This document shows, piece by piece, positions 1 to 64,000 of a DNA stretch of 64,000 bases (the first letter of the stretch is position 1; the number at the start of each line of letters is the position of its first letter). Source of the DNA: Terriglobia bacterium (GTDB lineage: Bacteria > Acidobacteriota > Terriglobia > Terriglobales > Acidobacteriaceae); assembly GCA_020073105.1 (NCBI GenBank), contig JAIQFW010000005.1:1-64000 (forward strand), read 5' to 3'. The position numbers and the translations under genes are program-made. The notes below the pieces were generated by a model, which saw only the letters and a list, made by a program, of their open reading frames with translations, had not been told where the DNA came from and searched no databases.

Positions 1-874
1 CTGGGTGGGCGAAGAGAAGATGCCTCCTTCCCAGTGGGATCCTAAGGGAGGAATTGCGGTCGGCAGGACGAAGAGCCGGCTGGCGCTGAACGGGTTTGCG
101 CTGATCAGCGATTACGCACTTGGCGCACTCGAGAATGGTGAACTCGGTGGGATTGCCAATGTTGACCGGCAAGTGCTCGTCTGACTTGGAGAGACGAATG
201 AAACCGTCAATTTCATCGCTCACATAGCAGAAGCTGCGGGTCTGGCTGCCGTCGCCGTAAACCGTCAAGTCTTCTCCGCGCAAGGCCTGCTTCATGAAGT
301 TAGGGACGACGCGGCCATCGTTGAGCTGCATGCGCGGGCCGTAGGTATTGAAGATACGCGCAATGCGGGTGTCCACCTGGTGATAGCGGTGATAGGCCAT
401 GGTGAGGGCTTCGCTGAAGCGCTTGGCTTCGTCGTACACCGACCGGGGGCCGATGGGATTCACGTGTCCCCAGTAGGTTTCTTTCTGAGGATGCTCCAGC
501 GGATCGCCGTAGCACTCTGAGGTGGAGGAGATCAGGTACTTGGCTCCGTATTTGCGCGCCATCTCCAACGCGTGCAGCGTGCCCAGCGAGCCTGCCTTCA
601 GGGTCTCGATGCCATGTTCCAGGTAGTCAACCGGACTGGCCGGGCAGGCGAAGTGGAAGATGTAGTCGACTTTGCCGCAGTCGAATGGTTGGTTGATGTC
701 GAGCTCGCGAAAATCGAACCGGGTGTCGCGGCGCAGGTGCTCGAGGTTGGCCTTTTTCCCCGTGAGCAGGTTGTCCACGGCGACAGCCGAATACCCCTCG
801 GCGAGCAGTGCGTCACACAGATGAGACCCGAGAAACCCAGCTCCACCAGTCACCAGGGCGCGCGGTTGGCTCAT
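1..874 (-). CDS. NAD-dependent epimerase/dehydratase (UDP-glucuronate decarboxylase-like SDR), 3' end cut by window
   Basis: Extended short-chain dehydrogenase. Read from the ATG at 874, it starts [20 protein letters not shown], with the GGAGFLG NAD-binding loop in the first 15 residues, then [21 protein letters not shown], a SSTSECYGD strand, and the catalytic YxxxK as SVYDEAKR near residue 150. [10 protein letters not shown] and [15 protein letters not shown] follow. The family converts UDP-glucuronate to UDP-xylose or epimerises NDP-sugars for surface polysaccharide. The ATG overlaps the stop of the original ugd frame (ATGA at 871-874), so the two genes form a coupled nucleotide-sugar operon. 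Past about position 115 the usual C-terminal PLPxDDPKxRRPDI-type segment is not recognisable although the frame stays open to the window edge, so there may be a lesion or join there. Confidence 0.88.
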
Positions 875-1020
875 GCGTTCTTGAATTTCCTCGCGGAGGC
901 GGTGGATTCGAGCGAGTGGTTTTCAGCCGTCACCGGAGTACGGCCGACGCTGTAGTAGGTGAACCCCTCTGCTGCCATCGCATCGGGATCATAAAGATTG
1001 CGTCCATCGATGACAATCGG
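871..1020 (-). pseudogene. Out-of-frame C-terminal segment of UDP-glucose dehydrogenase
   Basis: In another frame directly after the ugd break, the minus strand reads PIVIDGRNLYDPDAMAAEGF and then TYYSVGRTP before a TGA at 871-873. This is the expected C-terminal end of UDP-glucose/GDP-mannose dehydrogenases (family pattern xDGRNxYDPxxMxxxGFxYxxIGR). It is separated from the upstream frame by a frameshift plus loss of roughly 25 codons that normally encode the ALVxxTEWxEF region. The short homology GCCGAT lies at the junction. It restores the tight ATGA overlap with the downstream epimerase gene, so this was the original 3' end of the gene. Confidence 0.8.
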
Positions 1021-2206
1021 CACCGCGGGCAGCGTCATAGGGATTGTCGGCGAACTCTACTGCGGAGCCAAAAACCTCTCGCGCCCGTTCCTTCGCGGCG
1101 GGATCGTATGCCGCAACCTGACAGCCTTCCTGCAGCAACATCTGGGTCACGAGAATCGCGGGCGATTCGCGAATGTCATCCGTGCCGCCTTTGAAAGCCA
1201 AGCCTAATACCGCGAGACGTTTTCCTCGCAGCGTCCAGAGCGCGCTATGGACCTTGTGTAGGAAACGGCGACGCTGGTCTTCGTTGATGAGCATCACTTC
1301 GTCCAGCAGGCGGAATTCGTATCCGTGCTCCCGCGCCACCGCGCGAAAAGCTCGCAAATCCTTGGGGAAGCAGGAGCCACCGTAGCCGATGCCGGGGTTC
1401 AGAAAACGCGACCCGATGCGACTGTCCGTGCCAATTCCCAAGCAGACTTGGTGCACATCGGCGCCGACCAATTCGCAAACGGAAGCCACTGCGTTGATGA
1501 AGGAAATCTTCATAGCGAGAAAGGCGTTGCAAGCGTGCTTGAGCAACTCCGCGCTCTTGGTGCTGGTCACAACCATAGGAGGCGGAATCTGCGCCCGATC
1601 TGGTCGCGGAATGGCGTCCGGGCGCTGGTAGTAACTGCCATCGGTGAGTGGGGCGTAGATCTCACGCAGCATCGCAGTGCAGCGCTCGCTGTCGGCACCG
1701 ATCACAATGCGGTCGGTATAGAAGAAGTCGCTGACCGCCGTCCCCTCGCGCATGAATTCGGGATTGGAAGCCACATCAAAGGAGTCGGGCGCAGCGGCGT
1801 TGCGCAGAATGATCTTGCGAATCCACTCGCTGGTGTACACCGGGACCGTGCTCTTTTCGACCACGACCTTGTAGCGGTTAATGGCCCCGGAGATGCCGCG
1901 GGCCACCGACTCCACATAGGAAAGATCGGCATCTCCCCGCTCCGTGGAAGGGGTCCCGACCGCGATGAACACGGCGTCGCTGGCCTCCACAGCGGCGTGC
2001 AGATCGCCGGAAAAAGTGAGCCTGTGGCCACGATGACGCTCCAGCAGTTCCGGGAGAAACTTCTCGTGGATGGGAACCTGGCCCTGGGTGAGAGCCGCCA
2101 CCTTCTGCCGGTCATTATCGACCAGAATCACTTCGTGGCCGATGTCGGCAAAACATGCGCCGGCCACCAGACCCACGTATCCGGACCCTACTACAGCGAT
2201 ACGCAT
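989..2206 (-). CDS. ugd: UDP-glucose 6-dehydrogenase, C-terminus lost by internal deletion/frameshift
   Basis: Oxidises UDP-glucose to UDP-glucuronate with two NAD+. The N-terminal Rossmann motif GSGYVGL is at residues 7-13. SNPEFMREG, the central dimerisation helix (NAFLAMKISFINAVASVCE) and the catalytic cysteine motif GGSCFPKDL (near residue 277) are all present. The C-terminal UDP-binding domain runs normally to FADNPYDAARGAD and then leaves frame, ending after 405 residues instead of about 435-450. The missing end is encoded out of frame at 871-1020. The product lacks the substrate-binding C-terminal strand, so it is probably inactive unless the break is an assembly error. It lies in an operon with the downstream epimerase gene. 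Confidence 0.87.
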   Translation of the reverse strand: MRIAVVGSGYVGLVAGACFADIGHEVILVDNDRQKVAALTQGQVPIHEKFLPELLERHRGHRLTFSGDLHAAVEASDAVFIAVGTPSTERGDADLSYVESVARGISGAINRYKVVVEKSTVPVYTSEWIRKIILRNAAAPDSFDVASNPEFMREGTAVSDFFYTDRIVIGADSERCTAMLREIYAPLTDGSYYQRPDAIPRPDRAQIPPPMVVTSTKSAELLKHACNAFLAMKISFINAVASVCELVGADVHQVCLGIGTDSRIGSRFLNPGIGYGGSCFPKDLRAFRAVAREHGYEFRLLDEVMLINEDQRRRFLHKVHSALWTLRGKRLAVLGLAFKGGTDDIRESPAILVTQMLLQEGCQVAAYDPAAKERAREVFGSAVEFADNPYDAARGADCHRWTQSL

Positions 2207-2386
2207 CGTAGTCTCCTTCTGTTGAGAGTGAGGAGTCGAGGCATGAGAGTCCAGAAGGATACTTTAGCAGCTTTCCGCGGCAGGAACGAAAAGTCGCCGG
2301 TTTTTCACCGGCCAGAGTTTCAAAACGAAACGCAAAAGGCACGGGAGGAGATCTTCAGGAGGCGTGCGGGTGATCTCCTCCCTCCA

Positions 2387-2797
2387 TCAATTGCGGGTCA
2401 ATTCTCCCTCGGTTACACCGGTCAAAGTCACGAAGCGGATCACGCCCTCGGCATCTTCGAAGACCAGTCCAGTCATCCCGTTGTTTACCACGGCTGTAAC
2501 CAGATGACCGTACGACTTGGGGACGCCCCCGCGGGTCGGGACCTTATCGTAGCGAGCCAGTTCCCCTTCTTTCATGCCGGTGATGCTGACGAAGCGGATC
2601 ACGCCCTCAGCATCTTCAAAAACCAAGCCCGTCCCGATGGAGTCGGCAATTGCGGCCACGAGACGACCGTAGGACTTTGGGACGCTGGCCGCTGACGGGG
2701 GTGCAGCGTAGACCACGCTTGCGCGTCGGCTCCCAGCGAAGTATCCAGCCATCAGCAACAACACGCCACTACAGACGACAAGAAGGCTCCGGCGCAT
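2387..2797 (-). CDS. Small exported protein with two tandem copies of a ~40-residue unit
   Basis: 136 residues. An N-terminal hydrophobic segment (residues 4-21, LLVVCSGVLLLMAGYFAG) suggests a signal anchor or signal peptide. Two near-identical units follow, each containing a KSYGxLV start, a TGLVFEDAEGVIRFV core and a TGxxEGEL end, so the protein arose by internal duplication. I do not recognise a named family. The VFEDAEGVIRFV core resembles a short beta-hairpin. The gene lies between ugd and a multicopper oxidase on the same strand, 33 bases upstream of which the oxidase ends, so it may be transcribed downstream of the oxidase. Confidence 0.65.
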   Translation of the reverse strand: MRRSLLVVCSGVLLLMAGYFAGSRRASVVYAAPPSAASVPKSYGRLVAAIADSIGTGLVFEDAEGVIRFVSITGMKEGELARYDKVPTRGGVPKSYGHLVTAVVNNGMTGLVFEDAEGVIRFVTLTGVTEGELTRN

Positions 2798-2830
2798 TGG
2801 TTTGCATCCTCCTGTGGACGATAGGGATCG

Positions 2831-4396
2831 TCAGTTTTGTTCGACCAGGATCTTGTGCATCATGCCGAGATCCTCATGCAGCAGGATATGGCAGTGAATT
2901 AGCGATGTTCCTGCGGTGTTCGGGTCCCGGAAGTCCATGCGCAGTTTCACCTTATGGAACGGTCCCTTACCTTCCCAAAAAGGAATTGCGATGGTATCGA
3001 GCAGGTCCGGATTCGTGACCGGTTTTCCATCCACCTCCAGCACCTGGAAATGAATCTGGTGGATGTGGAAGGCATGGGTCTCCAGGGCACGGTTTTCGAT
3101 CGTCCAATCCTCCACCGCCCCGACCTTGGTCACGATCACCGGCTTCTCATTGGGATCGAAGACTTTCTGCTTTTGTCCGTCCACCGTAATGTAAAACTGG
3201 ATGGGGCCGTTGGTGCCGCCAAATTCCTCGGAGAAATAGAGTTTCCGCTGCGCGGTCACAGGCTGTTGAGCCAGGCCGGAAAACTTAAGCTTGTCCGCCG
3301 GCGAGGTCGCGGTCGCCTTTGGCATGGGTGAGGAGTCGGCATCGTTTCTTGTCAGGATCGTGGCCAGTCGCTGCGCGAGGTCTGGGTTACCCGTCGGCCC
3401 CGTGGAATACGAATCGGTGTAGAAGACCGCGGTGCTTCCGGATGCGGGAGCTTGCACAATGAACTCGGCCCGGCCTGCCGGGGGAATCAAGATGGTGTCC
3501 TGGTTTCTGGTTTGGGGGAGAGGATAGCCGTCAAGCGCGATCAGTTGCAGAGGTTCCGGCGTGCCGTCGACTAGCACCTGCAACTGCAGGAAATCCTGGA
3601 GGGTGGCATTCGCGACCCGCCAGAACTGCTTTTCTCCTGGCTTCATCAGGATGACGGGGAGAGGAAAGGGGAAAGCGGACACTTCGTAGTTAAGCGTCAA
3701 CTGGTAGGGGCCAGGAATCCAGGGAACCAGATACTGCTGGCGAACAACGAAAACGCGTTCGGTCAGTCCCGCGACCTCAGGACGATACTTTTCCATCCCC
3801 TCGACAATTAAGGCCCCGGCGGCGCCACCGTTCACCTGGAATTCGGCGAAGCCGTGCACATGGGGATGGTACCAATACAGGCCGGGCGGTTCATTCGCCG
3901 GGATCTGCATATTGTATTTAAACCCGGGTGTGCCGGGCTGAATCAGAGTATTGATCACCTCGTCCTGGTGGCATTTCGGCGGAACATTCATACCATGGAA
4001 ATGTACGTTGGTGGCAGAAACGGTCATGTCGCCGCCATCGCCGCAGGTCTTGTCGAGTGAGTCTGGCATGGCCATCTTCATCTTCATGGGGTCGTCATCC
4101 TTGATGCGGTTGACGACATCGAGAACCAACTGGTCGCCGGGATTGAGGCGCAGGGTTGGGGCCTCGACGATTTTGGTGGGGGCTTTGTAGTTGTAACAGT
4201 AGTGCGTATAACCAGCGTCATCCACCGAGTGCCCCATCACCAATTGGGCGGAAAGGACCCCATCCTGAGAGGAGATGCTGTAGGGGTCGTGGACCACGGT
4301 GCCAACATTGGGACGAGCGGGACACTGCGCCACGGGCTTCAGAAAAGCAAATCCGCACACCACGAAAGCTAGCAACCATCTCGACAGCGAACGCAT
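2831..4396 (-). CDS. Secreted multicopper oxidase
   Basis: Laccase/CueO-type oxidase of 521 residues. All four copper-ligand clusters are visible: HFHG (about residue 132), HPHVHG (about 177), HAFHIHQIHF (about 440) and HCHILLHEDLGMMH (about 500), giving the type 1 and trinuclear type 2/3 sites. The axial methionine follows the last cluster. A signal peptide (WLLAFVVCGFAFLKPVA) implies export. I chose the ATG at 4396 because AAGGAG sits 7 bases upstream. A longer frame to 4567 lacks a comparable site and would bury the signal peptide. Substrate is unknown; phenols or metal ions such as Cu(I) or Mn(II) are typical for the family. Confidence 0.9.
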   Translation of the reverse strand: MRSLSRWLLAFVVCGFAFLKPVAQCPARPNVGTVVHDPYSISSQDGVLSAQLVMGHSVDDAGYTHYCYNYKAPTKIVEAPTLRLNPGDQLVLDVVNRIKDDDPMKMKMAMPDSLDKTCGDGGDMTVSATNVHFHGMNVPPKCHQDEVINTLIQPGTPGFKYNMQIPANEPPGLYWYHPHVHGFAEFQVNGGAAGALIVEGMEKYRPEVAGLTERVFVVRQQYLVPWIPGPYQLTLNYEVSAFPFPLPVILMKPGEKQFWRVANATLQDFLQLQVLVDGTPEPLQLIALDGYPLPQTRNQDTILIPPAGRAEFIVQAPASGSTAVFYTDSYSTGPTGNPDLAQRLATILTRNDADSSPMPKATATSPADKLKFSGLAQQPVTAQRKLYFSEEFGGTNGPIQFYITVDGQKQKVFDPNEKPVIVTKVGAVEDWTIENRALETHAFHIHQIHFQVLEVDGKPVTNPDLLDTIAIPFWEGKGPFHKVKLRMDFRDPNTAGTSLIHCHILLHEDLGMMHKILVEQN

Positions 4397-4457
4397 ATCC
4401 AACTCCTTCATTTTCGTATGATCAGAGCAAGCCCACGACGTCAACGCCCCCGATTTC

Positions 4458-5636
4458 CTAGAAGGATCGAGGGGGGAAAGTGCCAATAGACAACAAGCCC
4501 GGACTGTTGAGATCCGCGACTGGCGACTGGGGCACTTCCCGCAGCGAACAATTCCGGCCCGAAGCACTGAACTTCACCATCGCAATCGCGCTTGAGGAGC
4601 CAAACTCGGCAACATACACTCCGCCACCGTTTCCCGTAGGACTGGCCAGGGCCAAACCTGCGAGATAGGAAAAGTTTTCTGACAGACCCCTGAGCCGGCC
4701 CGAGGTGCAACCGCCGGAAAGCTTGCCCGTGGTCTTGTTAAAGAACGCCGCGCTGACTCTGTCCCCTTGAGTGTTGACCACGTAGAGCACGTTTTCATCC
4801 GGACTCAGCATGATGTTACTGGAACTGATGCTGGCTGTGGATTTGTAGACCACCGTCGCGGTCAACTTGCCGGAGGAAATGTCGGACACTTCCACGACCA
4901 CCGACGTGGAGGTATCGCCAAAAATGGCGTAGTGTCCATCGCGCGTGATGTCGATCGAATTGGGATACGTGGCACCCTGCGAAGTCAGGGTCGCGGTGGA
5001 GTTCTGTTTGTCACCATTGGATACGGGAGTGCCTCCCGAAATGTCGAAAGATTCGATCGAGCCATCGGTGTAGGTGGCAATCAGCATGTTGCCGTGGACC
5101 TTCATGCCGTTGATGATGCCGTCCTGTAAACCGGCAACCGAGACGTCACCGACAAATGCGAGACTGCAGCCCGGCTGCACCTGGAACGTTCCGATGGTGT
5201 TGGAGTCAGTGAAACTGGCGTATAAGTACCGCTCGTTCATGGCCAGGCCAATGCCATTGGAGGTGCCGGCGTCGGTGACGGAACCTGTGGCCCTGCCCCC
5301 CACTGTCAGAGTGCTAACGACAATTCCAACAATGCCGCCGTTCCCGGCGTCCGAAGCATAGACGCACCCCTGGTTCCCGCTGTCGAGCACGCTGATCCGG
5401 TTTGCCCCAAAAAAGCCGCCCCCGATGCCAGAACCACCGGTGACGACTTGTTGCTGCAGCGTCAGCAGGCCGTTCGGCGCTACCGCATAAAAACTAACGC
5501 CGGTCGGAAATGGCGCCACCATGTCGTCGCTGGCAACCACGTACTGGGTCGCACCTGCGGCAAGGCCGCACACGGCCAAGATGCCTACTAGCACTGCAGT
5601 CGCACGTAGTAACCCGGATTCCATGGATGTCTTCAT
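4458..5636 (-). CDS. Secreted lactonase-like beta-propeller protein
   Basis: 392 residues with a signal peptide (LRATAVLVGILAVCGLAAGA). The body has repeated blade-like segments such as NGIGLAMNERYLYASFTDSN, PNSIDITRDGHYAIFGD and SNIMLSPDENVLYVVN. This pattern is typical of the YVTN/6-phosphogluconolactonase-like seven-bladed propeller family found in secreted acidobacterial proteins. No catalytic residues can be assigned from the sequence, so a lactonase activity should not be assumed. It ends 61 bases upstream of the multicopper oxidase start and could be co-transcribed with it. Confidence 0.7.
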   Translation of the reverse strand: MKTSMESGLLRATAVLVGILAVCGLAAGATQYVVASDDMVAPFPTGVSFYAVAPNGLLTLQQQVVTGGSGIGGGFFGANRISVLDSGNQGCVYASDAGNGGIVGIVVSTLTVGGRATGSVTDAGTSNGIGLAMNERYLYASFTDSNTIGTFQVQPGCSLAFVGDVSVAGLQDGIINGMKVHGNMLIATYTDGSIESFDISGGTPVSNGDKQNSTATLTSQGATYPNSIDITRDGHYAIFGDTSTSVVVEVSDISSGKLTATVVYKSTASISSSNIMLSPDENVLYVVNTQGDRVSAAFFNKTTGKLSGGCTSGRLRGLSENFSYLAGLALASPTGNGGGVYVAEFGSSSAIAMVKFSASGRNCSLREVPQSPVADLNSPGLLSIGTFPPRSF

Positions 5637-6128
5637 ACCCTATTCCTTCAATCGTCAGTCGGCCCGGCTCAAGTTAATCACGGGCGGAACGGCGGTTCAA
5701 TCGTTAACGGTCGAATTCGAAGAAAACAAAGATAACTACTGCAAGTATTTGCGGGAAAATGGCAACTCGCTTCCCATCCAGCGAATCAGTCCAGCCCGCG
5801 CATCTTTGAGGCATGCAAACCAAACGAATGTACGGCAAGAGAACACGTACTACTGGCTTTCGTTCCGCGGCCTGCGTTTGCGGAACCGCCGCGTACCGTT
5901 CTTCGGACGGCCAACAGTCATCCCCGCCGGCGCCTCATCGCACTTGTGATCGAGGATGGAAGGCCGCGGGGGGGGAACATTGCGAAGGGTTATATGGGAT
6001 GGCCTGCGCTACTACCAGAGTTCGTGTGTAAATTGTTTCGGAAGAGTCTATCCGGGAGACTCAATCTGAACGGGGTTTTAAAGACTTGTTCCGTTTCATT
6101 CGCGGGAGTGCAGAGGGCCGGCGCGGTT
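5637..6128. other. Intergenic region without a recognisable gene
   Basis: About 490 bases between two minus-strand genes. The first 130 bases (5637-5765) are AT-richer than the surroundings and probably hold the promoter of the beta-propeller gene. Open frames here show no recognisable protein features, no convincing ribosome-binding sites and codon use unlike the neighbours. I see no RNA gene or terminator. Confidence 0.5.
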
Positions 6129-7352
6129 TCATGCCTGCACCGGTTGAGGTTGCACAAAGCTTTTGCCTTTTTTCTCTGAACCCAAGGCAAGCACAAGAAT
6201 GAGCAGGGTGATGGTAGCGACCTCAAAGCCCGCCAAAGCCCACCCGTAGCCCAACTTATCACGCAAGGCATATTCGATGGTGTTGGTGGCTGCTGCGAAC
6301 AAGATCCCCAGTTGGTAGGCGAAGCCTGGCATCAAACCTCGCACGGCGTCGGGTGACAATTCGTTGAGGTGAGCGGGGATGATGCCCCAGGCGCCTTGGA
6401 CGCCGGCTTGCATCAGAAAGGCAGCGACGGCGAGCAGCGCCAGTGATCCGCCGAAAGCCCAGGCGGGAATTACGGCCAACGAGAGCACAAGCGCGAACAT
6501 CATGCTGCGCCGCCGGCCCAGGCTTTCCGAGAGATGACCGAAGGCAATAGAGCCCAAAACGGCGCCCACGTTGTACAGGATCGCGATGTAAGAGATCACA
6601 GCCGGTGTGAAACCATGGGCGGATTTCAGAAAGTCGGGATATAGGTCCTGCGTACCATGGGAGAGGAACATCATGAGTGTCATCAGGAGCACGAGATAGG
6701 AAAAAATCTTCCAGTGGTCGCTGGCCGTGCGCACGATGCCTCCCACCGTCGGGGCAGGTTGTTGCTTCCAGGCCTCGGATTCGCGTACGCGGAAGCGGAT
6801 ATAAAAGGCCAGCAAGGCGGGTGCGCCGCCCACCCAAAACATGGCCCGCCATCCCCACAGGGGCAAAATGAAACGCGCGGCGACTGCAGCCAGCAGGTAT
6901 CCGATGGAATAGCCGCTTTGCACGATCCCTGAAAGGATGCCGCGCCACCTTCCGGGCGCGCTCTCCATGGCCAGGGATGCGCCCACGCCCCACTCGCCTC
7001 CCGTGCCGATCCCGTAGATGGTTCGTAAGACGAGGAACACGGTGTAGCTGGGTGCGAACCCGCACAACAGCTCAATCACAGAGAAGAAGACGACGTTGGC
7101 CATGAGCGGCTTGCGGCGGCCGTAGCGATCGGCGAGCAGGCCGAATACCAGCGCCCCCACCGGACGCATTGCCAGGGTAGCAGTCAGTGTCCAGACGATC
7201 GCACCCTTCGTGACGTGGAACTGCGCGGCCAGCGTGTCGACGAGGAATACGAGGACAAAGAAATCGAAGGCATCGAGAGTCCAGCCGAGGAAACTGGCGG
7301 TGACCGCATGCCACTGGTCGGAGCGGGAAAGTGGGCCGGGTTCTGCCAACAC
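6129..7352 (-). CDS. MFS transporter, metabolite:H+ symporter type
   Basis: 407 residues with about 12 hydrophobic segments. The MFS signature loop between TM2 and TM3 is LADRYGRRKPL. RTIYGIGTGGEWGVGASLAM in the fourth helix is typical of the MHS/sialic-acid (NanT-like) and aromatic-acid symporter groups, with a weaker second A-like motif (FGHLSESLGRRRSM) after the central loop. It probably imports an organic acid or sugar acid by proton symport; the substrate cannot be read from sequence. It is transcribed divergently from the cytochrome c peroxidase gene across an intergenic region holding a CRP-like palindrome. Confidence 0.85.
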   Translation of the reverse strand: MLAEPGPLSRSDQWHAVTASFLGWTLDAFDFFVLVFLVDTLAAQFHVTKGAIVWTLTATLAMRPVGALVFGLLADRYGRRKPLMANVVFFSVIELLCGFAPSYTVFLVLRTIYGIGTGGEWGVGASLAMESAPGRWRGILSGIVQSGYSIGYLLAAVAARFILPLWGWRAMFWVGGAPALLAFYIRFRVRESEAWKQQPAPTVGGIVRTASDHWKIFSYLVLLMTLMMFLSHGTQDLYPDFLKSAHGFTPAVISYIAILYNVGAVLGSIAFGHLSESLGRRRSMMFALVLSLAVIPAWAFGGSLALLAVAAFLMQAGVQGAWGIIPAHLNELSPDAVRGLMPGFAYQLGILFAAATNTIEYALRDKLGYGWALAGFEVATITLLILVLALGSEKKGKSFVQPQPVQA

Positions 7353-7501
7353 GGGCCATCAGAACACGAATGAGGAAGGGAAGGCAAGGGAGCAGGAACT
7401 CCGGTAGAGGATGGGAACGCACGCCGGTTATTGTGCCCTACGCTTCGTGGTTCCGCTGTTTGCCATTTGCGCGATCCAGGTGCTCGGGGCTCACTTCGCT
7501 C

Positions 7502-7517
7502 AGTGATTGCAATCACT
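7502..7517. promoter_or_regulatory. Perfect 16-bp CRP/FNR-like palindrome
   Basis: AGTGATTGCAATCACT is a perfect inverted repeat matching the GTGA-N6-TCAC core of CRP-family operators. It lies in the divergent intergenic region, 150 bases before the MFS start and 130 bases before the peroxidase start, so it could control either gene or both. Assignment to a particular regulator is inference. Confidence 0.5.
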
Positions 7518-7646
7518 TTGCTTGGTCCCCATGATCACTGCCGGGGCGGAGCGATTGCAGTAAATTCGGTCTTGCTCCCACCTCAGAATTAGTGGCTGGG
7601 GATAAGCCCCCGGTGGGGGGATTGATTCATTGCGTCGGAGGGCTCC

Positions 7647-8735
7647 ATGAATTTTTCTAGGGTTTTGTTCTTCATGGTTATTGTCGCCCTGGTTGCAAGT
7701 GCCATGTTGCTGGTCGGCCAGGACCACAAACCGCTCCTGCCTATCGGCACCAGGGTAGAGATCAAGGCCCCACTCGGCCTTCCACCCGTAACCATTCCGC
7801 CTGATAACCCGCCCACCAAGGAAACCATCGCCCTGGGCCGGCGTCTTTATTACGATCCAATTCTCTCCGTGGACAACACCGTTTCCTGCGCCACCTGCCA
7901 CGCCCCGGAATTCGGTTTTGCCGATCCGAAGCCAGTCTCGGAGGGTGTTGGCAAGAAGAAGGGAACTCGCAACTCGCCTCCGGTGACGAACGCCGCCTAC
8001 TTCACCGTACAGTTCTGGGACGGCCGCGCGCCCAGTTTGGAGAAACAGGCAGAGGGACCGGTGCAGAACCCAGTGGAAATGACCAACACCCTGCCCGCCG
8101 TCGAGCAGAAGCTCAATGCGGACCCCAGTTATAAGGAGGAGTTTGCCAAGGCTTGGGGGCCGGGCCCAATTACCTACGAGATGGTGGAGAAAAGTATCGC
8201 TTCGTTCGAGCGCACGGTGATCAGCGGCAACTCGCCTTTCGACCGCTGGAAGTACGGTCACGACGAAAAGGCGGTCAATGCCTCGGTCAAACGAGGTTTT
8301 CTGGTTTTCACTTCGCCAAAGAAGGGCAATTGTGCCGTCTGCCATGTGATCGGGGAAAAATACGCGCTGTTTATGGACAACAAGTTTCATGACATCGGCG
8401 TGAGTGTGGACTTGGGGCAATTCACCGATGACGGCTTGTTCGCCGTGACCCACAATGAAGCTGACCGGGGAAAGTTCAAAACACCCTCGCTGCGCAACAT
8501 CGCCCAGACTGCACCCTACATGAGCGATGGCAGCTTGAAGGACCTGAAGCAGGTCATTGATTTCTATATCGGCGCGGGTAACTCCAACCCCAATCTGGAC
8601 AAGGAAATCCACGTACTGGATTTTCTGACCGGACAGGAGCGCAGCGACCTGCAGGCATTTTTGAATTCGCTGACCGGGGGAATGCCCCCCAATGTCGGCC
8701 CGCCAGAGATGGCGAAAACGCAGGCTAGGAAGTAG
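7647..8735 (+). CDS. Di-haem cytochrome c peroxidase (MauG/CcpA family)
   Basis: 362 residues with an N-terminal membrane/signal segment (FFMVIVALVASAMLLV). Two c-type haem motifs are present: CATCH at residues 81-85 and CAVCH at 229-233. TPSLRNIAQTAPYMSDGSL near residue 285 supplies the usual distal methionine of the high-potential haem. Length and order match bacterial di-haem peroxidases, which reduce hydrogen peroxide in the periplasm with electrons from small cytochromes. FWDGRAPSLEKQAEGPVQNP is the conserved inter-haem segment. It stands alone behind a CRP-like operator, consistent with control by oxygen or redox state. Confidence 0.92.
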   Translation: MNFSRVLFFMVIVALVASAMLLVGQDHKPLLPIGTRVEIKAPLGLPPVTIPPDNPPTKETIALGRRLYYDPILSVDNTVSCATCHAPEFGFADPKPVSEGVGKKKGTRNSPPVTNAAYFTVQFWDGRAPSLEKQAEGPVQNPVEMTNTLPAVEQKLNADPSYKEEFAKAWGPGPITYEMVEKSIASFERTVISGNSPFDRWKYGHDEKAVNASVKRGFLVFTSPKKGNCAVCHVIGEKYALFMDNKFHDIGVSVDLGQFTDDGLFAVTHNEADRGKFKTPSLRNIAQTAPYMSDGSLKDLKQVIDFYIGAGNSNPNLDKEIHVLDFLTGQERSDLQAFLNSLTGGMPPNVGPPEMAKTQARK

Positions 8736-8962
8736 AACGGTGCCGGGAGCCATCGCGTTGTCAGCCCGAGCCTTGTGTCTCGGAGTGGCACCCACCGGCC
8801 TCAGAAAGGTCGGCAAATCAACCCTTTGTTGTTGACAACCCGGGCCTTTCGCGGGAGACTCCGGTCAATCGGCCTCGATTGCGGCGGATTTACTGACGTG
8901 AGTTCACGCGGCAGGATAGCTAAATCTGGCCATAGTCCTGGTCTTCGCGTTGAGGCTGTCCC

Positions 8963-10366
8963 ATGGCGCAGAGTCCGATTCCTCGGCACGATCCATTCGA
9001 TTCGCGGGAATCGAGCGCCGAGCCGACCCCTTCGGAGCCGGTCCCAGACAGCGAACCGGGCGCCGGCTTGTCCCTCGCGCAATGGGTTAGTGCTCTTTCG
9101 ACGTACGGCGGAGGATCTGTTTCTACCGAGTTGGCGCTTGATCTGGTACTGAACGAAATTGTCCAGCGGGCGTGCGCGACCACCGGCGCCAACGCTGCTG
9201 CCATCGCACTGGAGCGTGACGGCCAGATCGTCTGCCGGGCCACCACCGGGGAGAGTGCTCCCGACCTTGGGTCTCGACTAAACACCGATTCCGGCCTCTC
9301 GGCGGCCTGTGTGAAGACCCGGGATTGGCAGTGTTGTGACGATACGGAGGCCGATTCTCGCGTCAACCCGGAAGTGTGCCGCCGCCTGGGGATGCGCTCC
9401 ATTCTGGTGGTGCCGGTGGTGAGAAATGAGGGAGATCTGGTCGGTGTCATCGAGATTTTTTCTTCTCGTCCCAACGCCTTTCGCGATCCGGAGATTACCG
9501 CCCTGCAAAGACTTTCCCGGGAAATCATCGAAAGTATCGATCTAGCAGCCGACCTGTCAGCTATGCCTCCGCCGCCGCCCGTCGTTGCCGAGGTGACGAC
9601 GAACCTCGAACCGGCCAAGGAACCGGGGGAGGTGAAGACGAATGATCAACCGGTCGAGGTAACGGGGATGGAGGCCCCGGCTCCAAGGATAAGCTACGGA
9701 AGGGTTCGAGAATCTGATCTATGGACTGGGGTATTGTTGTTGGCCGTGGTGGTGTTGGCTCTGATTCTGGGCTGGGCGGTCGGCCGGGCAGGGTGGAGGA
9801 ACGTCTCAACGAACGCGGCGGCGCAGAAGGGCCAAGCTAACCGGGGAAGTGCTCCCGCGAGTGAATCTGGCACAGTCCCTTCCGCGAATTCGGGGGCTGC
9901 CGGGCAGGGAGGAACAACGGTTCCTGCGCACGGTGGCGCGGCAGGTACAGGGTCGGATTTGGTGGTCTATAAGAATGGCAAGGTAATCTTTCAACTCCCA
10001 TCTCAGCCCTCGAGTCAGCCAGGGAGTGTGGCTGTACCCGTCCAGTCTAGCGTGAATAAGAGTGATGTCCCCGCCGCTATTCCAGTAAGGATTTCCCCCC
10101 AAATCGCCGTTGGGTATCTCACGACGCGAGTCGAGCCCGAATATCCCAAGACGGCGCGGGAGGGGCACATTCAGGGGCCAGTGGTTCTCGATATAGTGGT
10201 TGATAAGGATGGTGTTGTCCAGAGACTGACGACCATCAGCGGTGATTCTCAATTGGCTGCAGCGGCCACGGACGCGGTCAAGCAATGGCGTTTCCGGCCT
10301 TTCTTTCGCCACGGGCAGCCAGAGGAATTCCAGACTCAGATCGCGGTCGTGTTCAGATTGCCGTGA
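8963..10366 (+). CDS. GAF domain - transmembrane - TonB C-terminal domain fusion protein
   Basis: 467 residues. A cytoplasmic GAF domain spans roughly residues 45-195 (LDLVLNEIVQRACATTGANA ... LVGVIEIFSSRPNAF). One transmembrane helix follows near 255-275 (GVLLLAVVVLALILGWAVG), then a Gly/Ser/Pro-rich periplasmic linker. The last 80 residues form a TonB_C domain (VEPEYPKTAREGHIQGPVVL, AVKQWRFRPFF). TonB_C domains contact outer-membrane receptors; GAF domains bind small ligands or mediate signalling. The fusion could link a cytoplasmic signal to envelope energy coupling. No exbB/exbD lies nearby. Confidence 0.85.
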   Translation: MAQSPIPRHDPFDSRESSAEPTPSEPVPDSEPGAGLSLAQWVSALSTYGGGSVSTELALDLVLNEIVQRACATTGANAAAIALERDGQIVCRATTGESAPDLGSRLNTDSGLSAACVKTRDWQCCDDTEADSRVNPEVCRRLGMRSILVVPVVRNEGDLVGVIEIFSSRPNAFRDPEITALQRLSREIIESIDLAADLSAMPPPPPVVAEVTTNLEPAKEPGEVKTNDQPVEVTGMEAPAPRISYGRVRESDLWTGVLLLAVVVLALILGWAVGRAGWRNVSTNAAAQKGQANRGSAPASESGTVPSANSGAAGQGGTTVPAHGGAAGTGSDLVVYKNGKVIFQLPSQPSSQPGSVAVPVQSSVNKSDVPAAIPVRISPQIAVGYLTTRVEPEYPKTAREGHIQGPVVLDIVVDKDGVVQRLTTISGDSQLAAAATDAVKQWRFRPFFRHGQPEEFQTQIAVVFRLP

Positions 10367-10385
10367 ACCAGGTAGGCAGTCGAGA

Positions 10386-11171
10386 TCAATTCTGTAAGTT
10401 CGGATCCTTGCCTGACCGCTGCGGCAGATCGGGCATCGAGAGGGGTTTGAAGCCAGGCAGTTTCGGCTGCGAAATCTGGCCCTGCCTGAGGGCGTATAGC
10501 GTGAGTCCGACTCGGGTGGAAACCCCCAACTTTTCGAAGACCCGGAACAAGTAGTTCTTCACGGTGTGCTCGCTTAGGTCCAGGTGTTCAGAAATCTGGC
10601 GGTTGCTGTAGCCCTCGGCGACCAGGAAGGTAATCTGCTCCTCGCGTTTGCTGAGCGGACGGGCGCCAGGTGGCTGGCTCACAGCGGGCCCGTGTTCCAC
10701 CAACGCTTCCAGGACAAATTGCAGGCCCCGCGAACTGGCCCATACCTGGCCCTCATGCAGACACTGAATGCACTTGCACAGGGCCTCGAAGGAATCCGAT
10801 CGCGAGAAGATGCCACGCGCGCCGGCGCGAAAAGTCTCCACCACCAGGTTGCGGTCGTGGCCATCCAGCAGCACAAGAATGCTCAACTCGGGATGGAGGC
10901 TGCGCAGTTGGCGGACGAAACGGATGCTTTGTAAGGCATCTCCCGAAAAACCGAGGCCGACTATGGCCACGTCAAACCGGCCCTTCTCCAGCAACTGCAG
11001 GGCCCGCTTGGGAGTGGTGGCTGCCACTGCATGGCAGTGCTCGGTGCGCCGCAAAGCGGCGGCGAGCAGGTGGCAGCTCATAGTAACCGTGTCTGCCACG
11101 AGCACTTTTGTCCTAGAATCCGAGATGGCAACGGGTATCGAAGGCACCGGGAAGCCTGAAAAACCCCACAA
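10386..11171 (-). CDS. LuxR/NarL-type regulator with degenerate receiver domain
   Basis: 261 residues. An N-terminal receiver-like fold (KVLVADTVTMSCHLLAAALR ... VETFRAGARGIFSRSDS) is joined to a C-terminal LuxR helix-turn-helix (LSKREEQITFLVAEGYSNRQ, LSEHTVKNYLFRVFEKLGV). The expected phospho-acceptor Asp is replaced (FDVAIVGLGF), and the conserved Thr and Lys are also lost (ILVLLDG, GIFSRS), so phosphorylation control is unlikely. Translation appears to start at TTG 11171; a GTG at 11147 is an alternative. It resembles the regulator at 12677-13471, from which it is separated by the ExeA-like ATPase gene. Confidence 0.85.
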   Translation of the reverse strand: MWGFSGFPVPSIPVAISDSRTKVLVADTVTMSCHLLAAALRRTEHCHAVAATTPKRALQLLEKGRFDVAIVGLGFSGDALQSIRFVRQLRSLHPELSILVLLDGHDRNLVVETFRAGARGIFSRSDSFEALCKCIQCLHEGQVWASSRGLQFVLEALVEHGPAVSQPPGARPLSKREEQITFLVAEGYSNRQISEHLDLSEHTVKNYLFRVFEKLGVSTRVGLTLYALRQGQISQPKLPGFKPLSMPDLPQRSGKDPNLQN

Positions 11172-11579
11172 GCTCGCGAAATTCTATGGTGAAAACCTGA
11201 TGCTGGCAAGGAGTCGAGCGACTCTGCGACTTTGGTGAGTCGCTAAGTTGGGTTGGCGGACGGCGCTAAATTACGTAGAATCAACTGTCCAGTGGATTCT
11301 GAGCTTGGGTTCGAGCTTTCCGATGCGATAGACGGTAGACCCTATAACTTTTATCCACTTGCCCAGGTATCCGTTACGGGGCAGAGTGTACCCGGGGGCG
11401 TCTCGAAGGAGCCATTTGCCGGAGTTTGCCGGGTGAGCGCCGAACCGCATTAGCTACATGGACTTGGCTGTTCCGCTCATACCACGCGGTTTCTGGAGGT
11501 CTTGGCCGCAAGTTTCTGTCCGCTGAAGGTGGGATTCGGTATGCTGATAGGAGTTGCCGTGGAGGTCGGAGGATAGGGC
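11172..11579. other. Intergenic leader between divergent regulator and ATPase genes
   Basis: About 410 bases between the divergent regulator and ATPase genes. It must hold both promoters. I searched by eye for riboswitch-like cores and strong hairpins and found none that I can name. The stretch 11340-11360 is AT-rich and promoter-like. Confidence 0.4.
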
Positions 11580-12620
11580 ATGTATCTAAGTTATTTCGGT
11601 TTGCGCGAGCAGCCCTTCGGTGTGACTCCGGATCCGCGGTACCTGTATCTAGGCGCGGCCCATCGGGAAGCGTTTGCGTCCTTGTACTACGGCATCGAAG
11701 CCAATCGAGGTTTCCTGTGCCTGGTCGCAAAGCCTGGAATGGGCAAGACCACCATCCTTTTTCACCTGCTGGAAAAATTTCGCACCACCGCTCGCACCGC
11801 GTTTCTGTTCCAGACGCAATGCAACTCGCGCGAGTTCATGCGCTACCTGCTCGCCGAACTGGGTTACGAAGGGGACACTCAGGATTTTGTCCGTTTGCAC
11901 GAGGAGTTCAACCGGCGCCTCCTGCAGGAGGCGCGGGCCGGAAATCGCCTGATCGTTGTCATTGATGAAGCCCAGAACCTGGACCCCTCGGTGTTGGAAA
12001 CCGTGCGTTTACTTTCTGACTTCGAAACGCCGCAGGCGAAGCTAATGCACATCATTCTCTCGGGGCAGCCGGAATTGGCCGATAAACTGGCCAGTCCGGG
12101 TCTTTCCCAGTTGCGGCAGAGAGTGTCCATTCTTCACGGGCTGGAGCCGTTGCCCTCGTGGGAGATCAAGAATTACATTGAGCATCGGCTGAAGATTGGC
12201 GGATACGAGGGGGAACCGCTTTTTACCCCTGAAGCCTACGAGTCCATCGCCGAATTCACCGAAGGCATCCCCAGAAATGTGAACAACTTCTGCTTCAACG
12301 CTCTTTCCCTGGCGTATGCACTGCAAAAAAAGATCGTCGATTCCGATATTGTGAAAGAAGTTATCTCCGATCTGGACATCTCCAAACTGACGACGACCAG
12401 AGCACCGCAGGTAAACGAGGAACCGGAAGCATTCTACGCGCCGACTCCTCCGCTTCCCGCGTCCAGCCTGAAAGAGAGCAATCGCGGGGAAATCTTGAGC
12501 CCGTCGGAGGCGGCTGCTTACATGCAGGAAGTAGCTTTGAAGTTGAAGAACTGGCAGCAGTCGGTGGACAAGAGATTGGGCCCCGTGCGGCGGCACCCGC
12601 GGCCGCCCCAATCGGGCTGA
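11580..12620 (+). CDS. ExeA/GspA-like AAA ATPase
   Basis: 346 residues. The N-terminus MYLSYFGLREQPFGVTPDPR is the hallmark of ExeA/GspA and Tn-type AAA_22 ATPases. Walker A is AKPGMGKTT (about residues 52-60), Walker B is LIVVIDEAQNL (about 125-135), and SGQPELADKL (sensor-1 region) and IPRNVNNFCFNAL follow. In Aeromonas, ExeA works with ExeB to insert the type II secretin through peptidoglycan. This protein lacks the C-terminal membrane and peptidoglycan-binding parts and ends in a proline-rich tail, so it is a cytosolic short form. It is flanked by two similar pseudo-receiver regulators. Confidence 0.85.
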   Translation: MYLSYFGLREQPFGVTPDPRYLYLGAAHREAFASLYYGIEANRGFLCLVAKPGMGKTTILFHLLEKFRTTARTAFLFQTQCNSREFMRYLLAELGYEGDTQDFVRLHEEFNRRLLQEARAGNRLIVVIDEAQNLDPSVLETVRLLSDFETPQAKLMHIILSGQPELADKLASPGLSQLRQRVSILHGLEPLPSWEIKNYIEHRLKIGGYEGEPLFTPEAYESIAEFTEGIPRNVNNFCFNALSLAYALQKKIVDSDIVKEVISDLDISKLTTTRAPQVNEEPEAFYAPTPPLPASSLKESNRGEILSPSEAAAYMQEVALKLKNWQQSVDKRLGPVRRHPRPPQSG

Positions 12621-12676
12621 TGCCGATCGGGTGGGTGCCTTCTGAGTTATGTGCTTGCCGGGGGAAACCGGTGGGG

Positions 12677-13471
12677 CTACTCCCCGGGTGCCATTGCCGG
12701 AGACATGCGAGACCTGGCTGCCTGAGTAGCGAGAGCCGGCGACACAGTTTTTCCCTTGCCAAGTACGGGCGAGGCGGCAAGCTCATGTGCGCCACCCAAA
12801 CTGTAGGCGTACAGAACCACCTCAACCCGTTTGGACACACCCAGCTTGTCAAAAATCCGGAACAAGTAATTCTTGACTGTGTGCTCAGTCAGGCCCAGCC
12901 GCTGGGCAATCTCGCGGTTGGACAATCCTTCCGCCACGCAGCGCACGACTTCCTGTTCCCGGCGGGAGAGCAGTTCCGCTCCCCGCGCATCAATCACACG
13001 CAGCGGCAGCGCTTCGCCTAATGCCTCCAGCAGGTAGCGCAACTCCTTGCTGTTGGCCCACACTTGGCCCTGACTGACGCAGTAGATGCACTTAGCGAGT
13101 GACCTTAAGGACTCGCTGCGGGAGAAGACGCCACGTGCACCTGCCCGGAATGCCTCCACCACCTGGCTACGCTCGGAAGAATCAAGCAGCATAACGATGC
13201 GGGTTTCCGGGCGCAGGGCGTGCACTTCGCGGGACAGTTCGAACCCTTTGCGAGGGTCGCTGTCGATCTCAGCGCTGATGACTACGATGGTCGGCTGCTC
13301 CTTGAGGACCGTGGCCACAAATCCTCGTGAGTCTGGAACCGAATCCAGCACCTGAAAGCGCTTGTCTCGCTCCAAGGCGCTGGCCAAAAGTTGGCTGTTC
13401 ATGCGCGTGCTGTCGGCGGCCAATACTCGGATCACTTCTGGAACTTCCGGCAAGGTAACTGCGTGTGCCAA
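12677..13471 (-). CDS. LuxR/NarL-type regulator with degenerate receiver domain (paralogue)
   Basis: 264 residues, with the same architecture as the regulator at 10386-11171: receiver-like N-terminus (IRVLAADSTRMNSQLLASAL ... VEAFRAGARGVFSRSES) and LuxR DNA-binding domain (LSRREQEVVRCVAEGLSNRE, LTEHTVKNYLFRIFDKLGV). The phospho-acceptor position reads TIVVISAEID, so the Asp is missing, and the switch Thr and Lys are also replaced. The TTG start at 13471 has GGGAG a few bases upstream. Shared motifs (GARGxFSRSxS, HTVKNYLFR) show that the two regulators are paralogues. A ligand or partner protein, not phosphorylation, probably controls it. Confidence 0.86.
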   Translation of the reverse strand: MAHAVTLPEVPEVIRVLAADSTRMNSQLLASALERDKRFQVLDSVPDSRGFVATVLKEQPTIVVISAEIDSDPRKGFELSREVHALRPETRIVMLLDSSERSQVVEAFRAGARGVFSRSESLRSLAKCIYCVSQGQVWANSKELRYLLEALGEALPLRVIDARGAELLSRREQEVVRCVAEGLSNREIAQRLGLTEHTVKNYLFRIFDKLGVSKRVEVVLYAYSLGGAHELAASPVLGKGKTVSPALATQAARSRMSPAMAPGE

Positions 13472-13809
13472 GGGCTTCTCCCAAGATCAGTTTGTTGGAA
13501 CGGTGCGAGACAGCGAGACGGGCCCTATTGCAATGGGAGGAGAACGCCCACCCCTAAGCCGCTACCCTAGCGACTATTGTGCTGGGACTTTATTCTCACG
13601 TCCCTGTCATTGTAAATGGCACTTTGGTGCTACAAGAGGCCAGTTCTCAGTCGGAAGTGCATCCTGTTAACTCCGGGGAGACTCATTGTAACATGTTGAT
13701 AAATAACATAGTTTTTGAAGAATGACGAGGTCGAGTCGCCCCGGCGACCAAGTGTCTCCCCGGGGTGACGAAATATCGGCTATGTCAGGGGTGTCTTGTG
13801 AGGTTTCCA
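13472..13809. other. Intergenic region without a recognisable gene
   Basis: About 340 bases between two minus-strand genes. It includes the upstream region of the regulator ending at 13471 and the region after the hydroxyglutarate oxidase. A GC-rich stem (GTC.CCCCGG / CCGGGG.GAC, about 13736-13770) follows the oxidase stop on the minus strand and could act as a terminator, but it has no T-tract. No gene is supported. Confidence 0.4.
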
Positions 13810-15030
13810 TCAGTTCGAGTGGAGTCGAATGCCTCCTTCGGCCAGGCGCACGATCTCGCGTCCGATCGCCAGTGAGGCGGTGGCCGCCGGCGATGGAACA
13901 TTCCACACGTGCAGGATGTTCCCCGAACATACGAACTGGAAATCATCCACCAGCGATCCATCGCGACGGAGCGCTTGTGCGCGTACCCCCGAGCCATCGG
14001 AAACCAGGTCAGAGCTGCGAATCTCCGGTAGGAGCCGTTGCAGCGCAGTCACGAAAGCTTGCTTGCTAAATGATCGATAGAATTCGGCCGCTCCACTCTG
14101 CCAGTACTTGGCCGCCATCCGCCAGAATCCGGGATAAGTGAGTGTGCCCGCGAGATCACGCAGGCTGAAATCGGTGCGGCGGTAGCCTTCGCGTTTGAAG
14201 GCGAGGACCGCGTTAGGGCCGGCATCTACGCCGCCGCGAATGCGACGCGTGAAATGCACTCCCAGAAAAGGAAAGCGGAGATCGGGCACCGGGTAGATCA
14301 GGTTCTTGACCAGATGCTCCCGCTCGGGTACCAGATCATAATATTCGCCGCGGAAGGGAACGATCTGGACCTCGGGTTTTTGATTTGCCATGCGGGTGAC
14401 GCGGTCGCTGTGCAGGCCGGCACAGTTGATCACGAAGCGCACGGAAAATGCGCCTCTGCTCGTCTCCACCGTCGTCTCGCCATTGCGGTGGGCGATGCCG
14501 GTGACTTCGGTTGCGGTGCTGACCGTCCCGCCCTGGGCCGTGATCAACTCTGCGTACTTGGCGCATACCGCGGCGTAGTCGGTGATCCCTGTGCCGGGCA
14601 CGCGCAGCCAGGCCACGCCTCCGCAGTTGGGTTCAATCTCGCGCAACTCTCCATGGTCGAGCATTTTCAGGCCAGCCAGACCGTTGGCCTGACCACGTTC
14701 CATCAAAGATTGCAGTCGCGGTACTTCTTCCTCGGTGATCGCAGCGATCACTTTCCCGCATATCTGATAGGGGATGCCATGTTCGCGGCAAAACGCGACC
14801 ATCGCGGCCGCACCCTCGACACAGAATTTGGCCTTCAGTGAGCCGGGTTTGTAGTAGATCCCGGAGTGAATGACGCCGCTGTTGTGGCCACTCTGGTGGC
14901 GTCCCACCCCATCTTCCTTTTCTGCGAGAAGAAGGCGCAGCTTGGGATAGAGGCGAGTAACATGCATCGCGGTGGAGAGACCGACGATGCCACCGCCAAT
15001 GACAACAACGTCAAAATGCTGGTCGGGCAT
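13810..15030 (-). CDS. lhgO: L-2-hydroxyglutarate oxidase/dehydrogenase
   Basis: 406-residue FAD enzyme of the DAO family. The dinucleotide-binding motif is VVVIGGGIVGLSTAMH (residues 8-23). VGRHQSGHNSGVIHSGIYYK (about 42-61) and the C-terminal NVPSPAATASLAIG are characteristic of LhgO/YgaF rather than other DAO enzymes. It oxidises L-2-hydroxyglutarate to 2-oxoglutarate and passes electrons to the quinone pool, clearing a by-product of central metabolism. Full length for the family, with the start at ATG 15030. It stands alone here, with a long inverted-repeat element directly upstream. Confidence 0.92.
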   Translation of the reverse strand: MPDQHFDVVVIGGGIVGLSTAMHVTRLYPKLRLLLAEKEDGVGRHQSGHNSGVIHSGIYYKPGSLKAKFCVEGAAAMVAFCREHGIPYQICGKVIAAITEEEVPRLQSLMERGQANGLAGLKMLDHGELREIEPNCGGVAWLRVPGTGITDYAAVCAKYAELITAQGGTVSTATEVTGIAHRNGETTVETSRGAFSVRFVINCAGLHSDRVTRMANQKPEVQIVPFRGEYYDLVPEREHLVKNLIYPVPDLRFPFLGVHFTRRIRGGVDAGPNAVLAFKREGYRRTDFSLRDLAGTLTYPGFWRMAAKYWQSGAAEFYRSFSKQAFVTALQRLLPEIRSSDLVSDGSGVRAQALRRDGSLVDDFQFVCSGNILHVWNVPSPAATASLAIGREIVRLAEGGIRLHSN

Positions 15031-15104
15031 GCCACTGCCATCGTCCTATATTTCGGCGCGGGTGTCGAGGGCGGGGTCGGTTCGGCAGTGCCTCAGTTTG
15101 CCCT

Positions 15105-15240
15105 TCGCCGGGCTTCTCCGCGCCCTCTGCGGGTGTTCTCTGCGACTTCCGCGATTTAGGATTTTGGGCTTGGCGAAGTCTCGCCAAGACCTTGATCGCC
15201 GAGAGCGCTGAGAACAGCCGCAGAGCACGCGGAGGCGCCA
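15105..15240. repeat. Long imperfect inverted-repeat element (CGCAGAG family)
   Basis: Centred on CTTGGCGA-AGTC-TCGCCAAG (15169-15188). The outer arms carry complementary CTCTGCG.../...CGCAGAG segments (for example CCCTCTGCGGGTGTTCTCTG on the left and GAGAACAGCCGCAGAGC on the right). Shorter half-copies of the same sequence family occur at 20995-21021 and 54188-54215. It would fold into a hairpin over 100 nt long in DNA or RNA. It lies between the oxidase gene and the surface-protein gene and looks like a non-coding mobile or palindromic repeat. Confidence 0.65.
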
Positions 15241-15262
15241 AAGCCAAACTGATCCACTGCTG

Positions 15263-18200
15263 TTAATTCACAGTCAGCGTCACGAATGCGGTTTTTGTAG
15301 GCGACCCGGGAGCTGCGCTCATAGTAGCGCTGACCGTCATGGTGTAGGTGCCTGGAGGTGTGCCGGGTTGGGCCACCGCCGCGTCCCCTCCTTCCAGGCC
15401 GCCACCGCCGCAAGACACCGTCAAGGCGAGCACGACCGCGATCAACGCCAGCGAGGAGAAGAATAGCGTCGCTCTCCGACGTCGGCCATGACTAACCCCG
15501 CCTGCGACGGTCAAGATCAACCCTGGCAAGCAAAGCCAAATGGCGTAGGAGGCTCTCTGGGTTGGCCGCAGGCTCGCCTTGATGGCTGCGGTGGTTTGGA
15601 CCGCGAAGCGAATTGATGTGGCGGATTGGCCAGCGTTCACCTGCACTGGACTTAAGGAACAGTTGCTGAGCGAGGGGCATGCCACAAAGGTCAAGGTCAC
15701 AGTGTCAGGAAACGTGCCGTTTTGTGGTGTGACTCTCAGGTCAAACGTCGCCGTTCCCCCTGCCGTCACCGACTCTGCTCCCGAGTTGTTGGTGAGGGAG
15801 AAATCGAAGCCGGGGGGAGGGCTTGAAGTGAATGCGACGATGGCTACATGCTGAACCGCGGACGGATCGGTGCCCTGTCCGGAGAGGCCGAAGCTGTACT
15901 CCTGGACCTTGTTGCTGCTCACCTTCACCGTGAACGGGGCGCCCGTAATGGTAGGAGTCAAGGTTGCGGGTGATGCGGTGCAGGTTGGAGGCGCGCCCGA
16001 ACCGCAACTGAGCTGCACCGGATAGCTGTAGCAGGCTGTGGAAGTCAGCGAGCCTTCAAAGGTTGCCGGAGTGTTGACCGTCGACGTAAGAGAAGGATTG
16101 CCGATCGCCAAGGTGTAGTCGGGCTGTCCCAGGCTCTGTGAATTGAAGATCACCGCCGCGGAGTGGGAGGTGGCCAAGGAATCCGTGCCCTTGGCAAGGA
16201 TGTTGAAGTTGTACTCGCCGCACTGATTGCTGCTCACCGTCACCGTAAAGTCGCTACCCCTCGTGGTGGGCGTCACGGTAGAAGGAGCGACGGTGCAGGT
16301 AGGAGGAGCTCCGGAGCTACAACTGAGGTTGACCGGGCTGTCATAGCCGTTAAGGGAGGTCAAGGTGCCGTTGAAGGTTGCATTTGTGTTCTCGAAGGCT
16401 GTCAGTACCGGATTCTTGATCGCCAGGGAGTAATCCTCGGTGACGGTCAGAGTCAATTCCTGGGTCTTGGTTGGACCGTCCGTTACCAACCCACTAATCG
16501 TGACCGGATACTCGCCTGCAGCGGTGTCGGCGGCTGTGTTGATAGTGAGCGTCACGGCCACCGGCTTACTGGAAGTCGGATCCACGGAATCGGATGGCTG
16601 CAACTCACAAGTTGCGCCCGCCGGCAGCTCCGAACAGGAAAGCACCACGGTCTGTTGGAACGGTCCCGCTGCCGTGACTTGGAACCGCACAGGTGGGGAG
16701 GTGCTTGCCGGCCCAACGGTAATGCTGTCCGGTGATGGAGCGGTCAAGTTGAAATCGACCACATTCAGGGTGACTGGGGAATCATGGGTCACGGAATTGG
16801 GATCAGATCCCACCCCGTGAAGGTTGAAAGTGTACGAACCGTCATCGCCGCTCGCGGCGATGGTGAATGCTGTTCCCCGGTCTGTAGGGACAGGATCGCT
16901 GGGCGTGACGAAACAGGTCGGGGGCGGTGGGCCGCTGCCCGCCATGCAGCTTAGGTGGACCTGGCTGTTGTAGTCGCCCAGCGAGAATATTTCACCGTGA
17001 AACACAGCCGCTGAGCCGGCAAAGACCGTCATGGGCGTGTCGGAAATGTAGAACAAATAGTCCGGCGCTGTGACCAGGGGAAACTGCCATACGCCGCGCC
17101 CATAGGTGGCAGCTCGCAGCAGCCTGTTATTTCCCGTGTTGAGCATGTGCAGCGCAGTGACCGCAACATTGGGAAGATATCCGGGCTGCCCGCTGTTGGG
17201 CGCTGGGCCTACTTCTGTCCAATTCGCGTTGGCGGTGGGGCTGGAAAACACGCCAACGTCGGTGGCTACGTACACGGTTCCGGTCAATGGATTCGAGCCG
17301 GGGTCAACCAGAACAGCATCGGCCGGCGCATCCGGCAGGCTGCCTGAAAAGTCGGACCATGACACTCCGCCGTTGCTGGTTTTCCAGATATGCGAGGTGT
17401 GGAAGCCCATAATGCTCACATAGGCAGTGAGGCCTGTCGCATCGGAGGTGTCCAGAGCAATTCCAGAAATCGGGAAGGCACTGGGATTGATTCCGCCGGT
17501 GCGGTCTACCCAGGTCGAGGTTCCACCCGCCGCATTCGTGCTTACCCAAACGTGGCCGCCTGGTGGGATCGTAGGAATCAACGGCCCGAAGCCATCCGTT
17601 CCCGCATAGACCACGTTGGACTGGCCCTGACTGTCGGGCGGGCCGCCGGCCGCCAGGGAGCGCACCAGGTTCGTCTCGCCACCGGTGCAAATACCTGATC
17701 CTCCGGTTTCGAAGTTGTCGCTGAGGGGAGTGAATCCGTTGCCGCTGCTGGACCCACGCCACACCCGGCACGTACCCACTATCAGCTCGCCGGAACTCCG
17801 CGGGTCTAGCGTGAAAAATGGATAGTACCCGCCGGTATCACCGCCCACCGTGGCACTGCTTACGACTTGGTCGTTCTGGAAGTCCAGCGTGTGGCAATTG
17901 ATTCCGAAGAGGCATCGGAAGATGTTGACTCCCGATCCCGAATTCGGCGGATTGGAGACAAACCACTCATCGGGATCATCCGGATTGATCTGGCTGTAGC
18001 CGCCGTCGCCTCCGTTCACGTTCAGCCAACTGGAGTTGGCCAGGGCGGATTGCGTAGCAGGTGACCCGTTGCCTTGGGCGCCTCCGAGAATGGTATTGAA
18101 ATCGTTGGGCGACTGGGAAAAAGCGACAAACTGGGTCATCGAACCCAGAGTCTGGTTGACGCTGTCGAACTGGTTGTTGGCGCCGCAGTCGCCGGTGAGC

Positions 18201-19786
18201 AGGCCGCTATAGCCGTCGAGCGTGCGGTATATGCCACCGTCGTTGGCGAAGTACATGACGTCTTGCGTGTTGCTGTTGAGCAATAGAAACGCCAGCGCAT
18301 GCTGCGCAGGATGAACCCTCGCAATCGAACTGCAACCGTATGCGTGGGTGAGATTGAGGAATGTGTTCGGCCCGGCGCCCCCGCAATTCGGCGAAGCGCT
18401 GGTGATCTGGCATTTGTAGAGGTTGATCGCGCCAGCATAGAGGTCAGTTGATCCGCCGTCAGGCATGGCCGCCAGTTCCAGGTTGTAGGTCCCTTGCTGA
18501 GCGCTGCATCCATCCTGGTCACCACAGTTCGTGATACCGGATTCGTCTAGCTGAGTCCAGGAGTTGCCACCATTCGTCGTTTTCCAGATGCCTTGATCAT
18601 GGTCGTTGACATCGACGTACCAGACGTACATCTCATTGCGCCCGGGCACCACGGCAAGCTCGCCGCGGTAAATCGGACAGGTTGAGGAATGGGGGTTCGC
18701 CGGGCATGCCTGTACGCTCAGCCCCGTACCGGGCTGGTTCGCCACGCGCGTCCAGTTGATGCCATCACTCGAAGAATAGAAGCCGTGATAACGCAGAGCG
18801 GCGAAGAAGCTTCCGGCACCCGCGTTGTACACAGCACTGGTCGCCGAGCCAGGCTCGGTCGTAACATCGCCGTCTTGCACGCTGGCAAAGTTCCAGGACA
18901 CACCGCCATCGGTTGAGTAATAGAGACCAAGGTTCGCAGTCAGCGGGTCTGCGAGCCCTTCCAGGATTCCCTGCGAGGCGCCCGCAGTGGCCGCTACCGC
19001 CAGGCTGAGGTTGTTGCTGCTGAACGCGATCTTGCTGAAGGCCATTCCGGCGAAAGGCCGAGTGCCGGAGCTGTCGGACGAAATCAGGTTCCAGGTTGCG
19101 CCTGCGTTAGCAGAGCGCAGAATGCCCAGGCCGTAATAGGAGTCGGCGGAACTATTGGCTTCTCCCGTGCCCACCAGGATCACGCTCTTGGCGGGATCGG
19201 GATTGGCTAGTTGTGGCTGAATCGCGATAGCGCCCACCGCCAGGGTCGCTTGATCGTCGGTGATAGGGTTCCACGAAACGTTGGCGGGGTCTTGAGTCGC
19301 CGCGTTGGTGGACTTCCAAACGCCTCCGTAAGCCCCGCCAACGTAGACGGTGTTGGCCGTCGGGTCAGCGGAGTCAATGGCGACTGCAGTGGCCCGCCCG
19401 GAAACCCAGTTGTAGTCTTGCTGGCCGACGCCGCTCGCGTCGGATGCCAGCGGCGCTGGACCTAAGGGAGCCCAGCCTGAATTTGGGAGCTGTGATGACG
19501 TGAGTTTGGTGCCGCCCTGGGTCTCGGCCACGTGCCGTGCCCGCAATCGCATCTTCTGCCGGTAAGCGCGACGTCGTAATTCTGCCGCAACCTGCCCGCG
19601 AATTATTCGTCCGTGAAGGAACCACTGTTCCTGTTGTGTTCGTTTGGCAGCCCTTGGGGCGTGCATCTCCTGTCCAAGAGCTATTGCACCCGCAAGCAGG
19701 ACGACAAGCGCCGTGATCGGGGAAGGGCCAAAGACACTCCTGCGAATCCAGCGGAGAGCATTGCCGGGCGATCTGCGGCACGCCAC
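15263..19786 (-). CDS. Very large exported BNR/Ig-like repeat surface protein
   Basis: 1,507 residues. An N-terminal signal segment (ITALVVLLAGAIALG) is followed by a BNR/sortilin-like propeller region of about 900 residues with repeats such as NTVYVGGAYGGVWKSTN, GIWKTTNGGNSWTQL and HIWKTSNGGVSWSDF. Then come four to five Ig-like beta-sandwich units, each with an NLSCSSGAPPTCTVAPSTVT-like core. The last unit is interrupted by two hydrophobic helices (AIWLCLPGLILTVAGG and TLFFSSLALIAVVLALTVS) separated by GRRRR and followed by CGGGG, after which GTPPGTYTMTVSAT completes the fold. The start is GTG 19786, overlapping the upstream stop (TAGTG). Probably a cell-surface adhesion or binding protein; its ligand is unknown. 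Confidence 0.85.
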   Translation of the reverse strand: MACRRSPGNALRWIRRSVFGPSPITALVVLLAGAIALGQEMHAPRAAKRTQQEQWFLHGRIIRGQVAAELRRRAYRQKMRLRARHVAETQGGTKLTSSQLPNSGWAPLGPAPLASDASGVGQQDYNWVSGRATAVAIDSADPTANTVYVGGAYGGVWKSTNAATQDPANVSWNPITDDQATLAVGAIAIQPQLANPDPAKSVILVGTGEANSSADSYYGLGILRSANAGATWNLISSDSSGTRPFAGMAFSKIAFSSNNLSLAVAATAGASQGILEGLADPLTANLGLYYSTDGGVSWNFASVQDGDVTTEPGSATSAVYNAGAGSFFAALRYHGFYSSSDGINWTRVANQPGTGLSVQACPANPHSSTCPIYRGELAVVPGRNEMYVWYVDVNDHDQGIWKTTNGGNSWTQLDESGITNCGDQDGCSAQQGTYNLELAAMPDGGSTDLYAGAINLYKCQITSASPNCGGAGPNTFLNLTHAYGCSSIARVHPAQHALAFLLLNSNTQDVMYFANDGGIYRTLDGYSGLLTGDCGANNQFDSVNQTLGSMTQFVAFSQSPNDFNTILGGAQGNGSPATQSALANSSWLNVNGGDGGYSQINPDDPDEWFVSNPPNSGSGVNIFRCLFGINCHTLDFQNDQVVSSATVGGDTGGYYPFFTLDPRSSGELIVGTCRVWRGSSSGNGFTPLSDNFETGGSGICTGGETNLVRSLAAGGPPDSQGQSNVVYAGTDGFGPLIPTIPPGGHVWVSTNAAGGTSTWVDRTGGINPSAFPISGIALDTSDATGLTAYVSIMGFHTSHIWKTSNGGVSWSDFSGSLPDAPADAVLVDPGSNPLTGTVYVATDVGVFSSPTANANWTEVGPAPNSGQPGYLPNVAVTALHMLNTGNNRLLRAATYGRGVWQFPLVTAPDYLFYISDTPMTVFAGSAAVFHGEIFSLGDYNSQVHLSCMAGSGPPPPTCFVTPSDPVPTDRGTAFTIAASGDDGSYTFNLHGVGSDPNSVTHDSPVTLNVVDFNLTAPSPDSITVGPASTSPPVRFQVTAAGPFQQTVVLSCSELPAGATCELQPSDSVDPTSSKPVAVTLTINTAADTAAGEYPVTISGLVTDGPTKTQELTLTVTEDYSLAIKNPVLTAFENTNATFNGTLTSLNGYDSPVNLSCSSGAPPTCTVAPSTVTPTTRGSDFTVTVSSNQCGEYNFNILAKGTDSLATSHSAAVIFNSQSLGQPDYTLAIGNPSLTSTVNTPATFEGSLTSTACYSYPVQLSCGSGAPPTCTASPATLTPTITGAPFTVKVSSNKVQEYSFGLSGQGTDPSAVQHVAIVAFTSSPPPGFDFSLTNNSGAESVTAGGTATFDLRVTPQNGTFPDTVTLTFVACPSLSNCSLSPVQVNAGQSATSIRFAVQTTAAIKASLRPTQRASYAIWLCLPGLILTVAGGVSHGRRRRATLFFSSLALIAVVLALTVSCGGGGLEGGDAAVAQPGTPPGTYTMTVSATMSAAPGSPTKTAFVTLTVN

Positions 19787-20151
19787 TACGCCACCTTTGG
19801 CGGAAAGAGATCACCGGCCTTGCCGGGAGCAATCTTTCCGAGCTTTACTAGGCGTGCCAGGATAGCGGCGATGCTTCGGTTATGTGTCTTGGCAATCTCG
19901 TGGAAGTCGGTTCCCTTGCGTAATTCCTCGCAGACCTGTTCGTCTTCCGTTTGCGACCAGGCTCTCCCCGCATTGGACGGCCTTTTTCGTTCGCGCTCCT
20001 GCTGTGCGACCAGCGCCGCCAGGGCGCGGTTCAATGCCTTCACGGCTTGTGGGCGCCGGCAAACCGATGTTTCTTCCAAGGATTCATTAGTCTCCGGGTT
20101 CGTTCCGTTGGCGAGAGCACGAATACACTGGATCGCTTCCTCAATCTCCAT
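19786..20151 (-). CDS. Small Myb/SANT-like helical DNA-binding protein
   Basis: 121 residues. The N-terminal half begins MEIEEAIQCIRALANGTNPE and runs into a charged helix (ALAALVAQQERERKRPSNAG). The C-terminal half, AWSQTEDEQVCEELRKGTDF followed by HEIAKTHNRSIAAILARLVK, has the Trp-x-acidic and helix-turn-helix spacing of Myb/SANT-like modules. Similar small proteins occur in cyanobacteria and acidobacteria with no established function, as I recall. Its stop overlaps the GTG start of the large surface-protein gene by one base, so the two are probably translated from one message. Confidence 0.7.
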   Translation of the reverse strand: MEIEEAIQCIRALANGTNPETNESLEETSVCRRPQAVKALNRALAALVAQQERERKRPSNAGRAWSQTEDEQVCEELRKGTDFHEIAKTHNRSIAAILARLVKLGKIAPGKAGDLFPPKVA

Positions 20152-20242
20152 GGCTGGACCTCCTCGGTGAGTATCGCGGGAATCGAGCCTGCGGCTTTGT
20201 GACCGCTGAACATTTCCGCATTGCGTTGGCCCGGATTGGGAA

Positions 20243-20270
20243 TTTATTCACGCACCAGTTTGTCTATACT
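20243..20270 (+). promoter_or_regulatory. Candidate promoter of modB
   Basis: The -10 hexamer TATACT at 20265-20270 is preceded, 16 bases upstream, by a weak TTTATT at 20243-20248. It ends 33 bases before the chosen modB ATG. No ModE-type palindrome is obvious. Confidence 0.35.
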
Positions 20271-20303
20271 GGCTCTCTCAGTTGCCGATTGAGGCCGAGC
20301 ACA

Positions 20304-20978
20304 ATGGACTGGCAAGCTTTTTGGCTAACAATCCGGCTGGCGATGCTGGTTGCGGTGATCCTGGTGATTGTGGGGTTACCAATAGCGTACTGGATTGCCT
20401 ACTCGCGCTGGCGCTGGAAGTTCCTTGCGGAAGCGGTGGTGGCGCTACCCATCGTGTTGCCGCCGACGGTTCTCGGGTTTTATGTCCTGGTGGCGCTCGG
20501 GTCGCGCAGCCCGCTCGGACGCTGGTGGCAGGCGATCACCGGGCACACCCTGGCATTTACTTTCACCGGGCTGGTGATTGGATCGCTGATCTATAGTCTT
20601 CCGTTTGCGGTGCAACCCTTCGCCACGGCATTTTCTCTGGTCGATTCGAAGCTGATGGCCGCGTCGGCGACGCTGGGAGCTTCGAAACTGCAGACCTTTC
20701 TTCGAGTGGTGCTGCCGCTGTCGGTGCCCGGATTGGTGACCGGTGTGGCGCTGAGTTTCGCGCACACCTTGGGCGAATTCGGAGTGGTGCTGATGGTCGG
20801 AGGCAATATTCCCGGCGTGACGCGCACTGTCTCCATTGATATCTACGACCGGGTGCAGGCCTTCGACTATGCGGCCGCCAACCAGACCGCGTTGATGCTG
20901 CTGTCGGTCTCGTTCGCCGCGCTGTGTCTGGTGTACGGCGTGAACCGGAAAGTGTGGGCGTTATGGCCGTGGAAATGA
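20304..20978 (+). CDS. modB: Molybdate ABC transporter permease
   Basis: 224 residues with about five membrane helices, the usual ModB size. The N-terminus MDWQAFWLTIRLAMLVAVIL and the permease EAA-like loop (ATLGASKLQTFLRVVLPLSV then PGLVTGVALSFAHTLGEFGV) are diagnostic. It forms the membrane channel for molybdate (or tungstate) uptake with ModC. I chose the ATG at 20304 because GAGG precedes it and ModB proteins start there; a longer frame to 20199 crosses the candidate promoter. The modC gene follows after 70 bases. No modA periplasmic binding-protein gene lies on either side. Confidence 0.9.
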   Translation: MDWQAFWLTIRLAMLVAVILVIVGLPIAYWIAYSRWRWKFLAEAVVALPIVLPPTVLGFYVLVALGSRSPLGRWWQAITGHTLAFTFTGLVIGSLIYSLPFAVQPFATAFSLVDSKLMAASATLGASKLQTFLRVVLPLSVPGLVTGVALSFAHTLGEFGVVLMVGGNIPGVTRTVSIDIYDRVQAFDYAAANQTALMLLSVSFAALCLVYGVNRKVWALWPWK

Positions 20979-20994
20979 GGCCAACAACATCCTC

Positions 20995-21021
20995 ACCACA
21001 GAGGACGCAGAGAACGCAGAG
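20995..21021. repeat. Half-copy of the CGCAGAG dispersed repeat
   Basis: ACCACAGAGGACGCAGAG followed by AACGCAGAG lies in the modB-modC spacer. The same sequence family forms the arms of the element at 15105-15240 and the end of the Rieske gene near 54200. Its insertion would explain the unusually long 70-base gap inside an otherwise tightly coupled transporter operon. Confidence 0.6.
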
Positions 21022-21048
21022 GTCCTCAGAAAGCTTGCTCGCGTCACT

Positions 21049-22191
21049 ATGACGATGGCACAGAACGATATCGTGATCCTGCCACCGTCTGGTTCAAATG
21101 TGCTTTCGGTCGAAATCAGAAAGTCTCGCTCCCAAGTGGATGGCGGTTTCACGCTTGATTTGCGATTCGAGGTCATGTCCGGATTCACGGTGTTGTTCGG
21201 TCCATCGGGAGCAGGGAAGACCACGCTGCTGGATTGCATCGCCGGCTTGGCGGCGCCGGATAGGGGAACGATCACAATCGGTGGCTCGGTTCTGTTTGAT
21301 CCTCAGCGGAAAATTGACCTCCCGGTCCAGCGCCGCAGGATCGGGTACGTTTTCCAGGGCCTGGCTCTGTTTCCGCATCTCACTGCGGAAAAGAACATCG
21401 CTTATGGGCTCACTGGACGGGGCGCAAGCGAGCGGAGGAGACACACGGGTGCGATCCTGGAGTCTTTCCGCATCTCTCATTTGCGCCAGCGCAGGCCGGC
21501 GGAGATCTCCGGCGGGGAGCGTCAGAGAGTTGCGCTGGCCCGCGCACTGGTCACCGACCCGTGCATTTTGCTGCTCGACGAGCCTCTAGCTGCGCTGGAT
21601 GCGGCCACCAAGTCGAAGATCATCGACGACCTGCGGGCCTGGAACCATGAACATCGCATCCCGATTCTCTACGTCACCCACAGCCGCGATGAGGTTTTTG
21701 CCCTGGGGGAGCGGGTTTTGGTGTTGGAGAACGGCCGAATTACGGCCCAAGGCACTCCGCATGAGGTCATGACCGCGCCACGCACGGAAACGGTGGCACA
21801 ACTGGCGGGCTTCGAGAATGTTTTCGATGCAGCGGTGGTTGCGGCCCATGAGGACCGTGGCACCATGACTTGCCGGATCGTAGGCAGCCAGGTGGAACTG
21901 GAGACGCCGCTGGTTCGGGCGGAACCGGGCTCGTCCCTGCGCGTGGGGATCCGCGCCGGAGATATCTTGCTAGCTACCGTTCGACCTCAGGGCTTGAGCG
22001 CTCGTAACGTAATTCCGGGACGGATCGTGTCGCTGCAGCAGCGAGACATGATTGTGGTGGCGCGAGTCGATTGCGGCATCGAGATGGACCTGCATCTGAC
22101 TCTGGCCGCGCGGGATTTGCTGGAGTTACAGGCGGGACGCGAGGTCTGGCTGGTGGTCAAGACGCACTCGTGCCATCTGATGGCAGGGTGA
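21049..22191 (+). CDS. modC: Molybdate ABC transporter ATP-binding protein with TOBE domain
   Basis: 380 residues. The ATPase part shows Walker A (GPSGAGKTT, about residues 51-59), the Q-loop region (GYVFQGLALFPHL), signature ISGGERQRVALARAL, Walker B ILLLDEPLAALD and switch VTHSRDE. A C-terminal TOBE/molybdate-binding region (about 290-380, SARNVIPGRIVSLQQRDMIV) senses intracellular oxyanion. It powers ModB. The first 20 or so residues before LSVEIRKS are atypical and lie next to the repeat insertion, so the exact start (21049 or 21055) is uncertain. Confidence 0.9.
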   Translation: MTMAQNDIVILPPSGSNVLSVEIRKSRSQVDGGFTLDLRFEVMSGFTVLFGPSGAGKTTLLDCIAGLAAPDRGTITIGGSVLFDPQRKIDLPVQRRRIGYVFQGLALFPHLTAEKNIAYGLTGRGASERRRHTGAILESFRISHLRQRRPAEISGGERQRVALARALVTDPCILLLDEPLAALDAATKSKIIDDLRAWNHEHRIPILYVTHSRDEVFALGERVLVLENGRITAQGTPHEVMTAPRTETVAQLAGFENVFDAAVVAAHEDRGTMTCRIVGSQVELETPLVRAEPGSSLRVGIRAGDILLATVRPQGLSARNVIPGRIVSLQQRDMIVVARVDCGIEMDLHLTLAARDLLELQAGREVWLVVKTHSCHLMAG

Positions 22192-22269
22192 ATCCTTATT
22201 GGGCGCGGGCGTCTTTGCCTGTTGCGGGGCATCAGTGCTGAGGTGAGCATTGACGAAGGCAGTCGTTTG

Positions 22270-22287
22270 TATGTACATTATGTACAT
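22270..22287. promoter_or_regulatory. Tandem TATGTACAT boxes, candidate operator
   Basis: Two directly repeated copies of TATGTACAT, each containing the palindrome ATGTACAT, end 8 bases before the BrnA-like start codon. BrnA-type antitoxins autoregulate through their DNA-binding domain, so this is a plausible operator overlapping the core promoter. The reading as an operator is inference. Confidence 0.45.
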
Positions 22288-22295
22288 ATATTGCG

Positions 22296-22595
22296 ATGGA
22301 GATTACGCGAACCACCTCAAGAAAGCGGACAAGGGGCAAAACGGATTTTAGACGCCTGCGAGCGATGCGCGACGGGGATATTGACGACTCCGACATTCCT
22401 AGGCTAGATAAATCGTTTTGGAAGGCTGCCAGGCTCGTCATGCCCGAACCCAAAGACCGGCTGACCATCCGGCTTGACCATGACGTTGTGGAATGGCTCA
22501 AGAAGGCGGGCAGCGGCTACCAGACCCGCATTAACGCCATCTTGCGCTCCTACATGAAGGCGCGATTGGAGGAAAGCACAGACAGCCGAGGATAA
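22296..22595 (+). CDS. BrnA-like antitoxin without adjacent BrnT
   Basis: 99 residues. The core IPRLDKSFWKAARLVMPEPK then RLTIRLDHDVVEWLKK and YQTRINAILRSYMKA is the BrnA antitoxin pattern, with a basic N-terminus and a C-terminal ribbon-helix-helix-like DNA-binding part. BrnA normally follows the RNase toxin BrnT, but only about 100 bases separate this gene from modC and no BrnT frame fits, so it is an orphan or is used as a stand-alone repressor. The genes downstream, on the opposite strand, form a separate AbrB/PIN pair. Confidence 0.8.
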   Translation: MEITRTTSRKRTRGKTDFRRLRAMRDGDIDDSDIPRLDKSFWKAARLVMPEPKDRLTIRLDHDVVEWLKKAGSGYQTRINAILRSYMKARLEESTDSRG

Positions 22596-22602
22596 AGCGG
22601 CG

Positions 22603-23073
22603 TTATCGAAACAGTGCTGACAGCGCCCGGAAGAACTCTGCCGGCGTGGCAATGTGTAGCGACGACCGCTGAGCAACCGCTTTCGTGAAGTGCTTGGTAT
22701 TGTGCGTCAGTAGCCAGTCGGGATTGCTTGCCATAGCAGATAGCAACACCGGCACGTCCGCCTCATGCCGGACCAAGTGTCGACTCGATCGAACCAGGTC
22801 TTTATCCGGGTAGGGAACAATCTCAGGGTTAGTCAACTTGACAAGGCGGCGATAGTCCGCGATCAGTTGGTTAGCGTCTAGGGACGGCAGTCGCTCGGAG
22901 TGAAGAAGCAGGTTCTCCTCCACTTCATCGCGGACCACTTCCGCCAGAACCAGCCTGCAGACCTTCGCGGCACAGAGTGACAAAGTGGCCTTATCAAGTC
23001 CCCAAGGAGAAACAATTCCTCCGGTCAGGACGTTGGAGTCCAGGAACAGGCGGATTCTGCGCTGCGTGGTCAC
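22603..23073 (-). CDS. PIN-domain toxin
   Basis: 156 residues. LFLDSNVLTGGI at residues 9-20 supplies the first PIN acidic residue. EVVRDEVEENLL, HEADVPVLLSAM and LLTHNTKHF give the remaining conserved acidic and Asn/Thr positions of the Mg-dependent ribonuclease fold. Its start overlaps the stop of the AbrB-like gene by four bases (ATGA, 23070-23073), the classical order of antitoxin then toxin. It probably cleaves RNA when released from its antitoxin. Confidence 0.85.
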   Translation of the reverse strand: MTTQRRIRLFLDSNVLTGGIVSPWGLDKATLSLCAAKVCRLVLAEVVRDEVEENLLLHSERLPSLDANQLIADYRRLVKLTNPEIVPYPDKDLVRSSRHLVRHEADVPVLLSAMASNPDWLLTHNTKHFTKAVAQRSSLHIATPAEFFRALSALFR

Positions 23074-23414
23074 TTCCTGCGATGGTTGTGGATGCGACGC
23101 TGAGAGGCGTTGCCTTTAGATTGTTTGCCGTAGCGGCGGGTGTAAACGCGATTTCGGGCTTCTGGAAGCGTAGCGAGAAGGTCTTCCGGCGCCAGGCCGG
23201 CTGCGGTGAGGGCTGAGCTCACCTGCTGGCACAGTTGCTCGAAGCGCTGTTGCTCGGGCAAGAGGATGAGGCCATCCCCTAGACGTAGAACAGCGAAGGG
23301 TGCGCCATTGCCCAACCCCAGATCCTCGCGAAACTGCTTGGGGACGGTCAACTGGCCCTTTTCGCCGATCTTGGTCGTGGTCAGATATTCGAGAGTGGTA
23401 TGGTGAGCTCCCAT
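23070..23414 (-). CDS. AbrB/SpoVT-type antitoxin partner of the PIN toxin
   Basis: 114 residues from the ATG at 23414. The swapped-hairpin DNA-binding motif LTTTKIGEKGQLTVPKQFRE DLGL is at residues 11-34, followed by a toxin-binding tail. I prefer 23414 because the motif normally begins within 10-15 residues of the start and because a 19-bp palindrome immediately upstream would otherwise lie inside the coding region. A longer frame to 23516 would read through a palindromic repeat element. Coupled by ATGA overlap to the PIN gene. Confidence 0.82.
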   Translation of the reverse strand: MGAHHTTLEYLTTTKIGEKGQLTVPKQFREDLGLGNGAPFAVLRLGDGLILLPEQQRFEQLCQQVSSALTAAGLAPEDLLATLPEARNRVYTRRYGKQSKGNASQRRIHNHRRK

Positions 23415-23417
23415 GGC

Positions 23418-23436
23418 TGGTAGGAAAATCCTACCA
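23418..23436. promoter_or_regulatory. Palindromic operator candidate of the AbrB/PIN operon
   Basis: TGGTAGG-AAAAT-CCTACCA is a perfect 7-bp inverted repeat that ends 3 bases before the antitoxin ATG on the minus strand. Its position and symmetry fit autorepression by the AbrB-type antitoxin dimer. Confidence 0.55.
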
Positions 23437-23449
23437 TAAACAGTGTTTG

Positions 23450-23535
23450 TTGTCATCCCGAGCGGAAGGCGAGGGATGGTTGCAGGTGGAAGGAAACTGC
23501 AGATTTCTCGTCGCAACTACTCCTGGGAATGACAA
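23450..23535. repeat. Palindromic element with TTGTCAT termini
   Basis: The left end is TTGTCATCCCGAGCG and the right end GGGAATGACAA, which are nearly perfect inverted copies about 86 bases apart. A longer relative with the same ends is at 38573-38781. It lies upstream of the toxin-antitoxin operon and would be read as part of it only if a distant start were used. Confidence 0.6.
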
Positions 23536-23592
23536 AGCGTAAGGTTCTTCAATAGGTTAGGGATCCGAAGCCGGCGACTATGGATTGTACTG

Positions 23593-23620
23593 TTGCGCTT
23601 CGGTTCTTACCGTGTATACT
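23593..23620 (+). promoter_or_regulatory. Promoter of the cold-shock gene
   Basis: TTGCGC (23593-23598) and TATACT (23615-23620) are separated by 16 bases, with a TG just before the -10 box. Transcription would begin near 23627 and give an untranslated leader of about 115 nt, as is typical of cspA-type messages. Confidence 0.55.
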
Positions 23621-23741
23621 GAATTTGGCTCAGTTTGATTCACGGCCAGTTGAAAGTCGGTACCGCCAACCAGCGTCACCCCTCTCACCAGCAGCGATTC
23701 TTCTCAGCACAATTCAAAGCATAGAAAAAGGAACAACAACA

Positions 23742-23945
23742 ATGGCAGAAACAGGAACAGTAAAGTGGTTTAACGACGCCAAGGGCTATGGCTTCATCAG
23801 CCGTCAAACTGGCGAGGACGTGTTTGTACATTTCTCCGCGATTCAGGCGGGTGGTTTTCGCAGCCTGCAAGAAGGCCAAACCGTGCAGTTCGACGTGACC
23901 AAGGGCCCCAAGGGCTGGCAAGCTGAGAACGTTACAGCTGTCTAG
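23742..23945 (+). CDS. Cold-shock protein (CspA family)
   Basis: 67 residues, a single OB-fold. [13 protein letters not shown] (RNP1, residues 7-19) and VFVHFSAI (RNP2) are present. It binds single-stranded RNA and DNA as a chaperone and transcription antiterminator. The start at 23742 gives the standard [12 protein letters not shown]-terminus and has AAGGA upstream. An earlier ATG at 23580 would lie before the promoter. The long leader suggests post-transcriptional temperature control. A hairpin with a T-tract follows. Confidence 0.95.
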
Positions 23946-23960
23946 GTGACCAAACGAGAC

Positions 23961-24002
23961 TGCCCGTTATTCGAAAGGATGGCGGGCATTTTCGTGTCTT
24001 GA
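23961..24002 (+). terminator. Rho-independent terminator after the cold-shock gene
   Basis: TGCCCG (23961-23966) pairs with CGGGCA (23993-23998), followed by TTTT. It overlaps the last codons of the convergent glycosyltransferase gene. Confidence 0.55.
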
Positions 24003-25586
24003 GATGGCTCGTGCTTCTTCTACCCCTTCCACCTCGATTACTCCCACCCACTGATTTTTGTGCTGCGTTTGATACACAAGCTGGCCTCCCAGGATCTGCG
24101 CGGCTGCGGCGGGCGGAACGTCACGGTGATAGCCGAAGAATTCTGTCTTCCATTGTTGCCACTGGTGCCAACGTTCGAACCAGGGATGGGGTGGCTCATA
24201 CTTGGTCGAAAAGACCAGCGCCACGTCGAACTTCGATCGAAGATCAGTCGCGGACAGCAGTTGCTCGGCGGTGAAGTCCTCGATGCGGACCACCCGCATC
24301 GGTCGTGTGACATAGCCAAGGTAGGGCCGGCTGAGTTCGTCGCTGGCTGGCCAGGCCGTCAGTACTCGAGCCATGGGGTAGCGCGCTTCGAGGAAATTCT
24401 CCGCACCTTGGTGGAGCCGAATGTAGTCCCGGTAGGCCAGGTTGTCCTCAATAGAGAACCCGTACGGGGGATTTACGAATAGCGCAGCCGCAAACGTGAG
24501 CGCCACGATCCCGACCACCACCCGCCACTTCTGCACTCTGCGCCGCAACGTGGAAACGCAGATGATGATGACCAGAGGAAACACCGGAAGCATGTAACGG
24601 GCGAGCACCGCCCCCCCTACCACCGCCATCGCGAGCGCATAGGTGACGATCACCGACAGAAAGGCAAATTGAGTGTGCAGGGCGATCCTTGGACGCTCGG
24701 GGTTGCTGTCCTTGATCGGAGGTCGCCCCATAGCCAAGAGCGTCGCCAGCGTAAGGAAATACAAATTCAGATATCCGAGGACCTGCCACAAGCGGAGTCC
24801 GAGTGCCAGCAGGATGCGCAGCGGCTGCACAGTTGCCTGCACGTTGTAGCGGAAGAATTCGGGATTGCCGAAGACGAATCCGGTGCGCAGATAGTGATAG
24901 GAGTACCAGAGGGCGAGAGGCAGGATGGGGACCAGGAGTTCAGCCCTCCAGCTTCTTTGAAAGGGCACGGCTTCAGCCGTGCCGCCCGTGGCCATCCCCA
25001 AGCCGGGTTTTAGCCCCTGAGGGAGTGCTTCCCAGAAAAACAACGCCAACGGCGCCAGAATCGCGGTCTCCTTCGTTAGTACTGCCAGTGAGAACCAGAT
25101 AGCCGTCGCTAGGCGCCGGTCCTTCACGTATGCCAACATTCCCCAGAAGGTAAGCCCTGCAGCCGCCAGGTCAAGATGAGCCAGAGAACTCTGCGAGAAG
25201 AACACGGGGTAAAGCGCTGTGCAGATCGCCGACCCAACCGCGACTTCAGTGTTCGCAACCCGCTGGGCCAGCCGGAACACACCCAACAGAGAAAACGCTG
25301 CCAGCAGCAACATCGCCGTGCGTGTCACCACCGGCGCAAACCCCATGATTTTCCATGTCAGGGCGAGATACGCCATTACCAGCGGAGGGTGCGCGTTCGA
25401 GAGTGTGGAATGCGGGATCAGCGATCCCGTGTGCAGCACATCGCGGGCCGCCGGCACGTAGTATCCCGCTTCATCCCAAAAATAGGGAAGGTGCAGCAGC
25501 GGGGCGTGCAACGCGAAGAGAACCAGAAAAAACAGCGGGAACAGCAGCGCTGTGGGGTATCGGCGCGAGTCGGTCGCGGGGCTCAC
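23967..25586 (-). CDS. GT-C family membrane glycosyltransferase (PMT_2/ArnT-like)
   Basis: 539 residues with about ten membrane helices. The first periplasmic loop has the catalytic-type acidic motif YFWDEAGYYVPAARD (about residues 35-49), as in ArnT/PMT enzymes that use polyprenyl-phosphate sugars. A second loop reads SNAHPPLVMAYL. It probably transfers a sugar to lipid A, protein or polysaccharide outside the membrane. Residues of roughly 187-212 (GLKPGLGMATGGTAEAVPF) are translated from a palindromic repeat inserted in frame after TM helix 6, which is unusual. The C-terminal 130 residues form a soluble periplasmic domain. Confidence 0.82.
   Translation of the reverse strand: MSPATDSRRYPTALLFPLFFLVLFALHAPLLHLPYFWDEAGYYVPAARDVLHTGSLIPHSTLSNAHPPLVMAYLALTWKIMGFAPVVTRTAMLLLAAFSLLGVFRLAQRVANTEVAVGSAICTALYPVFFSQSSLAHLDLAAAGLTFWGMLAYVKDRRLATAIWFSLAVLTKETAILAPLALFFWEALPQGLKPGLGMATGGTAEAVPFQRSWRAELLVPILPLALWYSYHYLRTGFVFGNPEFFRYNVQATVQPLRILLALGLRLWQVLGYLNLYFLTLATLLAMGRPPIKDSNPERPRIALHTQFAFLSVIVTYALAMAVVGGAVLARYMLPVFPLVIIICVSTLRRRVQKWRVVVGIVALTFAAALFVNPPYGFSIEDNLAYRDYIRLHQGAENFLEARYPMARVLTAWPASDELSRPYLGYVTRPMRVVRIEDFTAEQLLSATDLRSKFDVALVFSTKYEPPHPWFERWHQWQQWKTEFFGYHRDVPPAAAAQILGGQLVYQTQHKNQWVGVIEVEGVEEARAISRHENARHPFE
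24964..25020. repeat. Palindromic repeat inserted inside a glycosyltransferase gene
   Basis: GGCACGGC-TTCA-GCCGTGCC (24964-24983) is a perfect 8-bp-arm hairpin. The next bases up to GGGTTTTAGCCCCTGAGGG have the look of REP-type elements that encode runs such as LKPG/GTAEAVP in many frames. The insertion keeps the reading frame of the host gene. Confidence 0.6.
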
Positions 25587-25595
25587 CTGGTCAGT

Positions 25596-25892
25596 CTAGT
25601 GAATGGGGCCGGCGGTGGCGAGGCGGGGATCGAGTTTGATCTCGCCGAACGCGCTCTCATAGCCGGCGACGTTCTGCTGCAGAATTGCCGTCAGGGCCTT
25701 AGCCTGCTGCGGGCTCAGATAGATGCCCTGAAAATTCTTGACCTCGACCTGGGTTTCGCTCTGCTGCTGCAGCGTGCCGAAGACCAGGAAAAAGTCCCAC
25801 ACGTTGACCCGCACCTGCACGCTATTGGCGTAATTTTCGCGGTAGTCGGGAGCGTTCACCAGTTTGATGTTGGGCTGAGTTGGATTGGTCAT
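25596..25892 (-). CDS. DUF3467 family protein
   Basis: 98 residues. The YRENYANSVQVRVNVWDFFL then VFGTLQ opening and the IYLSPQQAKALTAILQQNV segment match DUF3467, a small bacterial family of unknown function with a beta-sheet followed by helices. No signal peptide or membrane segment is present. It lies between the glycosyltransferase and the ADOP permease, 9 bases upstream of the glycosyltransferase start, and may head that transcript. Confidence 0.75.
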   Translation of the reverse strand: MTNPTQPNIKLVNAPDYRENYANSVQVRVNVWDFFLVFGTLQQQSETQVEVKNFQGIYLSPQQAKALTAILQQNVAGYESAFGEIKLDPRLATAGPIH

Positions 25893-25968
25893 GGAATTCA
25901 GTGTAGCGGGAGGGGTGGGGAGAAAGAAAGAGGAGGGTCATCGGTACACAGTTCTAGTTAGCCTTGTG

Positions 25969-26062
25969 CCCACGTTCCGCGAGCGGTTCCGCGAGCTAAC
26001 GTGGGAGATCCGCTCATATCTGTGACAGGAATTTTCCACCCTAGCGCAAAGAACGCGCTAGG
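25969..26062. repeat. Two adjacent hairpin repeats between genes
   Basis: First, CCCACGTT...AACGTGGG (25969-26005), whose interior contains TTCCGCGAGC twice. Second, CCTAGCGC-AAAGAAC-GCGCTAGG (26040-26062), a perfect 8-bp stem. Both look like members of dispersed palindromic families. The second sits just past the ADOP stop and could also end its transcript. Confidence 0.5.
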
Positions 26063-26093
26063 ATGAGGCACCCACAGACGACGTAGTTCCGTT

Positions 26094-28565
26094 CTACTCC
26101 GCCCTCAACGCCTCCACCGGATCGACGTTCGCGGCGCGCCGCGATGGCAAGTAGCAAGCCAGAGATGCGATGGCAACCAGCCCGGCCGAGACCATCGAAT
26201 AGGTCAACGGGTCTGCGGACGTCACGTTGAACAGCAACGAAGACATCAGGCGCATCACGCCAAAGGCTGAAACCAGCCCCAGCGCGACGCCAATGCCAGT
26301 CAACAGCAATCCTTGCCGCAAGAACAGTGAGGTCACTGTACCCTGCTGCGCGCCCAACGCCATCCGTATTCCGATCTCCCGCGTGCGCTGCGAGACGGAA
26401 TAGGCAATCACGCTGTAAATTCCGACAGCCCCCAGCAACAGTGCCATGCTTCCTGCTACCGCCAGCATCACCAAGGTGAATGAGGTCCGCGCCATTGAGC
26501 GGGTCTGCAACACCGCCAGCGTCTGCGGATCGGCCAGCGGGAGGTTCGCATTCACCGACCACACAGCGTTGCGGATGTCTTTCATCAGACTCTCGGAGCC
26601 GGCACGTGGACTTCGCACCGCGTAGGTGATGGCCCGCCGGGTAGCAAGCTGCTGGCCTTCAAAGTTCTTCTGCAAGATCGGCCAGTACACGGTCAGCGGA
26701 GCGTCCTGGTTCACGCCGTCGTCGTGCACGTTGCCGACTACCGCCACAATCTCCCGCCACTCGTCCGTGCTCCCGACGCGGATCCGTTTGCCGATCGCGT
26801 CGGCCGGGTTTTGCCACAATTCCCGGGCCAGGTTTTCCGAGACCATGGCCACCGGCATGGTGTTGAAAATGTCGTCCCAGGTGAAATCCCGTCCCAGCAG
26901 CCGGGGGATCTGCAGCGTCGAGAGGAAGCCTGGGGCGACAAACTTGAATCGCCGCAACGGCGGCAGCTGGCCTTCTCTGTAGGTATGGTCCTGGGCAAAG
27001 ATGGGATCATAGCTCTGGTTTCCATCCATGGGGATGGCGCTGCCGAAACTTACTGAAGAGGCTCCGGGAACTGCCTCCAGCCTTCGCGCGATCTGCTCTT
27101 CCATGCGTACGACTTTGTCATCTTCTTTAATTTGTGCTTCGGGGATGGCGATAGAGAAGAGTTGAAGCTCCGACGCGCCCCGGAAGCCGGGATCGACCCG
27201 CGTCAGGGCGCGGAAGGTCCGGATCATCAGACCCGAGCAGATCAGCAGCACCAGTGCCAGCGCCACCTGCGCCACCACCAGCACATTGCTGGCGCGATGT
27301 TGTTCTCTGGTTTGGCTGAGAGTGCGGCTTCCGGCCCGGAGAGCGATGTTCAACTTTGTGCCCGTGTACTTGAAGATTGGAACACAGGCGACGAGTATGC
27401 TGGCCAGCAACGATGCGCCAAGCGTAAAGAGCACTACGTTGAGATCAATGCCAATTTCGTGGATACGCGGCAGTCCCGCGGGGGCGATGGCCACCAGGCC
27501 CCGCAAGGCCAGGTATGCCAGGGTCAGACCGAGGAGGCCGCCTGCGAGTCCCAGCAACAGGCTCTCGTACAGCAATTCGGCCGCAAGACGTCCGCGTCCG
27601 GCGCCGAGCGCTGAGCGCACCGCTAACTCCTGGCTCCTGCCCTCGACCCGCACGAGTAGCAGGTTGGCTACGTTGGCGCATGCGATCAGCAAGACCAGGC
27701 CGATCGAACCCATCAGGATCCATAATGTCTTGCCAACATCACCGACCACATACGTTTTCAGCGAGGAGAGATTTGGGGCCAGGTGCGCATCCTCGAACAT
27801 CTTCAGGCTGAATCCTTCCGGGGCGGGAAAACTCTGTTCCACGACCGGGATCAGGCGGGCCAAGTCTCCCTTTGCCTGCTCCATGGTGATGCCAGGTTTC
27901 AGCCGTCCGATTCCCGAGTAGCTGAAGTTGCCGAGCTTGAGTTTGGCTCGGTCGAACTGGAAGGGAATGAGCAGCGCCGGATCTTCGGTGTCAATGGAGT
28001 GAAACTGTTTCGGCATCACGCCGATGATCTCGCGCGATTTTCCGTCCACCATGACGCTGCGGCCGATCACCGTCGGATCGCCTCCGAATTTCCTTTGCCA
28101 GTAGCCGTGCATCAGGATGACCGTGTCGGGCGCGCCGGCTGTGTCATCCTGCCGGCTAAAGAACCTGCCGAGAGCGGGAGGCACGCCCAGAATCGGCAGG
28201 AGGCCGTCGGTCACGTCCAAGGCCTGTACCTGTTCGGGTTCGGAAACGCCAATCACGCTCACCGAGTCGCGCGCAAACAGGGCCACGTCCTGGAAGGTGC
28301 GGTTCTGTTCCCGATAAATAATGTTGCTGGACGGCGAAGACGGCAGAACCGGAATGTTGATTCCTGGGGCCGAATGCATGATGCTGACCAGTTCTTCGGC
28401 GTGCGGATAGGCGAGCGGCTTAAGCAGGATGCCCTCAACAACACTGAAGACAACTGTGTTTCCGCCGATTCCTGCTGCCAGGGTAATCAGCGTGACCACG
28501 GTGAATCCTGGTTTCCGGACCAGCCTGCGCACGACTTGTTTCAGTTGACTCATGAGCTCCGGCAT
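26094..28565 (-). CDS. ADOP-type orphan MacB/FtsX permease
   Basis: 823 residues from the ATG at 28565, which has GGGAG 5-6 bases upstream. Two copies of a MacB periplasmic core plus FtsX permease unit are visible: the first TM (FTVVTLITLAAGIGGNTVVF), a central TM trio around VLLIACANVANLLLVRVEGR, then a second periplasmic domain and final trio with SQRTREIGIRMALGAQQGTV and LPSRRAANVDPVEALRAE. This duplicated single-chain layout without an ATPase partner is the acidobacterial duplicated orphan permease (ADOP) family. It may form a mechanotransmission or efflux unit; the substrate is unknown. No MacB-like ATPase is adjacent. Confidence 0.9.
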   Translation of the reverse strand: MPELMSQLKQVVRRLVRKPGFTVVTLITLAAGIGGNTVVFSVVEGILLKPLAYPHAEELVSIMHSAPGINIPVLPSSPSSNIIYREQNRTFQDVALFARDSVSVIGVSEPEQVQALDVTDGLLPILGVPPALGRFFSRQDDTAGAPDTVILMHGYWQRKFGGDPTVIGRSVMVDGKSREIIGVMPKQFHSIDTEDPALLIPFQFDRAKLKLGNFSYSGIGRLKPGITMEQAKGDLARLIPVVEQSFPAPEGFSLKMFEDAHLAPNLSSLKTYVVGDVGKTLWILMGSIGLVLLIACANVANLLLVRVEGRSQELAVRSALGAGRGRLAAELLYESLLLGLAGGLLGLTLAYLALRGLVAIAPAGLPRIHEIGIDLNVVLFTLGASLLASILVACVPIFKYTGTKLNIALRAGSRTLSQTREQHRASNVLVVAQVALALVLLICSGLMIRTFRALTRVDPGFRGASELQLFSIAIPEAQIKEDDKVVRMEEQIARRLEAVPGASSVSFGSAIPMDGNQSYDPIFAQDHTYREGQLPPLRRFKFVAPGFLSTLQIPRLLGRDFTWDDIFNTMPVAMVSENLARELWQNPADAIGKRIRVGSTDEWREIVAVVGNVHDDGVNQDAPLTVYWPILQKNFEGQQLATRRAITYAVRSPRAGSESLMKDIRNAVWSVNANLPLADPQTLAVLQTRSMARTSFTLVMLAVAGSMALLLGAVGIYSVIAYSVSQRTREIGIRMALGAQQGTVTSLFLRQGLLLTGIGVALGLVSAFGVMRLMSSLLFNVTSADPLTYSMVSAGLVAIASLACYLPSRRAANVDPVEALRAE

Positions 28566-28822
28566 AAACGCTCCCTGTTTTTGGACGCATGTCTCCTGGG
28601 GCAGAAGGACATTTATTGGTACGTAAGCGAGGGAGGGAGGTTCCAAGGATTATCGGTGGTTTCGGGCAGATGGTGTCCTTCGGTCTTGTCGAGAGCCTCG
28701 GCTCCTTGCGAGGTGATTTGGAATGGGGGCTGGCCCAACCCACGCCCTTATCCTAACTCCTCGGTACGCCCCGTCAGAAGGAGCGGATGAGGAGGTTAGG
28801 GGGTAGGTTAAAATATCCCCAG

Positions 28823-28907
28823 GCCGGGATGGCGGAATTGGCAGACGCGCTGGACTTAGGATCCAGTGCCGCAAGGCGTGCAGGTTCGAGTCCTGTTCCC
28901 GGCACCA
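28823..28907 (+). tRNA. tRNA-Leu(UAG)
   Basis: The acceptor stem GCCGGGA pairs with TCCCGGC. The anticodon loop CTTAGGA gives anticodon UAG, and a class II variable arm (TGCCGCAAGGCGT) and the T-loop GGTTCGAGTCC are present. The 3' CCA is encoded (28905-28907). Confidence 0.97.
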
Positions 28908-28981
28908 GAAGTTTGCTGCGGGCAGACGAAGCTCCACTCCAAATTCTCGGCCAGAAGTGGAGTGGCGACTCGCGCCCCAGA

Positions 28982-29260
28982 CTACTGCATCTGCTGCGAC
29001 AGGCCCTGGTAGATCCACATGCCGGCAATGACCAGGATCAGCACTCCCGAGGCCGCTCCCAGCCATTTCACGATGGGAGTGACCTTGTTCAGCTTTTGCA
29101 TGATCTCAATCTGTTCCCTTTCCATGTGCGATTCGGATTCGCCCAGGAACAGTTGGTCATCCTCGTGCATGGTGAGCGTGCTGCGGTAGATCAGGAGGAT
29201 GATGAGGACGGTGGTGAGAACACCCCATACAACCAGTGGCCACATCAGCATCGTCGTCAT
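28982..29260 (-). CDS. Small two-helix membrane protein of unknown function
   Basis: 92 residues with one membrane helix at each end (WPLVVWGVLTTVLIILLIY and WLGAASGVLILVIAGMWIY), joined by a charged helix (EREQIEIMQKLNKV). GAGG lies before the ATG at 29260. I do not recognise a family. It lies next to the tRNA gene and is transcribed away from the Fe-S carrier gene. Confidence 0.65.
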   Translation of the reverse strand: MTTMLMWPLVVWGVLTTVLIILLIYRSTLTMHEDDQLFLGESESHMEREQIEIMQKLNKVTPIVKWLGAASGVLILVIAGMWIYQGLSQQMQ

Positions 29261-29416
29261 AGGGCACCTCGGTGGTGATCAAGAGTCCCAAGCTTCGCCC
29301 ATGCTCAAAGCCACAGCCGGCACCGGCAAGGGTCCCCTAACCGCGAATTATAGCCCTGAAAAGCGATGGCCAACGCTTTTTGTTTTGCTTGCGACGGTTG
29401 CCCCTCCAGGGTCATC

Positions 29417-29431
29417 TAACTAATTGAGTTA
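29417..29431. promoter_or_regulatory. Inverted repeat upstream of the Fe-S carrier gene
   Basis: TAACT-AATTG-AGTTA lies about 45 bases upstream of the -10 box TATAAT (29475-29480). Rrf2-type regulators such as IscR/SufR bind AT-rich inverted repeats at such genes, but this site does not match a known consensus closely. Confidence 0.3.
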
Positions 29432-29474
29432 CCTATGGGTTATTTTGACAGACAGGATCGAACCCTGGCTTTGC

Positions 29475-29480
29475 TATAAT
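29475..29480 (+). promoter_or_regulatory. -10 element of the Fe-S carrier gene
   Basis: A consensus TATAAT lies 30 bases before the ATG at 29511. A TTGACA at 29445-29450 is 24 bases upstream, too far to pair with it normally, so the promoter may depend on an activator. Confidence 0.45.
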
Positions 29481-29510
29481 TCATCACTGACTGATTTGGA
29501 GGAGATGCGA

Positions 29511-29888
29511 ATGGCCACAACAACTACTACGCCGACGACACCAGCAGTACAGCCCAAGCAAATGCCGATCACCCTGACGCCGAATGCCGTTGCCAAGGTC
29601 AAGGAGATTATGGGACAGCAGAACCCGGTCCCAGCCGGCTTGCGTGTGGGGGTGGTGGGTGGCGGCTGCTCCGGCTTCTCGTATTCGATGTCGTTTGAGA
29701 ATGCTGCCGGGCTGATGGACAAGACTTTCGACATGGACGGTCTGAAAGTGTATGTGGACGCGACCTCGGTCATGTACCTGAATGGTTGCATCGTGGATTA
29801 CGTAGAGACGCTGGAGGGCGCAGGCTTCAAGTTCGAGAATCCGAACGTGAAGAGCACCTGCGGCTGCGGATCGTCGTTCAGCGTGTAG
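29511..29888 (+). CDS. A-type iron-sulfur carrier protein (IscA/ErpA/SufA)
   Basis: 125 residues. ITLTPNAVAKVKEIM opens the HesB-like domain. The three cysteines are in GGGCSGFSY (about residue 52) and STCGCGSSF near the end, giving the CxnCGC cluster site. It delivers Fe-S clusters to apo-enzymes. I chose the ATG at 29511 because GGAGGAG lies 7 bases upstream; an ATG at 29505 overlaps that site. The N-terminus is an unusual Thr/Pro-rich stretch of about 17 residues. A strong terminator follows, so the gene is probably monocistronic. Confidence 0.93.
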   Translation: MATTTTTPTTPAVQPKQMPITLTPNAVAKVKEIMGQQNPVPAGLRVGVVGGGCSGFSYSMSFENAAGLMDKTFDMDGLKVYVDATSVMYLNGCIVDYVETLEGAGFKFENPNVKSTCGCGSSFSV

Positions 29889-29910
29889 GTTTCCCTGCCG
29901 AGTTTGGAAA

Positions 29911-29939
29911 GCCCCATCGCGTAAGCGATGGGGCTTTTT
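29911..29939 (+). terminator. Strong rho-independent terminator
   Basis: GCCCCATCGC-GTAA-GCGATGGGGC followed by TTTTTG, 23 bases after the Fe-S carrier stop. Confidence 0.9.
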
Positions 29940-30066
29940 GCTTCCTCGCCCCCGGTAGTCACCTCTATCTGTGTGGTCCATCACTGCCTGCTGCGTCACT
30001 GACTCCGACAATAAGAGGGGATAGAGTTGAGGTAGAGAGGGCTACGTCGCGGCTCGGGAGGACAGC

Positions 30067-30552
30067 ATGTTCCCTGCAATGCTGATTCAACTTATCGAAG
30101 CTCACGCTGACAACCTGGTTGAAGGATTGCTCCGTAAGGTCAGCAACTCGGACCGATGCCGTGAGCTGGTGCGAAGAGTGCCCGCTGACGAGTTGAAGAG
30201 ACGCGTCTACGAAATCTATCGCCATCTCAGCGACTGGCTACTGAGCAAGACGGAGTCCGAGATCGAGGAACGCTATATTGGGCTGGGCGTACGGCGTGCC
30301 AGGCAAGGCGTGCCTTTCAGCGAACTCTTGTGGACGATCAACACCGTCAAAGAGCACCTCTGGGAATACTTGGAGCAGGAAGGCCTGCTCGAGCACCCCG
30401 TGGATCTCTATGGCGATCAGGAGTTGCTGCAATCCTTGGAGCGGTTTTTTGACCGTGCATTGTATTTTGCGGCAACGGGGTATGAAAGCGTTGGCCAGGC
30501 GCACACTGAGCAGGCGGTAGCAGTCTCGCACGCGCGAGCAACTCGTGGATAG
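30067..30552 (+). CDS. RsbRD N-terminal-like sensor/signalling protein
   Basis: 161 residues, all helical. The pattern QLIEAHADNLVEGLLRKVSN ... ELKRRVYEIYRHLSDWLLSK ... YIGLGVRRARQGVPFSELLW resembles the RsbRD N-terminal domain, a globin-like input module of stressosome RsbR-type proteins. The usual STAS output domain is absent. It is the first gene of a three-gene operon, 6 bases before an AAA unfoldase gene, so it may pass a stress or ligand signal to that ATPase. The family assignment is from pattern recognition and is tentative. Confidence 0.65.
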   Translation: MFPAMLIQLIEAHADNLVEGLLRKVSNSDRCRELVRRVPADELKRRVYEIYRHLSDWLLSKTESEIEERYIGLGVRRARQGVPFSELLWTINTVKEHLWEYLEQEGLLEHPVDLYGDQELLQSLERFFDRALYFAATGYESVGQAHTEQAVAVSHARATRG

Positions 30553-30558
30553 GTTGCC

Positions 30559-31671
30559 ATGCTAGACGATGTCAGAAACTCGACGGCTGTGGCCAGCGCT
30601 TCGGCCGCAGTCCAGGAACCGACCGAGACCCCTGCCCTGGAGCCTACCCGCCGTGGCGAGGCCACTCGGGAATTTGAGGCATTTCTGCACAGCCGGATCG
30701 TGGGGCAGGATGCCGCTATCGAAGCCGTCACCGAGGTTTACCAGACTTTCCTGGTCGGAATGAATCCTCCTGACCGGCCGGTGGCGAACCTGCTTTTCCT
30801 GGGTCCGACAGGCTCAGGAAAAACCTACGTTGTAGAAGTAGTGGCAGAAGCCTTGTTCGGCAACCGGCATGCTTTTCTGAAAATCGACTGCGCCGAATTC
30901 CAGGAACACCATGAGATTGCCAAGTTGATCGGTTCCCCGCCGGGCTATATCGGACACTCCCAAACTCCGCCACTGCTCACGCAAGAAGCCTTGAGCCGGT
31001 GGCACACCGACAAAACCAAGCTCACGCTGCTGTTGTTCGATGAGATCGAAAAGGCGTCGGAAACCTTGTGGCAGCTGCTGTTGGGCATCCTCGACAAGGC
31101 GAGTCTCACCTTGGGGGACAACAGCCACGTCGATCTCTCGCAATGCATGATTTTCCTGACCTCCAACTTGGGCGCGACAGAGATGAGCGGCTTGGTGGAG
31201 GGCGGCATCGGCTTCGCCGCCCATCCGGTGGTTGCCGATGCCAGCCTGGACGAGAAGATTGCTCGCACCGCGTTGGAGGCGGCACGGCGGAAATTTGCCC
31301 CGGAGTTCATGAATCGCCTCGACAAAACCGTGGTTTTCAATACACTTCGCCCCGAGCAGTTGGAGCAGATTCTGGACCTGGAGTTGGCAAAAGTGCAGCA
31401 GCGGATTACAGGGGCTGCGGGCCGGGCCCATTTCACCTTCCGCTGCACTCCGGAAGCCAAGCAATGGCTGTTAAAGGAGGGAACCGATCCCAAATACGGT
31501 GCGCGTCATCTAAAGCGGGTCATCGAACGCAACATTGTCTATGCCCTCGCCAACCTCGTGGCCACGGTGCAGGTGGCGGCGGGCGATCTGGTGAACGTCA
31601 GCCTGGGAACCGGCGGCCTCGTGTTTACCAAAGCGCCGCCCTTGCGGGACACGGGATCGGTGGCAGATTAG
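30559..31671 (+). CDS. Single-ring Clp-type AAA+ unfoldase (ClpA/ClpC D2-like)
   Basis: 370 residues, one AAA2 module. Walker A GPTGSGKT (82-89), pore loop GYIG (129-132), Walker B LLFDEIEKA (about 158-166), sensor-1 LTSNLG, Arg-finger region PEFMNRLD (249-256) and the Clp D2-small domain (DPKYGARHLKRVIERNI). A GIGF tripeptide loop sits at 216-219, where ClpA and ClpC carry the ClpP-docking IGL/LGF loop. The ClpA/B N-terminal and D1 parts are missing, and the first 40 residues are low-complexity. It probably unfolds proteins, perhaps for ClpP. It is the middle gene of an operon with an RsbRD-like protein and a receiver protein. Confidence 0.87.
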   Translation: MLDDVRNSTAVASASAAVQEPTETPALEPTRRGEATREFEAFLHSRIVGQDAAIEAVTEVYQTFLVGMNPPDRPVANLLFLGPTGSGKTYVVEVVAEALFGNRHAFLKIDCAEFQEHHEIAKLIGSPPGYIGHSQTPPLLTQEALSRWHTDKTKLTLLLFDEIEKASETLWQLLLGILDKASLTLGDNSHVDLSQCMIFLTSNLGATEMSGLVEGGIGFAAHPVVADASLDEKIARTALEAARRKFAPEFMNRLDKTVVFNTLRPEQLEQILDLELAKVQQRITGAAGRAHFTFRCTPEAKQWLLKEGTDPKYGARHLKRVIERNIVYALANLVATVQVAAGDLVNVSLGTGGLVFTKAPPLRDTGSVAD

Positions 31672-31680
31672 GAGCGGGCC

Positions 31681-32073
31681 ATGAAAAAGATTCTGGTAGT
31701 TGACGATAACGAGTTGCTCTGCCGCCTGGCTTGCGACATTCTGCACACCGAGGGCTACCACGCCAGTGCCGCGACCAGTGCCGCCGAAGCGCTGGAGGCT
31801 CTCGAGAACGACCAATTCGATCTGGTCGTGACCAATTTTGCCATGCCAGGCATGAGCGGACTGGAACTGGCCCGCGCCATTCGCGACAAGGACCCGCAAT
31901 TCCCAGTGATTGTGATGACCACCTACGAGCCGGTGGAATGCGAGCACGTCACGCTCTGGCTGCCCAAGGATTATCTCTTCCCGAATCTGTTGGACAAGAT
32001 CCGTATGTGCCTGTCGGAAATTGGGGCCCAGGTCATGGAGCAATACGACCGAACGGGGAGTCAAACGCCTTAA
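31681..32073 (+). CDS. Single-domain response-regulator-like protein lacking the phospho-acceptor Asp
   Basis: 130 residues. MKKILVVDDNELLCRLACDI keeps the acidic pair, and VIVMTTYEP and LPKDYLF keep the switch Thr and Lys. The phospho-acceptor position reads LVVTNFAMPGMSG, Asn in place of Asp (residue 52). An Asn there cannot form the usual aspartyl phosphate, so this is a pseudo-receiver, perhaps held in one state. It lies 9 bases after the unfoldase gene and may act as its adaptor, as the response regulator RssB does for ClpXP. That analogy is inference. Confidence 0.88.
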   Translation: MKKILVVDDNELLCRLACDILHTEGYHASAATSAAEALEALENDQFDLVVTNFAMPGMSGLELARAIRDKDPQFPVIVMTTYEPVECEHVTLWLPKDYLFPNLLDKIRMCLSEIGAQVMEQYDRTGSQTP

Positions 32074-32189
32074 CTGAATTTGAACTGTCGTTCTTGCCAA
32101 CATTAACTGGCACTTGACTTCCAGGTCCTGTTTGCCCAAAATCCCCCGGACAGTTTTCTGAGGGGAAACTGAACCGTCAAGGAGATGAT

Positions 32190-34610
32190 ATGGCTCGACC
32201 TACGGGCAGGTGTTCCCTCTATACGCCGTTGCGGTACGGAACAGTGTTTGCCCTCATCCTCGCCGGGATGGTCTCGGCCCAGGATTTTTCGCAGCGCCCG
32301 TCGCCCGATCGTCCCCCTATCCCGGCTGCGGTGCAAGAAGGCAACACGAACGCGGCCTATAAGGCACTGCGCACGGTTAACACCAACGATGCCATCCCCG
32401 TAAAGAAGCTGGTTCTGACGCGGGATGCCGGGATCTTCACATTGGATGGGGTGCTCACCTTTCTCGGACCGGTCAACGGGAAGGTGACCGGGGCAGTGTT
32501 CTTTGGCCGCGGAACCCTCGACCTGACACCATCGATCGAGGTCGAACGGAAAAGCCTGGCTGAACTGACCAAGCAACCCACCCTGCACGAGGAATTCGAC
32601 CAGGCCGTATTCCGATTTACGGATGGCACCTACGAAGAAGTGAAAAAAGGCGCCGGTGCGATTCCCGCAGTCGTGGGGTCGGGCGGGGACGTCATGGAAG
32701 CTCTCGGCCAAGTGCAGAAGTACTTGAGGAAGGACAGGAAGTACAACTTGGACGGGCGCATCCTGGAGGATGTGCTCGGTAGCCAGCCCGGAGGGCTGTT
32801 CTGGGCCTTTGTGCATGGTCAGAAGGTGAGCAGCAAAATGCTGTTTGCCGTTGATCCTCATGGCCTCACCGAGCTCGGGCTAGCGCCGGAGGAGGTTGCG
32901 CTTCGGACCTACGAAGACAAGAAGACCGGGACCTGGGCGGCTTTCCACTACTCGGAGGAATACAAGACTGGAAAGGCCCGCGGCAGCGAGGCCAACCTGA
33001 CGATTGATATCGAACACCAGAAGCTCGATGTCAGCCTGGACCGCGACGGAAGATTGGAAGGCATTGCACAAACCACTTTCGTTTCGAGAGTGGACGGCCT
33101 GCGGGTGCTGCCGTTCGATCTATTCCACACTTTGCGCGTGCGTAATGTCCTGGACGCTGCCGGAAAGCCGCTCGATTTTGTTCAGGAGAACAAGGACGAA
33201 GACGCGGATTTCTTCGTCATCCTGGCCAAACCCCTCGCACTGGGCGAGCGGATGACGGTCATTACCGCCTATGGGGGCAAGGAAGCGGTCATTGATGCTG
33301 GGTGGGGCAATTATTTCCCCGTGGCCCGGGACGACTGGTATCCCAACACTACCTTCGGTGATTATGCGACCTACGACCTCATTTTCCATACCCCGAAGGA
33401 GTTGACGATGGTGGCGACTGGAATTCCAGGCAAGTCCTATGCCGAAGGCAAGGACACAGTAACCGAGTGGAAGGCAGCCGTACCGCAGGCCGTCGCGGGG
33501 TTCAACTTCGCTACCTATTCCAAGCAAGAGGCCAACGACGAAGAAGATCACTACAAGATTGAAGGCTACGCAAATGTCAAAGCTTACTCGCTGACGGCCA
33601 TGCTGAAACGCGAAGTAGCCGAAGCGCAGCTGGCGGTGCGCCTCTATACCGATTACTTTGGCCCCGCCCCCTATCAAAGACTGGCCCTGACTCAGCAGCC
33701 AACCAATCAGTTTGGGCAATCGTGGCCGGCACTCATTTACCTTCCCTACGATTCCTTCCAGAAGGTTTACGGGAAGGGAAGCAATGCATCGTCGGGCGGC
33801 TTCTGGCGGTCGGTAACGCCCCACGAGATTGCGCACCAGTGGTTCGGTCACACCGTGGGCATCCCCAGCTACCGCGACAACTGGATGAGCGAAGGTTTCT
33901 CTGAATTCGCAGCATCTCTCTACCTGCAATCGGTGTATTCGGAGGAGCCCGATACCTATCGTGATTTCATGAAAGGGTGGAAAGCGGACCTGCTGCGAAA
34001 GAACCAGGAAGGCAAGCGTCCGATTGACGTTGGTTCGGTCACGATGGGGCATCGGCTGGGGAACTCCAAAGTGGGCTTCGATGTTAACCGCCTCATTTAT
34101 CCCAAGGGGGGATACATCCTGCACATGCTGCGCATGATGATGTGGAGCCAGCAAACCAAAGACGATGCTTTCAAAGCGATGATGCGCGATTACGTGCACA
34201 GTTTCTACAACCGGCTGAGCAGCACCGAGGACTTCAAGGAAGTGGTCGAACGCCACATGACCCGCGACATGAACCAAACCGGCGACGGGAAGATGGACTG
34301 GTTCTTTAACCAATTTGTATACGGGACCTATCTGCCCGACTACCGGGTGGAATCGAACTTCACCCCCATCGCGAACGGCTTCGCCATGAATCTCAAGATC
34401 ACGCAATCCAATGTGGACGACAAATTCACCATGCCGGTCCCTGTCTATCTCGACTTCGGCAACGACAAGGTGATGAAGCTGGGATCGGTCCGGGTAGTGG
34501 GAAACTCGACGGTGCCGGTGTCTTTGCCGCTGAACGGGATCAGCGAAGCTCCGAAGCGGGTGTTGCTGAACTACAACCTGGACATCCTCTGTACGGAGAA
34601 TGGCAAGTAG
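32190..34610 (+). CDS. Secreted M1-family metallopeptidase
   Basis: 806 residues with a signal peptide (GTVFALILAGMVSAQ). The zinc motif HEIAHQWFGH (about residues 545-554), with the third ligand Glu 18 residues on in WMSEGFSEF, defines the M1 aminopeptidase (gluzincin) fold. The usual GAMEN exopeptidase loop is not visible; the corresponding region reads TQQPTNQFGQSWPALIYLP, so peptide preference may differ. An N-terminal 250-residue extension precedes the M1 saddle domain. GGAG precedes the ATG at 32190. It lies convergent to the pilus operon. Confidence 0.88.
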   Translation: MARPTGRCSLYTPLRYGTVFALILAGMVSAQDFSQRPSPDRPPIPAAVQEGNTNAAYKALRTVNTNDAIPVKKLVLTRDAGIFTLDGVLTFLGPVNGKVTGAVFFGRGTLDLTPSIEVERKSLAELTKQPTLHEEFDQAVFRFTDGTYEEVKKGAGAIPAVVGSGGDVMEALGQVQKYLRKDRKYNLDGRILEDVLGSQPGGLFWAFVHGQKVSSKMLFAVDPHGLTELGLAPEEVALRTYEDKKTGTWAAFHYSEEYKTGKARGSEANLTIDIEHQKLDVSLDRDGRLEGIAQTTFVSRVDGLRVLPFDLFHTLRVRNVLDAAGKPLDFVQENKDEDADFFVILAKPLALGERMTVITAYGGKEAVIDAGWGNYFPVARDDWYPNTTFGDYATYDLIFHTPKELTMVATGIPGKSYAEGKDTVTEWKAAVPQAVAGFNFATYSKQEANDEEDHYKIEGYANVKAYSLTAMLKREVAEAQLAVRLYTDYFGPAPYQRLALTQQPTNQFGQSWPALIYLPYDSFQKVYGKGSNASSGGFWRSVTPHEIAHQWFGHTVGIPSYRDNWMSEGFSEFAASLYLQSVYSEEPDTYRDFMKGWKADLLRKNQEGKRPIDVGSVTMGHRLGNSKVGFDVNRLIYPKGGYILHMLRMMMWSQQTKDDAFKAMMRDYVHSFYNRLSSTEDFKEVVERHMTRDMNQTGDGKMDWFFNQFVYGTYLPDYRVESNFTPIANGFAMNLKITQSNVDDKFTMPVPVYLDFGNDKVMKLGSVRVVGNSTVPVSLPLNGISEAPKRVLLNYNLDILCTENGK

Positions 34611-34648
34611 GATCTTGCCCAAAAGGGTATCCGGAGGATTGAAGGCCC

Positions 34649-35722
34649 TTACTGCGGTTCCGGACCCTGTTCGGGAGGCATCGGCGGGTAGGGCGAGGGC
34701 TGCGGCGTAGGCTGCATTCCACCCGGAGGGTTGGGTTGATTTCCCTGAAGCCCGAAGTTCGAGCCTTGGTTTCCGAAGGGTCGGTTCTGTGTGTTGGCCC
34801 CGCCTTGCATTCCCGGCATGCCCCCGGAGCCCTGGAATCCCGGCTGGTTCGGCGTGGTCAGCAGGCCGCCGCGGTCCGAATTGGGATCGTAGATAAACTG
34901 CCACTCGTAATATTTGTCCTTCTTATTGAAGACGCGGATGGTTTTTTCCTTGCTGGTGCTGGCCACGCCAACGATGGGGCCGCCGCCGAACACCTGGTTG
35001 CCACCCGCTGCTTGCTGATTCTGTGCATTGCCTGGCGCCGCGGGATTGGCGCCAAAGCCTGATCCCGTCTGGGTTGCGTCGGATCCAAAGGCGCCGGTGC
35101 CCTGCGCCGGGTTCGTACCGCCAGGCCCGGTGTCGGGGCCACTTCCTAAGGAGAAGCCTGTCCCTCCACTGTTCCCGCCAGGCGCATTGCCCCCAAAGGT
35201 GCCGCCTCCCAGAGCATTATTGCCGAGACCGCCCTGGCTCCCAAAAGAACTGGTTCCGAATCCGCTATTGCCAAACCCGCCGGCGTTACCTCCAGGGAGC
35301 GGGTTGCCCGCGGCCAGCGCGCCAGCCGCAAGATTGGCGGCGGGGCTGGCTCCTTGGATGCCGGCGTTGAAAGAAGTCTGCACCTCGCCCAAGTGGAGAA
35401 GCTTGAAGTCCTTGCCGGTGATGGGATCCTTGTACCGCCTGCGCAGGAAGCGCATGTTGTTGGCGCTCTCCAGGTCTTCAATGCGCGTGGGGTAGCGGCC
35501 GAGTTTCTTGACATAGTGCTTGATGGCCCGCGAGTACTGCACCCCGCGGTGAATCAGTTCCTCCTCGCGGTCGCGCTTCACCTGTTGGGTGATGAGGGGG
35601 GCCATCGCGGCCATGCCAATGGCCAGCAGCGCCACGAACAGGATCATGGTGATGAGAATGTAGCCCCGCTCCGCCCTACGCGGAGGAGACGCCGAACGCC
35701 GAGAAAGTGGCGAGAGCTTCAT
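34649..35722 (-). CDS. Pseudopilin-like protein with long Gly-rich insertion
   Basis: 357 residues from ATG 35722. A class III-like leader ends ERGYILITMILFVALLAIGM: a prepilin-peptidase-type Gly-Tyr site followed by a hydrophobic helix, but with Thr where pilins have Glu at +5. The next part (LITQQVKRDREEELIHRGVQ, YPTRIEDLESANN, RYKDPITGKDF) follows the GspG/GspH-like pattern. The middle (about residues 130-260) is Gly/Asn-rich low complexity, and the end is Pro-rich. It is the last gene of the pilus/secretion operon. The longer frame to 35806 is translated from an inverted repeat and is rejected. Confidence 0.78.
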   Translation of the reverse strand: MKLSPLSRRSASPPRRAERGYILITMILFVALLAIGMAAMAPLITQQVKRDREEELIHRGVQYSRAIKHYVKKLGRYPTRIEDLESANNMRFLRRRYKDPITGKDFKLLHLGEVQTSFNAGIQGASPAANLAAGALAAGNPLPGGNAGGFGNSGFGTSSFGSQGGLGNNALGGGTFGGNAPGGNSGGTGFSLGSGPDTGPGGTNPAQGTGAFGSDATQTGSGFGANPAAPGNAQNQQAAGGNQVFGGGPIVGVASTSKEKTIRVFNKKDKYYEWQFIYDPNSDRGGLLTTPNQPGFQGSGGMPGMQGGANTQNRPFGNQGSNFGLQGNQPNPPGGMQPTPQPSPYPPMPPEQGPEPQ

Positions 35723-35726
35723 TGCT

Positions 35727-35807
35727 ATTGAGTAATTGCGTAATTTGGCAATTGAAGAGCAGCACTGCACGAAATTGCCCAATTGCCCAATTACAAAATT
35801 ACTCAAT
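35727..35807. repeat. 11-bp inverted repeat spanning the pilP-pseudopilin spacer
   Basis: ATTGAGTAATT (35727-35737) and AATTACTCAAT (35797-35807) are perfect inverted copies, with CAATTGCCC-type repeats between. It fills the only sizeable gap in the 3' half of the operon and could be a processing or attenuation hairpin, or a mobile palindrome. Confidence 0.55.
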
Positions 35808-35812
35808 CCTTC

Positions 35813-36412
35813 TCATCCTTGGGTCAGGGGGATACTCTGCCGGTTGTTGTTGAGCACGTCTTCGATCTCCACTGCCATGGGCGCAATATGCACAACCTTG
35901 TAGCGACGGTTGACGATCTCACCTTCGCTGGCAATGAACAGGTCCTCCCCCTGCGACAGAAAAACCTTCTTGGGTTCACCCGGCCGGCTGGCATATCCGT
36001 AGAACTTCAGGTTAATCGGCGGCGGAGGCGGTGGTGGCGGAGGGCCGATGTCCACATGTTTTGTCGGATCGGTATGGCCGGGGCCGAGCGGCTGCGGAAT
36101 TTCTGCTTGCGCCAGAAAAATATTTCTTCCGTTGCCTTCGTACTTGGTTTCTTCGCTGGCTTTCAGCCAGTCGTAGCGGAGCGTGGGATCAATGGCATGG
36201 GAAGCCAGGCCGGCTCTCTTCCCGGAAGCTTTGGCCCGAGCCGCCGGCTTGGCGGACAAGACCGGCGATGGGGAAGCTGCCGGCACACTGGCTACTGGCG
36301 CTGGGGCGGAAGCTCCGGAACTGAACAGCATTCGTCCGACCAGCCCAACCGCCAGCACTCCCAGTACGGCCAAGGCGATTACCTTGTTCCGGCTTTCGGT
36401 TCCCAGCTTCAC
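35813..36412 (-). CDS. PilP/GspC-like pilus assembly protein
   Basis: 199 residues. An N-terminal membrane anchor (VIALAVLGVLAVGLVGRMLF) is followed by an Ala/Pro linker, then NIFLAQAEIPQPLGPG and a run of nine prolines. A C-terminal small beta-domain follows (INLKFYGYASRPGEPKKVFL, EGEIVNRRYKVVHIAPMAVE), as in the GspC HR domain/PilP. In pili this domain connects the inner-membrane PilMNO complex to the secretin. GTG start at 36412, immediately after the pilO-like stop. It is one of the tightly packed pilM-to-pilP gene set. Confidence 0.78.
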   Translation of the reverse strand: MKLGTESRNKVIALAVLGVLAVGLVGRMLFSSGASAPAPVASVPAASPSPVLSAKPAARAKASGKRAGLASHAIDPTLRYDWLKASEETKYEGNGRNIFLAQAEIPQPLGPGHTDPTKHVDIGPPPPPPPPPINLKFYGYASRPGEPKKVFLSQGEDLFIASEGEIVNRRYKVVHIAPMAVEIEDVLNNNRQSIPLTQG

Positions 36413-36952
36413 TTAGGCCCCCACCTTCAAATAAGTTTCCGCCTTCATCTGCAACTTGACCGTGCCTCCCTGTTCGCCACCTAGTTGCACGCTATCGACG
36501 AGGAAGAACATAGGGTCGCGTTCCAATGCGTTGATGAAGCGCACCAGTTGCAAATAATCGCCGGCGACATCGGCTTCCAGGCGAACCGGCTGTAGTCCCA
36601 ACACGAGCGGATCCTTCATGTCGTACTTGATACTTCCGATCTTTACCCCGCTTTGGATTGCCAGTTTGCCGATGCTCTCCGAGATGGCAGAGTCCGCGGC
36701 AGGGAGGCGGATCTTATAGAAATCATCAATCTGCCGGTGCGCGACAGGAATCTTCTTGTCCAGGCCAACCAGAGGCTGGACCTCGTGGGTCTTTTGCTGC
36801 AGTTCCACCCAGAGTTGCTGGAGTTGGGCGCGCCGCGCGGGTTCCGAACCGATCAGCGGAGAAAAGTACACGATGACCGCGGCCACATCCAGCAGCGCCA
36901 TGGTGGCCAAGGCGATTTTCGCCTTGCTCCGGGTTTCTCTCAGATCGGGCAC
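36413..36952 (-). CDS. pilO: Type IV pilus inner-membrane protein PilO
   Basis: 179 residues. One membrane helix (ALATMALLDVAAVIVYFSPL), a coiled coil (ARRAQLQQLWVELQQKTHEV) and a ferredoxin-like C-terminal domain (GDYLQLVRFINALERDPMFF, then VDSVQL). It dimerises with PilN to align the pilus motor. The GTG start overlaps the pilN stop (TAGTG), which supports translational coupling. Confidence 0.82.
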   Translation of the reverse strand: MPDLRETRSKAKIALATMALLDVAAVIVYFSPLIGSEPARRAQLQQLWVELQQKTHEVQPLVGLDKKIPVAHRQIDDFYKIRLPAADSAISESIGKLAIQSGVKIGSIKYDMKDPLVLGLQPVRLEADVAGDYLQLVRFINALERDPMFFLVDSVQLGGEQGGTVKLQMKAETYLKVGA

Positions 36953-37557
36953 TATGGAGCGCTCCTTGGTTTGAACTGGATCTCTGTGGCCGGCACATAG
37001 AGTGCGCTGATATCGAACTTGACCGTGTCCCCCGGGGTCAGGCTGCTGGTTTCAACGTTCTCCTGCGAAATGTAGGTTTGCTGGAAATGCTGCGAGGCCT
37101 CCATCTTGCGCACCAGTTCCAGTGCGCGGTCCCGCGAATCTCCGGCGACCACCAGCCTGATCTCCAATTCGTTCCCCGCGCCCAGTTCCGGCTGGATCGA
37201 GACCACGTGCAGCCGGGGTGGCATGACGCTTTCCAGGTCTTCGAATACTTTTGTCCAGGAGAACGCCTTGCGGTAAAAGAGATCGTTGAGGAACCAGGAG
37301 CGGTCGCGAATGCTGGCATTCTGCGCCAAATTCATGAGTGCCTGCGCGTCCGCCTTCTCTTGGTCGCGGGCCGCAATCTGATTCTGATATTGCCGCATCA
37401 GGGCCTTGTCTCTGCGCGCATTGAGCCATCCGGCGAAGGTGAAGTAGAGCAATCCCATGGTGACGATGCCCAGCGCCATCAGCGCTCCGCCCCAGCGGAA
37501 CCAGAAACGCCGCGCGTCCTCGTACGGCTGAGTTGCGAGATTGATGTCTACGCGCAT
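36952..37557 (-). CDS. pilN: Type IV pilus inner-membrane protein PilN
   Basis: 201 residues. The cytoplasmic N-terminal peptide MRVDINLATQPYEDARRF carries the INLA/P motif that docks into PilM. Then a membrane helix (ALMALGIVTMGLLYFTFAGW), a coiled coil and a periplasmic ferredoxin-like domain (MPPRLHVVSIQPELGAGNEL) follow. The start is one base after the pilM stop. Together with PilM and PilO it forms the inner-membrane alignment complex. Confidence 0.85.
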   Translation of the reverse strand: MRVDINLATQPYEDARRFWFRWGGALMALGIVTMGLLYFTFAGWLNARRDKALMRQYQNQIAARDQEKADAQALMNLAQNASIRDRSWFLNDLFYRKAFSWTKVFEDLESVMPPRLHVVSIQPELGAGNELEIRLVVAGDSRDRALELVRKMEASQHFQQTYISQENVETSSLTPGDTVKFDISALYVPATEIQFKPRSAP

Positions 37558-37558
37558 G

Positions 37559-38455
37559 TCAGGACAGCAGGGCCCCTACGACCCCGGCCATTCTCCACTT
37601 CGGCACCGACCCCATGCTCGTGCCCAGTTGCGCAGAGCCGACCAGTTCCTGTACTCCAACCCCGGTTTGTGCACGCAGCGCCGGCAGCGCGCCGCCGGAG
37701 TCCGATAAACCGGCCACGAAGATCTGCTCGATATTCAGGTGGTAAGTGTCCTGGAAAAACACGATGGAGGGATAGACTTCTTCTGCCAGTTGCTCGCCGG
37801 TGATGGTGACGCCACGCGCGTTTTCCAGCGTGCGGAACAGCAGTAGCTGTTGTTTGTCCAGAATGGCGATGCTGGTGGTGCGGGCATCGACTTTCACGAC
37901 CAGTGTGGGACGATCGGCATCCACGGCGCCCAAAGCGGCCAGCATCGAGGGCAAAACCACGCCGGGGCTGTAACCGGCTTCACGAAACACCGACTCGTAA
38001 TCCTCAACCACGGTGGTGAGTGCCACGGCCGCCACTACGCGAACCCCGCCGGTCGAGAATTGCGCGTCATAGGAAATCCGCGCCTTGTCAATGTCAAAGG
38101 GAAGGGACTTCTTGAGCCGGAAGCGCACGACGCCTTCGGCTTCCTGACGGTTGCTGGGAAGGGTTTCGAAATCCAGCAAAACCACCCGGACCGCGGTATC
38201 AGGGAGCACGGCGATGACGTCACGCGAACGGCCGCTCACGCTGCCCAAGGTTTCGCGCAGGGCTTCCAGGACGCGGTTCCGCTCCCGCAGGTTCGTCTCG
38301 ATCAGGTCAGGAACCACCGACCCGGGGGCCAGTTCGCTGGCGGAGCACGTCTCGATCGTGTGCCCACGGTCCGAGACCCGCCCGGCAAGCACACGATCGG
38401 CGGAAATCTCGCAGGCCAGCTTTGGTCTCGATCCCGACTTGAAATTCGAACTCAT
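37559..38455 (-). CDS. pilM: Type IV pilus actin-like ATPase PilM
   Basis: 298 residues from ATG 38455. The actin-like fold is indicated by LACEISADRVLAGRVSDRG near the N-terminus, VVRFRLKKSLPFDIDKARIS in subdomain 1, LVVKVDARTTSIAILDKQQL (phosphate-2-like strand) and EQIFVAGLSDSGGALPAL (adenosine-like motif). It is divergent from canonical PilM but sits exactly upstream of pilN. The frame extends to 38533, but those residues are not conserved in the family. It is the first gene after a 340-base gap that holds a palindromic element. Confidence 0.82.
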   Translation of the reverse strand: MSSNFKSGSRPKLACEISADRVLAGRVSDRGHTIETCSASELAPGSVVPDLIETNLRERNRVLEALRETLGSVSGRSRDVIAVLPDTAVRVVLLDFETLPSNRQEAEGVVRFRLKKSLPFDIDKARISYDAQFSTGGVRVVAAVALTTVVEDYESVFREAGYSPGVVLPSMLAALGAVDADRPTLVVKVDARTTSIAILDKQQLLLFRTLENARGVTITGEQLAEEVYPSIVFFQDTYHLNIEQIFVAGLSDSGGALPALRAQTGVGVQELVGSAQLGTSMGSVPKWRMAGVVGALLS

Positions 38456-38572
38456 TACTGTTGGCGCGATTCCTTTGTGGCCATTTCCAGTAGAACGCCG
38501 CGCTGCGGTGCCATGCAATAACTGGAAGGGCACTACGGCGTTGTCCGTTGGGACATCCCTATCTATATCTGT

Positions 38573-38781
38573 ATTGTCATGCTGAGCGCAGCATCAGGCT
38601 CGTATCGCGAACCTGGTGCGGAATCGAAGCATCCCTAGCACTGGGCAACGCTGCTGGTTCGAGGGCTCCCTCGGCTACGCTCGGGATTTCGGCAGCGGGC
38701 TCTGACGCCCGCTAACGCCTCAACTTCGACTACGCAACTGTTCTCGCTGCGCGAGACAGTTGCTTCGCTCAGGATGACAAT
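38573..38781. repeat. Palindromic element with ATTGTCAT termini inside the pilus operon
   Basis: The left end ATTGTCATGCTGAGCG and the right end CGCTCAGGATGACAAT are inverted copies with one mismatch in 16. The body contains smaller palindromes such as CAGCGGGC-TCTGAC-GCCCGCTA. The element fills the gap between pilB and pilM, so it is transcribed with the operon. Its termini match the element at 23450-23535. Confidence 0.7.
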
Positions 38782-38795
38782 TCTTCCGATGAAAC

Positions 38796-40475
38796 TTACC
38801 GGCTGCTCTCGATAAACGTAACTTTGTTGATCTCTTTCAGTGTCGTCAGGCCCAATCTGACCTTGTCCAAGGCTGATTCACGCAGGAACCGCATGCCCTC
38901 CTCGCGGGCTGCACGACGAATTTCGGAGGTCGGCTTCTTGAGCAGGATCATCTCGCGAATACGGTCGCTCAAATCGAGCAGCTCATGGATCGCGGTACGG
39001 CCGCGGAATCCTGTGCCGGCGCACTCGATGCAGCCCTGGCCTTCGTAGAACGGTACCTGCGACCACTGTTGAGGATCGAGACCGCTGGCCTCGAGCGTTT
39101 CCGGCTCGTAGTGCACCTGGGTACGGCAGGTTTCGCAGATCAAGCGCACCAGGCGCTGGGCCAGAATGCAATTCAACGCTGAAACGAAGTTGTACGGTTC
39201 GACGCCCATGTTCAGGAAGCGTCCAATCACGTCCACCACGTTGTTGGCGTGGACGGTGGTAAAGACCAGGTGCCCGGTCAAAGCGGACTGGATCGCGATC
39301 TGGGCCGTCTCAGTGTCGCGGATTTCGCCGACCATGATCTTGTCGGGGTCGTGACGCAAGATGGACCGCAAACCCCGGGCAAAGGTCAGGCCTTTTTTTT
39401 CGTTCACCGGAATCTGGGTGATGCCGCGAATCTGGTACTCCACCGGATCTTCGATGGTGATGATCTTGTCTTCATCAGTCTTGATTTCGTTCACCGCGGC
39501 GTAGAGCGTGGTGGTTTTGCCGCTGCCCGTCGGTCCCGTAACCAGCACCATGCCATACGGTTCCTTGATGTAACGGCGGAACTTGCGCAAGTCTTCTTCG
39601 TCGAAGCCGACCACGTCGAGCGTGAGCTTGTGAAACTTCTCGCTCATCGACTCTTTATCGAGTACGCGCAATACCGCGTCCTCGCCGTGGATCGAAGGCA
39701 TGATGGAAACGCGGAAGTCGATGGGGCGCTCCGGGGTGCCGTATTTCACGCGGAAGCGGCCGTCCTGCGGTACCCGGCGCTCCGAGATGTCCAGTTCGCT
39801 CATCACCTTGATACGAGAGATGATGGTGGAGTGGTGCTCTTTGGCGATGGGCGGCATGGCCTGGGTGAGAACACCGTCGATGCGGAACTTGATGCACACG
39901 GAATCGTCGCGGGTTTCGATGTGAATATCGCTGGCACGCCGCTGCAGGGCGGTAAAGATCGTGGTATCGACCAGGCGGATGATCGGGCTGATGTCACCTT
40001 GTGCCGTGAGCCGGTCGATGGAAATGCTCTCGTCCGTGCCGGTCTCGTCTTCGCGGATCACATCCAGGGCGAAGCCTTCGCTGGCGTCTTCCAGGACCCG
40101 CTTGGATTGTTCCGTCTTCTTGAGAATTTCGCTGATCTGCGCGTAGGTGGCGACTTTGGTGATGATGCGCTTGCCCAGCAGCAGGCTGATTTCGTCGATC
40201 ATCATCAACTGGCTGGGATCGGCAATCGCAATGGCCAGCCGGCCGTCTTCCGTCTCTTCCAGCGGAACGAAGCTGTAGCGGAACATCAGGTGGGGAGAGA
40301 TCTTCTTGAAGAGATCGTGATGAAGCTGGAAGTTATGCAGGTCGACAAACTGGCAGCGATAGCGCCGCGCAATGTCCTGCGCCTTCGCCAGGTCTGTGTT
40401 CGGGGCCCCAGGAGTCGCTACACCCCCGTTTCCCCCACCCACGAATACTGTCTTGTTTTCCGGCATTGTTGCCAT
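38796..40475 (-). CDS. pilB: Type IV pilus assembly / type II secretion ATPase (PilB/GspE)
   Basis: 559 residues. The N-terminal MshEN-like domain is followed by the catalytic ATPase: Walker A GPTGSGKTTT, Asp box IITIEDPVEY, Walker B RSILRHDPDKIMVGEIRD, His box LTGHLVFTTVHAN. A tetracysteine zinc site is present (CETC and CIECAGTG). It powers pilin extraction and polymerisation. Adjacent to pilC (40-base gap), the usual PilB-PilC motor pair. Confidence 0.95.
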   Translation of the reverse strand: MATMPENKTVFVGGGNGGVATPGAPNTDLAKAQDIARRYRCQFVDLHNFQLHHDLFKKISPHLMFRYSFVPLEETEDGRLAIAIADPSQLMMIDEISLLLGKRIITKVATYAQISEILKKTEQSKRVLEDASEGFALDVIREDETGTDESISIDRLTAQGDISPIIRLVDTTIFTALQRRASDIHIETRDDSVCIKFRIDGVLTQAMPPIAKEHHSTIISRIKVMSELDISERRVPQDGRFRVKYGTPERPIDFRVSIMPSIHGEDAVLRVLDKESMSEKFHKLTLDVVGFDEEDLRKFRRYIKEPYGMVLVTGPTGSGKTTTLYAAVNEIKTDEDKIITIEDPVEYQIRGITQIPVNEKKGLTFARGLRSILRHDPDKIMVGEIRDTETAQIAIQSALTGHLVFTTVHANNVVDVIGRFLNMGVEPYNFVSALNCILAQRLVRLICETCRTQVHYEPETLEASGLDPQQWSQVPFYEGQGCIECAGTGFRGRTAIHELLDLSDRIREMILLKKPTSEIRRAAREEGMRFLRESALDKVRLGLTTLKEINKVTFIESSR

Positions 40476-40515
40476 CTTTAATCCTGACCTACAAAACCCC
40501 GAGTGTTGTTGCCAT

Positions 40516-41724
40516 TTAGTGCATAGCCGACCCGATGGTAAAAATGGGCAGATACAGCGAGATCAGGATGCCGCCCACAAAGACCGCCATGATGATCAGC
40601 ACCATCGGCTCGATCAATGCCATCGCCGCGCCCAGCGCGGTCTGCACGTCTTCCTCATAGAATTCTGCCACCGAGTTCAGCATAGCGGGCAAGGCCCCGG
40701 TGGATTCGCCCACCTCGATCATCTCCACTGACAAGTCGGGAAACATTTTCTGTTCTTCCAGGCTCTTGGCCAGCGACTGCCCTTCGCGTACCCGCACGGC
40801 GGCGTCGGAAACCCCGTTCAGGATTCGCCGGCTGCTCATAGAAGCCCCGGCAGTCTCCAGTGAGGGTACCAGTGGCATGCCCCCGGCGAGTAGAGTCGAA
40901 AGCATCCGAGAAAAGTTGGCCACCTGGTACTTCAGCCAGATTTCCCCGAGCAAAGGAAACTTGAGGATGACGCGGTCAACCCGCTCGGCCCCGCGATCGG
41001 TTTTCTTCCACTGCCACAGGGCCAGCACGCCGACCACCCCAACGATAGCGGCCACGGGCGCGTACGCCTGGGCATGGGTTCCCAGGTTCAGCATGATCAG
41101 GGTGATCTGGGGCAACTGCGCGTTCATGTCCTGATACAGCTTGGCGAACTGCGGCACGACGTAGGTGACCAGAAAGATCAGCATGCTGAAAACCACGGTG
41201 ACGAGCAGTGCTGGATACACCAGGGAAACCGCCAGCTTCTTCTTGAAGGTGAGGGCCATGCGCTGGAAGGCAATGTAGCGCGTCAGCACCTCTTCCATGT
41301 TGCCGCTTTTCTCGCCTGCCAACAGCGTGCTGGTGTAAATCTTGGGAAAAACGGCCTGTGCCGCGAAGGCATCGGAGAGCACTTCACCGCCCTTGACCCG
41401 GTCGCGAACGTTTTGCAGCAGGTTCTGCAAGTACTTGTTTCTTTGCCTCTTGATCAGCAGATCCAGCGAGTTCAGGACAGGCAGCCCGGCCTTGATCAGG
41501 GTAAGGAACTGCTGATTGAAAATGACGAACTGGCTTTGTTTGACCTTGCCGCCGCCCCGTTGAAACGAAAAATCGCCGGCAAAAATACCCTTGGGTTTGA
41601 CCCAGTAAACCAGGAGCCCCTGCTGCACGAAACGCTCACGAACCTCGGCCTCGGAGTAGCCGTGCTCGACCTGCTGCAGCAGGTTTCCGCGTTCGTCCGC
41701 CGCCTTTACCAGGAATTCACCCAT
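40516..41724 (-). CDS. pilC: Type IV pilus / type II secretion platform protein (PilC/GspF)
   Basis: 402 residues with two repeats of the GspF domain. FNQQFLTLIKAGLPVLNSLD opens the first and FSRMLSTLLAGGMPLVPSLE the second. Three membrane helices are visible (VYPALLVTVVFSMLIFLVTY, APVAAIVGVVGVLALWQW, LIEPMVLIIMAVFVGGILIS). It is the inner-membrane platform turned by PilB. It is transcribed with pilB. Confidence 0.93.
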   Translation of the reverse strand: MGEFLVKAADERGNLLQQVEHGYSEAEVRERFVQQGLLVYWVKPKGIFAGDFSFQRGGGKVKQSQFVIFNQQFLTLIKAGLPVLNSLDLLIKRQRNKYLQNLLQNVRDRVKGGEVLSDAFAAQAVFPKIYTSTLLAGEKSGNMEEVLTRYIAFQRMALTFKKKLAVSLVYPALLVTVVFSMLIFLVTYVVPQFAKLYQDMNAQLPQITLIMLNLGTHAQAYAPVAAIVGVVGVLALWQWKKTDRGAERVDRVILKFPLLGEIWLKYQVANFSRMLSTLLAGGMPLVPSLETAGASMSSRRILNGVSDAAVRVREGQSLAKSLEEQKMFPDLSVEMIEVGESTGALPAMLNSVAEFYEEDVQTALGAAMALIEPMVLIIMAVFVGGILISLYLPIFTIGSAMH

Positions 41725-41888
41725 TCCGTTGTCCAGTCACCCTTGTGCCCACCCAAGTCTAACATTCAAAACCGCGAACTCTGTGTTAATTGCCGGTCAA
41801 AGCGTTCCCAGGGTAATGCATCAACCGGACGATCCTGCGATATTGACAACATATTGAAAACAATGCTTTTACTGTGACCCGCTGAGGC

Positions 41889-42554
41889 TCACTGCCCGAA
41901 GTTCTCCTCGATCACCTCGGCCCCGCTAGGAACCTCGAAACGGAAACGTTGGTCGGCGACGTTCACATCCTCCTGGTGGCTGCTGAATCGGTAATCAGTC
42001 GTCGAGCCGTCCGCTTCCTCGATGACCAAGCGCGAAATCCAGTGATCTGGGGTGATCTCCAGAAGCACCTGGTTTACCCGGTCGGCCATCGCCCGTGGCA
42101 CACCTCTCAGAACGACATCGCCGGAGTTCAGCGGGGCCACGTCGGGCGCCAGCGATAGCCCGCGCAATTCCTTTTCCAGCTTGGTTTTGCCGAGCAGGAA
42201 GGCCAGCGGCGACCGCAGGTCATCGAGTTGCGTCACTCGCGTTTTCCTCACTTGCCGCTCTCCCGGGACGTAAAACCAGGCGTTCTTGCCGTCGCTGACA
42301 AACAGCTTCTCCCTGGGAGAACGGTACTCCCAGCGCATCTTGCCGGGTTTTTTCAGCCAGAGCGTGCCGGACTCGGTGCGTTCCATGCCGGCCCCGCGAT
42401 AGATCTCGGTGAACTCGGCTTGCAGCGTGCGGAGGTGGTTGTAGTGGGAGTCGACCGCGTCGGAAAGGGTGTGGAGATCGGCGGCAGGGGCGAGGGCGAG
42501 GGAGGTGGCTAGAAAGGGGACAACGAACTTCAGCAGGATGGAATTGGCGCCCAC
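41889..42554 (-). CDS. lolA: Outer-membrane lipoprotein carrier LolA-like protein
   Basis: 221 residues. A signal peptide (LLKFVVPFLATSLALAPAAD) precedes an unclosed half-barrel with YNHLRTLQAEFTEIY and GTLWLKKPGKMRWEYRSP, the diagnostic LolA strand. It ferries lipoproteins across the periplasm from LolCDE to the outer membrane. Its placement ahead of the pilus motor genes suggests it could serve pilotin-like lipoproteins, but that is inference. Confidence 0.88.
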   Translation of the reverse strand: MGANSILLKFVVPFLATSLALAPAADLHTLSDAVDSHYNHLRTLQAEFTEIYRGAGMERTESGTLWLKKPGKMRWEYRSPREKLFVSDGKNAWFYVPGERQVRKTRVTQLDDLRSPLAFLLGKTKLEKELRGLSLAPDVAPLNSGDVVLRGVPRAMADRVNQVLLEITPDHWISRLVIEEADGSTTDYRFSSHQEDVNVADQRFRFEVPSGAEVIEENFGQ

Positions 42555-42714
42555 GCCGTTAGTTTACCGGATGGGTGGGCCACTTGGTCCCTGTCCACAT
42601 TGACCTCACAAATAGCGACTGCTACGCTGTGGGCAATCGTTGCGCCGGACCAGCCCGAACGTCCCGTGTCGGGATTCATCGACCTGATGTTTGAAGACCC
42701 GACGGAGGAGGATC

Positions 42715-43116
42715 ATGAAGACGTTTCTGACTATCCTCACTGCCGTAGTTATCGCCGTAGGAGTCACGCAGCTGATTCGGTATCACGAACGCAAGCCTGA
42801 CTCGGCGGGCAACGGGGGCCCGGGCCAGAATTTTGTGCACTGCGGGCTCGATTCCAAAGGGCATATAGTTCCTGACGGCAGGGGTGGCTGTATTCCCCCG
42901 CCGCCAACCGGCTACATCATTGACGTGCCGATACCGGAAGGTGCGGTTATTGAAAAGTACCCAGTTAAACATGCCGTCCCGACCGAAGAGCTTGAACGGG
43001 CTTGTCCGTGGAAAGCTCCTGTCTCCGAAGCCTGCCAGAGCCTCTTCATCTTACCGAGCGGTGTCTCGTGCATCGGCAAACCGTTCAACATCTGCATGGG
43101 CGGCGAAAAGCCATGA
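42715..43116 (+). CDS. Small membrane-anchored protein with Cys pairs, unknown function
   Basis: 133 residues. GGAGGAG precedes the ATG at 42715. An N-terminal helix (FLTILTAVVIAVGVTQLI) anchors a short periplasmic part with six cysteines (FVHCGLDS, RGGCIPPPP, RACPWKAP, SEACQSLF, VSCIGKPF, NICMGGEKP), suggesting disulfides in an exported domain. No family recognised. It lies divergent from lolA. Confidence 0.6.
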   Translation: MKTFLTILTAVVIAVGVTQLIRYHERKPDSAGNGGPGQNFVHCGLDSKGHIVPDGRGGCIPPPPTGYIIDVPIPEGAVIEKYPVKHAVPTEELERACPWKAPVSEACQSLFILPSGVSCIGKPFNICMGGEKP

Positions 43117-43154
43117 GCGATCTTCGGTGCGCCTGAGAGAAAACGAGGATATTC

Positions 43155-43451
43155 GTGCTCCCTATGGAAGTTATCCTGGGGGAGGAAAGAAGAGAATTCA
43201 GACTCTCAGTTTCGCGACCCGATGAGGTTTCAACTCTCGATAGGAGCAAATTTATGGTCTACCTAGTTAGCTATGGCGGTGCTTTGTGGCATGCGGCCGA
43301 TCGGAAGTTTCCGCATGAATTGGCGGCAATCCAACACATCCAAGGTTTGCCGGAATTGAAGGGATACGAAGGTAGAATCGTGAGGATTTCAAAAGATCGA
43401 ATGGAAGTCCATTTTGACGGTCTGTCACGGTTCTCGTCTCTCGCAGGATAG
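43155..43451 (+). CDS. Small hypothetical protein
   Basis: 98 residues from a GTG at 43155 with GAGGA about 5 bases upstream; ATG 43164 is an alternative. VYLVSYGGALWHAADRKFPH and YEGRIVRISKDRMEVHFDGL look like real beta-strand sequence, but I recognise no domain. Codon use is less biased than in the neighbouring genes, so this is a weak call. Confidence 0.4.
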   Translation: MLPMEVILGEERREFRLSVSRPDEVSTLDRSKFMVYLVSYGGALWHAADRKFPHELAAIQHIQGLPELKGYEGRIVRISKDRMEVHFDGLSRFSSLAG

Positions 43452-43565
43452 GTTCGCGCGAAAATCGAGACACCCCTCTCTTCGCGACGGCAGGGGTTTG
43501 GCGCGACGCGTGTGGCACTTCTCACGAATGAGTTGGGAGGAAACCGTCATCCAATCACTCGCCGA

Positions 43566-43687
43566 TCACCTCCTGCCCTCCACGCTCCTGAGCGCTTTCA
43601 CATACGTGCGCAGAATGGCGTTGATGCGGGTTTGATACCCGCGCTGTTGCCGGAACCATGCCAGCTCGATAGTTTTGACCTGAGCAG
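43566..43687 (-). pseudogene. Truncated BrnA-like antitoxin fragment
   Basis: The minus strand reads LAWFRQQRGYQTRINAILRT then YVKALRSVEGRR and a stop at 43566-43568: the C-terminal end of a BrnA-type antitoxin. Upstream, a few codons match only roughly (VKTIE) and no start codon or N-terminal half is present. It closely resembles the gene at 43966-44315 (shared QTRINAILR and AWFRQQRGYQ), so it is a degraded duplicate. Confidence 0.65.
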
Positions 43688-43727
43688 CGGAGGTCCTACG
43701 ATGAGTTGAGAGGAGCTGAGACTACCC

Positions 43728-43969
43728 ATGGATATGATGCCACTCAAGCTGGAACGCAGAGCGCAGCTGGAAGAGTACGCAAAGCGGCGTGGCCAGGATC
43801 CCGCCACCGCCCTTGATGATGCCTTGGCTACTTATCTGGAGTGGGAGCGGCAGGACTCCGCGGAAGCCGTTGAGGGAGTCCGCCAAGGCTACGAAGATGT
43901 AAGAGCCGGACGCACCAGCCCGCTGCCGAGTTTCTTACTGATCTGCGCCGCAAGCATGGCATCAGTTAA
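43728..43969 (+). pseudogene. Antitoxin-like gene with 3' frameshift
   Basis: MPLKLERRAQLEEYAKRRGQ DPATALDDALATYLEWERQD is a short helical antitoxin-like protein with GVRQGYEDVRAGRTSP near its end. The current frame then drifts into unrelated sequence and runs on to 44021. A one-base shift near 43930 restores AEFLTDLRRKHGIS and a stop at 43967-43969, the usual tail for such proteins (followed in intact loci by a RelE/ParE-type toxin). No toxin follows here. Confidence 0.6.
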
Positions 43970-44315
43970 CTTCGCGCCCCGGACTCATGCGCCTTCATAT
44001 ACGCGCGCAAGATGGCGTTGATCCGGGTTTGGTAGCCACGTTGTTGCCGGAACCAGGCCAGCAGGTCAGCATCCAGCCGCATGGTCACAATGACTTTCCG
44101 AGTCGGCCAGACAACCCTGGCGTCCCCCAGAATTCTTCGTCCGTGGGGAGTACGTCTGGGTCGGACGCAATGCCGCGGCGTATCTGGGCATCGCTCATGT
44201 GGCGGAGCTTGTCCCAGTCCGTACCCGTGCTGCGCTTAGCTTTCGATGTTCTGCCAGTAGAATCGTCTTTCGTGGGGCTCCGCTCGCCACGCCGAGATGA
44301 TGCGTCTTTCGTCAT
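43966..44315 (-). pseudogene. Frameshifted BrnA-like antitoxin gene
   Basis: The frame from ATG 44315 runs to DVLPTDEEFWGTPG and then leaves the family pattern. Adding one G in the run of five G at about 44133 (minus strand) restores DARVVWPTRKVIVTMRLDAD LLAWFRQQRGYQTRINAILR and a stop at 43966-43968, the complete BrnA C-terminus. The lesion is a one-base loss in a homopolymer, so sequencing error and true decay are both possible. Its stop overlaps the convergent antitoxin remnant. Confidence 0.72.
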
Positions 44316-44327
44316 CGTTTTCGTTTG

Positions 44328-44570
44328 CTAGTGGCGGCGACCGCTATCGATCAACTGCCGTACCGTGCTCTTACCCAATGTGATGCCTTTGCGCAGTTGG
44401 CGAATGTCACGAACCAGATCACGGCGTTGGGCAGTGTATTCAGCAATGGCTGGAACTAGCCTGGCGACCGGGACGCCGCGCACCGTAATCTGAAACGTCT
44501 CCCCCTCGGACACTCGCTTCAGCAAGGTGGCGAGATGAGTTTTCGCGTCGGATGCGCCAATGATGTTCAT
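44328..44570 (-). CDS. Phd/YefM-type antitoxin without adjacent toxin
   Basis: 80 residues from ATG 44570 (44585 is an alternative). MNIIGASDAKTHLATLLKRV followed by FQITVRGVPVARLVP is the Phd/YefM N-terminal DNA-binding module. No PIN or RelE frame follows; the next gene is the frameshifted BrnA. It overlaps the 3' part of the methyltransferase frame by 131 bases, which suggests it arrived by insertion. Confidence 0.75.
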   Translation of the reverse strand: MNIIGASDAKTHLATLLKRVSEGETFQITVRGVPVARLVPAIAEYTAQRRDLVRDIRQLRKGITLGKSTVRQLIDSGRRH

Positions 44571-45279
44571 AAAGGCAGGCCTCAACCAGTCTACTACTCT
44601 TCAGACTCTTGCTTGCCAGCACCTGTCCCAGCACTGGATTGTGATAGATGACGAACACCGGCCGGGGATGCTCACGCAATGACTGCTCCAAATTGCCAAG
44701 CAGCTGTATCAATCCCAGCTCCGGCAGAGGGTTGAACAGATACACCACCAGCGGCTCAAGCGGAAAACAGAATTCGACGGCGTCCCCGCAAATCGATTCG
44801 ATCGCGAAGCAGCGCTGCGAATCGTTCTTGTACCTGGCAATGTTCTCTTCCCCCACGCGATGCAACTCCAGCAGCAGTTCGATTCCCAGAATGCGCCGAA
44901 ACGGATAGTCAGCCGCCATCAACAGCACCCGTCCTTTGCCCGAGCCGATGTCGATGAACACGAAGTCCTCGAATGGAATGTCCAGGTTTCCCAGCATCTC
45001 GTGAAACAAGGCCGGGTCAGTCGGCTGATACGGCGAGTGCAGAAGACCCAGCAGCCGGTCACGCCAGCCCACGGTGGCGCTGGTAGTGTCCACCCGGTGG
45101 TCCCAGTCGTAGTCCATATCGCCGTAGCGCTGGCGGCGGCGTGAGGGCAGGGAATCACGCGAAAATTCCCAAAGAAGCGAAAACAGGTGGCCGATCGCAT
45201 ATGCGAGACCCTGCGCCGTCTGCTGACGCCACCAATCGCGGAAGGCGGAAGTCAATCGGATCTCGCGAGGCTCAGGCAT
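44440..45279 (-). CDS. Class I SAM-dependent methyltransferase, tail overrunning into an antitoxin gene
   Basis: 279 residues. DFVFIDIGSGKGRVLLMAAD (about residues 105-124) is the SAM-binding motif I, with GIELLLELH and LEPLVVYLFNPLPE following. It resembles class I methyltransferases of unknown substrate found beside cell-surface genes. The last 45 or so residues are the out-of-frame translation of the Phd-like gene, so the natural C-terminus has probably been lost by a downstream insertion. Confidence 0.78.
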   Translation of the reverse strand: MPEPREIRLTSAFRDWWRQQTAQGLAYAIGHLFSLLWEFSRDSLPSRRRQRYGDMDYDWDHRVDTTSATVGWRDRLLGLLHSPYQPTDPALFHEMLGNLDIPFEDFVFIDIGSGKGRVLLMAADYPFRRILGIELLLELHRVGEENIARYKNDSQRCFAIESICGDAVEFCFPLEPLVVYLFNPLPELGLIQLLGNLEQSLREHPRPVFVIYHNPVLGQVLASKSLKSSRLVEACLYEHHWRIRRENSSRHLAEASVRGGDVSDYGARRPGRQASSSHC

Positions 45280-45404
45280 TCGTCGTCATAGTAATTGAAG
45301 TCTGAGCTGGCACGAACCGTCCGCACGGGCGAGACGTACGCAGGCACACGTGACCAAAGTGTGCTTCCGTGGTTCCGGTATGCGCTTCGTGTCGAGACGG
45401 CAAA

Positions 45405-45410
45405 TATAAT
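45405..45410 (+). promoter_or_regulatory. -10 element of the TMTC-like gene
   Basis: TATAAT lies 22 bases before a TTG codon at 45432 that has AGGGAA just upstream. It places the transcription start downstream of the ATG at 45369, which favours the TTG as the true start. Confidence 0.4.
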
Positions 45411-45431
45411 AGTGGGCACAGGGAAAATCGC

Positions 45432-47354
45432 TTGCCCTCTGCCGCGGCCAAAGCCCAACCAGTGACGTCACCGCTCCAATCTGCCGGACTTTTCTCTTCT
45501 CCGGAGAAACGCACCTTTGTCTTGTGCCTCTTGCTCGTGGTGGCCACGCTTGCGGTTTACAACCCCGTCAACCGCAACACCTTCGTCAACTTCGATGACG
45601 ATCATTACATCACCAACAACCCGCACGTGTTGGCGGGCCTGAACTGGGACACGGTGCGGTGGGCCTTCAGCAATTTCTATGAAGCCAACTGGCACCCGTT
45701 GACCTGGATTTCGCACGCGCTTGATTGCCAGCTGTTTGGCTTGAATCCGGTCGGGCATCACTACACGAACGTATTCTTGCACGCTGTGAACGCGGTGCTC
45801 CTGCTCCTGCTGTTTCAGTCGGCGACGGGATTCACCTGGCGGAGCCTGATGGTGGCCGCGTTGTTCGCATTGCATCCTGTCAACGTCGAGTCCGTGGCTT
45901 GGGCGTCGGAGCGCAAGAACCTGCTGAGCATGATGTTTTTGCTGCTGGCGATGCAGGCTTACGGGTGGTATGCGAGCAGGCCCGGACGAGGGCGCTTCGC
46001 GCTTGTGGCGGGTTTGTTCGCTTGTGGATTGATGAGCAAGCCACAGGTGATCACCTTGCCGTTTGTGCTTTTGTTGTGGGATTACTGGCCCCTCCGGCGA
46101 ACCGAACAGCAAGGTGCAGGCCAAGGCACGGCCACTGGCGGGACGCCCGCCCCTTTGACGTCGCTCAGGGCAGGCTTCCAGCCGGCAAGAATGTCCGCTT
46201 TGCTGCTGGAAAAAGTGCCGCTCTTCCTCATGTCGCTGGCTAGCGCTGTCATCACCATGAGGGCGCAAAAGGCTGGCGGTGCTATCCATTCGGCGATCTT
46301 GTATCCGCTCGACCTTCGGTTGGAAAACGCCGTCGTTTCTTATCTGCGCTACATCGGCAACGCCTTCTGGCCGACCAACCTTTCGCCACTCTATCCGCAC
46401 CCGCTCGACTTGCTTCATCTCTGGCAAGTCTTCGCCTCAGGGCTGATTCTGCTGGTGGCGACGGGACTCGTGGTCCGGCAGCGGCAACGCGGTTATCTGC
46501 TGACTGGTTGGTTCTGGTTCCTGGGCACCCTGGTGCCCATGATCGGCCTGGTGCAAGTTGGGGAGCAGGCCATGGCCGACCGCTACGCCTATCTGCCATT
46601 CATCGGGTTGTTCCTGATCGTTTGCTGGGTTCTGGCGGAATGGGGCCAGGCACTTCGCGTATCTCCCGTGGGGTGGGCAATTCCCGCGGTGCTGGTGTGC
46701 CTGATGCTTGGGGCATTGACCTTTCGTCAGATCGGCTACTGGCGTGATAGCGAAACGCTGTGGTCGTACGCGCTGCGCGTGACCAGCGTCCGCAGTTACA
46801 AGGCGCACTTCAACCTGGCCATGGCTTATGACCAGCAGGGAAGATATGACGACGCGATTCTGCAGTTGAGCCAGTCCATTGACCCGCGCGGTGACGATCC
46901 CCGCATTCATCTGGGACTAGGCATCTACGACCAGCGGCACGACCACATTCAGGAAGCCATCGCCCAGTACCAGTCCGCTCTGGGCTTAACTTCGGACTCC
47001 GCCTTGAGGGCCGATGCTTACAGCAATCTCGGTGGGGCATACCGGAAAATACGGGACTATGAACATGCGCGGCAGAGTTTTGCTGCCGCTCTGCAGTTCG
47101 ATCCCAACAAGACGATGGCGTTGGTCGGCATGGGGCTATTGGAGCAAAGAGACGGAGATTTCGCCCAGGCCATCGGTCATTACTCCCACGCGATGGCAGT
47201 GGAGCCTACCGCTGTGGGCTATTTGTTGCTGGCGAAAGCCCTGGAGAAAGCTGGGCACGGCTGGGAGGCCCGGGCAGCGTATGACAAAGCCAGCCAGCTC
47301 ACCGATGATCTGGAACAGGCGCAGCGGACCGCCGAAGAGCTGCAAGCCTTCTGA
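45432..47354 (+). CDS. TMTC-like membrane glycosyltransferase with C-terminal TPR repeats
   Basis: About 640 residues. FVNFDDDHYITNNPHV and the following TVRWAFSNFYEANWHPLTW with WISHALDCQLFGLNPVGHHY form the first-loop motif of TMTC/O-mannosyltransferase-like GT-C proteins. Nine or so membrane helices follow, then TPRs near the C-terminus (AHFNLAMAYDQQGRYDDAIL, AYSNLGGAYRKIRDYEHARQ). It may glycosylate exported protein. Residues of roughly 230-260 (GTATGGTPAPLTSLRAGFQP) are encoded by an inserted repeat that keeps the frame. Start at TTG 45432 is inferred from promoter and ribosome-site position; ATG 45369 is the alternative. Confidence 0.8.
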   Translation: MPSAAAKAQPVTSPLQSAGLFSSPEKRTFVLCLLLVVATLAVYNPVNRNTFVNFDDDHYITNNPHVLAGLNWDTVRWAFSNFYEANWHPLTWISHALDCQLFGLNPVGHHYTNVFLHAVNAVLLLLLFQSATGFTWRSLMVAALFALHPVNVESVAWASERKNLLSMMFLLLAMQAYGWYASRPGRGRFALVAGLFACGLMSKPQVITLPFVLLLWDYWPLRRTEQQGAGQGTATGGTPAPLTSLRAGFQPARMSALLLEKVPLFLMSLASAVITMRAQKAGGAIHSAILYPLDLRLENAVVSYLRYIGNAFWPTNLSPLYPHPLDLLHLWQVFASGLILLVATGLVVRQRQRGYLLTGWFWFLGTLVPMIGLVQVGEQAMADRYAYLPFIGLFLIVCWVLAEWGQALRVSPVGWAIPAVLVCLMLGALTFRQIGYWRDSETLWSYALRVTSVRSYKAHFNLAMAYDQQGRYDDAILQLSQSIDPRGDDPRIHLGLGIYDQRHDHIQEAIAQYQSALGLTSDSALRADAYSNLGGAYRKIRDYEHARQSFAAALQFDPNKTMALVGMGLLEQRDGDFAQAIGHYSHAMAVEPTAVGYLLLAKALEKAGHGWEARAAYDKASQLTDDLEQAQRTAEELQAF

Positions 47355-47388
47355 GCGCTTTCCCCTAGCCAACCACACAGACCGGGCG

Positions 47389-47742
47389 TTAGACCCGTCC
47401 GGGAGCGGCGGCACTCTTGGATGCAACAGTCTGGTGGAGTTCCCTGATGAACGATTCCAGGTGCTTCCAGTCTTCCACGGTGGCGCCGTTGGTGAACCGT
47501 ATGCCTAGACCGGTGGCATCGCGGCGTTGCACGATGCCCCATACATCGGCGTGTATGTCGACTACTTGCAGGACCACTCGAACTCTGGCGCCTTCGGCAA
47601 TCTGCCGCGGCGTTTCCAGGTAACATCCGCTCAAACTGATGTTCTTCAGCTTGGCCAGAACGGCCGTCCCACCGGTCTCACGCAACACTACTGTGGTAGT
47701 GAGAGCGAACCTCGGGTGCGCCTGGGTGGCCTCTGTGCTCAT
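47389..47742 (-). CDS. PilZ-domain protein
   Basis: 117 residues. A beta-barrel with KNISLSGCYLETPRQIAEGA matches the PilZ core (N/DxSxxG), and ATGLGIRFTNGATVEDWKHL is the closing strand. The upstream RxxxR c-di-GMP motif is weak (HPRFALTTTVVLR), so nucleotide binding is doubtful. It lies between a TMTC-like gene and the pilin/ABC block, consistent with a motility or pilus role. Confidence 0.8.
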   Translation of the reverse strand: MSTEATQAHPRFALTTTVVLRETGGTAVLAKLKNISLSGCYLETPRQIAEGARVRVVLQVVDIHADVWGIVQRRDATGLGIRFTNGATVEDWKHLESFIRELHQTVASKSAAAPGRV

Positions 47743-47830
47743 GTCAGTAACAGGTAAGACCCTACTCAGCTAGAGGCTGCCGGGCAAATTACGACGGGCC
47801 AAGCGCGAAAGTTCGTGGTGATGCGCAGAA

Positions 47831-48757
47831 TTAGTCAGACGGCAAGAACTTCGGTGGTGGGGGTTTATATCCCGGCGGAACACCCTTCTGGATAAAAGGC
47901 AGATCATCCGGAACACGTACTTCAACGTGTCCGTCAGGCATTAGTTTGTAAGTATGGCCGGTTGGATCCGTCGGGATCGCTGCTAGTAGGTCGACAGCCT
48001 GCAGATCGGAGAAACTGGAGGGCAGGTGCCCGGCTTGCTCGCGATACCTGGAAACCAGCCGTTCAAGATTGGTGACATCTTCATCGACTTGCAGGGCACG
48101 TAAATGGGTCACCGCGTTAGCGCGAACGTTGGGGTCCTGTGTGCTCTGGTAGGTGGTCGCCCACATCATTTGTGCCATGCGTCGTTCCCCACTGTGCTGC
48201 GCCATTTGCGCCGCCATGATTCGGAGAAAGGGGTGGGCACTCGGTACTGCCGCTCCGCGCGCAAAGGCATCGGCGGCATGGGAGTAGTCCCGGAGTTCCA
48301 TGTAGTAGATGAATCCCAGGTTGTAATAAAGGTGCCAATCATCCGGATTACTGCGGATGCCGTACTCTGCCAGTTGGATCGCCCGCTCCGGCATGCCGGC
48401 GCCGTTCGGCGGTTTGGGAGCCAGAAAATTGGCGCCGAACTCATAGGCCACGGTCAGATGCGGATCCAGCGCCGTGGTGATTTCCAGCAGCGGAGCCAGG
48501 AGGTCGTAACTCTGCGCACCGGCGAAGTGCTTCCCGCCGAAGTACTGCACGGCCCGGGTCCAATAGATGTCGGCCAGTAGGCCGTCGTATCCGAGGCTCA
48601 ACCGCTTCAGGACCTTGGGAGAGGAAAGGTAGAGAACTTCCTGCAGCGTAGCTCCCCGCCGCATGTGATCCAACCGTCGCAGTATCAGCACCGATGCCAG
48701 CATGCATACCGCCAACAGCACGCTGGCGGTCACGGTGACTGGGCGGGATGGCTTCAT
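47831..48757 (-). CDS. TPR-containing membrane-anchored protein
   Basis: 308 residues. An N-terminal helix (VTASVLLAVCMLASVLIL) is followed by TPR-like helices (AIQLAEYGIRSNPDDWHLYY then NLGFIYYMELRDYSHAADAF) and a Pro-rich tail. Its start overlaps the ABC-2 permease stop (ATGA, 48754-48757), so it belongs to the same transcript. In the M. xanthus pilGHI operon, PilG occupies a similar place; equivalence is inference. Confidence 0.75.
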   Translation of the reverse strand: MKPSRPVTVTASVLLAVCMLASVLILRRLDHMRRGATLQEVLYLSSPKVLKRLSLGYDGLLADIYWTRAVQYFGGKHFAGAQSYDLLAPLLEITTALDPHLTVAYEFGANFLAPKPPNGAGMPERAIQLAEYGIRSNPDDWHLYYNLGFIYYMELRDYSHAADAFARGAAVPSAHPFLRIMAAQMAQHSGERRMAQMMWATTYQSTQDPNVRANAVTHLRALQVDEDVTNLERLVSRYREQAGHLPSSFSDLQAVDLLAAIPTDPTGHTYKLMPDGHVEVRVPDDLPFIQKGVPPGYKPPPPKFLPSD

Positions 48758-49533
48758 TTCAGGTTCCGGTGCTCAAAGATCAGTACCGCGCCGCTCACCG
48801 CCATGCCGGCGTACACCAGAGCATAGAGCGTGTTGGAAAAAACAAGCTGGGCTGCTACAGGTTGCCCGTGCGCCACCGAACTGACCACGTTCAGCGTCGA
48901 AAAATTAGGCACCAGATACGCGGTTCCGGTAGCCAGCCAGCGCGCGGCGCCTTGAGCCATGGCGGCAAACCCCCGCAAATCTTCCGCGAAACTGCCGATC
49001 ACAAACAGCGAAAACGCAAACACAGCTGACAGCAGGGGCGAGGAGAACGAAGAAAATAACAGAGCCAGCGCGGTAATGATCAGAAACTGCAGAACGATGA
49101 AATACAAGGCCACCAGGACCCAGCCGTCAGCCATCTGAAACCGCCGCGAGACCCAGAGCAACGCCACGAATACGCCGATGGCCATGAAGAATGTATTCAC
49201 CACCAGCGTGCCCACCAGTCCAAAGAACTTGCCAACAATGAATTCCCAGCGTTGCACCGGCCGTGAGAGGACCGTGTAAAGCGTGCGTTTCTCGATCTCT
49301 TTGGAGACCAGGCCGATTCCGATGAAGATCGCGATCACCATGCCAAACAGCGAAACCGCAGTAAGGCCCAAGTTGATGACCACCAGGCGTTCAATCCCGA
49401 TGGATATCTGTCCGACCAGAATCGCGGCCCCAGACATCAACACGGCAAACGCGATCAGGTTGTAGAGCACGCGGTCCCGGACCGCTTCCCGGAAGGTGTT
49501 CGAGGCGATGTGCGCGATCCGCACGCTCCTCAT
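48754..49533 (-). CDS. ABC-2 type permease (PilI-like by context)
   Basis: 259 residues, six membrane helices. IASNTFREAVRDRVLYNLIA and GLVSKEIEKRTLYTVLSRPV are typical of the ABC-2/NatB-like exporter group. The start overlaps the ATPase stop by four bases (49530-49533). With the ATPase and TPR gene it forms a compact exporter operon lying directly after three pilin genes, like pilHI in myxobacteria, where the transporter is needed for pilus assembly. Confidence 0.87.
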   Translation of the reverse strand: MRSVRIAHIASNTFREAVRDRVLYNLIAFAVLMSGAAILVGQISIGIERLVVINLGLTAVSLFGMVIAIFIGIGLVSKEIEKRTLYTVLSRPVQRWEFIVGKFFGLVGTLVVNTFFMAIGVFVALLWVSRRFQMADGWVLVALYFIVLQFLIITALALLFSSFSSPLLSAVFAFSLFVIGSFAEDLRGFAAMAQGAARWLATGTAYLVPNFSTLNVVSSVAHGQPVAAQLVFSNTLYALVYAGMAVSGAVLIFEHRNLK

Positions 49534-50471
49534 GACCTCACCCCCGCGGCCGCCTCGGAAGGCTTCAGTTTAAGCACGAAATATTCCTCTAGAGAGGTCC
49601 GGACTGGAATCACGGAGACGATGCGAAGCCGCTCCCGCCGCAGTGCATCAATCACCGCATCCTGGTTGGCTTCTGGAACCACCGCGCGCGTGGTGTCGCC
49701 GGTCCCGTGACATTCCGTGGCGAAAGCTTTGAGCGATGCCGGCACAAGGTTTCCTTGCCAAACCACTTCCACCTGACCCTGTACGCTCGAGGTGAGGTCA
49801 GCTACCGCGCCCACGCCACGCAGTTCACCGAGATGGATAATCGCCACCCGATCGCAAAGCGACTCAGCATCAGACAGGATGTGAGTGGAGAAAAACACCG
49901 TCTTGCCCTGTTGCTTCAATTGCTCCATCAAGTCGCGGACCTCGCGACGGCCGATGGGATCCAGTCCGGACATGGGCTCATCGAAGAACAAGACTTGCGG
50001 ATCGTGCAGAATGGCCTGCGCAATTCCGACCCGCTGCAGCATACCCTTGGAGAATTTCCGCAACTGCATGCCACCCACATCCGGGAGACCGACTCGGGCC
50101 AACACTTCGCTGACCTTGCGGCTGCGTTCCTTGGCTGCAACCCCCGAAAGCTGCGCGTAGTACTCGAGCAGTTCGGTGGCGGTCAGATAATCGTAAAAGT
50201 AGGGTTGCTCAGGAAGGAACCCGATCCGGGCCTTCATTTGCGGGTCGTTGATCTCCATTCCCAGAATTCGTGCCGATCCGGCGCTAGGAAAGACGAGGCC
50301 CATCAGCAGCTTCAAAGTCGTGGTTTTTCCCGCACCGTTGGGTCCAAGAAAGCCAAATATCTCTCCGGCCTCCACGCTCAGGTGCAGCGGCTGCAGTGCG
50401 CACTTCGGCTTCTTGCGCCAGAAGCCGACGCTGTAGGTCTTTGCCAGTCCAAGGATGTCGATGGCCGCCAT
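49530..50471 (-). CDS. ABC transporter ATPase (PilH-like by context)
   Basis: 313 residues. Walker [11 protein letters not shown] (about residues 44-53), signature [18 protein letters not shown], Walker [16 protein letters not shown] and switch STHILSDAE are intact. The C-terminal 80 residues are a regulatory extension typical of CcmA/NatA-like ATPases. Partner of the ABC-2 permease encoded next. No substrate is indicated by sequence. Confidence 0.92.
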
Positions 50472-50598
50472 GTGGGAGAACGATTTCGTGATGTCCTACG
50501 GAAAAATTATATGCAAACTCCTGCCGCCGTATGCTGTCAGGCTGGGTACGAGGTGTTACGAAGGTAAAGCCAAGGAGTACGCTGCGAGGCCGGACGGT

Positions 50599-51150
50599 CT
50601 ATTGGGCGGTTCCGTAAGCCGTGCAAGTGCCCACGTCCGGGGCTGGCACTCCACCGGAAGTTCCCGTCGTGCTACGCAACATACCGTCGGAGATGATGCA
50701 GAAGTTCCTCACCCCCGTCAGATTGAACGAGACGGGCGCGGAACTCGCAACGAAGGACTCGTTCAGGCCACCCGCGCCACTGAAGCCCGCGGCATTGAGC
50801 AAATAACCGCCCTTGGTGCCGCTGGCGACCACGCTGTCAAGCATACAGGCGGCGGTTGACGTCGGGACGCAGCCCGTGGGTGGTCCGCCCAGGCTCGCCA
50901 AATCCTGCGCGTATCCGACCGTGGGGTAGGCGGCATTGTAAGCCACCTCCGCCGTCGCGATCTTGCGAACCGAACTGGCGGCGGATGATTCATTGGCAGC
51001 AATCCTGGCACGCAGCAAGTTGGGGATCGCCATCGCGGCGACGATCAGCATGATCGCCACCACGATCAGTAGCTCGATCAAGGAGAATCCCCGCGCATCC
51101 GCGCTTGGCTTTTGGGTCCGGATTGGCTGCGGTCGAAACATATGTACCAC
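50599..51150 (-). CDS. Type IV pilin / pseudopilin paralogue 1
   Basis: 183 residues. The class III leader ends at ARG, with FSLIELLIVVAIMLIVAAMA next and Glu at +5, so it is processed by prepilin peptidase. NLLRARIAANESSA starts the globular part. CMLDSVV and NFCIISDGM hold a cysteine pair. Compared with the other two copies its globular half is more divergent. Start is GTG 51150 or ATG 51141. Nearest pilin to the ABC operon. Confidence 0.9.
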   Translation of the reverse strand: MVHMFRPQPIRTQKPSADARGFSLIELLIVVAIMLIVAAMAIPNLLRARIAANESSAASSVRKIATAEVAYNAAYPTVGYAQDLASLGGPPTGCVPTSTAACMLDSVVASGTKGGYLLNAAGFSGAGGLNESFVASSAPVSFNLTGVRNFCIISDGMLRSTTGTSGGVPAPDVGTCTAYGTAQ

Positions 51151-51376
51151 TTGGAATAGTTTGCACGTTGTTAGCCACGCTCCGGGAGTTTATTCGAAGG
51201 TAACGAGCTTGCAAATGAATGAGTTACAGCCGTTGGCAATCCATGCGGAGGCGGCTGACAGGCAAGTTGACAGTTTTCGTCACGAGGATGTGATCACAAT
51301 CGCACATTCTCATGGCGATTCCGATACGCCTTACCTAGGAACGGATATTGCCCCGAAGTGATTCCGGCAAAACAAA

Positions 51377-51404
51377 GGGAGCAACGGATCGCTCCGTTGC
51401 TCCC
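51377..51404 (-). terminator. Rho-independent terminator after pilin paralogue 2
   Basis: On the minus strand GGGAGCAACGGA-GCGA-TCCGTTGCTCCC is followed by TTTGTTTT. The 12-bp stem is identical to the one at 52250-52277. Confidence 0.85.
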
Positions 51405-51446
51405 TGGCTGGTACCCTCCCCCAGGTACTTCGCCGAAAAACAGCGA

Positions 51447-51965
51447 CTACTGCAGGGCGGTGTAAGCCGCGCAGGCCGCAGTGGTCACAACCGGAGCAGC
51501 CGCGCTGGCGGTGTAGCGGATGACGCCGTCTTCGTTGGAGCAGAAGCCGCGTACGCCCGTCTGGCTCAATACCGCAGGCGCGCCGCCGACCGTGTAGGCG
51601 TTGTTCAAGCCGCCGCTAGCAAACGGAGTGCTGGTGAAGAAATAGCCGCTCTTGGCGCTGCCAGCAGCCGTAGCTTGCGCCACAACCCAGTCAACCAGAC
51701 AAGAGGCGGTTGAGGTCGGCGTGGTGCAGCCGGTCGAGGCTGTGGGCCCCAGGTTCGCCATAAGAGCCGCGTAGCCGACCGTCGGATAGGTGGACTGGTA
51801 GGTAACTTGGGCAGTGTTCACGGTACGAATCGAGCTGACCGCAGACGACTCGTTAGCCGCAATGCGTGCCCGCAACAGGTTTGGAATAGCGATGGCAGCG
51901 ATGATCAGGATGATCGCCACCACAATCAGCAACTCAATCAGTGAAAAACCCTTCTGTTTCCGCAT
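51447..51965 (-). CDS. Type IV pilin paralogue 2
   Basis: 172 residues. Leader MRKQKG, then FSLIELLIVVAIILIIAAIA with Glu +5. The globular part carries TYPTVGYAALMANLGPTAST and GVRGFCSNEDGVIRYTASAA, nearly the same as in paralogue 3. Probable major or minor pilin. The downstream terminator shows it has its own transcript end. Confidence 0.93.
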   Translation of the reverse strand: MRKQKGFSLIELLIVVAIILIIAAIAIPNLLRARIAANESSAVSSIRTVNTAQVTYQSTYPTVGYAALMANLGPTASTGCTTPTSTASCLVDWVVAQATAAGSAKSGYFFTSTPFASGGLNNAYTVGGAPAVLSQTGVRGFCSNEDGVIRYTASAAAPVVTTAACAAYTALQ

Positions 51966-52249
51966 TTCGTTTTTCCCTTCTTCTCCGTTATCAAGTGTGG
52001 TCTTAATCGACCCGGTTGGTTAGTATGTTCGCACTTTCCGGGCCACAGCCGGAAGTTACCAAGGGTCTAGCTCCGATCCGTCGGATGTCCTTTAGTTTGA
52101 ATGCGCCACTCCGCTTTCGTAACCGGCAGATGGCATGGATCGCAGGCATAGATGAAGGCTGATTATCAGTTTTTGACTCCGCCCTGACAAATTGCGTCAC
52201 TTTGGGACAGCGCTTGAGACGCCACCCTGGGCCAGGCAGGAAAGCTAAA

Positions 52250-52277
52250 GGGAGCAACGGATGACTCCGTTGCTCCC
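52250..52277 (-). terminator. Rho-independent terminator after pilin paralogue 3
   Basis: On the minus strand GGGAGCAACGGA-GTCA-TCCGTTGCTCCC is followed by TTTAGCTTT. The stem is the same as in the terminator of paralogue 2, with a different loop, so gene and terminator were duplicated together. Confidence 0.85.
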
Positions 52278-52309
52278 TAAGATTTCGTACAGGTCCGCCC
52301 AAGCAAATG

Positions 52310-52828
52310 CTACTGCAGGGCAGTGTAGGCCGCGCAGGCCGCCTTGGTCGTGACCGGGGCAGCAGCGCTGGCCGTATAGCGGATGACCGCGTCTTCGTTC
52401 GAGCAAAATCCGCGCACACCGGTTTGACTCAACGCCGCCGGCGCGCCGCCAACGGTGTAGGCGCTGTTAATGCCGCCGCCCGCGGTTACACCCAGACCGA
52501 AGAAATAGCCGCTCTTAGCGCTGCCTGCAGCCGTAGCCTGGGCCACGATCCAGTCAACCAGGCAGGAACTCGTCGATGTTGGTGTGGTACAGCCAGTTGA
52601 AGCTGAGGGGCCCAGAGCCGGAATGGTGCCGGCGTATCCCACTGTCGGATAGGTTGAAAAGTAACTGATTTGGGCCGTGTTCAGAGTCCGAATCGAACTG
52701 ACCGCAGACGACTCGTTGGCCGCGATGCGGGCCCGTAACAGGTTCGGAATCGCGATGGCCGCGATAATCAGAATGATGGCCACCACGATCAGCAGTTCGA
52801 TCAGTGAAAACCCCTTTTGCCTCTGCAT
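52310..52828 (-). CDS. Type IV pilin paralogue 3
   Basis: 172 residues from ATG 52828, which has AAGGA upstream; an earlier ATG at 52867 would give an unusually long leader. Leader MQRQKG, then FSLIELLIVVAIILIIAAIA. The C-terminal FCSNEDAVIRYTASAAAPVT and AACAAYTALQ ending match paralogue 2. First of the three tandem pilin genes in transcription order. Confidence 0.92.
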   Translation of the reverse strand: MQRQKGFSLIELLIVVAIILIIAAIAIPNLLRARIAANESSAVSSIRTLNTAQISYFSTYPTVGYAGTIPALGPSASTGCTTPTSTSSCLVDWIVAQATAAGSAKSGYFFGLGVTAGGGINSAYTVGGAPAALSQTGVRGFCSNEDAVIRYTASAAAPVTTKAACAAYTALQ

Positions 52829-53091
52829 GTTGCTATGTCCTTCTCCTGAAGAGTGAACTTTGTCCATAAGATCACTCTAATCTTTCGCAATTCAGTGGCC
52901 ATTCAGACTTGCAGGTAGCTCCGGGCCAATGCATTCCGTAAACCGTTGCCACCGCACGCCCCTAGGCGGACAACTGGGGAAGGCCATTGAGCCAAGCATA
53001 GCCTCTTTGGCCCGTAGGGGCAACCGGTGTAACAAATTCCGTCCACCCGTCGCCAGGGTCGGCCCGTGCTCTACAATTCCAAGGGTTCTCT

Positions 53092-54219
53092 ATGGGATCC
53101 AACGACAGGCTTACCATTCATTCCGATATCTCCCGCGCGTGGTCGATTCCCGCCCGGTTCTACGTCGATTCCGAGGTGTTTGCTCTGGAGCGGGAGCGGA
53201 TATTCGCCCGGGCCTGGCAAGTTGTGGGGCACTCCGATCAGCTGAAGAACCCGGGTGACTTTTTTACTACCGAATTGCACGGAGAGCCGCTGTTGCTGGT
53301 GCGCGGGACGCAAGGCGAACTGCGCGGTTTCTACAACGTCTGCCGGCACCGGGCCGGGCCGCCGGCGGAGGGTTGTGGGTCGCGCAAGCTGTTTCGCTGC
53401 GGCTACCACGGATGGACCTATGGACTCGATGGAGCGCTCATCAGCGCTCCCGAGTTCGAGGGTGCATACGACTTCAAGCCAGAACAATTCGCGCTCATTC
53501 CGGTGCGCGTCGAGGAATGGTTCAACCTCATCTTCGTCAATCTCGATCCGAAGGCGGAGCCCTTGATGAAGAGTTTGGGTGAACTGCCCAAGCAGGCGGC
53601 ACGATTCAACTTTGCCGGGATGAAGCTGTTTGAGCGGCGCACCTATGACACGAAGTGCAATTGGAAGACCTATGTGGACAACTATCTGGAGGGGTACCAC
53701 CTGCCGAGTGTCCATCCGGGATTGAACCGCGAACTGGACTACAACGCCTACACAGTCGAGCCGTATGCCCGCCACGTTCGGCAGTTCAGTCCGATCCGCG
53801 GAGCGCAACCGGGAGATGCCACTGCGCGCCGCTATCAGGAAGCCCGTGAGGATCTGACCACGGATTATTTCTGGATTTTCCCCAACTGGATGCTGAACTG
53901 CTACCCGGATAATGTCTCATTGAACATTGTGTTGCCGCTTGGGCCCGAACGGACGCTAGCCATTTTCGAGTGGTATTTGCCGGAGAAAGATTTGGGCAGT
54001 CAAACCGCGAACGATTCTGTGCGTTTCAGCGATGAAATCCAGATCGAAGATGGTGCTATCTGCGAGACAGTGCAGAAAAATCTTCATTCCCGCAGCTATC
54101 AACGCGGCCGCTACAGCGTCAAACAGGAGAAAGGGGTACATGCGTTCCATCGCATGTACGCAGAGGCCATGAACAACCAAGAATCTAACCGCAGAGGACG
54201 CAGGGGACGCGGAGAATAG
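53092..54219 (+). CDS. Rieske-type aromatic-ring-hydroxylating dioxygenase alpha subunit-like protein
   Basis: 375 residues. The Rieske centre is CRHRAGP and CGYHGWTYGLDG (about residues 84-110, Cys-x-His and Cys-x2-His ligands). The mononuclear iron motif DNYLEGYHLPSVH (about 200-212) gives the two His ligands. It may oxidise aromatic compounds, choline or carnitine-type quaternary amines; YLEGYHLPSVHP is shared by both groups. No beta subunit or reductase gene lies next to it. The last 12 or so codons and the stop are supplied by a CGCAGAG repeat, so the original C-terminus may have been replaced. Confidence 0.88.
   Translation: MGSNDRLTIHSDISRAWSIPARFYVDSEVFALERERIFARAWQVVGHSDQLKNPGDFFTTELHGEPLLLVRGTQGELRGFYNVCRHRAGPPAEGCGSRKLFRCGYHGWTYGLDGALISAPEFEGAYDFKPEQFALIPVRVEEWFNLIFVNLDPKAEPLMKSLGELPKQAARFNFAGMKLFERRTYDTKCNWKTYVDNYLEGYHLPSVHPGLNRELDYNAYTVEPYARHVRQFSPIRGAQPGDATARRYQEAREDLTTDYFWIFPNWMLNCYPDNVSLNIVLPLGPERTLAIFEWYLPEKDLGSQTANDSVRFSDEIQIEDGAICETVQKNLHSRSYQRGRYSVKQEKGVHAFHRMYAEAMNNQESNRRGRRGRGE
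54188..54215. repeat. Half-copy of the CGCAGAG repeat forming the 3' end of the Rieske gene
   Basis: ACCGCAGAGGACGCAG and GGGACGCGGAGA, immediately before the TAG stop at 54217-54219. It is translated as NRRGRRGRGE. The same family is found at 15105-15240 and 20995-21021. Confidence 0.65.
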
Positions 54220-54276
54220 AGAAAAACAGCCAAAGTTGGGCGGCCGCCGTCCCGTGGGTATTGCACGTCTCACGCC

Positions 54277-55449
54277 CTACTCAACCTTCACTAGCAAACA
54301 GGTCACGTCGTCGTGCTGGGGCGTTGCGCCAACGAAAGCATCGAGATCGCGCATGATGCTGCGCAGCAGGCCTTCGGGAGTGCCCGCGACCCCCAACTGC
54401 AACACGCTGAAAAGCCGCGGCTCGTCATATTCCTCGCCCCGGGCGTTGAGAGCTTCTACCAGACCGTCGGTGAAGACCACCAGCCAGTCGCCCGCGCGCA
54501 GACTCACGGTGCCCGCCTCATAACTCGCTTCCGCCTGAATACCCAAGGGCATCCCACCGCTGGTCAGGCGCTCGATGGCGCCCGATGCCCGGCGCAGGAT
54601 TGGCGCATTGTGTCCGGCATTGACATAGCTGAGGGTTCGACTTGGGGGATCGAACTCCGCCAGGAACGCGGTGGTGAATCGCAAACCGCCCTGGCTGTTA
54701 GTGGCGGCATAGCGATTCATGCCCGTTACCAGTTCCACCAGCGAACAGGGAACTGAGGACAACGTCTTAAGACTGGCTTGGAACGTGGCCATGAGCAGAG
54801 CGGCTGGAATGCTTTTGCCGGCGACATCGGCGACGGCGAGTAGAAAATGTGGCTGGGACTCAGTCGTTGACCGGGGAAAAACATCGTAGAAATCTCCGGC
54901 CACGGTGTTCGCGGGCCGGGTCGCGAACGCGAGGCTCAAGCCCGGGACCTGGGGAGGGCCTGCCGGCAGCAGCCACTTCTGAATGTCGCGCGCGATTTCG
55001 AGGTCGCGCTTCATCACCACGCGATCGGCGATCTCCAGCATCAGCAGAACGAAAAGCAGCGCCCCGCCGACAAAGTGAAAATCGAACTCTACGACTTCCA
55101 CCTGTCCAGCTTCATTGTGATGGCTGAAACTGCCTCCGGGGAAGACGAGAAGCAAGAAGCCAAGGAGCAACAGTACACGCCGGGCGGGGGTCAGCTTCTC
55201 CAGAATCGCCCAGGCGAGTCCCTGCGCGGTAGGCCAGAATCCGCTTTTTCGTGTGGCCGCGGGAGATTGCGCTTCAAAATCCCTCTGATAGAGCCGGTAG
55301 CTGGCGCGGGCGTCCGCGCTGAACTGCTTCCAGAGCTGCCCCAGTTCGAGGCCTTCGGTGACCCTTTGCCAGAACCTGTTCAGTGGCACGAGAAAGCCGG
55401 ATCGACGATTGGCCGGAGGCGGTACAGCGGGCGGGGTTGGAGTGCTCAT
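54277..55449 (-). CDS. Membrane PP2C-type serine phosphatase (SpoIIE/RsbU family)
   Basis: 390 residues. Two N-terminal membrane helices (VLLLLGFLLLVFPGGSF and VGGALLFVLLMLEIADRVVM) precede a SpoIIE-type PPM domain. RDIQKWLLP, VAGDFYDVF (metal Asp), LAVADVAGKSIPAALLM, NAGHNAPILR and FTDGLVEALN with HDDVTCLLVKV are conserved. It dephosphorylates anti-sigma-factor antagonists in partner-switching pathways. No anti-sigma factor or STAS gene is adjacent. Confidence 0.92.
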   Translation of the reverse strand: MSTPTPPAVPPPANRRSGFLVPLNRFWQRVTEGLELGQLWKQFSADARASYRLYQRDFEAQSPAATRKSGFWPTAQGLAWAILEKLTPARRVLLLLGFLLLVFPGGSFSHHNEAGQVEVVEFDFHFVGGALLFVLLMLEIADRVVMKRDLEIARDIQKWLLPAGPPQVPGLSLAFATRPANTVAGDFYDVFPRSTTESQPHFLLAVADVAGKSIPAALLMATFQASLKTLSSVPCSLVELVTGMNRYAATNSQGGLRFTTAFLAEFDPPSRTLSYVNAGHNAPILRRASGAIERLTSGGMPLGIQAEASYEAGTVSLRAGDWLVVFTDGLVEALNARGEEYDEPRLFSVLQLGVAGTPEGLLRSIMRDLDAFVGATPQHDDVTCLLVKVE

Positions 55450-55532
55450 CGAGTCCAGCCATTATAAGGTGAAAAAGGAACGCGTTTGGCCCGCTTTACG
55501 TCTGAAGCGCTGAGGCACTCCTGCACACCAAT

Positions 55533-56546
55533 CTAGCCCAAGAACAGATTCAGTTGCTCGCCGATTTCTGGAGATGGAACCGGGTGGCTGCGCTCACTGT
55601 AGCGGTCGTAGTCAGTGTGGATGCCGTATTTCTGGCGAAGACGAGCCATGAGTTGCGAAAGTCGTTTGCGATAGGACGTTGACAGGAAAGCACGGTCCTG
55701 GAAGCACTGCCGGTAGCTTGCGACCAGTTCAGGGAACTCTTTTTCCAGAAAGGGCATGAAAACCGCTGCCGAGCATGGCTTCAGGAACAGGGAATTGGCA
55801 AAAATGTATTTGCCCCCAACCTCGGCAACGGCGCGGACAATGGCTTCCAGATCACGGGGTGCATCGGTGATGCCGGGAAGAACCGGGGCGCAGATGACGC
55901 CAGCGGGGACGCCCGCGCGGTTGAGTTCGCGCACTGCTTCCAATCGTAGATCGGGGCGCGGGGCGCGCGGTTCGAGGATGCGGGCGAGATCGGTCTTGAG
56001 AGTGGTGACGGTGAGATTTACGAATAGCTTGTTTTGCCGGGAGACTTGCTGTAGCAGATCGACGTCGCGAAGAATCAGGTTCGACTTGGTGACGATGCCA
56101 ATCTCAAATCCCTTGTGCCGGGCAAATTCCTCCAAGATCGCGCGCGTCACCTCGAAGCGCTTCTCCGCCGGCTGATAGGGATCAGTCGCGGTTCCGATCG
56201 CGATTTCTTCCCCGGGCTTTACATGGCGAAGCTCCTGCCGCAGCAGGTCCGCAGCGTGTTGTTTGACGTAGATCTTCTGCTCGAACTCAATGCCATCACG
56301 CATCTCCATAAATTCGTGCGTGTAGCGGGCGTAGCAGTATTTGCAGGCGAACTCGCAACCGCGGTAGGGATTGATCGTCCAGGTAAACGGCATGCGCGAA
56401 GAGGTGCAGCGGTTAAGCAGGGAACGGATGGGCAGCGTGAAGTACTCGACTTCGTGGCCCTGGCGCAAGGATTCGCCGTCGGCGGCTAGCCGGGCGATGC
56501 CGACCAGCTTTGGCGTGGAATCCGGGAGCAGGGGCAGGGAAGACAT
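55533..56546 (-). CDS. SPL-like radical SAM protein
   Basis: 337 residues. NPYRGCEFACKYCYARYTHE (about residues 58-77) holds the CxxxCxxC [4Fe-4S]/SAM motif in the form typical of the Rv2578c/spore-photolyase-like group. GTATDPYQPAEKRFEVTRAI and TKSNLILRDVDLL fit the TIM-barrel. Function is unknown in this group; DNA repair or ligand synthesis has been proposed for relatives. It has no close functional neighbour. Confidence 0.87.
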   Translation of the reverse strand: MSSLPLLPDSTPKLVGIARLAADGESLRQGHEVEYFTLPIRSLLNRCTSSRMPFTWTINPYRGCEFACKYCYARYTHEFMEMRDGIEFEQKIYVKQHAADLLRQELRHVKPGEEIAIGTATDPYQPAEKRFEVTRAILEEFARHKGFEIGIVTKSNLILRDVDLLQQVSRQNKLFVNLTVTTLKTDLARILEPRAPRPDLRLEAVRELNRAGVPAGVICAPVLPGITDAPRDLEAIVRAVAEVGGKYIFANSLFLKPCSAAVFMPFLEKEFPELVASYRQCFQDRAFLSTSYRKRLSQLMARLRQKYGIHTDYDRYSERSHPVPSPEIGEQLNLFLG

Positions 56547-56724
56547 GGCGAGATTCGCCTTTTGTTCGCCATTGAAGATAGGCCACGCCGCCCATATTTG
56601 TCAACTGCTATGAGTTGCTCATGACCGGACACTTACGAATTGGGGTCAGTTCCGTCTGTTTCCGCAATTCATTCCGAACCGCAGGAAGAAACGGTTAGAC
56701 TCCAACGACAGGGACGCACAACTT

Positions 56725-57798
56725 GTGAAGACTGCTGACGGCTCGATCAAAGATTCTGACGGGAAGATCATATTCTTCAGCTTTGATCGATTCATGTCCG
56801 ACATCGTCCGGGGCAACTGTTGCTTCATCTGTGGAGTAGGACCAAAGGATGCTACGTTCAACGACGAGCATGTTCTTCCTGACTGGCTACTCAGAAAATA
56901 TCGACTGCATGATAAGAGCGTCACTCTCCCAAACGGCACACAATTCCGATATGGCGGGTTTACGGTTCCGTGTTGTGCTCGGTGCAATGCTCTTATGGGG
57001 GAGCAATTTGAAAATCCGATAAGAGAGCTATTCGCCAAAGGATCCGACGAAGTTAACCGGGAACTCAAGGAAAACGGACCTTGGAGGCTCTTTTGCTGGA
57101 TGTGTCTGATTTTCGTTAAGACCCACCTGAAGGACCAGTCCCTTAACCTTCATCTCGACCGTAGAAAGGGCAATGAGAAGATTGGGGAATTGCACGATTG
57201 GGGCCAGCTTCATCACATACATTGTATGGCCCGATCTTTTTACACAGGTTGTGAACTCAATGCGGAAACGATGGGTTCGCTCCTCGTGGTGCCTGCGAAG
57301 GTTCGTTCTCACTACGAGAGTTTTGACTACGTCGATCTTTCATTTGCCAGGACCATGTTACTGAGAATAGATGAGATCGCTGTTATTGCGGTCTTGGACG
57401 ACTCCCAAGGAGCTCTTAATATCTTCTCAGAAAAGCTAAACATGATAGGCGGCCCTTTGTCTCCCCTGCAAGCAAGAGAGATTGCGGCTCACTTCGCTTC
57501 AATCAATCTCCAGTTAGCGGAAAGGACTGTATTCGCGTCGGAATTCGATATTCTGACAGACAAATGCACAATCGTCGCCCGTCGCCCGCATCAACTAATG
57601 TTGTCTGACTGGAACAGTGAGATTCTAGGGGGAATCATGCATAGAATTTGCGATGAGATGCTTGTGGTTTTTCCAAACAAAGACGAAATCTCGGAGCAAA
57701 TCAAAACTGGTCGCCGTACGTTCTTGGTCGACGACAATGGCAATTTTGTAACGAACAGCATGGAACTAGAAGAAAACGGTTCCCATCAAGGTGCTTGA
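56725..57798 (+). CDS. HNH-like zinc protein, AT-rich accessory gene
   Basis: 357 residues. CCFICGVGPKD, NDEHVLPDWLL and CCARCNALMGEQFENP form the zinc-ribbon plus histidine core of HNH endonuclease-like proteins. The remaining 260 residues match nothing I recognise. Codon use and base composition are clearly AT-richer than those of the neighbours, which suggests recent transfer. It has no partner gene here. A nuclease or defence role is possible but unproven. Confidence 0.72.
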   Translation: MKTADGSIKDSDGKIIFFSFDRFMSDIVRGNCCFICGVGPKDATFNDEHVLPDWLLRKYRLHDKSVTLPNGTQFRYGGFTVPCCARCNALMGEQFENPIRELFAKGSDEVNRELKENGPWRLFCWMCLIFVKTHLKDQSLNLHLDRRKGNEKIGELHDWGQLHHIHCMARSFYTGCELNAETMGSLLVVPAKVRSHYESFDYVDLSFARTMLLRIDEIAVIAVLDDSQGALNIFSEKLNMIGGPLSPLQAREIAAHFASINLQLAERTVFASEFDILTDKCTIVARRPHQLMLSDWNSEILGGIMHRICDEMLVVFPNKDEISEQIKTGRRTFLVDDNGNFVTNSMELEENGSHQGA

Positions 57799-58182
57799 CC
57801 CCGACCCGCGTAAAAGTGGTCGTTCCAAATTAAGTCCGGCTTGCCTCCGGATCGACCATCTGCAATTCTCCGGGACACTCAGAAGAACGAATCGAGGGCT
57901 GGTCCGCCCCAACCTCCAACTCCAGCCTCGAGGGTGCCTCGTCCAAACTACGCTTGGGCGGGGTGTTCATCGACCACTTTCTGGTTCGTGGCTGTGGGCG
58001 CTCCACGGCGCCGAATCGCCCGCAGGCAGGCGCTCCGGTTCCACCGCTGGTCTCCCATCCTGTGACGATCCCGTGACAATAACTTAACAAGTTCCACCGC
58101 ATCTTCGCTGGCTGCTTATCCATCCAACGCTGTAGCCGGATCAGGATGTTCTGGCAGAGTCCGGCCAAAAGGAGAATCGGCG
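57799..58182. other. Intergenic region before the small-ORF pair
   Basis: About 380 bases. Open frames on both strands are present but lack family features and have poor start signals. The sequence around 57960-58060 is palindrome-rich (for example GGGCGCTCC-ACGGCGCC). The stretch 58065-58095 (GTGACAATAACTTAACAAG) is AT-rich and could hold the promoter of the next genes. Confidence 0.4.
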
Positions 58183-58275
58183 ATGTGGATGCGAAGCTGT
58201 GCGGCGTGCCGGCGGTTACTCAGAAAGCTGAGGTTATGCGATCAGATCCGATGCGAATGCGGGTGGGAGTGGTAA
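58183..58275 (+). CDS. 30-residue zinc-ribbon-like microprotein
   Basis: ATG 58183 has AAGGAG 8 bases upstream. The peptide begins MWMRSCAACRRLLRKLRLCD and ends CECGWEW. The CxxC ... CxC pairs and the terminal Trp residues look like a minimal zinc ribbon. It ends 4 bases before the next small ORF. Too short for standard gene finding; supported by the strong ribosome-binding site, Cys spacing and the coupling. Confidence 0.55.
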   Translation: MWMRSCAACRRLLRKLRLCDQIRCECGWEW

Positions 58276-58279
58276 CGTC

Positions 58280-58399
58280 ATGGCAAAGGTAATCGAGTTT
58301 TACGTGCCGGACCGGTTCCGAAAGACGGGACCCTGGATTCCTCCGGAACAACGTGGCAAGGTGATTGAGTTTCCATCACCGCAGAAAAAGTCTGCCTGA
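58280..58399 (+). CDS. 39-residue MAKVIEFY-type small protein
   Basis: The peptide begins MAKVIEFYVPDRFRKTGPWI and ends GKVIEFPSPQKKSA. The VIEF sequence occurs twice, once near each end. I recall short proteins with this start in other acidobacteria, but cannot check. It is basic and probably soluble. Start 4 bases after the stop of the 30-residue ORF, so the two are probably translated together. Confidence 0.6.
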   Translation: MAKVIEFYVPDRFRKTGPWIPPEQRGKVIEFPSPQKKSA

Positions 58400-58484
58400 A
58401 AATCACGGGACACGAAAGTGTGCTCGCCTAAGCCAAGTTTTTGTTCAGCTATCAGTTTCGATATAGTTGGCCAGGAGAAATGGT

Positions 58485-58982
58485 GTGCCCGACACAGCCG
58501 AGTACCTCGCCCGTATACGCCAGCATGTCCAAGCGAAGGAACCGCTAGCCCTGCAAGAGGAGACGCCAGGGGTTTTGGCGGAACTGATCGCGAACAAATC
58601 CCATCAGCAGCTCACTACACGGCCAAGCAAGGACAAGTGGTCGGTCTGCGAAATTCTTGCGCACCTGGCGGAAGACGAAATTGCCACGGCATGGCGCTAT
58701 CGGCAGATGGTGGAGCACGGCGGGATCGAACTCGCCGGGTTTGACCAGGACCTGTGGGCAAAAATGGGGAGCTATGCGGCACGGGTGCCGCAGGAGTCCC
58801 TGGAACTGTTCCGATTACTTCGTACCGCCAACCTGCAATTCCTGCAGCAGCTCTCGCCGGAGCAGTGGGAGTGCTTTGGCATTCATGCTGAGCGTGGCCG
58901 GATCACGGTCAGGGAATTGGCCGCCCATATGGCGGGACACGACATCAATCACGTCGAACAAATCCGCAAGATCCTGGGCTGA
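58485..58982 (+). CDS. DinB-like (DinB_2) metal-binding four-helix protein
   Basis: 165 residues from GTG 58485, with AGGAG 7 bases upstream; a TTG at 58467 is less likely. WSVCEILAHLAEDEIATAWR and ELAAHMAGHDINHVEQIRKI provide the three conserved histidines of the DinB fold. Proteins of this family include thiol-dependent S-transferases; the exact reaction is not indicated. Confidence 0.85.
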   Translation: MPDTAEYLARIRQHVQAKEPLALQEETPGVLAELIANKSHQQLTTRPSKDKWSVCEILAHLAEDEIATAWRYRQMVEHGGIELAGFDQDLWAKMGSYAARVPQESLELFRLLRTANLQFLQQLSPEQWECFGIHAERGRITVRELAAHMAGHDINHVEQIRKILG

Positions 58983-59680
58983 CGGGCCGGGCCACTTGCG
59001 ATGCCGGGTGAGACCGGCATCAGCTCAGTTTTCCGGGCCTGCTGAGCGGCGAGTGAATCCCCATCCGCCGCCGAGTTCGCGGACTGCCAGCGCCAGTTCA
59101 TTGCTGCCCTTCTTCAACGGAAGGTGAACAGTGTCGTTCTCCGGTTTCACGATGCCGAGAAACCCGGGATCGCGGAAACCCTGTGCACTTCGGCCACGGT
59201 AGAGAATCTTGAGGGCCTGGCCCGCCCTAACCCTCTACCCTTACTTTCGAGGGTGCCAGTAGTGTCGCGATTCCCGGTCAAGCCCGAACCGCCTCGTGAA
59301 ACCTCCGTTTGTGGTTGCGGAACTCGGTGCAGCACCTTTTCTCAGGCTACTGATCGGCCATCCGCATAGATGTGAGCCGGGGTCCCACCGGCGCTGGGAG
59401 CAGGAAGATCAGCAGTGTGCCCAGCACACTCAACCAAGCCGTCGCAAGCATTGGGCGGTTCGTCACGGTCTTTTCCAGCATAACGCGCTGAAATCGGGGT
59501 CGTCTTTAGAATTTCGCAGAACTTTGGCTACGAAAGTGTGGATTCAACCGGAACCTTAGACCGACAGAGAAAAGAATCGATGTCTTGAAGAGAGTTGCGA
59601 GTTGCTGAATGCGCCACCCAGCACTAGAATGGCCCCGCGCTGAATCAGTCTGATAGTTTGCTTCTCAATCAGGAGGAGAC
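58983..59680. other. Gene-poor stretch holding one decayed gene remnant
   Basis: About 700 bases between the DinB-like gene and the secreted-protein gene. A degraded C-terminal coding fragment lies at 59025-59234 (minus strand). The rest (59235-59680) shows only short frames without family features or ribosome-binding sites. The last 60 bases hold the leader and promoter of the next gene. Confidence 0.5.
59025..59234 (-). pseudogene. Remnant of a C-terminal beta-sandwich domain
   Basis: The minus strand reads VRAGQALKILYRGRSAQGFR, then DPGFLGIVKPENDTVHLPLK, then KGSNELALAVRELGGGWGF, and ends at a TGA (59025-59027). The pattern LPLKKGxNELxLAVxExxGGWGF is one I associate with the C-terminal sugar-binding-like domain of secreted acidobacterial amidohydrolases. 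Immediately upstream is an in-frame TAG and no N-terminal domain, so only the tail survives. Confidence 0.5.
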
Positions 59681-60145
59681 ATGAAAGCAAGAACAGCCGT
59701 ATTGACTCTCGCAATGTGTTTTTTCGCAGCAGCAGTTGGCTTCGCAAGCGACGCAAACATGGGCACGTGGAAGCTGAACGAGGCCAAATCGAAGTTCGCC
59801 GCGGGGGCACCCAAGAACCACACGGTTGTCTACGAGGCAGCCGGTGACAACGTGAAAGTCACGGTGGATGGGACCGGCAGCGATGGTAAGCCTACGCACA
59901 ACGAGTGGACGGGCAAGTTCGACGGGAACGACTACCCCGTCACGGGCGATCCGACTTCAGACATGCGGTCCTACAAGAGGGTCGATGACCGAACGCTGGA
60001 GTTAACCTCGAAGAAGGACGGCAAGGTGACTGTTACCGGCCGAATTGCCGTGTCGAAGAATGGCAAGAGCCGCACCGTCACTACCAGCGGAACCGATGCC
60101 ATGGGCATGAAGGTAGAGAACACTGCAGTGTACGACAAGCAGTAG
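59681..60145 (+). CDS. Secreted lipocalin-like small protein
   Basis: 154 residues. AGGAGGAG precedes the ATG. The signal peptide (TAVLTLAMCFFAAAVGFAS) is followed by NMGTWKLNEAKSKFAAGAP, GTGSDGKPTHNEWTGKFDGN and GRIAVSKNGKSRTVTTSGTD, a beta-rich pattern common in small exported acidobacterial proteins of unknown function. A strong terminator follows, so it is monocistronic. Confidence 0.8.
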   Translation: MKARTAVLTLAMCFFAAAVGFASDANMGTWKLNEAKSKFAAGAPKNHTVVYEAAGDNVKVTVDGTGSDGKPTHNEWTGKFDGNDYPVTGDPTSDMRSYKRVDDRTLELTSKKDGKVTVTGRIAVSKNGKSRTVTTSGTDAMGMKVENTAVYDKQ

Positions 60146-60175
60146 CGGGAATCTTCCCGCCGCTGAGTAAAAGTG

Positions 60176-60212
60176 ATGCCCTCCCGCCCGGTTGTGAACG
60201 GGAGGGCATTTG
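60176..60212 (+). terminator. Rho-independent terminator
   Basis: ATGCCCTCCCG (60176-60186) pairs with CGGGAGGGCAT (60199-60209), followed by TTTG. It lies 31 bases after the secreted-protein stop. A second small stem (AGCGGGA-ATCT-TCCCGCC) precedes it. Confidence 0.75.
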
Positions 60213-60239
60213 TACCGAGCGAGGCTCAGGCCACTTCAC

Positions 60240-61712
60240 TCACTGCCCAGGCTTGGCCGCCGGCGCTTCTTCTTTCTCCCCCGGAGGCGGTGGAATTGTG
60301 ATGTCAACGTTAGTGACCGCGCCGAGCGAGGACAGCGGCTTGTCGAATTCCGAAGTATTACCCACGACCAGCACGGCGAGCTGGTCTTTGTGGAGGTACT
60401 TGGTCACGACCCGTTCTACGTCGGCCTTCTGCACCTTCTCGATCGCACTTCGAAAACGCTCCAGGAAATCCGGTGGATATCCATAAAACTCGTAGGCCAT
60501 TTTCTCGCGCAGGACCTTCTCGGGCGAATCGAAGTTGAAGATGAAGGAATTAAGGATGGAGTCTTTGGCGCGCGCGATCTCGTCGTCCGAAATCGGGTTG
60601 GTCTTTAGCTTGTCGATTTCCTCGTACAGTCCCTGGATCGCCTCGACGGTACTTCCGCTCTTGGTGCCCATCGCCAGCCGCACCACTCCCACATGGTCAA
60701 AGGCGCTGCCGATGCCGCCGCCTACACTGTAGGCAAGCCCCTTGGCGGTTCGGATGCTCTGCACCAGGCGCGCGGCAAAACCGCCACCGAAGGCTTCGTT
60801 GAAGACCTGCGCGGCGAAGTAATCAGGATTGTCACGGCGGATGCCCAGTTCGACCATGCGGATGTTGCTCTGGTTCACGTCGGATTTCGGAATCAGGTAG
60901 TAGCCGGGCTTGGCGGGAGTGAACTGAATATCGGACGACTTCGCGGCCGGACCCTTGGCCCAGTCTCCGAAGACCTGGCGCAGCTTGGCTTCCATGGCGA
61001 CAGAATCAAAGTCTCCAACCACGCCCAGAATGATGTTGTTGGGATAGACATGGGCATGGTGCCAGTCGAGTAGATCCTGCCGTGTGACTGCCGCAATGGT
61101 AGCGTACTCGGCCTGGCGGGCGTAAGGATTGTCCTTGCCGTAGGCCAGCTTCAGGGATTCGCGACCGGCAATTTCGCCAACATCGTCGTTCCGGCGTGAT
61201 ATCGAGTCGGCCATTTCCCGTTGCGCGAGATCGAGCTTGTCGGCGCGAAATTCGGGATTGCGCAGCAGGTCGATGAAGACCTTGAAGACGTCGTCCAAAT
61301 CACTTTTCAGGCAGGACCACGAAATCGTGGTGGAGTCGGCCGTGTTGTTGGTCTCGACCTTGGCTGCCCGGACTTCGAGGAAGTCGTCGAGTTGATCGCC
61401 CGTCTGCGACTTGGTGCCGCCGGTGCGCCACACTTCACCGTACATATCGAGCATCCCGGTCTTGCCGGCGGGTTCGGAACGCGACCCGCCTCGAATGCGT
61501 GCGGTGCCGTCGATCAGCGGCAGTTCATGATCTTCCTGCAGAAAGATCACCATGCCGTTGGGAAGCTCGATGCGTTTGGGTTGCTGAGGATGGAAGACAT
61601 GCAGCGGCGGAATGGGAACCTGCTTCCAATCGGTGGCTTGGGCGGCTAAGCGAGGTGTCGGCAGACAGGCGGCCGCAAGCAGAACGGTGAAAATCAGCGC
61701 ATGCCGTCTCAT
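60240..61712 (-). CDS. M16-family peptidase subunit, non-catalytic
   Basis: 490 residues with a signal peptide (ALIFTVLLAAACLPTPRLAA). The M16 fold is clear (RIELPNGMVIFLQEDHELPL, AYGKDNPYARQAEY), but the zinc motif HxxEH is absent: the corresponding segment reads GMLDMYGEVWRTGGT. It is therefore the inactive partner that completes a heterodimeric clamp. The start overlaps the stop of the catalytic gene by four bases (61709-61712). Probably a periplasmic peptide-degrading complex. Confidence 0.88.
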   Translation of the reverse strand: MRRHALIFTVLLAAACLPTPRLAAQATDWKQVPIPPLHVFHPQQPKRIELPNGMVIFLQEDHELPLIDGTARIRGGSRSEPAGKTGMLDMYGEVWRTGGTKSQTGDQLDDFLEVRAAKVETNNTADSTTISWSCLKSDLDDVFKVFIDLLRNPEFRADKLDLAQREMADSISRRNDDVGEIAGRESLKLAYGKDNPYARQAEYATIAAVTRQDLLDWHHAHVYPNNIILGVVGDFDSVAMEAKLRQVFGDWAKGPAAKSSDIQFTPAKPGYYLIPKSDVNQSNIRMVELGIRRDNPDYFAAQVFNEAFGGGFAARLVQSIRTAKGLAYSVGGGIGSAFDHVGVVRLAMGTKSGSTVEAIQGLYEEIDKLKTNPISDDEIARAKDSILNSFIFNFDSPEKVLREKMAYEFYGYPPDFLERFRSAIEKVQKADVERVVTKYLHKDQLAVLVVGNTSEFDKPLSSLGAVTNVDITIPPPPGEKEEAPAAKPGQ

Positions 61713-63232
61713 TGCGCACCTCCCTGGCTGGCTTCAGCCGGGGGTGGGCCGGCGGTCTCAATGATGCCCACCGTTCGATTGTTGGCGGTGAAAGTCTGAT
61801 TGGCCACGCGGCGAATGTCGGCCTTGGTGATCTTATCGATGCGGTCCACCTGGCGGAACAGCTCGCGCCAATCATCATAGCGCGCTTGGTTGATGCCGAG
61901 TTGGAACGCCAGACCCGAGTTGCTGTCCAGGCTGCGGATCAGGCCGGCCTTGGCTCGAGTCTTAATCATCTTCAGCTCATCGTCGCTGATGTCTTCCTTC
62001 TTGAGTTTGTCGATCTCGGCGTGGATTGGCCCGGCCATGTCATCCGGCTTGTGCCCGGGAAGAGGGAACGCATAAAAAGCGAAGAGGTGGGGATACTTAT
62101 TTCCGGGCAGGCCGGTGAAACCCGCCGAATAGGATGCGATCTTCTGGTCGCGTACCAGAGCGCGGTATAAACGCGAAGTCCGGCCTTCCGACATCAGGTC
62201 GGCGATCGCGTCGTAGACGGCATCATCCGGACTGCGGTAATCCGGCCGGTGATAGCCCTCGAGGTAGAGCGGCTGCGATTGCTCGCGCAGCACCACCCGG
62301 CGCTCGGAATTCTGCGGCGGCTCGGTGGTGGTGCGGTCATCGGGCTTGGCGTGCGATGGAATGCGGCCAAAGTACTTCTCGATGATGGGCATGGCGTCGG
62401 CGGCCTTCACGTCGCCGACGACGGTCACGATCATGTTGGAAGGAACGTAGTACTCGTCGAAGAACTTCTGCGCATCCGTAGCGGAAAACGAGTTCAAGTC
62501 TGACATCCAACCGATAGTTGGGCGATGGTATTGGCTGGCCTGAAATGCTGCAGTCGTGAATTGCTCGAGCAGCCGCCCGATGGGGTTGCTGTCGGTGCGC
62601 ATGCGCCGCTCTTCGATGACGACGTTGCGCTCTTTGTAGAATTCCCGCATTACCGGGTGCATGAAGCGTTCTGAATCGAGGTAGGCCCAGAGTTCGAGCC
62701 GGTTTTCGGGCAACGAGTAGAAATAGTTGGTTTCATCCTCGTTGGTGGACGCGTTGATGTTTTCTCCTCCGTTGCGCTCCAGGATCTCATCGAACTGGTT
62801 GGGAATTACGTACTGATTGGCGTCTTTGACAGCGCTTTGCCAGGCGGCTTCGAGCTGCTTGAGCTTCTGCTCGTCCCGGCCGATGCGCTTGTCACGTTCT
62901 TCGAGGTACGCAGCGTAGGCGGTCTCGACTTTTGCGAGTGCAACCTTCTCGGCAGCGAAATCCTTGGTGCCGATCTTGTCCGTGCCCTTGAAGGCCATGT
63001 GCTCGAACATGTGGGCCAGGCCGGTCTTGCCGAGCGGGTCTTGGGCTGAGCCGGCGTCCACATGAGTGTAAAAAGAGAAGACCGGGGCCTCTGGCCGCTC
63101 GCAGACCAGGACGGTCAAGCCGTTGTCGAGATTCTTAAGCGTGATGCGTTTCTCGAACGAGGCGATATCCTGCGCGGCGGCAAGGGTTACTGCGAAAACG
63201 GTGATTAAAATTGCGGGGAAACGGCGTTTCAT
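61709..63232 (-). CDS. M16-family zinc peptidase, catalytic subunit
   Basis: 507 residues with a signal peptide (AILITVFAVTLAAA). GLAHMFEHMAFKGT (about residues 73-86) contains the inverted zinc motif HxxEH, and the third ligand Glu lies downstream in NEDETNYFYSLPENRLELW and the following EERNVVIEERR-type region. It degrades short peptides in a closed chamber. An insertion (AYLEERDKRIGRDEQKLKQL) after the zinc motif lengthens the N-terminal lobe. First gene of the two-gene operon. Confidence 0.9.
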   Translation of the reverse strand: MKRRFPAILITVFAVTLAAAQDIASFEKRITLKNLDNGLTVLVCERPEAPVFSFYTHVDAGSAQDPLGKTGLAHMFEHMAFKGTDKIGTKDFAAEKVALAKVETAYAAYLEERDKRIGRDEQKLKQLEAAWQSAVKDANQYVIPNQFDEILERNGGENINASTNEDETNYFYSLPENRLELWAYLDSERFMHPVMREFYKERNVVIEERRMRTDSNPIGRLLEQFTTAAFQASQYHRPTIGWMSDLNSFSATDAQKFFDEYYVPSNMIVTVVGDVKAADAMPIIEKYFGRIPSHAKPDDRTTTEPPQNSERRVVLREQSQPLYLEGYHRPDYRSPDDAVYDAIADLMSEGRTSRLYRALVRDQKIASYSAGFTGLPGNKYPHLFAFYAFPLPGHKPDDMAGPIHAEIDKLKKEDISDDELKMIKTRAKAGLIRSLDSNSGLAFQLGINQARYDDWRELFRQVDRIDKITKADIRRVANQTFTANNRTVGIIETAGPPPAEASQGGAQ

Positions 63233-63369
63233 TCGGCCTCCACAGCAGGTTGGACGTATGAGATAGGCAGAAGTTTGAAATTACGTGGTGAAAGGCGGGC
63301 TTGTCAAACCGGCAGCGGTCCAGAGCAACCTGAGAACTGGGAACTGAGATCTGACAACTGGGTCTGGTT

Positions 63370-63398
63370 TCGGTTCAAACCGAGCAGCCCCCTATAAT
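63370..63398 (+). promoter_or_regulatory. Near-leaderless promoter and palindrome of the ligD-like gene
   Basis: The -10 box TATAAT (63393-63398) lies 11 bases before the ATG, so transcription would begin a few bases before the start codon and no ribosome-binding site is visible. TCGGTT-CA-AACCGA (63370-63383) covers the -35 position and could be an operator. Confidence 0.5.
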
Positions 63399-63409
63399 CG
63401 AACCTATTC

Positions 63410-64000
63410 ATGGCGGCCAAGCCACAAATCGTCGAAATTGATGGCAAGCACCTCAGCTTGACCAACCTGGACAAGGTCCTTTATCCCCTGGCCGGCTTCA
63501 CCAAGGGGCAGGTCATCGACTATTACGCCCGCATTGCGCCGGTGCTGGTGCCGCATCTGGCCGGGAGGCCGCTCACGCTGAAGCGATATCCAGAGGGAGT
63601 GGACAAAGAATATTTTTTCGAGAAGAACGCCACCAAGCACCGTCCCGACTGGGTGAAGACCGCGCCAGTCTGGAGCGAACACAATCGGCGCAACATCCAC
63701 TACCTTCTGGCCAACGACCTGCCCACGCTGGTCTGGATCGCAAACCTTGCCGGCCTGGAACTGCATCCGTCGCTCTCATTCGCCAGGGACATCCCGCGTC
63801 CGACCATGATGGTGTTTGATCTGGATCCCGGGCCGCCCGCCAACATTGTGCAGTGCTGCCAGGTCGGACTCTGGCTGCGAGAGATCTTCGAGCACTTTGG
63901 ATTGCAGAGCTTTCCCAAGACTTCGGGATCGAAGGGACTGCAGATTTATGTTCCCTTGAACACGCCGATCAGCTACGACGTCACCAAGACTTTCGCAAAC
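63410..64000 (+). CDS. ligD: LigD-type NHEJ polymerase domain protein, 3' end cut by window
   Basis: 197 residues visible. LTNLDKVLYPLAGFTKGQVI and DYYARIAPVLVPHLAGRPLT open the LigD polymerase (primase-like) domain. FDLDPGPP provides the catalytic Asp pair (residues 137 and 139). KTSGSKGLQIYVPL is the triphosphate-binding motif, with Gln in place of the usual His. LigD polymerase fills and extends ends during Ku-dependent end joining. Ligase or nuclease domains, and ku, would lie beyond the window. Confidence 0.9.
   Translation, partial: MAAKPQIVEIDGKHLSLTNLDKVLYPLAGFTKGQVIDYYARIAPVLVPHLAGRPLTLKRYPEGVDKEYFFEKNATKHRPDWVKTAPVWSEHNRRNIHYLLANDLPTLVWIANLAGLELHPSLSFARDIPRPTMMVFDLDPGPPANIVQCCQVGLWLREIFEHFGLQSFPKTSGSKGLQIYVPLNTPISYDVTKTFAN

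Follow-up and report, generated by a model that had tools for sequence, protein, structure and literature searches.

Towards the end of the window, as we term the 64,000-nucleotide stretch of DNA analysed here from a member of the Acidobacteriaceae (Terriglobia bacterium, contig JAIQFW010000005.1), there is, on sequence grounds, a genuine two-gene microprotein operon. The first gene (ORF1; 58183..58275, forward strand) encodes a zinc-ribbon-like microprotein of 30 amino acids, MWMRSCAACRRLLRKLRLCDQIRCECGWEW, with a CxxC-x14-CxC pattern formed by cysteines at residues 6, 9, 24 and 26. The second gene (ORF2; 58280..58399, forward strand) encodes the 39 amino acid VIEF microprotein, MAKVIEFYVPDRFRKTGPWIPPEQRGKVIEFPSPQKKSA, in which KVIEF occurs twice and KKSA forms the C-terminus. 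The cysteine pattern and the repeated motif described in the initial annotation are both present, and its proposal that two real genes were missed because of length cut-offs is borne out by purifying selection in both frames, a paralogous pair and profile E-values for VIEF down to 1e-24. The strong ribosome-binding site that it reported applies to ORF1, which is preceded by a predicted AAGGAG site (58169..58174, forward strand, 8 nt before the ATG) and most of whose relatives also have a purine-rich site upstream, but not to ORF2, for which we found only a weak GGGAG, located in the final bases of ORF1. Overall, the case for coding, conservation and linkage is strong.

The pair lies just downstream of a gene for a 357 amino acid protein with CxxC motifs (56725-57798, forward strand), which has a weak N-terminal match to HNH_5 (E 0.0006, below cut-off), and 67 nt upstream of a DinB_2/YfiT-like gene (58467-58982, forward strand). 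Farther along are two adjacent M16 (insulinase-type) peptidase-like genes on the reverse strand (60240-63232) and the start of a gene that we judged by eye to be LigD polymerase/ligase-like (63410-64000, forward strand), which runs out of the window.

A profile search of 398 genomes from the window's family found VIEF in 63, at 1-7 copies each. A phylum-wide search of 396 genomes returned only three weak partial matches beyond members of the family, none of them credible; named relatives belong to the Acidobacteriaceae/Terriglobia and nearly all come from metagenome-assembled genomes. Across 67 distinct VIEF loci the start, the frame, VIEFY(I/V)P, RGKVIEF and the terminal KKSA are mostly kept, and the median dN/dS is 0.22 compared with 1.26 and 1.17 in the shifted frames. 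Besides the window copy, its own genome has two further good copies, 90 and 64% identical to it. The 90% identical copy is itself preceded by a copy of ORF1, and dN/dS between the window VIEF and this nearest paralogue is 0.06. A mobile element was considered and rejected, given that, apart from the ribbon, no gene recurs at most loci and that similarity between the window copy and its paralogue spans only about 360 nt. ECF sigma-factor genes were not enriched near VIEF (0.030/kb within 1.5 kb versus 0.029/kb farther out). In several other genomes (loci L038, L082, L087, L093 and L099) a solo VIEF gene follows immediately after a gene for a related M16 peptidase, and in a single genome VIEF adjoins pstS. 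A literature search found no paper containing the peptide sequence MAKVIEFY.

We also considered whether VIEF is a general C-terminal tag on other proteins, and rejected this since local profile matches were fragments or ribbon fusions, except for one pair in genome G262. These paralogues (L252, C197:554-844; L254, C138:6978-7268) are short membrane-like ORFs that carry RVIEFYVPDNLREN near the C-terminus, with RVIEFYVPDN near the end of both; elsewhere, 199 genomes gave one marginal match. The motif in the two ORFs is possibly borrowed from VIEF.

The ribbon gene is present in 40 of the 398 genomes of the family. We selected 31 intact members for having all four cysteines, which makes C6, C9, C24 and C26 constant by definition. 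Also invariant among them are W2, R4, G27 and W30, and the four cysteines are likewise invariant in 13 members that were not selected in this way. Median dN/dS for the 31 intact members is 0.10, compared with 1.6-2.2 in shifted frames. C19 varies among relatives, and the ligand set is therefore most simply taken as the CxxC plus the CxC. The four invariant cysteines fit a pair of zinc-binding knuckles, from which we infer zinc binding.

The two genes are linked in a fixed order. At 21 of the 67 distinct VIEF loci an intact or decayed ribbon precedes VIEF in the same orientation; the downstream and antisense control positions have none. By genome, 31 have both genes, 9 the ribbon only, 32 VIEF only and 326 neither (Fisher p 8e-21, this value and the linkage counts being uncorrected for relatedness). 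The 4 nt between the ORF1 stop and the ORF2 start, noted previously for the window, is correct there but is not a conserved feature, the start-to-start distance ranging from 92 to 267 nt across linked loci. The pairing itself stands as to order, yet either gene can occur without the other: roughly two thirds of VIEF copies are solo, and ten or so ribbon genes lack VIEF. At six loci (L077, L078, L097, L107, L108 and L116) the ribbon has decayed, by frame-shift or loss of cysteines, while VIEF is intact; this repeated decay suggests that VIEF does not need the ribbon and can act alone. At least four distinct natural fusions (L124, on the minus strand, L134, L139 and L151) join the ribbon to a C-terminal VIEF half, as ribbon then (R)GKLIEF...KKSA, for example MWMRSCALCKALLRKPRLWDSIRCQCGWEW-LGHPEDRGEIIEFHASTKKSA. 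Peptide sequences and gene order are thus both kept in the genomes searched, so that the lack of conservation named in the initial annotation as evidence against the pair is not what these genomes hold.

Upstream of the pair there is good evidence for a shared promoter module. Alignment of relatives placed three putative half-sites with an 11-bp period, GTGACGA-tccc-GTGACAA-taac-TTAACAA, at 58062..58089 on the forward strand, an arrangement like a PhoB/OmpR-type response-regulator box. They are followed on the same strand by GCATCT (58099..58104), possibly a -35-like element, for which G(C/T)A(T/C)C(C/T) recurs 8-9 nt past the second half-site, and by a candidate -10-like element, CCATCCAA (58120..58127; consensus G(A/C)(A/G)TCnAA, about 46-47 nt from the start of the box). 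A TTGACA-type half-site pair scoring at least 14 was found within 170 nt upstream of 11 of 35 ribbon genes, compared with 0.35% of 868 background windows; the box is present at about 11-12 of the 35 and so is not universal. Searching 24 genomes with TTTGACAATCAAWTGACA, allowing up to two mismatches, gave 29 sites versus 1 for the reversed pattern. Of the 34 distinct sites, 19 are followed by the exact G(A/C)(A/G)TCnAA, which in 17 lies at 46-47 nt; about 2% would be expected by chance. Box sites also lie ahead of genes whose products are exported, among them a DUF3455 protein and a ferritin-like protein that carries a twin-arginine-like leader; the signal peptides and the leader were called by eye. 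In a subgroup of solo VIEF genes (L038, L080, L082, L087-L090, L093, L099 and L101) the ribbon-type box is replaced by a strongly conserved GCATCTAAnTAGGTAATTG about 85 nt (75-92 nt) upstream, perhaps another promoter class.

The same genomes offered a comparison for the box. Most of the pstS genes that we examined (L180, L188-L212) are preceded by an 11-bp direct-repeat box (TTTGTAACnnTCCTTTAACA-like), which is apparently the Pho box of this clade; a literature search found no paper on a Pho box in Acidobacteria. The pst box and the ribbon box have in common 11-bp direct half-sites upstream of the promoter and differ in the half-site itself, TGTAAC/TTTAACA in the former and TTGACA in the latter. 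As the 11-bp architecture is shared and the half-site is not, a PhoB-family regulator acting at the box of the pair is plausible. A narrower reading, in which the peptides belong to the Pho (phosphate-starvation) regulon and act in phosphate stress, would account for the common architecture and for three ribbon loci (L076, L111 and L071) that fall in the top 0.5% with a matrix built from pst boxes, but we think it unlikely given the difference in half-site and the majority of ribbon loci that do not score with that matrix.

Neither microprotein could be assigned to a known family. The window proteins had no match in Pfam, PHROGs or PADLOC and a chance-level match only in NCBIfam, profiles of the ribbon and of VIEF found no chain in the PDB, and a fused relative gave a sub-threshold PHROG match (E 0.09). 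AlphaFold returned a low-confidence model of the ribbon (pLDDT 65) and a model of VIEF (pLDDT 75) that lacks strands and has no helix reaching four residues; this predicts that VIEF is disordered insofar as a single model with a pTM of 0.21 can be relied upon. The closest Pfam family was Zn_ribbon_RPAB4 (PF03604; RNA polymerase 7-kDa subunit), which did not match the window ribbon protein and whose best score, in one of 13 relatives, was 17.9 bits, below the curated cut-off of 24. The likeness in that relative covers residues 6-27 (C..C...IRC.CG). The knuckles of PF03604 are two CxxC, whereas in the ribbon the second knuckle reads C24-x-C26 throughout the 31 intact members. As for the earlier suggestion of a translation or transcription modulator, no finding pointed specifically to either machine.

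A closer parallel in layout is Ruc (Rv0991c) of Mycobacterium tuberculosis, in which a four-cysteine zinc domain is joined to a disordered tail that the protein requires in order to act (PMC7448276). The fused ribbon-VIEF forms, the only ones with a tail, resemble this arrangement in having a four-cysteine, putatively zinc-binding domain followed by a C-terminal part that is predicted to be disordered. On that basis the ribbon could, like Ruc, be both a redox switch and a chaperone, the disordered tail having been split off as VIEF. We regard this as quite improbable: Pfam and PDB searches detected no homology between Ruc and the ribbon, the N-terminal zinc domain of Ruc is about 50 amino acids long as opposed to 30 with another cysteine spacing, the tail of Ruc is highly variable where that of VIEF is conserved, and head and tail form one protein in Ruc but are usually encoded by two genes here.

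Two further readings are disfavoured. A toxin-antitoxin system, or another selfish or defence module, would fit the multiple copies, the patchy and dispersed occurrence and the frequent loss of one member. It is nevertheless very doubtful, in view of the empty PADLOC and PHROG searches, the fact that VIEF alone is the commoner state, and some solo copies that keep the same M16 peptidase gene upstream across genera and are under purifying selection. The same-strand DinB-like gene past VIEF in the window might suggest that both peptides are leaders, translated in order to regulate the next gene. This is highly improbable and largely refuted, because the strand of the next gene matches at 36 loci and is opposite at 30, there is no fixed position before a same-strand gene, and the amino acid sequence is kept across unrelated downstream genes.

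The reading that we prefer, tentatively and at somewhat less than even confidence, is an adaptor mechanism in which a zinc-binding head and a disordered partner with two motifs are expressed from a response-regulator-type promoter. The 30 amino acid protein would fold around one zinc ion to form the head, and VIEF would be an unstructured peptide offering two short docking motifs and the conserved KKSA tail, binding the head, a cellular partner (RNA polymerase, ribosome, protease or other) or both. The pair would then act as a small cytosolic adaptor turned on by a response regulator. Because the same regulon would also drive exported proteins, the pair would probably come into play under envelope or nutrient stress. 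In solo VIEF copies the same two motifs would serve for docking, with no head and under other promoters.

A more specific and rather unlikely extension of the adaptor mechanism treats the VIEF proteins as lineage-specific, interchangeable docking peptides, whose double KVIEF would bind one hub machine and for which the ribbon would serve as a regulated head, in trans or fused; up to seven copies per genome would each have their own promoter. If true, such a split, swappable adaptor, assembled from proteins of 30 and 39 residues, would represent a new kind of regulation by small proteins.

Microproteins of fewer than 50 residues are largely missing from annotations, and most predicted ones are indistinguishable from noise. 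The two described here have no curated family, yet they show purifying selection, paralogues, conserved order, fusions and what appears to be a shared promoter motif. Their function can thus be tested in the soil Acidobacteria, which are abundant and little understood, and the pair may provide a way into an undescribed regulon.
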